Made by a program: the position numbers and the translations under genes
Assembly (NCBI GenBank): GCA_025350105.1
Contig: JANXYJ010000180.1
Coordinates: 1-36,253, forward strand
Length of the DNA: 36,253 nucleotides
Reading direction: 5' to 3'
From: Terriglobia bacterium
GTDB lineage: Bacteria > Acidobacteriota > Terriglobia > Bryobacterales > Bryobacteraceae
Notes under the pieces: generated by a model
Told to the model about the DNA's origin: nothing
What the model saw: the letters and a program-made list of their open reading frames with translations, nothing else
Databases searched by the model: none
Part shown: piece by piece, positions 1 through 36,253 of the stretch
How the letters are laid out: the number at the start of each line of letters is the position of its first letter
How positions within the stretch are numbered: the stretch's first letter is position 1

Positions 1-166
1 CGGTTGGCCGGCGGCGGCAAGCGTCCAGGAAGCGACTATTCATAGGAGCCACACGCATTTTCTCAAGTTAACACACCAGGGCTCGTAAGTCTGCAAAAAC
101 ACAGTATTTTCCTGAGCGACGCCCTCGCCTGACGGCCGCCAGTCAGTGCATAAAGTATTGATAAGA

Positions 167-523
167 CTAGTCTTTTGGTCTTCCGCGGCGAATTCGCTTC
201 AGCAGCTGCGGTGCTCTCGCGCCCAGGCTTGCTGGCAAGGCGGATTCAAACTGCAGATCCGGGGTGTGGAAAAGCTGCAGCCGTTCGGCTATTGCCATGC
301 GCAAGAACTGTTTAGCGTGTTCGATACCCGCCAAAGTCGCTGCTTGTTGCGCTGCATTTCCTTGTAGAACCAGGCGCACGTGCGCCTTCCGAAAATCTGA
401 GGCTACGTGAACCTCGGATACGATAGCCCCTCCAATGCGGGGATCGGAAAGCTCGTAGTTAATCAGTTCGTCAAGTTCTTCCCGGAGGCCTTCCGAGACA
501 CGCTGGGCACGATGTGAGTCCAC
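167..523 (-). CDS. rbfA: Ribosome-binding factor A
   Basis: RbfA is a small KH-fold protein that binds the 30S subunit and helps mature the 5' end of 16S rRNA, especially in the cold. The 118-residue product has the usual family length and its typical opening, R-x-x-R-V-x-E-x-L-x-x-E-L, then the SDPRIG segment (about residues 26-31) and the V-x-V-x-x-D-x-x-x-A-x-V block. The start is GTG at 523. No good Shine-Dalgarno site precedes it, but a TACGCT hexamer lies 7 bases upstream, so the mRNA may be leaderless. The usual neighbour infB is absent: the gene upstream is divergent and unrelated, so rbfA is not in a nusA-infB-rbfA operon here. The stop codon sits inside a 12-bp palindrome at 163-174. 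Confidence 0.9.
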   Translation of the reverse strand: MDSHRAQRVSEGLREELDELINYELSDPRIGGAIVSEVHVASDFRKAHVRLVLQGNAAQQAATLAGIEHAKQFLRMAIAERLQLFHTPDLQFESALPASLGARAPQLLKRIRRGRPKD

Positions 524-583
524 TCGCTTCAGCGTATCCTATTTTAGAAGCCTTTTTGTGAAAGCTTTTAAAAGGAGCCCGCC

Positions 584-1759
584 GTGCAAGCGCTAAATTC
601 CGAGCAGCAACTGATCATCGCCACGGTGCGGAGGTTTGTAGAGAAAGAAGTAATTCCCGTCGCCTCTGCAATGGAACATCGCGACGAGTATCCGCACGCC
701 CTGGTGGAGCAGATGAAGCAGTTGGGTCTGTTCGGGCTGAATGTTCCAGAGGCGTATGGCGGCAGCGAAGTGAACAGCACGCTGTTCGCGATGATCTTCG
801 AAGAGATTTCGCGCGGCTGGCTGGGGCTGGCTGGCGTGCTGGGCACCAATTCAGTGATGTGTGACGTGCTGGTGCACTTTGGAACCGAAGACCAGAAGCG
901 GCGATTTCTGCCAGGGTTGGCCACCGGCGAAAAACGTGGCGGTATTTGTTTGACCGAAAGTAACGCGGGCACCGATTTACAGAATATTTCCACCACTGCG
1001 AAGCGCGAAGGCGATATCTATCGCGTCAACGGAAGCAAGTTGTGGATTACCAACGCAAGGCATGGCAATACGTTTTTGCTGTTGGCCAGGACCGACGTTA
1101 CCGCCGAACCCAGGCACCGCGGCATGAGTGCGTTTATATTCGAAAAACGGGAGGTGAATGCGGCCAACGGCACCATGACCATCAGCCGCGACATCGAAAA
1201 GCTGGGCTACAAAGGCGTCGAGACCTGTGAACTGCACTTCGATCATTTTGCTATTCCCGCCGAAAATCTGATTGGCGGCACAGAGGGCCACGGCTTCAAA
1301 CAAGTGATGACCGGCCTGGAAGCGGAGCGCCTGAACGTGGCTGCCCGCGGCCTGGGCATTGCGCGGGCGGCATTTGAAGAAGCTATTCGTTATGCACAGG
1401 GACGCATCACCTTTGGCAAGCCCATCGCGGAAAATCAGACCATCCAAAATATGCTGGCCGATATGGCCACCAGCATCGAAGCCTCGCGGCTGCTGATCTA
1501 TTCGGCGGCGGAAAAGCGCGACCGCGGCGAACGTTGCGATCTGGAAGCAGGCATGGCTAAGCTGTTCGCCACCGAAACCGCGGCCAAAGTGTCCTTCGAT
1601 GCCATGCGAATTCTGGGCGCCAACGGCTACTCAAAAGATTTTCCGGTGGAGCGCTACTACCGCGACGCGCCGCTGGTCGTGATTGGTGGCGGAACTAACG
1701 AATTGCAGCGCCTGATTATCGCCCGCAATTTATTGAAAAAACACAAGGTCAATGGCTAG
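584..1759 (+). CDS. Acyl-CoA dehydrogenase, isovaleryl-CoA-dehydrogenase-like
   Basis: FAD-dependent acyl-CoA dehydrogenase that would introduce the alpha-beta double bond in an acyl-CoA thioester. The 391 residues cover the N-terminal helical, middle beta and C-terminal helical domains. Visible signatures are CLTESNAGTD (about 122-131), WITNARHG (154-161) and the C-terminal GGGTNELQRLI. The catalytic glutamate of the MCAD group (YEGT) is missing, since glycine takes its place. A glutamate-arginine pair in GLEAERLN (E248) matches the position used in isovaleryl- and long-chain acyl-CoA dehydrogenases. That favours branched-chain (leucine) or long-chain substrates, which is inference. GTG at 584 is preceded by AGGAG at 573-577 with 6-base spacing. 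It appears monocistronic, because a new promoter follows. Confidence 0.9.
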   Translation: MQALNSEQQLIIATVRRFVEKEVIPVASAMEHRDEYPHALVEQMKQLGLFGLNVPEAYGGSEVNSTLFAMIFEEISRGWLGLAGVLGTNSVMCDVLVHFGTEDQKRRFLPGLATGEKRGGICLTESNAGTDLQNISTTAKREGDIYRVNGSKLWITNARHGNTFLLLARTDVTAEPRHRGMSAFIFEKREVNAANGTMTISRDIEKLGYKGVETCELHFDHFAIPAENLIGGTEGHGFKQVMTGLEAERLNVAARGLGIARAAFEEAIRYAQGRITFGKPIAENQTIQNMLADMATSIEASRLLIYSAAEKRDRGERCDLEAGMAKLFATETAAKVSFDAMRILGANGYSKDFPVERYYRDAPLVVIGGGTNELQRLIIARNLLKKHKVNG

Positions 1760-1777
1760 AACGGCCTAAACAGGGTC

Positions 1778-1806
1778 TTGCCAAAATGTTTTAAAATCTG
1801 TATGGT
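1778..1806 (+). promoter_or_regulatory. Sigma-70-like promoter of the lipoprotein gene
   Basis: TTGCCA at 1778-1783 and TATGGT at 1801-1806 are separated by exactly 17 bases. Transcription would start near 1813, leaving a very short leader with GAGG at 1814-1817 as ribosome-binding site. The elements are seen directly; activity is inferred. Confidence 0.55.
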
Positions 1807-1825
1807 CTTCAGTGAGGACTTACAA

Positions 1826-2377
1826 ATGTATCTAAAACACATAGCAGTACTTTTGTTGGGGGGAATTTTGTTTCTGAACGGTTGCGAGGATGCAGCCAAA
1901 ACAGGTTCGGACGTGGCCATTAAAGCGGGCGAGGAAGCTTTTAACGCCGTGAAGGGCGATGCCATGAAGTACGTTCCCGATCAGGCCAAGGCGGTTTCCG
2001 ATTCCATCGATACGGCCAAAGCGGCATTTGCGAAACAGGATTACGCGGGCGCCTTGAGCTCGGCCAAGGATATCGCCGCGAAGGCCAAGGACCTGGGTCC
2101 GGCGGCGATGAAAGCCAAGGACGAATTGACGGCGGGTTGGGGTGGGATGAGTGCGGCGATGCCGAAGATGGTGAGCGGCATCGAAGTCAAGGAAAAGGCT
2201 CTGGCGGCCGCGCATAAGTTGCCGGAAGGCGCCGCGGACAAACTGACGGCCATCAAGACCGGCTGGGGTGAGGCTACCGAGGCGTTCAAGGCTGGCAATC
2301 TGGCCGATGCGATGTCCAAGGCCAATGCGTTGAAGGGCCAGGCAACCGAACTGGCGGCGTCATTAGGCATGAAATAA
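1826..2377 (+). CDS. Alanine/lysine-rich lipoprotein of unknown function
   Basis: I do not recognise the family. The 183-residue product starts with a type II signal peptide: K4, a hydrophobic stretch (residues 6-17) and the lipobox L-N-G-C ending at C20. The mature part is rich in Ala and Lys and looks almost entirely helical, with repeated blocks of the A-K-A-A-F-x-x-x-D/N-x-A-x-A-x-S type (about residues 67-82 and 155-175). It is probably a helical-bundle lipoprotein in the periplasm. An ATG 48 bases further upstream is in frame, but ATG 1826 is chosen because GAGG sits 8 bases before it and the signal peptide begins there. The gene has its own promoter and a strong terminator, so it is a single-gene unit. 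Confidence 0.75.
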   Translation: MYLKHIAVLLLGGILFLNGCEDAAKTGSDVAIKAGEEAFNAVKGDAMKYVPDQAKAVSDSIDTAKAAFAKQDYAGALSSAKDIAAKAKDLGPAAMKAKDELTAGWGGMSAAMPKMVSGIEVKEKALAAAHKLPEGAADKLTAIKTGWGEATEAFKAGNLADAMSKANALKGQATELAASLGMK

Positions 2378-2416
2378 GCCTGGTTCAAAGAAGTCAAAAC
2401 AATTTCGATGCTTTAC

Positions 2417-2449
2417 GGGCCTGGGATGACTCCGGGCCCTTCTTTTTTT
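2417..2449 (+). terminator. Rho-independent terminator of the lipoprotein gene
   Basis: An 8-bp stem (2417-2424 with 2432-2439, one G-U pair) and 7-base loop are followed by TTCTTTTTTT. It lies 40 bases after the lipoprotein stop codon. Confidence 0.85.
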
Positions 2450-2466
2450 CCGTCCACGGCCGATTT

Positions 2467-2495
2467 TTGACCGTCCAACACAAAAATCTTACACA
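2467..2495 (+). promoter_or_regulatory. Possible promoter of a small RNA
   Basis: TTGACC at 2467-2472 is followed after 17 bases by TACACA at 2490-2495. It sits between two terminators and has no convincing open reading frame downstream, so the predicted transcript would begin near 2502. Confidence 0.4.
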
Positions 2496-2501
2496 AACTA
2501 C

Positions 2502-2712
2502 CCATTCTGTTCTGTACATGATACGGAGGGTCATGTTAGTATATTTTTGTCCAGTTGTGGGGTCCTTTTTGTGCCCCACCGCGTCTCTTTCTCTAGGGTT
2601 GGGTACCTCTTTCTTAATGGTTACCGCCCGAAAAGCTCGGCGCACTGACACCCGCGTGGTATCAGTGAGCCGGCCGGTGAGTATCTTCCTCCGAGTACTC
2701 ACCGGCTTTTTT
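2502..2712 (+). ncRNA. Candidate structured small RNA, about 210 nt
   Basis: The 519 bases between the lipoprotein and the first VWFA gene have no protein with a recognisable fold. Instead there are three hairpins. The first pairs GTGGGG (2557-2562) with CCCCAC (2574-2579). The second pairs CACTGA (2643-2648) with TCAGTG (2662-2667) and extends inward by a 3-bp ACC/GGT helix around CGCGT. The third is a strong terminator at 2673-2712. A terminator already closes the upstream gene at 2449, so a second one 220 bases later implies a transcript of its own. I see no match to a known riboswitch. The region could also be an attenuated leader of the VWFA operon. From 2713 to 2896 I see only a TATACT hexamer at 2818-2823 that may be the -10 box of that operon. 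Confidence 0.4.
2673..2712 (+). terminator. Very strong Rho-independent terminator
   Basis: A perfect 11-bp stem (2673-2683 with 2696-2706) encloses a 12-base loop and is followed by TTTTTTGTTTTTG. No annotated gene ends before it apart from the lipoprotein, which already has a terminator. Confidence 0.85.
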
Positions 2713-2896
2713 GTTTTTGCACGGTCTCTCCTTTCCCCGCAGGGTCCTCCCTCACCGGTCTTTGCTCTTGGCAGAAACCGCCTTCGCTCCCCAGCCTCGT
2801 GGCTCTACCGATGGCGCTATACTGATGACGTCGATGCTTTGTCTGGGCCAAGGTTATCCGGACAGATGTTTGAGCGGGCAAACTAGGTAGGTAAAA

Positions 2897-4090
2897 ATGA
2901 GCAAGCGCTGGGCTGTTGCCGCAATTGTATTTGCCATCGTCGCGGGACCGCTGGTGCTGCGGGCCACCCACAATGCTTCGCAGAATGAGGGTATCGCCTG
3001 GCCGCTGCAATCCACCACGCCAGCCGGCAATACCCCAGCCGGCAATACCCCAGCCGGCAATACCCCAGCCGGCAATACCCCAGCCGGCAATACCCCAGCC
3101 GGCAATACCAATGTCGCTCCGCCCCTTGGGTCGTCCACCGGTAAGGACTCCAAGCCCACGCCCACCTCGGCGCAGCCCAACGTAGCCATCACACCGCGCA
3201 CCCGCACCACCGTTCCCGATCCCAATGAAACCATTGCCGACCGCCGTCCGGATATTCGCGTGGATACCACTTTGGTGCTGATCCCGGTGGCGGTGACCGA
3301 CCCGCAGGCGCGCTTTGTCACTGGCCTGGATAAGGAAAACTTCAAGCTGTTCGAAGACAAAGTGGAGCAGGAAGTAACCCAGTTTTCGAGCGAAGACGCA
3401 CCGCTTTCGGTGGGGATTGTTTTCGACACCAGCGGGAGTATGGGCGCGAAATTGCAACGTTCACGCCAGGCAGTGGCACAATTCATGAAAACCGCCAATC
3501 CGCAGGACGAATTTTTTCTGGTGGAGTTCAACGACCGGCCCGAACTGGTGGTGGGCTTCACCACTGAGACCGAGGAGATCCAGAACCGCCTCACCTTCAC
3601 GCAGGCCAGAGGGCGCACCGCGCTTCTCGACGGTGTCTATCTGTCCATGAACCAGATGAAGAAAGCGCACAATCCGCGCAAAGCGATCCTGATTATTTCC
3701 GATGGCGGCGATAATTCCAGCCGCTACACCGAAACCGAAGTAAAGAATGCCGTGCGCGAGGCCGATGTTCAGATTTACGCTATTGGTATTTTTGAGCCGA
3801 TCGGGCGGCGCGACCACACTGTGGAGGAGTACAACGGTCCGGGCTTGCTTTCGGAGCTAAGCGAGCAGACCGGGGGCCGGCACTTTACGGTGGACAATCT
3901 GGCGGAACTTCCGGATGTGGCCGCCAAAATTGGCATTGAGTTGCGCAATCAATATGTACTGGGTTACTCGCCCAAAAATACTTCGCGCGACGGAAAGTAC
4001 CGAAGGGTGCAAGTGAAACTGGTAAAAACCACCGGACTGCCGCAGTTGAGGGCCATGTTCCGGACGGGATATTATGCTCCGACACAATAA
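2897..4090 (+). CDS. Secreted protein with VWFA-related acidobacterial domain and TPAGN repeats
   Basis: The 397-residue protein has an N-terminal signal or anchor (about 4-22), then a low-complexity linker with six identical TPAGN pentapeptides (residues 41-70). The von Willebrand A domain follows, with the MIDAS motif D-T-S-G-S (about 178), the threonine in GRTALLDG and the ISDGGDNS segment. The region before the A domain (V-x-V-T-D-x-x-x-x-F-V-T-x-L-x-x-x-x-F) matches the VWFA-related domain expanded in acidobacteria. It probably binds a ligand through a divalent metal in the periplasm or on the surface; partners are unknown. The site AGGTAGGT lies just before ATG 2897. It overlaps the next gene by 17 bases and is the first gene of a four-gene operon. 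Confidence 0.85.
   Translation: MSKRWAVAAIVFAIVAGPLVLRATHNASQNEGIAWPLQSTTPAGNTPAGNTPAGNTPAGNTPAGNTPAGNTNVAPPLGSSTGKDSKPTPTSAQPNVAITPRTRTTVPDPNETIADRRPDIRVDTTLVLIPVAVTDPQARFVTGLDKENFKLFEDKVEQEVTQFSSEDAPLSVGIVFDTSGSMGAKLQRSRQAVAQFMKTANPQDEFFLVEFNDRPELVVGFTTETEEIQNRLTFTQARGRTALLDGVYLSMNQMKKAHNPRKAILIISDGGDNSSRYTETEVKNAVREADVQIYAIGIFEPIGRRDHTVEEYNGPGLLSELSEQTGGRHFTVDNLAELPDVAAKIGIELRNQYVLGYSPKNTSRDGKYRRVQVKLVKTTGLPQLRAMFRTGYYAPTQ
3017..3106 (+). repeat. 15-bp in-frame tandem repeat, six copies
   Basis: Six tandem copies of a 15-base unit encode TPAGN six times. Only the first codon differs (acg instead of acc). The unit length is a multiple of three, so copy-number change would lengthen or shorten the linker without a frameshift. 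Near-identity of the copies suggests recent expansion. Confidence 0.95.
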
Positions 4091-5057
4091 ATACGTAATT
4101 ATTCTTGCCGCGTTCGCCATTATCGGTTTGAGCCTGGGCTGGGGTGTGGGTTCCATGCAGGCGCAAGCTCCGGTACCCGTCCCAGCGCAAGCAGTCGCGC
4201 CGCCACCTCCGGAGCCCGAAGAGACTCCGCTATTCACCATCGATAGCCGGCTGGTGGTGGTGCATGCCAGCGTGGCCGATAAAAACGGCAAGCTGGTAAC
4301 CAACCTGCCGCAATCGGCGTTCAAGGTTTTTGAAAATAACGTGGAGCAACCGCTGAAGCTGTTCCGCCGCGAAGATGTTCCGGTTTCGCTGGGCGTTCTG
4401 ATTGACAATAGCGGCAGCATGCGCGAAAAGCGTGTGAAGGTGGCGGCGGCCGCGCTGGATCTGATCCGCAACTCCAATCCACAGGACGAAGTCTTCGTCG
4501 TGAACTTCAACGACGATGCCTATCTGGATCAGCCGTTCACCAACGACGCCAAGAAACTGGAAGAGGCGCTGGAAAAATTCGACACGCGCGGCGGCACGGC
4601 CATGCGCGACGCGGTTCGCATGTCCATCGACTACGTTAAGGAAAAGGGCAAGAAGGACAAGAAAGTGTTGGTCGTGATCACCGACGGCAACGACAACACC
4701 AGCACCATTGGCCTGGAAGATTTGGTTAAAAAATCGCAGCAGAACGAAGTGCTGATCTACTTGATTGGGATTTTGGGCGAAGAAGACCAGCGTGAAGCCA
4801 AAAAAGCCCGGCGTGCCATGCGCGATTTGGCGGCGGCTTCGGGCGGCATGGATTACTATCCCAAGGATCTGGAAGAAGTGGACCGCATCACACCCGAAGT
4901 GGCCCACGAAATTCGCAACCAATACACCTTGGCCTACACACCCAACAACCTGGCGCTGGACGGAACCTATCGCAAAATCAACGTGCTGGTGAACGCGCCG
5001 GGCAAGCCCACTGTGCGGACGCGTAATGGGTACTACGCCAGCCCAGGGGCTAAATAG
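4074..5057 (+). CDS. Second secreted VWFA-related domain protein
   Basis: A 327-residue paralogue of the preceding protein without the pentapeptide repeats. It has an N-terminal hydrophobic signal (about 7-27), a short Pro/Ala/Val-rich linker and the A domain with MIDAS residues D-N-S-G-S (about 114-118), the R-G-G-T-A-M-R-D loop and V-I-T-D-G-N-D-N. Both paralogues end with R-N-Q-Y-x-L-x-Y-x-P and R-x-G-Y-Y-A. The start ATG 4074 lies inside the end of the upstream gene with only a weak GGGA before it, suggesting translational coupling. The two proteins probably act together, perhaps as a heteromer; this is inferred from gene order only. Confidence 0.85.
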   Translation: MLRHNKYVIILAAFAIIGLSLGWGVGSMQAQAPVPVPAQAVAPPPPEPEETPLFTIDSRLVVVHASVADKNGKLVTNLPQSAFKVFENNVEQPLKLFRREDVPVSLGVLIDNSGSMREKRVKVAAAALDLIRNSNPQDEVFVVNFNDDAYLDQPFTNDAKKLEEALEKFDTRGGTAMRDAVRMSIDYVKEKGKKDKKVLVVITDGNDNTSTIGLEDLVKKSQQNEVLIYLIGILGEEDQREAKKARRAMRDLAAASGGMDYYPKDLEEVDRITPEVAHEIRNQYTLAYTPNNLALDGTYRKINVLVNAPGKPTVRTRNGYYASPGAK

Positions 5058-5061
5058 ATGG

Positions 5062-5274
5062 GTGTCAAATAGCTTGCTGCGAACCGTGTGGCGTTTATCC
5101 AAAGGCTACCGGTTCACCCCCTGGCGCAGCCCGTATTTGCGTTGGCGAATCGAAACCTATTCCGGTCTGCACGCCGATGAAATCACACGCAATATCTTTT
5201 GGCAATTCGTCTGGAGTGAACGGCGCAACCTGATTCGCTTTTTGCGCTGGGCTGGAAAGATGGAACGCGCATGA
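5062..5274 (+). CDS. Small basic hypothetical protein
   Basis: I do not recognise a named family. The product of about 70 residues is rich in Arg, Trp and Tyr, with segments RFTPWRSPYLRWRIETYSG and FWQFVWSERRNLIRFLRW. It has no signal peptide or clear membrane segment and may be an amphipathic or nucleic-acid-binding protein. The start is uncertain: GTG 5062 lies just past the stop of the VWFA gene, and ATG 5026 in the same frame would overlap that gene by 32 bases. The end overlaps the next gene in an ATGA arrangement, a sign of a real coupled gene. Coding is inferred from this overlap and operon position. Confidence 0.55.
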   Translation: MSNSLLRTVWRLSKGYRFTPWRSPYLRWRIETYSGLHADEITRNIFWQFVWSERRNLIRFLRWAGKMERA

Positions 5275-5792
5275 CCGTTGAACAGGACTTCTTGCAGATC
5301 TCGGCCGACAGGTTGCTACAATCCATGTCGCGCATCGAAGCTTGTGTGGGGCAACTCACGCCGGAACAGATTTGGCAGCGCACGTCAGAGAACGAAAACG
5401 CCGTGGGTAATCTGCTGCTCCACTTGCGCGGCAATGTCCGTCAATGGATTTTGAACGGAGTCGGCGGGGCGGATCACACTCGCGATCGCGACGCGGAATT
5501 TGACGCCCGCACCGGCACTGGGGCGGCTCAGTTACTGGGCGATCTGCGATCGACAGTGGAAGAAGCCGCCGTCGTAATTCGCGGCCTGCCGGTTGAAAAA
5601 TTGAACCAGCGCACCCAGGTGCAAGTCTACGAGGTGACGGTGCTGGGAGCGATCTATCACGTGGTGGAACATTTTTCGGGCCACCTGTTTCAGATCATTT
5701 TGCTGACCAAAATGTTCACCCAGCGGGATCTGGGCTTTTACGCGCATCTGCGCAAGCCCGAAGAAAAAATTTCGCCAAGCGCGCTTCCCTAA
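5271..5792 (+). CDS. DUF1572/DinB-fold protein
   Basis: A 173-residue four-helix-bundle protein of the DinB/YfiT superfamily, closest in layout to DUF1572. Putative metal ligands are H51 in LLLHLRGN and H130, H134 and H138 in YHVVEHFSGHLFQ. Many members are metal-dependent thiol transferases; a specific substrate cannot be read from the sequence. The start ATG overlaps the previous stop by four bases (ATGA), so it is translated with the small basic protein and is the last gene of the VWFA operon. There is no signal peptide, so it is cytoplasmic, unlike the VWFA proteins. Confidence 0.8.
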   Translation: MTVEQDFLQISADRLLQSMSRIEACVGQLTPEQIWQRTSENENAVGNLLLHLRGNVRQWILNGVGGADHTRDRDAEFDARTGTGAAQLLGDLRSTVEEAAVVIRGLPVEKLNQRTQVQVYEVTVLGAIYHVVEHFSGHLFQIILLTKMFTQRDLGFYAHLRKPEEKISPSALP

Positions 5793-5800
5793 GTGAGCAC

Positions 5801-5857
5801 CGCGCTTTCTCTCAGACGCGCTAATAAAATCCAAACGCGCTTTCTCTCAGACGCGCT
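5801..5857. repeat. 22-bp direct repeat at the 3' end of the Hsp70 gene
   Basis: Two identical 22-base copies lie at 5801-5822 and 5836-5857, separated by 13 bases. The second copy contains the last codons and TGA stop of the minus-strand Hsp70 gene, so the first is a duplicate of that gene's end. Their CGCG ends are self-complementary, so weak hairpins between the convergent genes are possible. Confidence 0.9.
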
Positions 5858-7427
5858 TACCAAGAACGATCACCTTTTTCTTCCCCGCAACCGCCAGTTT
5901 TGCGCCGCCATTCCAGCGCGCCAACGGGTAGTCTCGGAAATAACCGGCCGTGCGGTTATAAATAATCACCCGCACCACGCCGGACGCGTCGCACTCATAA
6001 ATTTCTTCGATGGACTGGTCCGGGGCCTGAAACGCAAGTTCCACCGCAGCACTGCTCACCGGCAAATCCTTCAGCGCCGGGTCAAAGGGGAAAAGAACTT
6101 CGTCCCACAGCGTGATGTCGCCGGCAGGTTGGCCATCGGGGTCCAGGGCGGTGGCCTCCAAGTAACGCAGGTGTCCAATGTTGTGCACTGGTTGATACCT
6201 GCGTTGGGCTTTCAATGGCGGCTCGCCCGGGCCGGGGAGTTTGGTGCCGCGGGGAAAAATGCAATCGAAAATCACCTGTTGGCCCGCGTCGCCTTCGCGC
6301 CACACACCGAAGTTTCGATGAAACATTTCGCGAAACGTTTGTTTGGAGGAATCGGCGGCGTGAATCGCCAGGCCAATGGCGGTGGCCGAACGCATATATT
6401 CGCTCCGCAACACCTTTCGCCCAAAATGTTCTTTCAGTGCCCGTGCGATGCAAGGCAGTCCACTGGCCCCGCCGGTGACGTAGAGTGCCGAAATCTCCTG
6501 CCCTTCCGCCAAACGCTCCGTCAGCGCAATCGTCTGGTCCACCATGGGCTGGCAGGCGCGGTAAAAATCGGCCACCGCAACCGTGGCCTGGCCCATGCCC
6601 TCGCGTACCGTATCCAAATCCAGTGTGATCTTCCGCGAATTGGCGTGCAGGGCTTCTTTCTACAACCGGCATTCTTCCAGCAACCGGAACAACTGGTCCA
6701 TCTGCAACCCGAAGAGTTCGCCCTTGCCCAGCGCGAGCTCAGCCAGATTGAAATCGAAATCATCGCCGCCCAGTTGCGAAATCCCTTTACAGGCCACCAC
6801 GGCGTGGCGCCCATCGCTCGCTTCCACCACCGACGCGTCAAAAGTGCCGCCGCCCAAATCGTATACCAGAATCTTGCCTTTCGCCTTGTGCCGGTGAGTG
6901 AATTCGATGGCGGCAGCCGACGGCTCATTTAACATGCCCAGCACAGTGAAGCCCGCCTTGCGGAACGCGTCGATGGTCAGAAATCGTTGGTTGCTGTTAG
7001 CGTTGGCCGGGACGCCCAACATCACCTCCAGCGGTTCGTCGTGCGAAATTTTTGTGCTGGCGCTTGGGGGCCCAAACGCACGCGAACGAATTCGCTTAAG
7101 AATCGCATCGCGCAGTGCTTTGGTCATCCGCTGCAGCAAATCGGCAACGCGAATGGAGCCGCCAAACGGCAGCGTAGTCTCCGGGCCGGCGTCGTGCAAA
7201 TACCGTTTGAGCGAGCGTAAAACAATCCAGCCCGCATCCGTCTGCGTTTGCCACGCATCCCAGCCAAAGCGATACTCAAACCCATTGCCCGTAGCGCGAA
7301 TGGCCGCCAGGGAGGGGAACCAATCCGCGGCGCCATCCGCGGTTTCAAACGGAAGCAGTGGAAAATTTCCACGATCAGCGGCCGCCACAACAATGCGGGT
7401 GGTGCCGAAGTCCACTCCGAGCTTCAT
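5847..7427 (-). pseudogene. Hsp70-family (DnaK-like) gene interrupted by one in-frame amber codon
   Basis: From ATG 7427 the frame encodes an Hsp70 ATPase: phosphate-1 motif VDFGTTRIVVA at the N-terminus and phosphate-2 motif VYDLGGGTFDASVV (about 190-203). It stops at TAG (6662-6660), codon 256, after E-C-R-L. The same frame continues directly after TAG with K-E-A-L-H-A-N and runs to 5847. That part contains the adenosine motif VTGGASGLP and a C-terminal beta-rich part, 526 residues in all. CAG to TAG (Gln) is the simplest change. Neighbouring genes use TAG as an ordinary stop, so recoding is unlikely. The truncated product would lack lobe II and could not bind ATP normally. It could be a true nonsense mutation or a base-calling error. 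The promoter is shared divergently with the next gene. Confidence 0.85.
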
Positions 7428-7430
7428 GTC

Positions 7431-7489
7431 CTATTGTAGTCTCCACGAAATCTCTCCGGCCAAGGTGGCTTGCCAGCGACTACAATAGG
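7431..7489. promoter_or_regulatory. Divergent leaderless promoters inside a 12-bp inverted repeat
   Basis: GACTACAATAGG occurs at 7478-7489 on the plus strand, and its exact complement occurs at 7431-7442. Each arm holds a TACAAT -10 box. The distance from box to start codon is 8 bases for the TolB-like gene and 5 for the Hsp70 gene, too short for a leader with a Shine-Dalgarno site. A TTGGCC/GGCCAA centre at 7458-7463 may serve as a shared -35 region. Confidence 0.6.
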
Positions 7490-7494
7490 GCTCT

Positions 7495-8517
7495 ATGAGG
7501 AAGATTTTGTTGTCCGTTGCGCTGGCTTCCGCGCTCGTAGCTGCACAGGACTCCGCACCGCTTAGTCCGCATTTCTCCAACCTGCAAGCGCTGACCAGCG
7601 GCGGATCCAATGGCGAATCCTATTGGTCGCCCGACGGCAAGCGGATCATTTTTCAATCCACCCGCGATGGGCACACCTGCGATCAGCAGTACGTGATGAA
7701 CGCGGACGGATCGAATCAACATTTGGTTTCCACCGGCAAAGGCGTCACCACCTGCGGCTATTTCACCAGCGATAACAAGCACATTATTTATGCGTCGACC
7801 CATGAAGGAGGGGACTCGTGTCCCGCCCCGCCTGATCGTAGCAAAGGCTATGTCTGGTCGGTCTACGATACTTTTGACATTTACCTGGCGACGGACGAAG
7901 GTAAAATCATCAAGAAGCTGACCGACACAAAAGGCTATGACGCCGAGGCCACGGTGAACGCGAAGACCAAGAAAGTAATTTACACCTCCACGGCCGGCGG
8001 CGACCTGGATTTGTGGACCATGAACGAAGACGGCGGCGGGAAGAAGCAGATCACGCACAGCGAAGGCTACGACGGCGGTGCGGTGTTTTCACACGATGGC
8101 AAGAAAATGGTTTGGCGGGCGTATCATCCCGATACGCCGGAGAAAATGGCCACCTATCGTTCGCTGTTGAAAGAGAATCTGACGCAGCCGATGAAGATGG
8201 AGCTGTTCGTGGCCAACGCAGATGGCAGCGAGGCCAAGCAGATCACCCAATACGGCTGTGCCAGCTTCGCGCCGACCTTTACGCCGGACGACAAAAAGAT
8301 TCTGTTCGCCTCCAATAAACATAAATGCGACTCCAGCCTGTTTGAGCTGTATCTGGTGAACACGGATGGCAGCAACGTGGAACAGATGACCAGCTTTGGC
8401 AAATTCACCTCGTTCCCTGAGTTTTCTCCAGATGGAAAGAAACTGATCTTTTCGTCCAGCTTTCAATCCAAGGGCAACTACGAGTTCAATATTTTTAGCG
8501 TGGATTGGAAGAAATAG
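7495..8517 (+). CDS. TolB-like PD40 beta-propeller protein, exported
   Basis: The 340-residue protein has an N-terminal signal peptide (hydrophobic residues 4-16, A-A-Q end). It contains a series of PD40/TolB repeats recognisable by S-P-D-G-K-x-I-I-F or variants, such as WSPDGKRIIFQS, FSHDGKKMVWRA, FTPDDKKILFAS and FSPDGKKLIFSS, interleaved with N-x-D-G-S strands. It is a periplasmic six-bladed-propeller type protein, probably for protein or ligand binding. It lacks the TolB N-terminal domain and no tol or pal gene is nearby, so it should not be called TolB. Translation probably starts at or very near the mRNA 5' end. Confidence 0.8.
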   Translation: MRKILLSVALASALVAAQDSAPLSPHFSNLQALTSGGSNGESYWSPDGKRIIFQSTRDGHTCDQQYVMNADGSNQHLVSTGKGVTTCGYFTSDNKHIIYASTHEGGDSCPAPPDRSKGYVWSVYDTFDIYLATDEGKIIKKLTDTKGYDAEATVNAKTKKVIYTSTAGGDLDLWTMNEDGGGKKQITHSEGYDGGAVFSHDGKKMVWRAYHPDTPEKMATYRSLLKENLTQPMKMELFVANADGSEAKQITQYGCASFAPTFTPDDKKILFASNKHKCDSSLFELYLVNTDGSNVEQMTSFGKFTSFPEFSPDGKKLIFSSSFQSKGNYEFNIFSVDWKK

Positions 8518-8518
8518 A

Positions 8519-8830
8519 TCATTCCCTAAACAACTGCTTCGACGCTGTGTTCATTTTGCCGGTGATCCCCAGGATCACCGCCGCCGCCAAATGAAAATAC
8601 GCAGCCAAACGCGTGCACATCAGCGCATCGATTAGCCGTATGCTGTCAAAGGAGCCCATGCTGATCAGCGTCGCCCGCGGCAAACGCAATCAACGCGCCA
8701 GCGGTGACGCAAAGGCCGAAGGCGCACATGCTCTCTCCGCCGAACGAAAACCCGATTAAAATCAGGCCAATAATCCCGTGAATGGCACTGAGCCCAACAC
8801 GGCGGAAATAATTCCGTGGCGGCCAATCAC
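8519..8830 (-). pseudogene. Decayed gene for a small multi-spanning membrane protein
   Basis: No intact gene lies in this 320-base stretch, but the minus strand reads as hydrophobic protein in pieces. One frame gives GRHGIISAVLG, a second gives SAIHGIIGLILIGFSFGGE and ALIAFAAG, and a third gives RATLISMGSFDS, then LAAYFHLAAAVILGITGK, ending TGA at 8521-8519. Joining the pieces needs frameshifts near 8790 and 8685. Three or four membrane segments are suggested. I do not recognise the family. The upstream end touches the 3' end of rlmN. Natural decay or insertion/deletion errors in the assembly would look the same. Confidence 0.4.
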
Positions 8831-8837
8831 GGGCCCG

Positions 8838-9929
8838 TCAAAGTATCCCAGAGGGTGAAGCCGATCCAATTCCCACCAACTCCATCCGCTTCAGTTGCCC
8901 ACACGCCGCATAAACATCCAGCCCCCTCGGCGTACGTACAAAGCATGGCAATGATCGTCTCACAATCGTCTGAAACGAATCCACGCGTTCGCGCGTTGGT
9001 GTTTCAAACGCAATGCCCGGCCCTGGGTTTAGCGCGATCAGATTCACTTTGGCATCTATCCGATCCAGCAACCGCACCACGCGCCGGGCATCGGCGTCGG
9101 TGTCGTTCACGCCTTTCAGTAGAACGTACTCAAACGTCAGCTTCTCCCAAGGCCGCAGCGGATACACGCGGCAAGCGTCAATCAAATTCTTCAAATGATA
9201 TTTGCGCGTGATGGGCATCAGCGCCTGGCGCTGTTCTTCGGTGGACGCGTTCAGCGATATCGCCAGTTTGGGCCGCTCCGGCGCTTGCCCCAATTCGGCG
9301 ATTTTGGGAATGATGCCTGCCGTTGAAACCGTAATTCGCCGCGGCGAAATCGCCATGCCGGTGGGATCGGTCAAAATGCGCGTGGCTTTCAAAACGTTCG
9401 GCAGATTCAGCAGCGGCTCGCCTTGCCCCATCATCACGATGTTCAGCCGATTCACCTCTTGCATCCCCGCCGCCACCAGCACCTGGCCGACAATTTCCCC
9501 CGCCGTCAGACTCCGCTCCAGCCCCATCAGCGCAGTCAAGCAAAATTTGCAATCGACCGGACAACCCACCTGGCTGGAGATGCAAACCGTCGCCCGGTCC
9601 AGATCCACAACTTCAGATGCGCCGTTATCAGGAGCGTCGTTTTTCAAAAACGACGGCATCCACACTGTCTCCACCGTCTTGCCATCGCCCAGTTTCAATA
9701 AATACCGGATGGTCCCGTCGTTGGAGCGAAATTCTTGCTCCACCGATGGCCGGCCTAGCGTAAAGTCTTCCCCCAGCTTCGCCCGTAACTGTTTGGGAAG
9801 ATTGGAGATCGCCGTCAGTTCCTGAATCCTTTGGCGATACACGGCATCATATAACTGGCGCGCCCGGAACGCAGGCATGGGGCTAGCGAAAGCCTCCGCC
9901 AGAGCTTTTTGTAGGTCAACAAGTTCCAT
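8838..9929 (-). CDS. rlmN: Dual-specificity 23S rRNA/tRNA A methyltransferase RlmN
   Basis: Radical-SAM enzyme that methylates C2 of A2503 in 23S rRNA and A37 in some tRNAs. Seen are the N-terminal helical region (F-R-A-R-Q-L-Y), the cluster motif C-P-V-D-C-K-F-C (C123, C127, C130 from this start), M-G-Q-G-E-P-L-L-N, and the C-terminal A-A-C-G-Q-L-K containing the methyl-carrying cysteine. ATG 9929 gives 363 residues and the usual family opening [10 protein letters not shown]; an ATG 21 bases upstream is also possible. After CGQLKR there is an unusual tail, [15 protein letters not shown], which runs into the decayed gene next door. The bases before ATG 9929 (TTGTAGGC) are identical to those before comEC. 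Confidence 0.92.
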
Positions 9930-10053
9930 GCCTACAATAGTTTGCGCCATATTGTCAGTCTAACACTGACCCTGCGTCGGTTGCGAAGCGGTACAATAAA
10001 GGTTCAGCAGTTGTTCCAGCAGGTCTGTTTCAGGAAAGACGTCCCCTAAAACC

Positions 10054-11355
10054 ATGAAGCGCTCCCCCGATCCGTCTGAAGTCCTGCGCGATATTGAGCG
10101 TACCGTACTTCCCAATGGCGTTCGCGTGATCACGGAACGCATGCCTCACGTCCGAAGTGTGTCGGTAGGTGTGTGGATCAACTCTGGCTCCCGCGCGGAA
10201 ACGGCGGAGCTCAGTGGAATTTCGCATTTCATTGAACACATGGTGTTCAAAGGCACCAAAAATCGTTCCGCCGAAACCATCGCCCGCGCGGCCGATTCCA
10301 TTGGCGGCGGCCTGGACGCCTTCACCTCCAAGGAAATGGTCAGCTATAACGTCAAGGTGCTGGACGAACATCTTCCGCAGGCTTTCGACATCATCAGCGA
10401 CCTGGTGCGCAATCCCCTTTTTGAAAACGCCGACATTCAAAAGGAAAAAGGCGTGATTCTGGAAGAGCTGAAGATGGAAACCGATAACCCGGAGTACCTG
10501 ATCCACGAAATCTTCTCTAGCAACTTTTGGAAGGGTCATGCGCTGGGCCGCTCCATTCTAGGCACACGGCAAACCATCCGCTCCTTCGATCAGGATACGG
10601 TCGATCGCTATTACCGCAGCGTCTACACTCCGCGCAATATTCTGATCACCGCGGCCGGCAACCTGTCGCACAAAAAACTCACTCGCTTGGCAGAGGACCA
10701 CTTTGGCGAGTTGAAGCGCCAGCCTGCGTCAGCCCAGGGAGTGATTCCCAAGCCGCACGCCCCGCTGGTGTTCCGCAACCGGAACTCGCTCGAACAAGTC
10801 CACGTATACCTGGGTGTGCCCGCCATTCCCATGGCGCATAAGGACCGCTTTGGCTGGTATATTCTGAACGCCATTCTGGGCGGCGGCATGAGTTCCCGCT
10901 TGTTCCAGAATATTCGCGAAAAACAGGGATTGGCGTATACTGTGTTTTCAGAGCTAACCATGTATCATGACGCTGGCTGCATGCTGATTTACGCCGGCAC
11001 TTCACCCAAATCTGCCGGCAAAGTGGTGGAATCGGTAGTGAACGAAATGCACGAAATGGCCAGCAGCAAGGTGACCGAGGAAGAATTGCGCCGTGCCAAG
11101 GATCACATGAAGGGCTCCTACGTGTTGGGCTTGGAGTCGACCTCCAGCCGCATGGGCAATCTGGCCCGCCAGGAAGTCTATTTCAAAAAATTCCTGACGC
11201 TTACTGAAATTCTGGAAAAAGTGGAACGCGTTACCGTGGAACAAGTGCAGAATCTGGCCAATCAGTTTTTCGACCCTAAGCGCACGGCCGTAGCCATGCT
11301 GGGGCCGCTCGAAGGCTTCCGTGTCCGCCGCAACGATCTGATGGGCGGTTTGTAG
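10054..11355 (+). CDS. M16 family zinc metallopeptidase (PqqL/mitochondrial-processing-peptidase-like)
   Basis: A 433-residue single-unit M16B peptidase. The inverted zinc motif H-F-I-E-H is at residues 58-62, with the distal glutamate in the E-E-L-K-M-E-T-D-N-P-E-Y helix (about 138). The C-terminal half has the inactive lobe with GGGMSSRLFQNIREKQGLAY, the R/Y substrate-binding block of the family. Both lobes are complete. There is no signal peptide, so it is likely cytoplasmic. A TACAAT box at 9992-9997 may be the promoter. It is followed 27 bases later by the TPM gene in the same direction. Confidence 0.9.
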   Translation: MKRSPDPSEVLRDIERTVLPNGVRVITERMPHVRSVSVGVWINSGSRAETAELSGISHFIEHMVFKGTKNRSAETIARAADSIGGGLDAFTSKEMVSYNVKVLDEHLPQAFDIISDLVRNPLFENADIQKEKGVILEELKMETDNPEYLIHEIFSSNFWKGHALGRSILGTRQTIRSFDQDTVDRYYRSVYTPRNILITAAGNLSHKKLTRLAEDHFGELKRQPASAQGVIPKPHAPLVFRNRNSLEQVHVYLGVPAIPMAHKDRFGWYILNAILGGGMSSRLFQNIREKQGLAYTVFSELTMYHDAGCMLIYAGTSPKSAGKVVESVVNEMHEMASSKVTEEELRRAKDHMKGSYVLGLESTSSRMGNLARQEVYFKKFLTLTEILEKVERVTVEQVQNLANQFFDPKRTAVAMLGPLEGFRVRRNDLMGGL

Positions 11356-11382
11356 TCCCCATAAATAGACACACCTTTCTCT

Positions 11383-12198
11383 ATGAAACGCCTTGTTACG
11401 GCTGTTCTGTTCATCGCGCTGATCGCGCTGTGCGCCTTGCCGGCTTCAGCCATTGACACGAAGAAACTCAAGCCCAGCGGCTATGTGAACGATTTCGCTC
11501 ACGTGCTGGATGCCTCTAGCGTTCAGCAACTGGAGAACTACTGCCAACAGGTGGAGCAAACCACCGGAGCGCAAATCGCCATCGTCACCGTCGATTCCAT
11601 TGAGGACGAACCGGTTGAGGATGTGGCCAATCGCCTGTATCGCGAATGGGGCATCGGCAAAAAAGGCCAGGATGAGGGCATCCTGATTTTGCTTGCCATG
11701 AAGGAGCGGAAGAGCCGCGCGGAAATCGGCTACGGCCTGGAACCGGTAATCACTGACGCACAGGCGGGCGCCGTGTTGCGCGGCATTCAACCCATTTTGC
11801 GCCAGGGAAATTATGGCGGCGGGTTGCTGGCCGCGTTGCAGCAATTCGGCGGCGCCATTGCTCAATCCAAAGGCGTTACGATTGACGGGCAAGCGGAGCC
11901 TTTGCCTCGTCTCCGCAATCGCCCCGCGCCGGTTTCCATTCCGTTCCCACTCATTTTATTCGGCATTATAATTTTGCTCTTTCTTATCAGCCGCGGCAAC
12001 CGGGGCGGTGGTCCGCGTGGCGGTGGTGGGGGGGGCGGTGGTTTCCTCCCCGGTTTGATCATCGGTAACATATTGGGTGGCGGCCGCGGTGGCTGGGGCG
12101 GTGGAGGGTTTGGCGGTGGATCCGGCGGCGGTGGCGGCGGGTTCGGTGGTTTTGGCGGTGGCGATTCTGGCGGCGGCGGCGCCTCCGGTGGCTGGTAA
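11383..12198 (+). CDS. TPM domain protein (YgcG family) with glycine-rich tail
   Basis: The 271-residue protein has a signal peptide (1-23, A-S-A end) and a TPM_phosphatase domain (about 30-165; GYVNDFAHVLD, E-x-x-T-x-A-Q-I-A-I-V-T-V, W-G-I-G-x-x-x-x-D-x-G-I-L, G-Y-G-L-E). One transmembrane segment follows (about 187-202), then a tail made almost only of Gly with Phe, Trp and Ser, ending GGGGASGGW. TPM proteins are membrane-anchored and often pair with LemA proteins. LemA is two genes downstream here, supporting the link. The soluble TPM domain should lie outside the membrane. Confidence 0.9.
   Translation: MKRLVTAVLFIALIALCALPASAIDTKKLKPSGYVNDFAHVLDASSVQQLENYCQQVEQTTGAQIAIVTVDSIEDEPVEDVANRLYREWGIGKKGQDEGILILLAMKERKSRAEIGYGLEPVITDAQAGAVLRGIQPILRQGNYGGGLLAALQQFGGAIAQSKGVTIDGQAEPLPRLRNRPAPVSIPFPLILFGIIILLFLISRGNRGGGPRGGGGGGGGFLPGLIIGNILGGGRGGWGGGGFGGGSGGGGGGFGGFGGGDSGGGGASGGW
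12001..12195 (+). repeat. Low-complexity glycine-codon tract
   Basis: About 195 bases dominated by GGC, GGT and GGG codons encode the glycine-rich tail of the TPM protein. Runs of G and repeated GGCGGTGG-type words make slippage or assembly error possible, though the frame stays open to the family-typical C-terminal end. Confidence 0.8.
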
Positions 12199-12276
12199 TG
12201 ACTCAATGATCAGGTTGCCGTTTAATCACTTGGTCGCCGTTGAAGCAGTCGTCGCTCCATAAAAAGAGAATAAACA

Positions 12277-12993
12277 ATGGATGATTTAACTCTACTCGTC
12301 GAAAAACTCAAGAACGCTTTTCACGACCGTCTGGTTTCCGTGGTCCTCTACGGATCGGCCGTGCCCGGCGGCACCGAAGATGCTTTTTCCGACGTGAACG
12401 TACTGTGCGTGTTGAAGCAGGTCACCCCGCGTGAACTCGAAGATGGTGAACCCGTCATGCGCTGGTGGCGCGGGTTGGAGCACACCGCGCCCGTTGTCCT
12501 CAGCGAAACCGAAGTGGCGCATTCCGCCGACAGTTTTCCCATCGAGTTTTCCGATATGAAGGAGCGCCGCCAGGTGCTGTTCGGCGTGGACGTCATCGAA
12601 CACCTGCAGGTGGATATGCGGAATTACCGCACCCAGGTGGAACACGAGTTGCGCGCCAAACTTCTCCGTCTGCGGCAGCACGCGGCGCACATTTTGTCGG
12701 ACGGACCGGCGCTGCTCGCCCTGTGCCTGAACTCCAGTTCCACGTTTTGTGTGTTGGGGCGGCACGCCTTGATTTTGGCTGGAGTGGACGCCCCACCAGA
12801 ACGCCATGTGGTGGTTCGCAAACTGGCGGACTTGCTGAAGACTGACATGTCCGCCTTCGCGCGCTTAATTGAAATTCGCGAACATAGCGGTACCGCGACA
12901 CCCGCCAAATTCACAGACAATCCGCTCTCGCTGTTTGGCGCCTATCTGGAATGCATTCGTAAGATGGTGGAGTATGTGGATGGATTGGGCTAG
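12277..12993 (+). CDS. Nucleotidyltransferase-like protein with altered metal site
   Basis: The 238-residue protein opens with a Pol-beta-like nucleotidyltransferase core: V-V-L-Y-G-S (G26, S27), then F-S-D-V-N-V-L at 37-43. In active members the motif is D-x-D; here D39 is kept but the second position is N41. The C-terminal two thirds are helical with no recognisable HEPN or MNT motif. Enzyme activity may be lost or changed. It lies between the TPM and lemA genes on the same strand, 78 bases after the TPM gene, with AAGAGAA before ATG. Its role beside a TPM/LemA pair is unknown. It is not next to a small toxin-like gene, so I do not call it an antitoxin. Confidence 0.75.
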   Translation: MDDLTLLVEKLKNAFHDRLVSVVLYGSAVPGGTEDAFSDVNVLCVLKQVTPRELEDGEPVMRWWRGLEHTAPVVLSETEVAHSADSFPIEFSDMKERRQVLFGVDVIEHLQVDMRNYRTQVEHELRAKLLRLRQHAAHILSDGPALLALCLNSSSTFCVLGRHALILAGVDAPPERHVVVRKLADLLKTDMSAFARLIEIREHSGTATPAKFTDNPLSLFGAYLECIRKMVEYVDGLG

Positions 12994-13055
12994 CTTAAAT
13001 CCAATTGCGGTAAGCTGTCATTAAAAGAATCAGAACTTATTAGGGGAGAACAAAA

Positions 13056-13610
13056 ATGAAATTAGGATTTGCAATTGCGGGCGTAGCAGTATTGATGTCG
13101 CTGACCTCAGGTTGCGGCTATAACACTTTGGTATCCGAACGCGAATCGATCAATGGGGCTTTTGCACAAGTGGATGTGGCTATGCAGCGCCGCGCGGACC
13201 TGATCCCCAATTTGGTGGAAACCGTAAAAGGCTTCGCCAAACAGGAACAATCGGTGATCGATTCTGTCACCGCCGCCCGCGCAGCCCTGGGCGGCGCCAA
13301 AACTCCAGCTGACAAAATTGCCGCCAACGGGCAACTGGATTCCGCGCTCTCGCGTTTGCTGGTGGTCGTTGAGAACTATCCAGACTTGAAATCCAACGCC
13401 AACTTCATGGCACTGCAAAATGAATTGGCGGGAACCGAAAACCGTATTGCCGTGGAGCGCCGTAAGTACAACGAAACCGTGCAGCGCTATAACACCGACA
13501 TCGCGGTATTCCCCAATAACGTTACCTCCGGCATATTCGGCTTCAAACGCAACGACGCCTATTTCAAGGCCGATGAAGCTTCCAAGGTGACCCCCAAAGT
13601 CAAGTTCTAA
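13056..13610 (+). CDS. lemA: LemA family lipoprotein
   Basis: The 184-residue product has a lipoprotein-like signal ending L-T-S-G-C (C20) and then the LemA fold of long helices. Signature blocks are YNTLVSERESINGAFAQVDV, QRRADLIPNLVETVKGFA, the asparagine- and Ala-rich middle and ENRIAVERRKYNETVQRYN. LemA is a coiled helical envelope protein with an exposed N-terminus; its molecular role is unsettled. AGGGGAG at 13042-13048 precedes ATG 13056. The tandem order TPM, nucleotidyltransferase-like, LemA differs from the usual direct lemA-TPM neighbourhood. Confidence 0.92.
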   Translation: MKLGFAIAGVAVLMSLTSGCGYNTLVSERESINGAFAQVDVAMQRRADLIPNLVETVKGFAKQEQSVIDSVTAARAALGGAKTPADKIAANGQLDSALSRLLVVVENYPDLKSNANFMALQNELAGTENRIAVERRKYNETVQRYNTDIAVFPNNVTSGIFGFKRNDAYFKADEASKVTPKVKF

Positions 13611-13649
13611 TTCAACTCATGCTCTCATTCAGTTCCCGTTTGAAGGTCG

Positions 13650-13676
13650 CCAGGGCGGAAGCCGATTCCGCCCTGG
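13650..13676. terminator. Hairpin between convergent lemA and recX
   Basis: Perfect 10-bp stem (13650-13659 with 13667-13676) and 7-base loop. The downstream bases are A-rich on the plus strand rather than T-rich, so a classic terminator is only partly supported. Its place between two convergent genes fits a bidirectional stop. Confidence 0.5.
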
Positions 13677-13695
13677 GAATAAAAGAAAGCAAAGT

Positions 13696-14259
13696 TCACT
13701 CCTCGCTCGGAGCTTCTTCCATTTCCTCTAGGCGCTCCGCCTCCACCGCATAGCGCTTCAACACTTTGATCGAATTCCCCGTGCTGAATCCGGCCCCGCG
13801 CAATTTGCGATAGGCCGCAGTCAAATTCTTCGCGCGCCCGGGATTGTTGCTGGCCAACAAATCCGCCAAACTGCGCGTGCGATACTTACGCGCCAAGTAT
13901 TGGCCAATCATCGCCACCTCGTCCGCCGCCGCATACTGCTTTTCCGTGGCTTGCTTGGCCACCTCGGGCGCCACCTTACGCGCCAGTAAATCGCGCACCA
14001 CACGAGTCTTGCCAAAACCTTCATTGTCGCGCCGCCATCCGGCGAAGGACTCGGCAAACCGCTGGTCGTTCAAAATGCCGCCCTCTTTTAAGCGCCGGAT
14101 CACTTCCTCGGCATCGGTGGGAACGGCGGCGCGCCGCTTCAATTTTTCCCGCAGTTCGCTGGTGGTCTGCGCGCGAATCGTCAGCACCCGCCCCGCGTAA
14201 TTCATCAACTCTTCTAGCGGCAGGGCCTTCACGGGTTGTCGGGACTTCTTAAACGCCAC
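13696..14259 (-). CDS. recX: RecX regulatory protein
   Basis: RecX binds RecA filaments and limits recombinase activity. The 187-residue product shows the tandem three-helix repeats of the family: L-T-I-R-A-Q-T-T-S-E-L-R-E-K-L near the N-terminus and G-I-L-N-D-Q-R-F-A-E-S-F. They are followed by the G-x-x-R-V-V-R-D-L-L-A-R-K repeat. GTG 14259 is preferred over an in-frame TTG at 14295 because a TACAAT -10 box (14271-14266, minus) lies 6 bases before it, consistent with a leaderless mRNA. recA is not adjacent. The last 15 residues are glutamate-rich. Confidence 0.85.
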   Translation of the reverse strand: MAFKKSRQPVKALPLEELMNYAGRVLTIRAQTTSELREKLKRRAAVPTDAEEVIRRLKEGGILNDQRFAESFAGWRRDNEGFGKTRVVRDLLARKVAPEVAKQATEKQYAAADEVAMIGQYLARKYRTRSLADLLASNNPGRAKNLTAAYRKLRGAGFSTGNSIKVLKRYAVEAERLEEMEEAPSEE

Positions 14260-14340
14260 ACGGACATTGTAACGGAGCGCGCCGTCTTCGTCCAAAACCA
14301 GGCATCAACCAAAATAGAGCATCACCAAAACGTCATCCCC

Positions 14341-14370
14341 AATCAAAAAGGCCACCCCGACCAGGTGGCC
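14341..14370 (-). terminator. Rho-independent terminator of the cold-shock gene
   Basis: On the minus strand a perfect 7-bp GGCCACC/GGTGGCC stem (14370-14364 with 14356-14350) is followed by TTTTTGATT, about 40 bases after the csp stop codon. Confidence 0.85.
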
Positions 14371-14412
14371 ATCCTTTATAGATTGCGTTTTGTCTTACTC
14401 GTTCGGAAACCG

Positions 14413-14616
14413 TCAGGGGCGATTGACGTTTTCGGCCTGCAACCCTTTCGGACCCTTCTTTACCTCGAACTCCACTTCACTGCCCTCGTCCAGTGTCCGG
14501 TAACCCGACATCTCGATGACCGAAAAGTGAACAAACACATCTTCGCCGCTGGCCCGTTGAATAAATCCGTAGCCCTTTGCGGCATTAAACCACTTCACAA
14601 CACCCTTTTCTCTCAC
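14413..14616 (-). CDS. Cold-shock domain protein (CspA family)
   Basis: A 67-residue OB-fold RNA/DNA chaperone with both nucleic-acid motifs: RNP1 K-G-Y-G-F-I and RNP2 D-V-F-V-H-F, preceded by G-V-V-K-W-F-N-A. Full family length. GTG 14616 is chosen because AGGAG (14631-14627 on the minus strand) lies 10 bases before it and the fold starts there; the longer in-frame extension has no cold-shock homology. About 170 bases upstream to the next gene boundary are free of genes and may form a long 5' leader, common for cold-shock genes, but I did not identify a defined structure. Confidence 0.92.
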
Positions 14617-14885
14617 GACTTTCCGTCTCCTTATTCCATTCCGGGCAACCGATGCGCTAAATGCGCCGCTTACCAGGAACATTGACTCGAACTTCCGGTC
14701 ATTGTCGCATGCCAACATTTGCGCTGGCAAGTGACTCCACCGGCAAAAATACTGCCGAATGGCCTGTAAAAGTGCCATTTCTCCTGCCCAGGCAAGCGTA
14801 AGCTATCTAAGTACTTAGAAATAGATAGCCATAGATTGGGCCTTCACTCTTCCCTCAGAATTCCGCCAGTTGGATAAAATGGAGC

Positions 14886-15425
14886 GTGACTCCCGGATTT
14901 CCCCAGAACACCGAGTTCGCTCCCCAATTTGCCGGATATATCGCTAACGTAACGAATGTGACCGATCCACTATTGAAGATGGAGGATCAGCTCGACGAAG
15001 TCACGTTTCTATTAAACAACCTGGACCCGGCCCGCCGCCTGTTTCGCTATGCTCCTGATAAATGGAGCATCCAGCAACTTCTGGGGCACCTGATTGACAC
15101 CGAACGCATCTTCGCCTACCGGGCTCTGCGCATCGCGCGTAGCGATCAAACCCCGTTGCCTGGTTTTGACGAGAACGCCTACGTTGTGTCGGCCCAAGCC
15201 GAAGGTGTGGACTGGAGCCAGTTGCTTTACGAATTTGCCGCCGTCCGTCGCTCGAACATTTTGATGCTGCGAAATTTGCCCGCAACCGCCTGGACCCGGA
15301 TCGGCGTAGTGAACGCTGCTCCTATTAGCGTGCGCGCCCTCGCCTACATCATGGCTGGACACGTGGTGCATCACGTGAACATTCTTCAAGAGCGATATCT
15401 GTTGCCGATCAAACCTGCAGTTTGA
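14886..15425 (+). CDS. DinB superfamily protein
   Basis: A 179-residue four-helix-bundle protein. The N-terminal E-F-A-P-Q-F-A-G-Y-I and the D-K-W-S-I-Q-Q-L-L-G-H-L-I-D-T-E-R-I-F block are typical of the DinB subgroup found in many soil bacteria. Probable metal ligands are H68 and H159 with H162/H163 in AGHVVHHVNIL. It is likely a cytosolic metal-dependent transferase of unknown substrate. GTG 14886 keeps the conserved N-terminus. A TAAAAT hexamer only 5 bases upstream suggests another leaderless start. It is not closely similar to the DUF1572 protein at 5271. Confidence 0.85.
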   Translation: MTPGFPQNTEFAPQFAGYIANVTNVTDPLLKMEDQLDEVTFLLNNLDPARRLFRYAPDKWSIQQLLGHLIDTERIFAYRALRIARSDQTPLPGFDENAYVVSAQAEGVDWSQLLYEFAAVRRSNILMLRNLPATAWTRIGVVNAAPISVRALAYIMAGHVVHHVNILQERYLLPIKPAV

Positions 15426-15433
15426 GCAACATC

Positions 15434-18073
15434 CTAGTCCGGTCCCCAGGCAGCAGCCGTGAAGTTGAAAGGTGTCAAGTGGAAAGGTGTTAGATTCAAT
15501 GCCGACCAACCAAACGCGGTCCCGCCATTTTCGGCCTCACCATCCGTCTCAAAGCGCAGCCGCCGGCCATCGCTGTGAACCGTCGTCAACCCATTTTGAT
15601 CCGTCCTCATGATGGCCACGTGCCGCTCCTGCAAACGCTGCACCACACTAGCGTGCGGATGCCCGAAGGAGTTTTCGAAGCCCGCCGAAATCAGCGCGAT
15701 CGACGGCGAAACCGCATCCAGAAAAGGCTCCGTCGTAGAGGTTTTCGATCCGTGATGGCCTACTTTCAGAACATCCACGTGGCGCAGCCGGCCCTCGCCC
15801 AGCAGACGGTACTCCACCGGGCTTTCCATGTCTCCGGTCAGCAAAAAGGAATTGCGGCCGTAATCAATACGAAATGCCAGCGAGTCGTTATTGCCCGATC
15901 TCGCAGCAACGTAATCCTCCGCCGGCGACAACACCTCAATCAGCGCGCCCGAATATTGGAAAGGATCGCCCTCGCGCAGCTCAATCACGTTCACACCCAA
16001 TTGGGCCGCACGTTCCAGCAACGCGGGCGAGGGGTTCGCGCCCACCCACATCTCCAGGGGACGAAAATTTTCCAGCAGCGCCGCCGCCCCTCCAATATGA
16101 TCTTCGTGCGCGTGCGTCGCCACCAACACGTCTAAGCGCCGAATGCCCCGGCTCCATAAATACGGCGAGACCACATCTTCGCCGATATTGAGATTCGGTT
16201 TGCGCCGCGTTTTCGCGTCGCCGTATTGCAGCACGCCGCCGCTGTCAATCACCACACGCTTGCCTTCAGGAAAAACCAGCAGAAGACTGTCGCCCTGCCC
16301 CACGTCAATGCTGGTCAGTTCCAACTCCCCTGGCCTGATGTTCGCCGGCCAAGGCTGCCACAGCAACACCCCGAAAAGCGCTCCCACTGCAGCAATAACC
16401 GGCCAACGGAGCCAGCGGACCCACCGGATAGGCGCGTCCCTCGGTAGATACACCAACGCCGCAAACAAAAGCAGCGCTCCACTGAATCCCACCGCCAGCC
16501 ACAGTGGAGGATCGGCAATCCGCCAGTTCGGCTCTAGTCGCGCATGCCAATCCGCGGTGCGGGCGGCAATCTTTAACAGCCATCCCGCCAGCGCCGCCAC
16601 CCAATGCCAGCGCGTGAAAATCGCCAGAAAACCCAGCGGCACCACCAACTCCAGCAGTGGAGCGATGATCAAATTCGCCGTCAAGCCCGTAAACGAAATG
16701 CGATGAAAATACTGCGCCATCGGCAACGCCAAGCCAATTTGGATCACCGCGGAAATCGCTGCGATTTCCAGGCCAAAGAAAACCGCCCGCCACGGCGCCG
16801 CCAGCATCAGCACGCACCAGTTCACTGGTGGTCGTACACCGATCCACCCGGCGCAATCGCGAAGCGTTTCGCCCAGCAGCCTTAGCTCCACGCGAAATTG
16901 CGCCACCCTGGGCGGCAAATGCAGATCTAGCGCAGTATCGTTGATCGCTCGCAAGCCGTGGGCAAACGGTTCCCAGGTCGCCGCTAAGAACGGCGCCGCC
17001 AAAGCGCCAATCGCGGCAACAGAAAGAAATGAAAGCTGAAAGCTGGCGTCCATCAGTTCGCCCGGGTCCCACAGCAAGAACACAATCGCCACTGCAGCCA
17101 GCAAATTCAAAACGCGGCCTCTGCGAAAAAAGAACCGCGCCATCAAATACAGCGTGAACCCCGCCGCCGCCCGCGCCACCGGAGGGGTGAATCCCGAAAC
17201 CAACGCATAGAGCCACGCCGCCATTCCCGTCACCACCAACGCCGGCATTTCCGGCAGGCCGAACAGCCTCAGCAGCGCCAACAAGACTCCGGCCAACACG
17301 GCCACATGTGTTCCCGAAATCACCAGCGCATGAAACGTCCCGGTGCGCCGGAAATTTTCGGTCCACACTTTTTCCAGATTCGCCGTATCCCCCAGCAAAA
17401 TCGCCCGCATCATGCCGGATGCGTAGCCATCATCTAAATACAACTGGTCAATTCTTCCCAGCGCCGCCCCGCGAATGGCAAACAACGCCTTCATCGCGCG
17501 CGATCCACACTCACCCGGCAACACCTCTACCGTGCTCCCCCGCCGTATCGACGCCGTCCAATAGATCTGCTGGCGCGCCAAATAGCCCTGGTAGTCGAAC
17601 GCGCCAGGATTGCGAAAATTCCTTGGCGCACGAATCCGCGCTTCAATCGCCACACGCTGTCCGTACCGGAGACTGGGAGCAGCCGCATCGCCATCCGCCT
17701 GAATCGGTAAGGTCACCGTCGCGCGTGCGCCTTTGGCCAGTTCCAGGGTGAATTTCTCGCGATCCGGAAAGAACGCGCTGGGCTCCACCACGCAGCCATC
17801 CAAACCCACCGTTTCGCGCGAACTGGCATCAATCACCGGTCTCGGCCCAGGCCGATGCCACGCTTGCGAAATCGCACCGATAAACAGCAGGCAGGCAGTC
17901 ACACACACCCGACGCAACCAGCGGGCGCGCGACACCACCGCAAAAATCAAAAACGCCAACGCGGGCCAACCGGCGTCCCAAACCGAAAAGCCCAGCCGCG
18001 CGGAATCCAGCCAGCGTGCGGCGACAATCCCGGCGATGATGGCCATCAGTGGCGCAACCAGTGGATCTCGCAT
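15434..18073 (-). CDS. comEC: ComEC/Rec2 DNA-uptake channel protein
   Basis: Large inner-membrane protein that forms the channel for single-stranded DNA entry during transformation. The 879 residues contain the N-terminal DUF4131/OB-like region with membrane segments, a multi-spanning Competence domain (about 220-540; G-x-x-H-A-L-V-I-S-G-T-H-V-A-V) and a metallo-beta-lactamase domain. The latter has the metal motif T-H-A-H-E-D-H-I-G-G near residue 650 and later D-V-L-K-V-G-H-H-G-S. ATG 18073 begins MRDPLVAPLMAIIAG, the natural start; a longer frame to 18136 adds no homology. A TACATT box 8 bases upstream suggests a leaderless message. The C-terminal tail holds a short duplicated LTPF segment. 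No other competence gene is nearby. Confidence 0.9.
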   Translation of the reverse strand: MRDPLVAPLMAIIAGIVAARWLDSARLGFSVWDAGWPALAFLIFAVVSRARWLRRVCVTACLLFIGAISQAWHRPGPRPVIDASSRETVGLDGCVVEPSAFFPDREKFTLELAKGARATVTLPIQADGDAAAPSLRYGQRVAIEARIRAPRNFRNPGAFDYQGYLARQQIYWTASIRRGSTVEVLPGECGSRAMKALFAIRGAALGRIDQLYLDDGYASGMMRAILLGDTANLEKVWTENFRRTGTFHALVISGTHVAVLAGVLLALLRLFGLPEMPALVVTGMAAWLYALVSGFTPPVARAAAGFTLYLMARFFFRRGRVLNLLAAVAIVFLLWDPGELMDASFQLSFLSVAAIGALAAPFLAATWEPFAHGLRAINDTALDLHLPPRVAQFRVELRLLGETLRDCAGWIGVRPPVNWCVLMLAAPWRAVFFGLEIAAISAVIQIGLALPMAQYFHRISFTGLTANLIIAPLLELVVPLGFLAIFTRWHWVAALAGWLLKIAARTADWHARLEPNWRIADPPLWLAVGFSGALLLFAALVYLPRDAPIRWVRWLRWPVIAAVGALFGVLLWQPWPANIRPGELELTSIDVGQGDSLLLVFPEGKRVVIDSGGVLQYGDAKTRRKPNLNIGEDVVSPYLWSRGIRRLDVLVATHAHEDHIGGAAALLENFRPLEMWVGANPSPALLERAAQLGVNVIELREGDPFQYSGALIEVLSPAEDYVAARSGNNDSLAFRIDYGRNSFLLTGDMESPVEYRLLGEGRLRHVDVLKVGHHGSKTSTTEPFLDAVSPSIALISAGFENSFGHPHASVVQRLQERHVAIMRTDQNGLTTVHSDGRRLRFETDGEAENGGTAFGWSALNLTPFHLTPFNFTAAAWGPD
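15463..15492. repeat. 15-bp tandem duplication at the comEC 3' end
   Basis: Two 15-base units (15463-15477 and 15478-15492) differ at two positions and encode the doubled L-T-P-F segment in the last residues of ComEC. Confidence 0.8.
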
Positions 18074-18126
18074 GCCTACAAAATGTAGTCCGGTAGGCCG
18101 GCGAAAGTTCTCAGCAAAAACCGGTC

Positions 18127-18181
18127 CCAAAAACAATTACCGCGCCGGAACCTCCCTTAGCAGGCGGTCACGGCGCGGTAA
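18127..18181 (-). terminator. Long perfect-stem hairpin upstream of comEC
   Basis: An 11-bp perfect stem (18137-18147 with 18171-18181) encloses a 23-base loop. On the minus strand it is followed by TTGTTTTTGGG. It lies 64 bases before the comEC start and after another terminator, so it may stop residual transcription or act as an attenuator. Confidence 0.65.
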
Positions 18182-18204
18182 AATCTCGAAAAACTTCCGA
18201 GAAG

Positions 18205-18236
18205 CGCAAAACTTAAAGCTGCACGTACAGTGCAGC
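18205..18236 (-). terminator. Terminator of the lysine-rich peptide gene
   Basis: A 7-bp stem GCTGCAC/GTGCAGC (18236-18230 with 18224-18218) with a 5-base loop is followed on the minus strand by TTTAAGTTTTG, directly after the stop codon of the small gene. Confidence 0.65.
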
Positions 18237-18242
18237 GCAAAA

Positions 18243-18377
18243 CTAGCTGCGCTTGGTCTCTTCCTTCTTCTTCTTGCCCTTCTTCTTGCCTTCTTCTTTT
18301 TTCTCTTGGGCGGAAGCGATGGTTACGGCGCCGGTCAGCAGGGTCAGGCCGAGCATCAGGCTCATGATCTTTTTCAT
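18243..18377 (-). CDS. Secreted lysine-rich small protein, 44 residues
   Basis: ATG 18377 has a strong AAGGAGAA site about 9 bases upstream. The product has a signal peptide (M-K-K-I-M, hydrophobic core, A-S-A-Q end at about 24) and a mature part of only some 20 residues made almost wholly of Lys and Glu with two glycines. I know no function. It may be a basic periplasmic peptide that binds DNA, RNA or acidic polymers. Its own terminator shows it is a single-gene transcript. Bases 18378-18796 upstream hold no other gene that I can support. The likely promoter lies there, but no clear -35/-10 pair was found. Confidence 0.7.
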   Translation of the reverse strand: MKKIMSLMLGLTLLTGAVTIASAQEKKEEGKKKGKKKKEETKRS

Positions 18378-18796
18378 GTGATTAGTTCTCCTTGAGTTAG
18401 TGCCGACGACACACGGCCGTCGTTCCTCTGTTATCCTCTCAGGCCGACATGAAGACACCCTTAAGCGGCGATTAAAAATATTTCACCAGAACTGCCAGGG
18501 TCAGCCTCTGCCAAGTGGATAAGTCCCTTTGCTGCAATACATTAGAAGGATACCCAGAGCCCGTCCGCGATCCCTCAGATTTATCTAAATTGGAATCCGC
18601 CAGCTCAACCAGCCTCCACAGCCAACTGACTCCTTAGTACCCGCCGAGCGCTTGTCCCTATGATTGCCCCCCACCTTCCTGTCGATCACCTCTCCAAGCT
18701 CGACTCTAAGCATTACCCGCCAAGAACATGTACCAGGCCCTTCACCTACGCCCGTTAAACCGCCGCTGCGGCCTTGATCCAGGAGACGCCTAACTT

Positions 18797-19132
18797 ATGG
18801 TCTTTTCCTCCGACCTTTTCCTTTACTTCCTGTCCCTCGTCATCATTGGCCTTGGCATGCTCTGTCTCGTGTGGATCTCCCGCGTTTATTGGGGCGGCCG
18901 CCTCCGCGACTGGGCCAAAACCCAAGGCTTCCGCCTGGTCAGCTTCCGCGGAGCCAAATTCAAAGAGGGTCCCCAAACTTGGCGCAGCCGCCGCAGCGAA
19001 CGCCTCTTCCGTATCGCCGTCGAGGATGACATGCAAGCCCAACGCTCCGGCTGGCTCATGTATAAAGGTGTTTGGGGTGTCAAAGCCCCCGAACCCGCCG
19101 TCAAAATCCTCTGGGACGAATGGCACGACTGA
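18797..19132 (+). CDS. Small membrane-anchored protein of unknown function
   Basis: The 111-residue product has one N-terminal transmembrane segment (about 7-27), then a basic region, W-G-G-R-L-R-D-W-A-K-T-Q-G-F-R-L-V, and a compact cytoplasmic domain with F-R-I-A-V-E-D and a Trp-rich end. The W-A-x-x-x-G-F-x-L arrangement resembles other unnamed small membrane proteins of soil bacteria, but I cannot name a family. AGGAGA at 18780-18785 supports ATG 18797. Not in a visible operon; the next gene starts 110 bases later. Confidence 0.65.
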   Translation: MVFSSDLFLYFLSLVIIGLGMLCLVWISRVYWGGRLRDWAKTQGFRLVSFRGAKFKEGPQTWRSRRSERLFRIAVEDDMQAQRSGWLMYKGVWGVKAPEPAVKILWDEWHD

Positions 19133-19242
19133 AAATCACCAGTGGCCCCGGCTTCAGCCTGTTCCACAGAACTGAATATGTTGGGCAACGGCCGTAGTTC
19201 AGCGGCGGCATCTGGACCATAATGGAAGCGGAGGAATACCCG

Positions 19243-19704
19243 ATGCTCGGCATACTTCGCAGTGCCGTTTTTATCGTTGTTGCGGCGAACTTCCTGCTGG
19301 CCCAGGAGCCGGATGCCGCGCCGTCTCAGGCGGATCAACCAAAGCTAGATCGCCGCTTGGATGATGCGGTGGCGGAGATCACACTGTTGAAGAAGTTGGT
19401 TGCTGAACAAGGCCAACGGATCACGACGCTTGAAAGAACCGTGCGGGCGTTGCAGCCGGCCACGCAGTCGCCGGCGGCGAGAGCGGTGATTGCTTGGGAA
19501 GGCATCAGACTGGGGATGTCGCGCGTGCAGGTGGTGGAGATTCTGGGCGAGCCAAAATTCACAGAATCTGTGATGGACCGGCAGACGCTGATTTACGGTA
19601 CGGACGTGACCAACCCCGTGGGCAGGGTGATGATTGTGGGCGATCGGGTGACACAGGTGGAGTATCCGAGAGGCCGCGTGATTCTGGCGGCGCGAGCGAA
19701 GTAG
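19243..19704 (+). CDS. Exported coiled-coil protein with SmpA/OmlA-like domain
   Basis: The 153-residue protein starts with a signal peptide (about 1-20, L-L-A-Q end). A short coiled coil follows (LDDAVAEITLLKKLVAEQ, about 36-60), then a BamE/SmpA-like fold with I-R-L-G-M-S-R-V-Q-V-V-E-I-L-G-E-P and a Y-P-R-G end. That fold is common in small envelope proteins involved in outer-membrane or cell-wall assembly. GGAGGA about 8 bases before ATG 19243 decides the start over an ATG 21 bases upstream. The partner is unknown. Confidence 0.7.
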   Translation: MLGILRSAVFIVVAANFLLAQEPDAAPSQADQPKLDRRLDDAVAEITLLKKLVAEQGQRITTLERTVRALQPATQSPAARAVIAWEGIRLGMSRVQVVEILGEPKFTESVMDRQTLIYGTDVTNPVGRVMIVGDRVTQVEYPRGRVILAARAK

Positions 19705-19780
19705 ACGGATCTCTTGGCCGGCATCCATAAACTCTTCGCTACGCGCTGCCGATGTTTCTGCAGAGGAGCGTCCTTCGTCC

Positions 19781-21055
19781 ATGGTCACCTTTGCGCCTGT
19801 CCGCACAGCGATTAAGCCTGCGGTTCCTCAAACCTTTGTAGAGTTGGGAATTCCGGAACCTTTGGTTTTGGACCTGGTGGTGCGCCGCATGATGGTGGAG
19901 GGCGCCAGCAGCCTGACGGGCTTGAGCCGGTCTCTGCGTCTATCCATTCCCATTGTGGACATGGTGTTCAAACACATGCGCCAGCAGCAACTGGTGGAAG
20001 TGAAGGGCATGCATGGCAACGACTACAACTTCATCCTGTCGGCGGCAGGCAAGCAGTTGGCGAGCGAGCGCATGCAGGTTTCGCAATATGCCGGGGCGTG
20101 CCCGGTATCGCTGAAGGACTATCACGCGGCGGTGAAGGCGCAGACCGCGAAAGTAAATGTCGACCGGCAAAGTCTGCGTGCGGCGTTTTCGGACTTGATC
20201 ATTTCAGACGAAATGCTGGATCAGTTGGGGCCGGCCATAATTTCGCAAAACTCGATTTTCGTTTACGGGCCCACGGGTAACGGCAAAACCAGTCTGGCGG
20301 AGCGCATGTTGCGGGTGTATCGCGATGCGATCCTGATTCCGTATGCCGTCGAAGTGGACAACCAGGTGATCAGCCTGTTTGATCCGGTGGTTCATCAACC
20401 TGTCGATTTCGACGACACCGGAATGGACCCGCGCTGGGTGGTTTGCAAGCGGCCCTGCATTATTGTGGGCGGGGAACTGGTTCCCAGCATGCTGGAACTG
20501 CGCTTGGACGATTCGTCGGGGATTTATGCCGCGCCTTTGCAGATGAAGGCCACCAACGGCATTTTGATCATCGATGACTTTGGGCGGCAGTTGATGTCGC
20601 CGCGCGATTTGCTGAACCGCTGGATTGTGCCGCTGGACCGCCGCGTGGATTACCTGACCTTGCGCTATGGCGTGAAGTTCCAGATACCGTTTGAAACGCT
20701 GGTGGTGTTCTCCACCAACCTGGACCCGGCCGATTTGGCGGACGAGGCGTTCCTGCGCCGCATTCATAACAAGATTCTGGTGGACGCTTGCGATGCCAGC
20801 GCTTTCGATCAGATTTTCGCGCGGGTAGTGAAGGCCCGGCAGATTGAACCGGAGTCCGATAGCGCCGAATATTTGCGCAAGCTGTGCCTGGCGGATGGAC
20901 GGAACGAACTGCGCGCTTGCTATCCCGGTGACATTTGCACGATCTTGTCCTCGATTGGGCGCTATGAACGGCGGCCGCCGGTGATGACCAAGCCGGAGCT
21001 GGAGCGCGCCACGCGGTTGTACTTCGCCAAGACGCAGGCAGTTTCGCCGCTTTAA
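19781..21055 (+). CDS. AAA+ ATPase with N-terminal winged-helix-like region
   Basis: The 424-residue protein has two parts. Residues 20-100 look like a winged-helix DNA- or protein-binding module (LGIPEPLVLDLVVRRMM, LTGLSRSLRLS, F-K-H-M-R-Q-Q-Q-L-V-E-V). Residues 135-420 are an AAA+ module: Walker A G-P-T-G-N-G-K-T (163-170), Walker B I-L-I-I-D-D-F (261-267), sensor-1 S-T-N (311-313) and an R-R pair at 326-327 as arginine finger. Between Walker A and B is a long insertion (185-255) with D-P-V-V-H and cysteine-containing strands. I do not recognise a named family. GAGGAG at 19762-19767 is the nearest ribosome-binding site. No obvious partner gene is adjacent. Confidence 0.75.
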   Translation: MVTFAPVRTAIKPAVPQTFVELGIPEPLVLDLVVRRMMVEGASSLTGLSRSLRLSIPIVDMVFKHMRQQQLVEVKGMHGNDYNFILSAAGKQLASERMQVSQYAGACPVSLKDYHAAVKAQTAKVNVDRQSLRAAFSDLIISDEMLDQLGPAIISQNSIFVYGPTGNGKTSLAERMLRVYRDAILIPYAVEVDNQVISLFDPVVHQPVDFDDTGMDPRWVVCKRPCIIVGGELVPSMLELRLDDSSGIYAAPLQMKATNGILIIDDFGRQLMSPRDLLNRWIVPLDRRVDYLTLRYGVKFQIPFETLVVFSTNLDPADLADEAFLRRIHNKILVDACDASAFDQIFARVVKARQIEPESDSAEYLRKLCLADGRNELRACYPGDICTILSSIGRYERRPPVMTKPELERATRLYFAKTQAVSPL

Positions 21056-21059
21056 AGCT

Positions 21060-21683
21060 TTACGGTTGTGAAGGCTGGTTTGCTGTGCCGTTGGGGGTTG
21101 ATTCCGTCGCCGTCTCAAACGACTGGACAATCGGCGCTCCGCGCTTCGGCCCTAATCCCAGCGAAATCAAGGTGAGCGACCCCAGCTTGCCATCGGGCTC
21201 GATTCTTTGATCGTGCTGGAAACGCTTCAGGGCGTCCTGCGATTCCGGTCCCCAGGCGCCGCTTACTTCGCCGCGAAAATAGCCGCGGTCCATCAGCGCC
21301 TGCTGGATTTCGCGATAACGGTCGGTGGTGGGCGCCATTTGCGATGGATGCCAGGTGGGCAGAGGGCGGGTTCGGCCCGGTACCCGGGCGCGGCGCGGCG
21401 CTGTTGTATTAGTAGCGACGGACTTGGTAGCAACGGCTTTGGTAGTGCCGGCCTTGGTTACGGCGGACTTCGCCGTGGCCGCCCTGGCGGACGGCGTGAC
21501 GGTTGGTGTGGCAGTGAATTGGGGTGGCTTGGTTTTCTGCGCCGTGGGTTTCGCGGGCGCGACTTTGCTGGTTGATTTCGAGGTAGCGGATTTGGCAGAA
21601 CCCGCGTTCTGGGGGGCGCCGGCGGCAATCGAGAGCAGCGATACCGCCAGCGCGACCGAGGTGTATTTCAGGAACAAACGCAT
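21060..21683 (-). CDS. Exported peptidoglycan-binding protein
   Basis: The 207-residue protein has a signal peptide (about 1-24), a long disordered linker rich in Ala, Lys, Thr and Ser (about 30-110) and one PG_binding_1 domain. The domain reads YREIQQALMDRGYF, then G-x-W-G-P-E-S-Q-D-A-L-K-R-F-Q, then G-K-L-G-S-L-T-L. It should bind peptidoglycan in the periplasm; no catalytic domain is present. It lies 24 bases after htrA on the same strand and is probably co-transcribed with it, linking it to envelope quality control. Confidence 0.85.
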   Translation of the reverse strand: MRLFLKYTSVALAVSLLSIAAGAPQNAGSAKSATSKSTSKVAPAKPTAQKTKPPQFTATPTVTPSARAATAKSAVTKAGTTKAVATKSVATNTTAPRRARVPGRTRPLPTWHPSQMAPTTDRYREIQQALMDRGYFRGEVSGAWGPESQDALKRFQHDQRIEPDGKLGSLTLISLGLGPKRGAPIVQSFETATESTPNGTANQPSQP

Positions 21684-21707
21684 TCTTTATCTATTTTTGG
21701 TTCTGCT

Positions 21708-23336
21708 TCAGTTCTGCGGAAGTGTTCCGCTGAGGAACAGAGTGCGCGTTCCGGGTTGTTGCGCTTTGGCTCCGTGGATTCCCGGTTGTTGGCGAACCAC
21801 CCGGAAAGCAACCGCGTCGCCAGCCTTCAAATTGCTTTGAATCTTGCGGACGTCGTCGACCGACTTCACCGGCGTGCGGTTGATGCCGATCAAAATGTCG
21901 CGCTCCATCAGGCCCACTTCGTCGGCGAAGGAATCGCCTTCCACGCGGGAAATCACGATGCCTTGCTTTTCCGGGGCCAGTTTCAATTCTTCCTCGCTGG
22001 CGGGACGGATGCTGATGCCGAATTTGACTTTCGTGGGCTCCACTTTTTCGGCACCGTTATCGGGAATGATGTTTTCGCCTACCACGCGCGGATCTTTGGC
22101 GAAGACTTTGGTGCGGTCCTCTATGGTCAACTTCAGATCCATCTTTTTGCCTTCGCGGTCCACGCCCACGGTTACCGCCGTGCCCACCGGCGTTTCGGCC
22201 ACGTGGGAGACCAGATCGTCACCGTCTTTGATCGGCACTCCGTTCAGGGCGATGATAATGTCTTCCGGTTTCATACCCGCCTTTTCGGCCGGGCCACCCT
22301 TTTGCACCTCGCCCACGATGACGCCGTGGTCCACACCCAATGCTTTCAGGGTTTCGGGCTTGGTGGTTTTGTCCCAAGACACGCCGATGGAGCCGCGGGT
22401 GACCTTGCCGTCGCGAATGATGTCGTTGTAGACGCGCACCACGGTATTCACCGGAAGCGCGAAGCCGATGCCTTGCGACCCGCCGCTTTGGGTGGCAATC
22501 ATGGTGTTTACGCCGATCACTTCGCCTTTGATATTAAGTAGCGGACCGCCGCTGTTGCCGGGATTGATGGCGGCGTCGGTTTGAATAAAGCGTTGAAACT
22601 GAGCGCCAATGTTGTCGCGGCCCAAGGCGCTGACGATGCCGGCGGTAACGCTGGCCTCCAGACCAAACGGCGACCCAATGGCCACGGCCCAATCACCTAC
22701 CTGCACGCCATCGGAGTTGGCGATCACCACCGGCGTTAAGGTGTGCTTCGCGTCGATTTTGATCACAGCCAGATCGGTTTCCCGATCGGTGCCGATCACG
22801 CGGGCTTTGTAATCGGTAGGATCGCCATGCAGTTTGACCTTGAGGTGATCGACGATGTGATCGGCGCCATCGACGACTACGTGGTTGTTGGTGATGATGT
22901 AGCCGTTCTTGTCCACGATGAAGCCCGTACCGGACTGCTCACGCTTGCCTTGCGGCTGGGGCAGTTCGATACCACCGCCGCCGCCCTGCCCGCCGAAGAA
23001 TCTGCGGAACAGATCCTGGCCGTCGTCATCGCCGGAATCTTCATCCTCGTTCTTGGGCGCCCGGCCTTTCTTTGAAACCTGGGTTTTGGGTGTGTATTCG
23101 GCTGTGATGTTGACCACGCTGGGTTCCAGCATTTTGGCGAGTTTCGTGAAATCGTTGCCTAGCGGTGCAGCTTTGGGAACGGTGAGCGGAGTGGCATCCG
23201 GCGCGGCGGTTTGTCCACGCTGCGCGTGCACGCCGGTGTTGATCACGGTTCCGATCAAAATTCCAATCGACAAGGTCAACAACATCAGCGTTGTTGACAA
23301 AACTTTTTGTTGGCGCATTTTCTCAAACAGCTTCAT
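21708..23336 (-). CDS. HtrA/Do-family periplasmic serine protease
   Basis: The 542-residue protease has an N-terminal membrane anchor or signal (about 13-38), a trypsin-like domain with the triad H152 (T-N-N-H-V-V), D188 (R-E-T-D-L-A-V) and S262 (N-P-G-N-S-G-G-P-L), and two PDZ domains (about 300-395 and 430-530). The segment before the catalytic core has an acidic stretch (97-107) and a G-G-Q-G-G-G-G-G loop, the LA-loop position. It degrades or refolds misfolded envelope proteins. The promoter carries TATAAT and a palindrome, suggesting direct control by a repressor or activator. Confidence 0.92.
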   Translation of the reverse strand: MKLFEKMRQQKVLSTTLMLLTLSIGILIGTVINTGVHAQRGQTAAPDATPLTVPKAAPLGNDFTKLAKMLEPSVVNITAEYTPKTQVSKKGRAPKNEDEDSGDDDGQDLFRRFFGGQGGGGGIELPQPQGKREQSGTGFIVDKNGYIITNNHVVVDGADHIVDHLKVKLHGDPTDYKARVIGTDRETDLAVIKIDAKHTLTPVVIANSDGVQVGDWAVAIGSPFGLEASVTAGIVSALGRDNIGAQFQRFIQTDAAINPGNSGGPLLNIKGEVIGVNTMIATQSGGSQGIGFALPVNTVVRVYNDIIRDGKVTRGSIGVSWDKTTKPETLKALGVDHGVIVGEVQKGGPAEKAGMKPEDIIIALNGVPIKDGDDLVSHVAETPVGTAVTVGVDREGKKMDLKLTIEDRTKVFAKDPRVVGENIIPDNGAEKVEPTKVKFGISIRPASEEELKLAPEKQGIVISRVEGDSFADEVGLMERDILIGINRTPVKSVDDVRKIQSNLKAGDAVAFRVVRQQPGIHGAKAQQPGTRTLFLSGTLPQN

Positions 23337-23395
23337 CGTTTTGCCTCTTGTATTTTGCCTTTTCGCAATGCTCTGGTAATGTCCAAGCCTCTTTA

Positions 23396-23428
23396 ATTAT
23401 ACGGCCAGTGAACGGCATGGTTCACTGG
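23396..23428 (-). promoter_or_regulatory. htrA promoter with 24-bp palindromic operator
   Basis: On the minus strand TATAAT (23401-23396) lies 60 bases before the htrA start. Immediately upstream a perfect 9-bp inverted repeat CCAGTGAAC / GTTCACTGG (23428-23420 and 23413-23405) with 6-base spacer covers the -35 region. This looks like a dimeric regulator site. The other bases of the 206-base gap, up to the M20 peptidase stop, show no gene. Confidence 0.6.
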
Positions 23429-23542
23429 GGTCCTGCCGTAAGGGTGAGTTCCCCCCGGCATTACCTCCCTCCGTTCGGCGTAGCAGGCTCTATTGCAACA
23501 GACGGATGGCCGGCCGAAACGTTACCGACATCATGGTTCTTG

Positions 23543-24922
23543 CTATAGCAACAATTTACACAGCGCCAACATGACTCGGCGGAGGCCCACTTCGCGGCCG
23601 TCCGCACTGTACCACTCCCCTGGGCTGTGGGCACCGCCGCCCTGTCCGCCTACTCCAATGGAAACCGCTGGAATTCCCAGCGAAAGCGGGATATTGGCAT
23701 CGGTTGAGGAGCAATCGGCGCGGCTGCGAATCCCCAAGAATTGATCGACGGAATGCAAGGTCTTGAGGAGGGGGGCGTGTTCTGGCAACTGGCCGCCGGG
23801 CCGGGAGCCGATTTCCTTGATCCGCGTGGTTACGGGAGTTCCGGTTTTGCGGCGGTTCTCGAGAGTCGCGGCCTCTTCGGCGGCTTCATTCAGCGAACGG
23901 GCCATGTCGTCCAGCGTTTCTGCACTTTCCGAGCGCAGGTCCAGCTTGGCCCAAGCTTCGTTGGGAATAGAATTGATGCTGGCGCCGCCGTCGAAAATAC
24001 CGAAATTGAAGGAACTGCGCGGGGCGGAATCAGTACCAGAATCAGAAAGGGACATGCGATCGGAAAAAAGGGTCACGATACGGCTGAGGGCGTGCACCGC
24101 GTTGGCGTTTTGAGCATCGCGCCAGCTATGGCCGCCGGCGCCGCTGACTTGAATTTCAAAACGGCGGCTGGCCAGGGCGCGGGTGGTGATGTGCTCCACG
24201 CCAGGACCGTCCAGCACCAGAAAGGCGCGCCAAATGGAAGGGTCGGCTGAGCGGCAGATGTAGCGGAAGCCGCTGAGGTTGCCTTCGCCCTCTTCGCCAA
24301 CGTTGGCGATCAAAATGGGGGCGGCGGAAAGATCGAGATCAAATTCGGAAAGGGGTGAATGGGCAGTCCAGGCAGCGGCGACGGAGAGCAGCGCCGTGAG
24401 TCCGGCGCCATTGTCGGCCACGCCGGGACCTTCCAGGCGGCCGTCACCCATGGGACGAATATCTTCGGGAGTGCGCGGAGCAAGCACAGTATCGAGATGG
24501 GCGGTGACGGCGACGGCCGGTAGATTTTGCGCGGTCCGATCAGGCAGAGTGGCGATAACGTTGCCGGCGCGATCGAGTCCCGCCTGCCAGCCAAGGGCGC
24601 GGAACTGTTCGGCCATCCAGGCAGCACGCTTATCTTCAAAAAACGTAGGGGCAGGCATGCGGCACAGCTTCAGGTGCTGTTCGTTGATCCAGGCGCGTTC
24701 GCGGCGGAACCATTCCAGGCACGCGGCCATGGCGGGTGTTGCCGCCAGTTGCTGGACGGACAGATTCTGGACTGTCGATGGACCGTCGCCGGGGTTCAAA
24801 CCCGGCGCCGAACTAGGCGATAACGAAGGGTCTCGCAGTGGCAAGCTACAGTTTAGCAGTTCAGGAAAAGAACGCCGGGGCGATAAAAACTGGTTGCTAA
24901 CAACCGTGGTTGTAACCAGCAT
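23543..24922 (-). CDS. M20 family zinc peptidase
   Basis: The 459-residue metallopeptidase has the M20 layout: metal ligands in V-T-A-H-L-D-T, G-P-G-V-A-D-N-G-A-G and N-V-G-E-E-G-E-G-N-L. A dimerisation (lid) domain with GAGGHSWRDAQNANAVHAL follows, then a C-terminal ligand region S-x-D-A-N-I-P-L-S-L-G-I-P. It resembles tripeptide or acylamino-acid hydrolases; the substrate is not evident. No signal peptide is clear. GGAG (24934-24931, minus) 8 bases before ATG 24922 supports this start, although the first 60 residues are poor in family motifs. It is divergent from the NHL gene, leaving an 84-base shared promoter region. Confidence 0.85.
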   Translation of the reverse strand: MLVTTTVVSNQFLSPRRSFPELLNCSLPLRDPSLSPSSAPGLNPGDGPSTVQNLSVQQLAATPAMAACLEWFRRERAWINEQHLKLCRMPAPTFFEDKRAAWMAEQFRALGWQAGLDRAGNVIATLPDRTAQNLPAVAVTAHLDTVLAPRTPEDIRPMGDGRLEGPGVADNGAGLTALLSVAAAWTAHSPLSEFDLDLSAAPILIANVGEEGEGNLSGFRYICRSADPSIWRAFLVLDGPGVEHITTRALASRRFEIQVSGAGGHSWRDAQNANAVHALSRIVTLFSDRMSLSDSGTDSAPRSSFNFGIFDGGASINSIPNEAWAKLDLRSESAETLDDMARSLNEAAEEAATLENRRKTGTPVTTRIKEIGSRPGGQLPEHAPLLKTLHSVDQFLGIRSRADCSSTDANIPLSLGIPAVSIGVGGQGGGAHSPGEWYSADGREVGLRRVMLALCKLLL

Positions 24923-25006
24923 GTTGCAAACTCCAGTTGCGGGCTTGCCCGGAATGTGAAAGAATCGCCCCGTTACCGGCAGGACCGTTTCAGGAGGTGG
25001 TTCAGA

Positions 25007-26272
25007 ATGATTCGTCGAAATGTAGGGAGTATGGTCGCTGTGGTGTTGGCTTTGGCATTGATGTTGGGCGGGCTATCGATGGTAGGCACTTCGTTTGCCG
25101 CTCAGCCACTGACCGCGCCCAAATTCAAATTCGACCCCGATTGGCCCAAGCCCTTGCCGAATAAATGGAAGATGGGCGGCGTTACCGGCCTGGCCGTGGA
25201 CAAGGACGACAACGTTTGGGTTTACGACCGGCCGAACGATTTGACGGACATTGAACTGGAGGCGGAACTGACGCCGCCGTTGGCGGATTGTTGTGTGAGG
25301 CCGCCGTCGATGATTCACATTGATAAGAACGGCACAGTGATTGGGTCCTTCGATGCGCCGCAGGGCCACGGGATGGCGATTGACAGCAAGGGTTTTGCGT
25401 ATTTAGGCCGGGAGACCGTGTACAAATATGACACGAAGACCGGGATGGTGGTGGGCCAGGTTCCGCGTACGGCGGATAGGGTGCCGGGCGCAGGGAATCC
25501 GGAAGGTCAGGTGGGTCCTAATCGCACTCCAGGGAAGGGAAGCCGTGGGCCGGTAGCTGGATTTCTTCCTCCGCCCGGCGGACGCCTTCAGGGGGAAGGC
25601 ACGCCGGTGGCCAGCCGCGCCGCCGCTCTGGCTGCTTTTCGCGCGAAGTATCCACCCACCACGCCGATGATCGTGGGCGGATTGGAAGAGATTCGTTTGG
25701 ATGAAGCGGCGCGCGAGCTTTACTGCGCCGACAATTACCTGGGCGGCCGGGTGATGGTGTTTGATTTGGACACGCTGCAGTTCAAACGCGGTTGGGGAGC
25801 CTACGGGCACGCACTTTCCGAAATCACCACCGACGATAAAGACCGCGAATACTCGCCCGGCGGTCCCATGCCCAAGGAGTTTCGCGGGCACCTGACGTTA
25901 AACATTTCCAATGATGGTTTGGTCTACGCCGCAGATCGCAATGCCAATCGCATTCAGGTGACGACGAAGCAGGGCAAGTTTGTGAAGGAATTTATTTTAG
26001 CTCCGATGACGGGGGTGGGCGGGTCCACGGGCGGTGTGATGTTTTCGCCGGACAAGGCCCAAAAATTCTTGTACATTTCCGACCTAACCAACAACCACAT
26101 TTACTTCCTGAACCGCGCAGACGGAACCTTGGTAGGGCAGATGGGCAGCATGGGCGAAAACGGAGGGCAGTTTTTCGGCCTGCACATGATCGCCGTGGAC
26201 AGCAAGGGCGTGATCTACACCGGCGAGGTTTTTGCCGGAGAGCGCGTGCAGCGGTTTTTGCCGGTGAAGTAG
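25007..26272 (+). CDS. Exported NHL-type beta-propeller protein
   Basis: The 421-residue protein has a signal peptide (about 8-32, F-A-A-Q end) and NHL-like blades: VTGLAVDKDDNVWVYDR, GHGMAIDSKGFAYLG, LNISNDGLVYAADRNANRIQ and MIAVDSKGVIYTGEVFAGERVQRF. Such proteins resemble peptidyl-alpha-hydroxyglycine alpha-amidating lyase-like and other extracellular propellers; an enzyme activity cannot be assigned. The ribosome-binding site AGGAGGTGG at 24992-25000 is the strongest in the window and fixes ATG 25007; an upstream in-frame ATG at 24956 is rejected. Confidence 0.85.
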   Translation: MIRRNVGSMVAVVLALALMLGGLSMVGTSFAAQPLTAPKFKFDPDWPKPLPNKWKMGGVTGLAVDKDDNVWVYDRPNDLTDIELEAELTPPLADCCVRPPSMIHIDKNGTVIGSFDAPQGHGMAIDSKGFAYLGRETVYKYDTKTGMVVGQVPRTADRVPGAGNPEGQVGPNRTPGKGSRGPVAGFLPPPGGRLQGEGTPVASRAAALAAFRAKYPPTTPMIVGGLEEIRLDEAARELYCADNYLGGRVMVFDLDTLQFKRGWGAYGHALSEITTDDKDREYSPGGPMPKEFRGHLTLNISNDGLVYAADRNANRIQVTTKQGKFVKEFILAPMTGVGGSTGGVMFSPDKAQKFLYISDLTNNHIYFLNRADGTLVGQMGSMGENGGQFFGLHMIAVDSKGVIYTGEVFAGERVQRFLPVK

Positions 26273-26357
26273 CCGCGCTTGGAATTGCCGTGGCCCTGGT
26301 TCTATCGCCCAACCAACGGCTGCTCACTCAATCGGCCCAGATAGCGGACACGAATGC

Positions 26358-27362
26358 CTAAAGGGTCACGCCCAGCTTCTTGCCCCAAGAAGTAGCGCCT
26401 TTTAGTGCCGCGTTCACGGCGTTGATGTTTTCGACGCCCTTTGTTGAGAGAAAATCTTCCAGGGCGTGGATGCCTTTGGTGGCGTAAATGGGCATGCCGT
26501 CCTTCCAGGTGGCGCGACCGCACAGGACTCCCGAATAATCGGTTCCGGCTTCGGTAGCCATGCGCAGGCTTTCGACGAATTGGGCGTTGCCCACGCCGGC
26601 GCTGAGATAGATGAAGGGCTTGCTGGCGACGGCGGCGGCTTTGCGGAACAGGTCCAGGGCTTCGCTCATCGATTGGGCTTTTTCGCCTTTGAAGACCGAA
26701 CTGCCTTCGACGAATTCTGCGTTGATGGGCACTTCCACCTTGAGCACATCGACCTTGTACTGCGGTTTGGAAAATTCCTGCATGCTGCCGATGACCACTT
26801 GCGGCTTGATTTTGGCGAATTCCAGGCCTTTTTCGTTGCCGCCTTTGGGGTCGTAGCCGACGAATTCGAGGAAGAAGGGAATCTGATTGTCCTCGCACTC
26901 TGAGCCGATGCGTTCGATGAAGGCGTGTTTGATGTCATTGACGTTCGCGTCGTCGAAGGGCGAGTAATAGATCAGGATCTTCACCGCGTCGGCGCCCCAA
27001 TCGACGATGCGTTTGACGGAGACGTGGGGCAATAGATCGGGCAGGCGGCCGGGTTGCGAATTGTCGTAACCAGTTTCTTCGTAGGCGAGCAGCAGGCCGG
27101 CGTTGGCTGAGCGCGCCTTGGCGGCGTCCAGGCCATATTCGGGGTCGAGCAGAATGGCAGAAGCATGGGGCGTCAAAATGCGGGTGACGGCGGTTTTGAA
27201 TTCGCTCATCATCTCGGGCGTGACCGCCTTGGTGTTGACGCCCTTGGCGGAAGCGATCGACTTTTGCAGGCTGCCCCGTTGATCCATCGCAGCGGCGGCG
27301 ATAATGCCGTCCTTATTGGACAGCGCTTTCATGTGCTTCAGTTTGCCTGGAGAGAGTGCCAT
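26358..27362 (-). CDS. lacD: Tagatose-1,6-bisphosphate aldolase-like (LacD family)
   Basis: Class I aldolase that would cleave tagatose-1,6-bisphosphate (or a related ketose bisphosphate) into dihydroxyacetone phosphate and glyceraldehyde-3-phosphate. The 334-residue TIM barrel keeps A-M-D-Q-R-G near the N-terminus, K128 in DAVKILIYYSP, L-E-F-V-G-Y-D and the Schiff-base lysine K208 in DVLKVEVP, followed by S-A-G-V-G. Length is normal. A TACACT box 8 bases before ATG 27362 suggests a leaderless mRNA, and a 16-bp tandem repeat lies further upstream. No other lac or sugar genes are close. Confidence 0.88.
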   Translation of the reverse strand: MALSPGKLKHMKALSNKDGIIAAAAMDQRGSLQKSIASAKGVNTKAVTPEMMSEFKTAVTRILTPHASAILLDPEYGLDAAKARSANAGLLLAYEETGYDNSQPGRLPDLLPHVSVKRIVDWGADAVKILIYYSPFDDANVNDIKHAFIERIGSECEDNQIPFFLEFVGYDPKGGNEKGLEFAKIKPQVVIGSMQEFSKPQYKVDVLKVEVPINAEFVEGSSVFKGEKAQSMSEALDLFRKAAAVASKPFIYLSAGVGNAQFVESLRMATEAGTDYSGVLCGRATWKDGMPIYATKGIHALEDFLSTKGVENINAVNAALKGATSWGKKLGVTL

Positions 27363-27395
27363 AACTTGTTAGTGTAACGGGTTCCGCCAGTAAAT

Positions 27396-27434
27396 TGATC
27401 GGACAGTGAAGTGACCGGACAGTGAAGTGATCGG
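27396..27434. repeat. 16-bp tandem repeat upstream of lacD
   Basis: A 16-base unit (27396-27411) is repeated at 27412-27427 with one change and followed by 7 bases of a third copy. It lies 34 bases before the lacD start, where a regulator could bind in tandem. Confidence 0.8.
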
Positions 27435-27485
27435 CCGACACCGCCGGATTGGGCGCCGCAGGAAATACCGGCATTATTTAAGGTT

Positions 27486-27698
27486 CTAAGGCATTTGCAC
27501 CAGGGTAAGCCGGAACAAGCCGAGTTCGCTGCCGTAGCAAATGCTTTCGTGGCAGCCTGAACCACAGACAAAATAGACATCGTAAGCACCGTTTGAGCCC
27601 CGGAAGGGATCGAGGCCCATGCACCAGCGGCAAAATCTGGCGGCGGTATTGCACCACCATTCGTCCCGTCGCGTGCAGCGTTGCGCGAGCTCAGTCAG
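27486..27698 (-). CDS. Putative cysteine-rich small protein without a standard start codon
   Basis: On the minus strand a frame closed upstream by TGA (27716-27714) and ending TAG (27488-27486) encodes a protein-like sequence of about 70 residues. Seven cysteines stand in metal-site-like spacing: R-C-T, W-W-C-N-T, F-C-R-W-C-M-G, F-V-C-G-S-G-C-H and S-I-C-Y-G. The composition (WW, GLDPFRG, GAYDVYF) is unlike a random antisense frame. There is no ATG, GTG or TTG before C26; CTG 27698 is the only start-like codon. A frameshift near the 5' end or a rare CTG start would explain it. I do not recognise it. It lies opposite the region before the GNAT gene. Confidence 0.4.
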   Translation of the reverse strand: MTELAQRCTRRDEWWCNTAARFCRWCMGLDPFRGSNGAYDVYFVCGSGCHESICYGSELGLFRLTLVQMP

Positions 27699-27727
27699 GC
27701 TGCGCCGGGCTCAGCAATAATAGGGAG

Positions 27728-28174
27728 GTGTCCGCAAACTCCACCTCCAACAAACGTGCTCGACAAAAGGCGGCTGTCCGCGTCCGCCCGGCGGAAAGAA
27801 GCGACATGGCCGCCATCCGCGGCCTTATCAAACAATTCCCCAGACAACTGGCGCAACAAAATCTGCCGCGGGTAAGCTCCTTTTTCGTGGCTTATGTTGG
27901 TGCCATCCAGACCGGCAGCGAAGCTCGCCTGGTGGGTTGTTGTGCGCTTCAGTTTTATTCCAAGCGTCTGTCGGAAGTCCGCAGTCTGGCGGTTCACCCC
28001 GACTTTCACGACCGCGGGGTGGCGTCACAATTGGTGGAGTGCTGCAAGCAACGCGCGCTCGCGCGCGGCATTAAGGAGCTTTTCGCCGTCACCAGCCAAA
28101 CCGAATTCTTTCAGCGGCTAGGGTTCGCTACCTTCCGCCGGGAAAAAATAGCCATGTTTTTCGAAGTGAACTAG
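27728..28174 (+). CDS. GNAT family N-acetyltransferase (ArgA-like)
   Basis: The 148-residue enzyme would transfer an acetyl group from acetyl-CoA to an amine. It shows V-R-P-A-E-R-S-D at the start of the fold, C-C-A-L-Q-F-Y, the core S-L-A-V-H-P-D-F-H-D-R-G-V-A-S-Q-L-V (the pyrophosphate-binding loop is R-G-V-A-S) and F-F-Q-R-L-G-F near the end. The order resembles the N-acetylglutamate synthase-like subgroup of arginine synthesis, but that is only a suggestion. The frame is open back to 27593. GTG 27728 gives normal length, and the TAATAG element 5 bases before it resembles the leaderless starts of this window. The gene is the last before the island boundary. Confidence 0.75.
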   Translation: MSANSTSNKRARQKAAVRVRPAERSDMAAIRGLIKQFPRQLAQQNLPRVSSFFVAYVGAIQTGSEARLVGCCALQFYSKRLSEVRSLAVHPDFHDRGVASQLVECCKQRALARGIKELFAVTSQTEFFQRLGFATFRREKIAMFFEVN

Positions 28175-28212
28175 TTAGCAGGGTGTCTTAGAAAGCTTGG
28201 TAGGTAACGGGC

Positions 28213-28261
28213 GGTGCGCCCGACAAGATTCGAACTTGTGGCCTTTTGCTTCGGAGGCAAG
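28213..28261 (-). other. 3' half of tRNA-Arg(CCG): island attachment-site duplicate
   Basis: On the minus strand this segment reads as the 3' half of a tRNA: anticodon loop CTCCGAA (28256-28250, anticodon CCG) with flanking stem arms, 5-base variable region AGGCC, a perfect T arm ACAAG-TTCGAAT-CTTGT (28239-28223), acceptor strand CGGGCGC and ACC (28222-28213). The matching 5' half (acceptor GCGCCCG, D arm) is absent upstream. Integrases often use exactly this part of a tRNA gene, leaving an intact tRNA at one end and a 3' duplicate at the other. It is therefore the left attachment site of the island to the right. Confidence 0.75.
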
Positions 28262-28689
28262 AGGCAACGAAAAATCAAAGACTTAGCACCGGTGCCCTTC
28301 GTCGCTACCAATTGCGAAATGTTGCCAGTTATCAAACACTTACGCGAGAAAGCAACACGCGAACTAGCAAGCGGTGACACTCCTTCTATGCACAGAGTGG
28401 GCACAAAAATGGGCACAGCCCCGTCTCGAAGGGATGAAGGTGATGGGGCATTTAAACGGGTTGGCAATCTCTGCTTTGCCCCTCCACGGCCCGAATAGTT
28501 GATCGCCGTGTAACGTCGTAACACTGCGCCGGATCACGAGACATCCTAAAGGGCCTAATGACTGTCTCCGATACTTTTTCAGGTGAGTTATGCGACGTCT
28601 GCTGTTCGCAAAAGTAACCATGTGAGCCCAGCGAACAGCCTGCTCAACCAGTTAGTTTGCCGACAATGTCCTAAACTCGAAAGATACCC
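28262..28689. other. Gene-poor left end of the island
   Basis: About 430 bases between the tRNA fragment and hsdM hold no gene I can support. A short plus-strand frame that ends at 28498 (SMHRVGTKMGTA) vaguely resembles the C-terminal tail of some tyrosine integrases and may be a remnant. The promoter of the hsd operon should lie at 28540-28685, but no convincing -35/-10 pair was found. Confidence 0.4.
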
Positions 28690-30228
28690 ATGCTTACTGG
28701 AGAAATCCGCTCACAAATTGATCAGATTTGGAATGCGTTTTGGACGGGTGGGATTTCGAACCCGCTGGAGGTCATCGAGCAGATCACGTACTTGCTGTTC
28801 CTGCGCCGGCTCGACGAGTTGGAGACGCTGGAGGAGTTAAAGGCAACCCGGCTGAAGCGGGCCATGGAACGGCGAATCTTTCCAGAGGGCCAAGACGATC
28901 GCAAGCGGCCGTATGATCAGTTTCGCTGGTCTCGCTTTAAGCATCTGGAAGCGCGAGAAATGTATGCCGTTGTCTCGGAGCATGTTTTTCCATTCCTGCG
29001 CACGCTCGGTGGCGATGATTCCACGTACGCGCAGCATATGAAGGATGCGCGGTTCACCATTCCTACGCCGCAGTTGCTGGCGAAGGTTGTGGATCTTCTG
29101 GATCACGTTCCCATGGAGGATCGCGATACCAAGGGCGACATCTACGAATACATGCTGGGCAAGATCGCCAGCGCGGGGCAGAATGGGCAGTTCCGCACGC
29201 CGCGGCACATCATCCGGCTGATGGTGGAGTTGTTGGCGCCTAAACCCACGGATGTGATTTGCGATCCAGCTTGCGGCACCTGCGGTTTTTTAGTGAGCGC
29301 CGGCGAATATCTTCGCGAGCGGCATCCAGAGATTTTCACCAGCGCCAAGTCGCGCGAGCATTTTCATCACGGGCTATTTCACGGCTTTGACTTCGACAAC
29401 GTGATGTTGCGCATTGGCAGCATGAACATGTTGCTGCATGGCGTGGAGAATCCGGACATCCGCTACCGCGATTCGCTTTCGCAGGATCATGCCGGGGAGG
29501 AAGAAAAGTACACAGTGGTGTTGGCGAATCCGCCGTTTGCGGGGTCGCTTGATTACGAACAATGCGCCAAGGATCTGCTGCAAATCGTAAAGACTAAGAA
29601 GACGGAGCTTCTATTTCTGGCCTTGTTCCTGCGGCTGCTGAAGCCCGGCGGGCGCGCGGCGGTGATTGTGCCGGATGGCGTGCTGTTCGGCAGCAGCAAA
29701 GCGCACAAGGCTCTGCGGGAGATGCTGGTGGAAAAGCAGAAGCTGGACGCCGTGATTTCGCTGCCCAGCGGAGTCTTCCGCCCCTACGCGGGAGTCTCCA
29801 CCGCGATTCTGCTTTTCACCAAGACCAATTCCGGCGGTACGGATCACGTCTGGTTTTACGATGTAGAAGCCGATGGAATTTCGCTGGACGACAAGCGAGT
29901 GCCTCTGTTGCCCGAGGAGAAGTTAGGTTCCGTCCCGGCGCAGGCGCTTTCGGCTGATGAGCACGCGAAGAACAATCTGCCGGATATCGTTACTCGATGG
30001 GCTCAGCGTGAGGGAGCGGAACGCGATCACCCGAGGACGGCCCAGAGCTTTTGCGTTCCGAAAGCTGACATTGAGGCGGCGGGGTACGACTTGAGCATCA
30101 ATCGCTACAAAGAGGTTGTGCACGAGCAGGTGGATCATCTGCCGCCGAAGCAGATTTTGGCGGAGTTGGTGGCGCTGGAGGACGAGATTCAAAAGGGCTT
30201 AAAGGAACTAGAGGCGACGCTGGGATGA
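28690..30228 (+). CDS. hsdM: Type I restriction-modification DNA methyltransferase subunit
   Basis: The 512-residue N6-adenine methyltransferase subunit has an N-terminal HsdM helical domain (about 5-130; I-W-N-A-F-W-T-G-G-I-S-N-P and I-T-Y-L-L-F-L-R-R-L-D). The methylase core carries the SAM-binding motif D-P-A-C-G-T (192-197) and the catalytic N-P-P-F (280-283). The C-terminus is helical for contact with HsdS. It methylates the target adenines and, with HsdS alone, forms the modification enzyme. All key residues are present. Its stop overlaps the hsdS start (ATGA), so both are coupled. It is the first gene of the hsdMSR operon on the island. Confidence 0.95.
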   Translation: MLTGEIRSQIDQIWNAFWTGGISNPLEVIEQITYLLFLRRLDELETLEELKATRLKRAMERRIFPEGQDDRKRPYDQFRWSRFKHLEAREMYAVVSEHVFPFLRTLGGDDSTYAQHMKDARFTIPTPQLLAKVVDLLDHVPMEDRDTKGDIYEYMLGKIASAGQNGQFRTPRHIIRLMVELLAPKPTDVICDPACGTCGFLVSAGEYLRERHPEIFTSAKSREHFHHGLFHGFDFDNVMLRIGSMNMLLHGVENPDIRYRDSLSQDHAGEEEKYTVVLANPPFAGSLDYEQCAKDLLQIVKTKKTELLFLALFLRLLKPGGRAAVIVPDGVLFGSSKAHKALREMLVEKQKLDAVISLPSGVFRPYAGVSTAILLFTKTNSGGTDHVWFYDVEADGISLDDKRVPLLPEEKLGSVPAQALSADEHAKNNLPDIVTRWAQREGAERDHPRTAQSFCVPKADIEAAGYDLSINRYKEVVHEQVDHLPPKQILAELVALEDEIQKGLKELEATLG

Positions 30229-31424
30229 CAACTCAGTGGCCTTTAGTTAGCCTGAATGACCTTAGTTTAGCGATTGATTACGGCCATACGGCGTCGGCTT
30301 CAAACGACCCATCGGGGCCGAAGTTTCTTCGGATTACTGACCTGCGTGACGAGGGTGTCGACTGGGCACAAGTACCTTTTTGTTCGTGTAGTGCTTCAGC
30401 AGAGTTGGAAACCCAATTACAACCGGGCGACATTGTTTTCGCCAGAACCGGAGCAACCACAGGAAAGAGTCACTTGATAAAGGAGTGTCCGAATCGTGCG
30501 ATCTTCGCCTCCTATCTGATCCGCGTACGGCTGTCCAATGAAGCTGACCCCAACTATGTAGCGCACTTTTTTCGTACGCCAGATTATTGGTCGCAAATTT
30601 CACAAAGCTCAACAGGAACGGCACAACCTGGAGTGAACTCAACTAATCTCAGGCGTCTACGGATTCCCATTCCACGGCTGGACGAGCAGCGGCGGATTGC
30701 GGCGATTCTGGATCAGGCCGACGCCCTCCGCGCCAAACGTCAACGTTCATCTATGCTCTTAAAAAAGGCGCTGCATGCGATTTTTGATAACCTTTTTGGT
30801 GATTTGGTCAAGAACGCGAATCATTGGCCCCACGGAAACCTCGTCGAGCTTTGCTCCGATCCAACAGATATTAGGTGCGGCCCATTCGGCACGCAACTAG
30901 GACGTGAAGAATTTGTTTCAACTGGCGTTCCTTTGTGGGGAATAAAACACGTCAATTCTCAATTCGCCTCGCTAACAACGGAATTTGTGACTAAGCGGAA
31001 AGCGGACGCCCTAAAGCAGTACACGCTTCTTGAAGGCGATCTTGTTATGACACGCAAAGGCACAATTGGTAATTGCGCTATTTACCCTCAGGGCCTACCG
31101 GTTGGTATTATGCATTCGGATCTGCTGCGCATCCGAATGGACTCGCGGCGTGTAAACCCGCGTTTCCTCTGCCATCAACTTCAGTACAGTCGAAACGTTG
31201 CGGGCCAAATTTCGTTAATCAGCGGGGGAGCGGTCATGGCCGGAATAAACGTCACGAAACTTAAGAATCTGGTGGTGTGCCTTCCCCCTCTGGAGCTCCA
31301 GCATCAGTTCGACGCGATTTTCGAAAAGCAGCAGTGTTTGGCCGTGTCACAGAAAGCGAGCTTGCAGTACCTCAATCGCCTGCAAGCCTCTCTCCAACAC
31401 CGCGCGTTCCACGGAGAACTGTAG
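30225..31424 (+). CDS. hsdS: Type I restriction-modification specificity subunit
   Basis: The 399-residue subunit sets the DNA target. Two target-recognition domains (about 1-145 and 200-345) are each followed by a conserved helical spacer: I-P-I-P-R-L-D-E-Q-R-R-I-A-A-I-L-D-Q-A-D (about 146-195) and C-L-P-P-L-E-L-Q-H-Q-F-D-A-I-F (about 350-399). The two recognition domains differ, so a bipartite asymmetric target is expected; the sequence recognised cannot be read. Codon use in the recognition domains is less GC-biased than in hsdM, common for exchanged hsdS modules. The gene is intact, with no inverted repeats for phase variation. Confidence 0.92.
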   Translation: MTTQWPLVSLNDLSLAIDYGHTASASNDPSGPKFLRITDLRDEGVDWAQVPFCSCSASAELETQLQPGDIVFARTGATTGKSHLIKECPNRAIFASYLIRVRLSNEADPNYVAHFFRTPDYWSQISQSSTGTAQPGVNSTNLRRLRIPIPRLDEQRRIAAILDQADALRAKRQRSSMLLKKALHAIFDNLFGDLVKNANHWPHGNLVELCSDPTDIRCGPFGTQLGREEFVSTGVPLWGIKHVNSQFASLTTEFVTKRKADALKQYTLLEGDLVMTRKGTIGNCAIYPQGLPVGIMHSDLLRIRMDSRRVNPRFLCHQLQYSRNVAGQISLISGGAVMAGINVTKLKNLVVCLPPLELQHQFDAIFEKQQCLAVSQKASLQYLNRLQASLQHRAFHGEL

Positions 31425-31427
31425 CGC

Positions 31428-34400
31428 ATGAGCCAGTTTCGTTTCCTACAAGCTGAATGGCCGGACATGTTCATCTCCGCGGGCAAAGCGGAGTTGACGG
31501 TTCATCCGGATCCCCGCACGGCTTGTTTTTACGCTCGGCGGACGCTGGAACTGGCTGTTTACTGGTTGTACCAAGCTGAGGGTTCACTGCATTCGCCGTA
31601 TCAGGATAGTTTGAGTGCACTGATCCATGAGCCGACATTCAAATCTCTGCTCGGCGACACGTTGCACGCGAAGGTCAGAGTGATTAAGGACCTGGGGAAT
31701 CTGGCGGTCCATAGCACCAAGCGAGTGCGGCCGGAGGATTCTCTAGCTGCGGTTCGTGAGCTATTCCATTTTTGCTATTGGCTGGCGCGGACGTACGCTC
31801 GTACTCCGGCGAGCAGGCCTCCCGCGATCGCCGTGTTCAACGCGGACGTTTTACCGAAGACCGCTCTGGTGCCAACACAAACAGCGTCACAGCTTCAGAA
31901 GCTGACGGAAGAACTTTCGGCGAAAGACGCCAAGTTGGTGGAGTTTGGAACTTTGCAGGCCGCGCTCACTGCAGAGCTGGAGCGCTTGCGCGCGGAGGTT
32001 GCGGAGGCCAAGAAGCAGAACGAAAAGCAGCCGGACACGCACGATTACTCCGAAGCCGAAACGCGGGATTTCTTCATCGATTTGCTGTTGAAGGAAGCCG
32101 GTTGGCCGCTGGATCAGGCTCGGGACCGCGAGTACGAAGTTTCAGGAATGCCCAATGCGCAAGGCAAAGGCTATGTGGACTACGTGCTATGGGGCGATGA
32201 TGGGAAACCTTTGGGTTTGGTGGAAGCGAAGCGAACCAAGCGGAGTCCCATGGCGGGACAGCAGCAGGCGAAGCTCTACGCCGATTGTTTGGAGAAACAG
32301 TTTGGCCAGCGGCCGGTGATCTTCTACACCAACGGCTACGAACATTGGCTATGGGACGATGCCAGCTATCCGCCGCGCACGGTGCAAGGCTTCTTTAAGA
32401 AAAGTGAGCTGGAATTGATGATCCAGCGGCGGACCACGCGGGCTCCGCTGGCCTCAGCGCCAATCGATCCCTCTATTGTTGAGCGCTATTACCAGCGAAG
32501 GGCGATTCTGAGGGTGACGGAGGCGTTCGAAAAGAACAATGAACGTCGATCCCTATTGGTGATGGCGACTGGAGCCGGTAAAACGCGGACGGTGATCGCT
32601 TTGTGCGACGTTCTGATGCGCTGCAACTGGGTGAAGCGGGTTCTGTTTCTGGCGGATCGCGTGGCGCTGGTCAATCAAGCGGTGAATGCGTTCAAAACGC
32701 ACTTGCCGGCTTCCGCTCCGGTGAATTTAGTGAACGAGAAAAACACCGAAGGCCGCGTGTACGTTTCTACTTATCCGACAATGATGGGGCTGATCGATGA
32801 ATCTTCTGACGATCAACGCCGATTCGGCGTGGGGCATTTTGATTTGATTGTGATCGATGAAGCACACCGGTCGGTGTATCAAAAGTACGGGGCGATCTTC
32901 GATTATTTCGACTCATTTCTGGTGGGATTGACGGCAACGCCCAAAAGCGAAGTGGATCGCAATACGTATCGTCTATTCAACCTGGAGTCTGGCGTTCCAA
33001 CGGATGTCTATGACATCGAGGATGCCGTGAAGGATAAGTTCCTGGTGCCGCCGCTGGCAGTATCTGTGCCATTGAAATTCCAGAGACAGGGCATCGCCTA
33101 CGACGAACTTTCCGAAGAAGAGAAAGACGAATGGGACGCTCTGGAATGGGAAGAAGATGGTGGGGTTCCAGACCGGGTGGAAGCTCAGGCCGTCAACAAA
33201 TGGTTGTTCAATGAGGACACTGTGGACAAGGTGCTAGAGCACCTGATGAGCAGCGGCCAAAAGGTGGACGGCAACGACAAGTTAGGCAAGACGATAGTCT
33301 TCGCCAAGAATCAGGACCACGCAGACTTCATTGAACGCCGATTCAACGCCAACTATCCTCATCTAAAAGGCGCGTTCGCGCGTGTGATCACGTTTAAAAC
33401 GGAATACGCGCAAAGCCTGATCGACGCATTTTCTAGCCCAACGAAACTGCCGCAGATCGCCATTTCGGTGGACATGCTGGATACAGGCATCGATGTTCCA
33501 GACGTGGTGAACCTGGTCTTCTTTAAGTTGGTTCGCTCCAAGACGAAGTTTTGGCAGATGATTGGCAGAGGAACGAGGCTGCGGCCTGACTTGTTCGCGC
33601 CTGGAAAGAACAAAGAGTTTTTCTATATCTTCGACTATTGCCAAAATCTAGAGTTCTTCAGCCAGAATCCAAACACAAGCGATGGATCAAGCGGCGATTC
33701 CTTGAGCAAGAAGCTGTTTACTGCTCGCGTCGAACTAGTCGGCGAGTTGGACAAAGACTCAGGGCACGAGTCGCAGGATGAGAAGCAGACTGGACTTCGC
33801 GTGGACACGGCCGAGCGCCTTCGCGCCGAAGTAGCTGCCATGAACGTGAACAATTTCCTGGTCCGCCCCAAGCGGCTTTACGTAGAACGCTATTCTCAGC
33901 CAGAGGCATGGGCAAAGCTTGCTCTGGAGCAACAGACCGAACTGGCGCACGAAGTTGCGGGCCTACCTTCAGAATTGACCGACCCCGATCTGGAAGCAAA
34001 GCTCTTTGATCTTTTAATCTTGCGGCTTCAGTTGGCACTTCTACGAACGGAACCATCGTTCTCTGGCTTACGGAAGCGGGTAACAGACATCGCCGGGTTG
34101 TTAGAGGAAATGGAAAGCATTCCGATGATCCGCGAACAAATGGTGCTGATCCAGGAAATTCAAACGGACGAATTCTGGCAAGATGTCACCACGCCGATTC
34201 TGGAAAACGTGCGTAAGAAGCTGCGGGGACTCGTCAAACTGATAGAGAAGACGCGACGCGAGCCGGTCTACTCGGATTTCACAGATGAAATTGGAGTCGG
34301 CCAAGAAACGCAGTTACCCGGATTCAGCCAAGCGACGTTTACGCGATTTCGTGAAAAGGCTCGCGCTTTTTTGCGCGAACACGAAGATCATCCGGCAATA

Positions 34401-34805
34401 CACAAGCTTCGCTCAAATGAGCCGCTTACGGCATACGACTTTTTGGAGTTGGAACGGCTTCTGCTGCAAGCGGGAATCGGAACCGCTCAGGATTTGATTC
34501 AGGCGAAGGAAACTAGTGAGGGTTTCGGTCTGTTTCTGCGCTCATTGGTCGGAATGGATCGTGGCGCAGCCAAGAGCGCCTTCGCCAAGTTCATCGATCG
34601 CCGGAGTCCTTCCAGCCAACAGATCGAGTTTATTGATCTGCTTGTGAATCACCTGACTGAGCAAGGTTACATTGATGCGGCGCGACTGTACGAGTCACCC
34701 TTTACCGATGTGAACCCTCGGGGTGTAGACGGCGTGTTTCCTTCTGAGCAGGTGAATGAATTGCTTGGCGTCTTAACTGACATTCGCCAGCACGCAGCGG
34801 CCTAG
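31428..34805 (+). CDS. hsdR: Type I restriction endonuclease/translocase subunit with N-terminal DUF4145 domain
   Basis: The 1125-residue subunit starts with a DUF4145 domain (about 1-130; C-F-Y-A-R-R-T-L-E-L and D-L-G-N-L-A-V-H-S) and a coiled coil (about 155-205). The PD-(D/E)xK nuclease follows: D251, E266 and K268 in V-E-A-K-R, then Q-Q-Q-A-K-L-Y. Next is the SF2 motor with Walker A A-T-G-A-G-K-T-R (379-386), D-E-A-H (477-480), motif III L-T-A-T-P and motif VI Q-M-I-G-R-G-T-R. The end matches the EcoEI-type C-terminal domain. Type I R subunits pull DNA and cut far from the target when it is unmethylated. It begins 3 bases after hsdS. Confidence 0.95.
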   Translation: MSQFRFLQAEWPDMFISAGKAELTVHPDPRTACFYARRTLELAVYWLYQAEGSLHSPYQDSLSALIHEPTFKSLLGDTLHAKVRVIKDLGNLAVHSTKRVRPEDSLAAVRELFHFCYWLARTYARTPASRPPAIAVFNADVLPKTALVPTQTASQLQKLTEELSAKDAKLVEFGTLQAALTAELERLRAEVAEAKKQNEKQPDTHDYSEAETRDFFIDLLLKEAGWPLDQARDREYEVSGMPNAQGKGYVDYVLWGDDGKPLGLVEAKRTKRSPMAGQQQAKLYADCLEKQFGQRPVIFYTNGYEHWLWDDASYPPRTVQGFFKKSELELMIQRRTTRAPLASAPIDPSIVERYYQRRAILRVTEAFEKNNERRSLLVMATGAGKTRTVIALCDVLMRCNWVKRVLFLADRVALVNQAVNAFKTHLPASAPVNLVNEKNTEGRVYVSTYPTMMGLIDESSDDQRRFGVGHFDLIVIDEAHRSVYQKYGAIFDYFDSFLVGLTATPKSEVDRNTYRLFNLESGVPTDVYDIEDAVKDKFLVPPLAVSVPLKFQRQGIAYDELSEEEKDEWDALEWEEDGGVPDRVEAQAVNKWLFNEDTVDKVLEHLMSSGQKVDGNDKLGKTIVFAKNQDHADFIERRFNANYPHLKGAFARVITFKTEYAQSLIDAFSSPTKLPQIAISVDMLDTGIDVPDVVNLVFFKLVRSKTKFWQMIGRGTRLRPDLFAPGKNKEFFYIFDYCQNLEFFSQNPNTSDGSSGDSLSKKLFTARVELVGELDKDSGHESQDEKQTGLRVDTAERLRAEVAAMNVNNFLVRPKRLYVERYSQPEAWAKLALEQQTELAHEVAGLPSELTDPDLEAKLFDLLILRLQLALLRTEPSFSGLRKRVTDIAGLLEEMESIPMIREQMVLIQEIQTDEFWQDVTTPILENVRKKLRGLVKLIEKTRREPVYSDFTDEIGVGQETQLPGFSQATFTRFREKARAFLREHEDHPAIHKLRSNEPLTAYDFLELERLLLQAGIGTAQDLIQAKETSEGFGLFLRSLVGMDRGAAKSAFAKFIDRRSPSSQQIEFIDLLVNHLTEQGYIDAARLYESPFTDVNPRGVDGVFPSEQVNELLGVLTDIRQHAAA

Positions 34806-34806
34806 A

Positions 34807-35187
34807 TCATTCCAACTGTTTAAGAACCGCTTGCTTCACTGTAGGCGAAAGCGGAACCCATCGAGTAATACCGTTCGGGTGCTTGTACTTAACCTGCTCG
34901 GCTAGGCGTTGTCGTTTTTTGAGAACCCAAGCGTAGGTGTTTTTCGGCCATCTCTCAGCGGCTTCAGAGACAGACATCCCCATTTTTCGGGCATTCGCCA
35001 TGCGAATTGGACGTGTCAGTGGGCCGATACAATCCACTAATTCCGCGACGCCGACTACTGCACCCGAGCCGCTTTCAATTAGACCTATCAATCCTCTAAT
35101 ATTGCATCGGCCTTGTCGAATCTCCCAGGACTTTACACCGTCTAAGATGTCTCGCATCGGTTCCGGTTTTATGATCAAAGCTTTCAT
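34807..35187 (-). CDS. ASCH domain protein
   Basis: The 126-residue protein has an ASCH (PUA-like) fold from its first residues: M-K-A-L-I-I-K-P-E-P-M-x-x-I-L-D-G-V-K-S-W-E-I-R, then I-G-L-I and V-V-G-V-A-E-L-V. The K-x-W-E-I-R block is the family signature and lines the substrate pocket. ASCH proteins bind or act on RNA or modified nucleosides; one group removes the acetyl of N4-acetylcytidine, another cuts RNA. It is convergent with hsdR, with one base between the stops, and is the only cargo gene besides the restriction system. Whether it helps defence, counters it or serves RNA biology is open. Confidence 0.8.
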   Translation of the reverse strand: MKALIIKPEPMRDILDGVKSWEIRQGRCNIRGLIGLIESGSGAVVGVAELVDCIGPLTRPIRMANARKMGMSVSEAAERWPKNTYAWVLKKRQRLAEQVKYKHPNGITRWVPLSPTVKQAVLKQLE

Positions 35188-35232
35188 TGTTGCGTGGAAA
35201 CTATTGTAAAGCCCAATGGAACCTAAATACAG

Positions 35233-36192
35233 CTAAATCGCTACGCGCAGCCGGATCGAATCATTCGGAGCATTCACCAAATCCTGTTTGGTTCCAAGGT
35301 ACCGCTCTGTCGTCTGAACTGACGCATGTCCCAGCAACAATTGAATCTGCTCTAGCTCGCCGCCCGCGGCTCGGCAAAGCTTGGCGCAGCTCCGGCGTAG
35401 ATCATGCGGGGCAAGAGAAGGAACACCGATCGCTTCCGCGTATGATTTCACAATGTGCCAAACGACTCGCTCAGTCAGGTCGCCGAGTAGGAGCCCATTC
35501 CGACTGACTGAACGGAATATGCGTTCTTCACGAATTACTGCAGCATCTGTCCACGCGTCGATCGTCACCTTCACCCAAGCCGGTACAGGTGTCGTACGAA
35601 TGCGGCCGTGCTTGCCAACCAGATCAACGATGCACCACCGGCCATCGCGCTGTTGAATGTGTCCAAAGGTTAGCGCAGCTAGTTCTGACCTCCTCAATCC
35701 GCAACCGACCAAAAGTGCAAGCACAGCGCGGTCGCGTAGTCCTTTCAAGGTCGACGGATTCGGCGCACCCAAGAGCGCCTCAGCCTGCCGTAGCGAAAGC
35801 CAATTGCCGGTTCGCACACCGATCGTCTTTGCGCCTTTGACGCGCCGGATTCCCTGCGCCAAATCAGGCGCCAGAAGTCCGTTATCAGCAGCTTCAGTAG
35901 CCAACTTACGAATCGCCGACATGCGAATGATGATCGATGACGAGCCTAGGCCGCGAGCCTCTAGGGATACCCGCCACGCGCTAACGGTGGCCTTGGTGAA
36001 GCCGGGCCGCGGCTCCTGCTGGAACCATGCCATGAACTCGTCCAGCGCCATGTTGTACACGCGTTTCGTAATGGGCGATGAAACGCTATCCAGCACCATC
36101 GTCTTCAATCTTTGCCATTCTGCGAGCTTCGGAATTGCCGCTAAATCATTCATAATCTGTCCGTTATTGGGCATTATCGTTAGCTGGGTCAT
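35233..36192 (-). CDS. Tyrosine recombinase (site-specific integrase)
   Basis: The 319-residue integrase has an N-terminal core-binding SAM-like domain (about 22-108) and a catalytic domain. Catalytic residues are all present: R167 in C-G-L-R-R-S-E-L, K194, H263 and R266 in P-H-D-L-R-R, H289 in L-L-G-H-A, and nucleophile Y298 in T-T-E-R-Y-L-G. It resembles XerC/D-type and island integrases and should drive integration into the tRNA-Arg 3' end. A GGGAGG site about 10 bases before ATG 36192 supports the start, but the frame stays open upstream to the window edge (E-E-I-F-G-E-K-E-L-D), so a longer N-terminus or a separate in-frame gene is possible. Confidence 0.9.
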   Translation of the reverse strand: MTQLTIMPNNGQIMNDLAAIPKLAEWQRLKTMVLDSVSSPITKRVYNMALDEFMAWFQQEPRPGFTKATVSAWRVSLEARGLGSSSIIIRMSAIRKLATEAADNGLLAPDLAQGIRRVKGAKTIGVRTGNWLSLRQAEALLGAPNPSTLKGLRDRAVLALLVGCGLRRSELAALTFGHIQQRDGRWCIVDLVGKHGRIRTTPVPAWVKVTIDAWTDAAVIREERIFRSVSRNGLLLGDLTERVVWHIVKSYAEAIGVPSLAPHDLRRSCAKLCRAAGGELEQIQLLLGHASVQTTERYLGTKQDLVNAPNDSIRLRVAI

Positions 36193-36253
36193 GTTGAACC
36201 TTACCTCCCTGTGGTTGGAGACATCAAGCTCCTTCTCGCCGAAGATTTCTTCG

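Follow-up and report, generated by a model that had tools for sequence, protein, structure and literature searches.

Probable attR end of an integrative element in tRNA-Arg(CCG) of a Terriglobia bacterium, with type I restriction-modification cargo and, probably, a passenger recombinase

Near one edge of a draft contig from a Terriglobia bacterium, the 3' half of a tRNA gene is followed by a type I restriction-modification operon and a gene for a tyrosine recombinase. Is this an end of an integrative element and, if so, is the recombinase the enzyme that brought the element into the tRNA gene? The window analyzed here is the whole contig (G000:C73), 36,253 bases in length, from a draft assembly of 206 contigs, and the sequence ends at position 36253. 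The reading that we consider very likely is that the region from 28213 to at least 36253 is the attR part of an element integrated in tRNA-Arg(CCG), from the anticodon loop to the 3' end, with the cognate integrase and the intact tRNA off the contig and the 319-aa recombinase being a passenger or another insertion. The features involved are the following:

27593..28174, plus strand: GNAT acetyltransferase, in the flank outside the element (Pfam, homology)
28213..28260, minus strand: very probable attR core, a tRNA-Arg(CCG) 3' half that runs from the anticodon stem-loop through the acceptor end (sequence reading, matches to relatives)
28275..28287, plus strand: conserved attR motif TCAANNACTTAGC, 123 bp before the arm repeat, an offset common to other sites
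28383..28391, plus strand: conserved CTTCTATGC, 15 bp before the arm repeat, an offset common to other sites
28398..28417, plus strand: arm-type direct repeat TGGGCACA-N4-TGGGCACA, putative integrase arm sites (comparison across the order)
28690..30228, plus strand: hsdM, type I modification subunit, cargo (Pfam, PADLOC)
30225..31424, plus strand: hsdS, type I specificity subunit, cargo (Pfam, PADLOC)
31428..34805, plus strand: hsdR, type I restriction subunit (EcoEI/EcoAI-like), cargo (Pfam, PADLOC)
34807..35187, minus strand: ASCH-like small protein (Pfam below cut-off, phage homologue)
35233..36192, minus strand: 319-aa Xer-like tyrosine recombinase (Pfam and profile matches)

The starting point is the tRNA fragment. 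The 3' half that the initial annotation had placed on the minus strand at 28213 is real: it spans 48 bp (28213-28260), and its first 47 bases match the intact tRNA-Arg(CCG) of two genomes of the same genus, G001 and G015, with two mismatches, which form a base pair in the T-stem. When this 47-base pattern was searched with up to three mismatches in 61 genomes (the window's own and 60 relatives), it was present in the window's own genome, G001 and G015; at the same tolerance, the fragment is single-copy in its own assembly. G001 contains one intact tRNA-Arg(CCG), and G015 contains an intact gene along with a separate 3' half. A displaced 3' tRNA fragment, such as the one found at 28213-28260, is the mark of tRNA-integrated genomic islands, and the Islander report (PMC4383910) describes such islands, with an anticodon-centered crossover, well. 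ARAGORN detected no intact tRNA in the whole window. That the match arose by chance, or that the fragment is a decayed tRNA gene with no link to integration, could be suspected from the fold of the fragment RNA, which is no better than that of shuffled sequences (z -0.41), and from Rfam, which does not report the fragment as a tRNA; both results are expected, however, because the fragment is half a tRNA. We consider this explanation extremely improbable, as it is already contradicted by the att anatomy, that is, the 47-base match with its two T-stem-paired mismatches, accompanied by an arm repeat and other motifs at fixed distances. The fragment at 28213-28260 is very probably attR, the attachment site at the distal end of an integrative element.

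The arm repeat was spotted by comparing the flanks of the window fragment with those of the intact copy in G015. In the window, it is located 137 bp inside the tRNA fragment; in G015, it flanks both the intact tRNA-Arg(CCG), at a distance of 69 bp, and the 3' fragment, at a distance of 138 bp. Judged by counts within the window alone, the repeat is unremarkable: with up to three mismatches allowed, there is one match, which is exact, against 0.5 expected, and 40 of 100 shuffled sequences contain at least one. Its weight comes from the order-wide comparison, in which the exact TGGGCACA-N4-TGGGCACA pattern was searched in 257 genomes, with the reversed pattern as the control. The search returned 56 rows in 39 of the 257 genomes and none for the control; merging one overlapping pair left 55 distinct sites.

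Most of these sites fall into two tight distance classes. At 26 of the 55 (the attL class), the repeat is separated by 67-71 bp from the end of an intact tRNA, whereas at 10, including the window (the attR class), a T-loop lies 168-170 bp away on the opposite side of the repeat, the distance being exactly 168 bp in 8 of the 10. The T-loop distance, which was no part of the search pattern, equals 168 bp in the window, exactly as at 7 other sites, and falls between 168 and 170 bp at 9 others; the top bin of the attR-side distances holds 10 sites, the second-best 5-bp bin holds 2, and the other bins average about 0.1. On these counts, the spacing in the window is above chance. Of the remaining 19 of the 55 sites, outside both classes, some show other spacings, for example, 46-48 bp at tRNA-Thr(CGT) (4 sites), or a recognizable fragment at a different distance. 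Two further motifs recur at fixed offsets on the attR side: TCAANNACTTAGC, which occurs once in the window, precedes the repeat by 123-124 bp at 7 other sites and is exact in 6 of the 10 attR-class sites, and CTTCTATGC is found at the same 15-bp offset at 7 other sites and is exact in 5 of the 10. The window thus combines the core with the arm repeat at the fixed attR-side spacing that characterizes the arm-repeat att family of this order.

The attL-class sites point to the kind of integrase involved. The repeat closes a reading frame of at least 368 open codons at 12 of the 26, and in 3 further cases, the contig ends while the frame is still open; at the other 11, including the tRNA-Arg(CCG) site of G015, the frame before the repeat is at most 144 codons long. 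Where the frame is intact, the repeat encodes GHxxGH close to the integrase C-terminus, and the integrases at these ends are listed at 421-484 aa. The adjacent tRNAs are Arg(CCG), which is the most frequent target among these sites (9 of 26), Pro(CGG) (6), Thr(CGT) (5), Arg(ACG) (2), Arg(TCG) (2), Lys(CTT) (1) and Thr(TGT) (1). In one relative (G255:C39), both ends of an element are found at tRNA-Arg(TCG), with a 47-bp exact direct repeat and 8.4 kb from core to core; its integrase is a 421-aa tyrosine recombinase, the frame of which runs into the tRNA. Another contig (G201:C37) carries two arm repeats around one core, one of the repeats with 1 mismatch, in an arrangement that represents an attP-like or a tandem junction; the core of this junction is identical to the 48 bases of the window fragment. 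A free circular form was considered for G201:C37 and rejected given that the contig shows no terminal overlap and a tandem junction is equally likely.

From this geometry, we infer that the arm repeats are putative arm-type binding sites of the integrase. We also think it somewhat likely that the sites jointly represent an undescribed order-wide family (probably Bryobacterales, Acidobacteriota) that targets the anticodon loop, in which attP would consist of two parallel arm repeats, one of these within the C-terminal codons of the integrase, and a single integrase family would serve at least seven tRNA genes (Arg CCG/ACG/TCG, Pro CGG, Thr CGT/TGT, Lys CTT). Among the papers listed from the open-licence literature on tyrosine recombinase arm sites, tRNA islands, islands of Acidobacteria and TGGGCACA, none describes this att family. 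Within the same literature, TGGGCACA in combination with integrase and tRNA led to a soybean retrotransposon, which is not this att family. Integrase genes that extend across attP are known for Mx8 and SSV, according to PMC4383910. Here, similarly, the arm repeat is inside the integrase frame at 12 of the 26 attL ends, and the frame in G255 enters the tRNA, but the overlap is known from relatives alone, and that integrase is absent from the window.

Is the 319-aa recombinase then the integrase of the island, as the initial annotation implied? The identity of the 35233-36192 product as a tyrosine recombinase is clear by Pfam, and the best matches on named genome contigs come from metagenome-assembled genomes of Terriglobia, Bryobacterales and Bryobacteraceae, a distribution that by itself suggests a host from that group. 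In its favor as the integrase, with an intact tRNA-Arg directly beyond 36253, the gene is located at the contig end opposite the tRNA fragment and is read from the side on which the tRNA is expected. PMC8138268 notes that most phages and conjugative elements have integrases with an arm-binding domain whereas some have simple Xer-like ones, and that some simple Xer-like recombinases do move elements. The family is also represented on plasmids (the seven best of these relatives at 47-56% identity) and in 8 viral contigs; among viral contigs, the patterns used detected no relative of the attL-type integrase. Judging by its distribution, the family of the 319-aa protein is mobile in its own right. 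We also considered convergent recombinase pairs with cargo between them; they were found at a few loci and are not general.

The evidence against this assignment is that the family is seldom found near tRNAs and that the matching attL ends encode an integrase of a different family. Among 78 recombinase loci kept from 286 candidate relatives, any tRNA in the available sequence was found at 7 and one within 500 bp at 1, although many of the loci are short, and some tRNAs may have been missed. Copies of the 319-aa gene on two other contigs of the same genome (C63 and C107) share with the window the gene itself and at most 38 bp before it. Of 39 loci searched, 25, representing 23 distinct places with that of the query included, matched the G255 attL-type integrase, and the 319-aa protein had no match among the same 39 at an E-value of 1e-5; the two proteins are 22% identical over 233 residues. 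We therefore regard the role of island integrase as improbable for the 319-aa recombinase, which is probably a passenger. Because matching attL ends carry a different integrase family, and the window's own assembly contains only remote matches to the attL-type integrase (best E-value 3.4e-7, 26% identity), the cognate integrase is probably off the contig.

The type I restriction genes reported initially are clear by Pfam and PADLOC: the HsdM, HsdS and HsdR domains are encoded in one operon, as expected of a type I restriction-modification system. Compared with systems containing EcoEI/EcoAI-like HsdR, the operon has the same hsdM/hsdS/hsdR composition and the expected domains, but the scores in the window are below the NCBIfam cut-offs. 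All the genes had been described as lying on the minus strand, which holds for the ASCH-like gene and the recombinase but not for hsdM, hsdS and hsdR, the coordinates of which place them on the plus strand. The ASCH assignment is plausible, although the Pfam score of 19.3 bits falls short of the cut-off of 21.2; the protein is 35.7% identical to a Vibrio phage protein annotated as ASCH, and its phage matches comprise 20 records, all from Vibrio phages, with one annotated as ASCH among the 8 of the 20 that were listed. We also considered whether the ASCH-like gene belongs to a module with the recombinase and rejected this, with matches at 0 of the 78 recombinase loci.

How firmly the operon is tied to the attachment site is a separate matter. 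The tRNA half and the att motifs might be an old remnant, with the hsd operon and the recombinase having arrived separately, for instance, on an element driven by the 319-aa recombinase. Such a history would fit the failure to see the cognate integrase beyond remote matches in the assembly, the further 319-aa family copies in the assembly together with the occurrence of this family on plasmids and in viral contigs, and the gene content of the related elements: those examined carry primase-type genes, and hsdM, hsdS and hsdR had no match at any of the 39 loci searched (many of only about 3 kb). Nevertheless, the attR core and its motifs are undecayed, and the operon starts 272 bp beyond the arm repeat, and no other boundary was seen, so we rate the separate-arrival history as unlikely. 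The far boundary of the element is unseen, so a later insertion, either within the element or next to it, could account for the hsd genes. We also considered and rejected the idea that the related elements generally carry defence genes: of 46 frames listed, 10 were scanned, and PADLOC matched one of these, a TPR protein; some of the frames may be chromosomal.

The flanks and the rest of the assembly were inspected for the missing parts. The G+C content, in 2-kb steps, is 53.3-55.3% in the four steps from 28001 versus 54.7-61.0% before, which mildly supports an island. None of the 31 tRNAs found in the window's own assembly, all of them typed, is Arg(CCG), an absence that says little given that several isoacceptors are missing, and the 5' half of the tRNA was not found there with up to three mismatches. 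In the closest relatives of the GNAT acetyltransferase, homology starts mostly near residue 60, and therefore, the true start is probably later than annotated. The empty-site check through this gene, proposed in the initial annotation, favors neither side: the GNAT neighborhoods of 9 relatives (11.7-20 kb each) contain no tRNA-Arg, with tRNA-Ser in one, and no match to any of the 11 other window proteins tried. In G001, the genome of which contains no arm repeat, tRNA-Arg(CCG) is flanked by an ABC-2-type permease gene on one side and a purB-like gene on the other (both named from reading the translations). The permease gene, which is adjacent to tRNA-Arg(CCG) in G001 and G015, has its best match in the window's own assembly on C179, at 60% identity, with no tRNA within 12 kb; the purB-like gene of G001 has a weak match in that assembly. 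Thus, neither the permease nor GNAT recovered the original tRNA-Arg(CCG) neighborhood, or empty site, of this lineage.

Taken as the attR part of an element in tRNA-Arg(CCG), the locus can be given a coherent history. A tyrosine integrase of the attL family (421-484 aa, with the GHxxGH tail encoded by the arm repeat) would have crossed the element core into tRNA-Arg(CCG), presumably restoring the tRNA at the attL end and leaving the displaced 3' half at 28213-28260. The type I restriction-modification operon carried beside attR would defend both the cell and the element against foreign DNA, and the 319-aa protein would be a second recombinase, of another family, carried as a passenger or belonging to another insertion. 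Both the intact tRNA-Arg(CCG) and the cognate integrase would then be off the contig; by analogy with the relatives, a further integrase gene, about 1.2 kb long, is expected beyond the contig end and before the tRNA, and the intact tRNA-Arg predicted initially may lie just beyond 36253. Of the initial proposal of an integrative island at tRNA-Arg(CCG), the distal end, a 3' half with the shared att anatomy, is supported, and the strand of the hsd genes and the implied role of the 319-aa recombinase as integrase are not.

As in the anticodon-centered islands described in PMC4383910, the element shows a displaced 3' half and a core extending from the anticodon loop to the 3' end, with a tyrosine integrase in its family and cargo between the ends; the difference is that, here, one end is in the contig, and the intact tRNA and the cognate integrase are not visible. 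Elements of this kind are already well known; what is new is this member and the corrected account of its integrase. The case is a warning that the recombinase gene nearest to an island is not necessarily its maker. It also shows that a single-ended island in a draft contig can be read, with the arm-site geometry identifying attR without an intact tRNA, and the arm-repeat signature offers a simple way of locating further elements of this sort, with their cargo, in a soil group that has been little studied.

The 319-aa Xer-like tyrosine recombinase encoded in the window (positions 35233-36192, minus strand) has relatives on two other contigs of its own assembly (G000), C63 and C107, with 81% DNA identity, and a partial relative on a third, C106, with 71% DNA identity. 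The recombinase copies of the window, C63 and C106 are located close to contig ends, the position expected of repeats. In a few relatives (loci L069, L084 and L121), two convergent copies of this recombinase are separated by several kilobases of other genes; relatives with 43-59% identity are also encoded by eight viral contigs (L240-L247).

The left part of the window encodes a ComEC-like protein:

15434-18136, ComEC-like competence protein gene

Elsewhere in the same assembly, remote integrase-like matches were detected on contigs C130 (802-1296) and C72 (436-1260 and 12462-12620), with tRNA-Pro, tRNA-Lys and tRNA-Cys genes nearby; these are possible further islands.

At locus L235 (G201:C37), a single tRNA-Arg(CCG) half lies between two arm repeats (putative integrase arm sites), an arrangement that is an attP-like or tandem-element junction; its neighbours are an integrase gene and a DUF3987 primase-like gene. 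At four tRNA-Thr(CGT) sites (L203, L205, L216 and L220), the arm repeat is located 46-48 bp from the tRNA gene, as opposed to 69 bp, which suggests that these sites form a subgroup whose arm spacing differs. In the complete 8.4-kb element of a relative, the integrase frame (L215, 10036-11301) continues beyond the arm repeat and extends into the tRNA gene, which is encoded on the other strand; given this overlap, the C-terminus of the integrase would be altered by integration.
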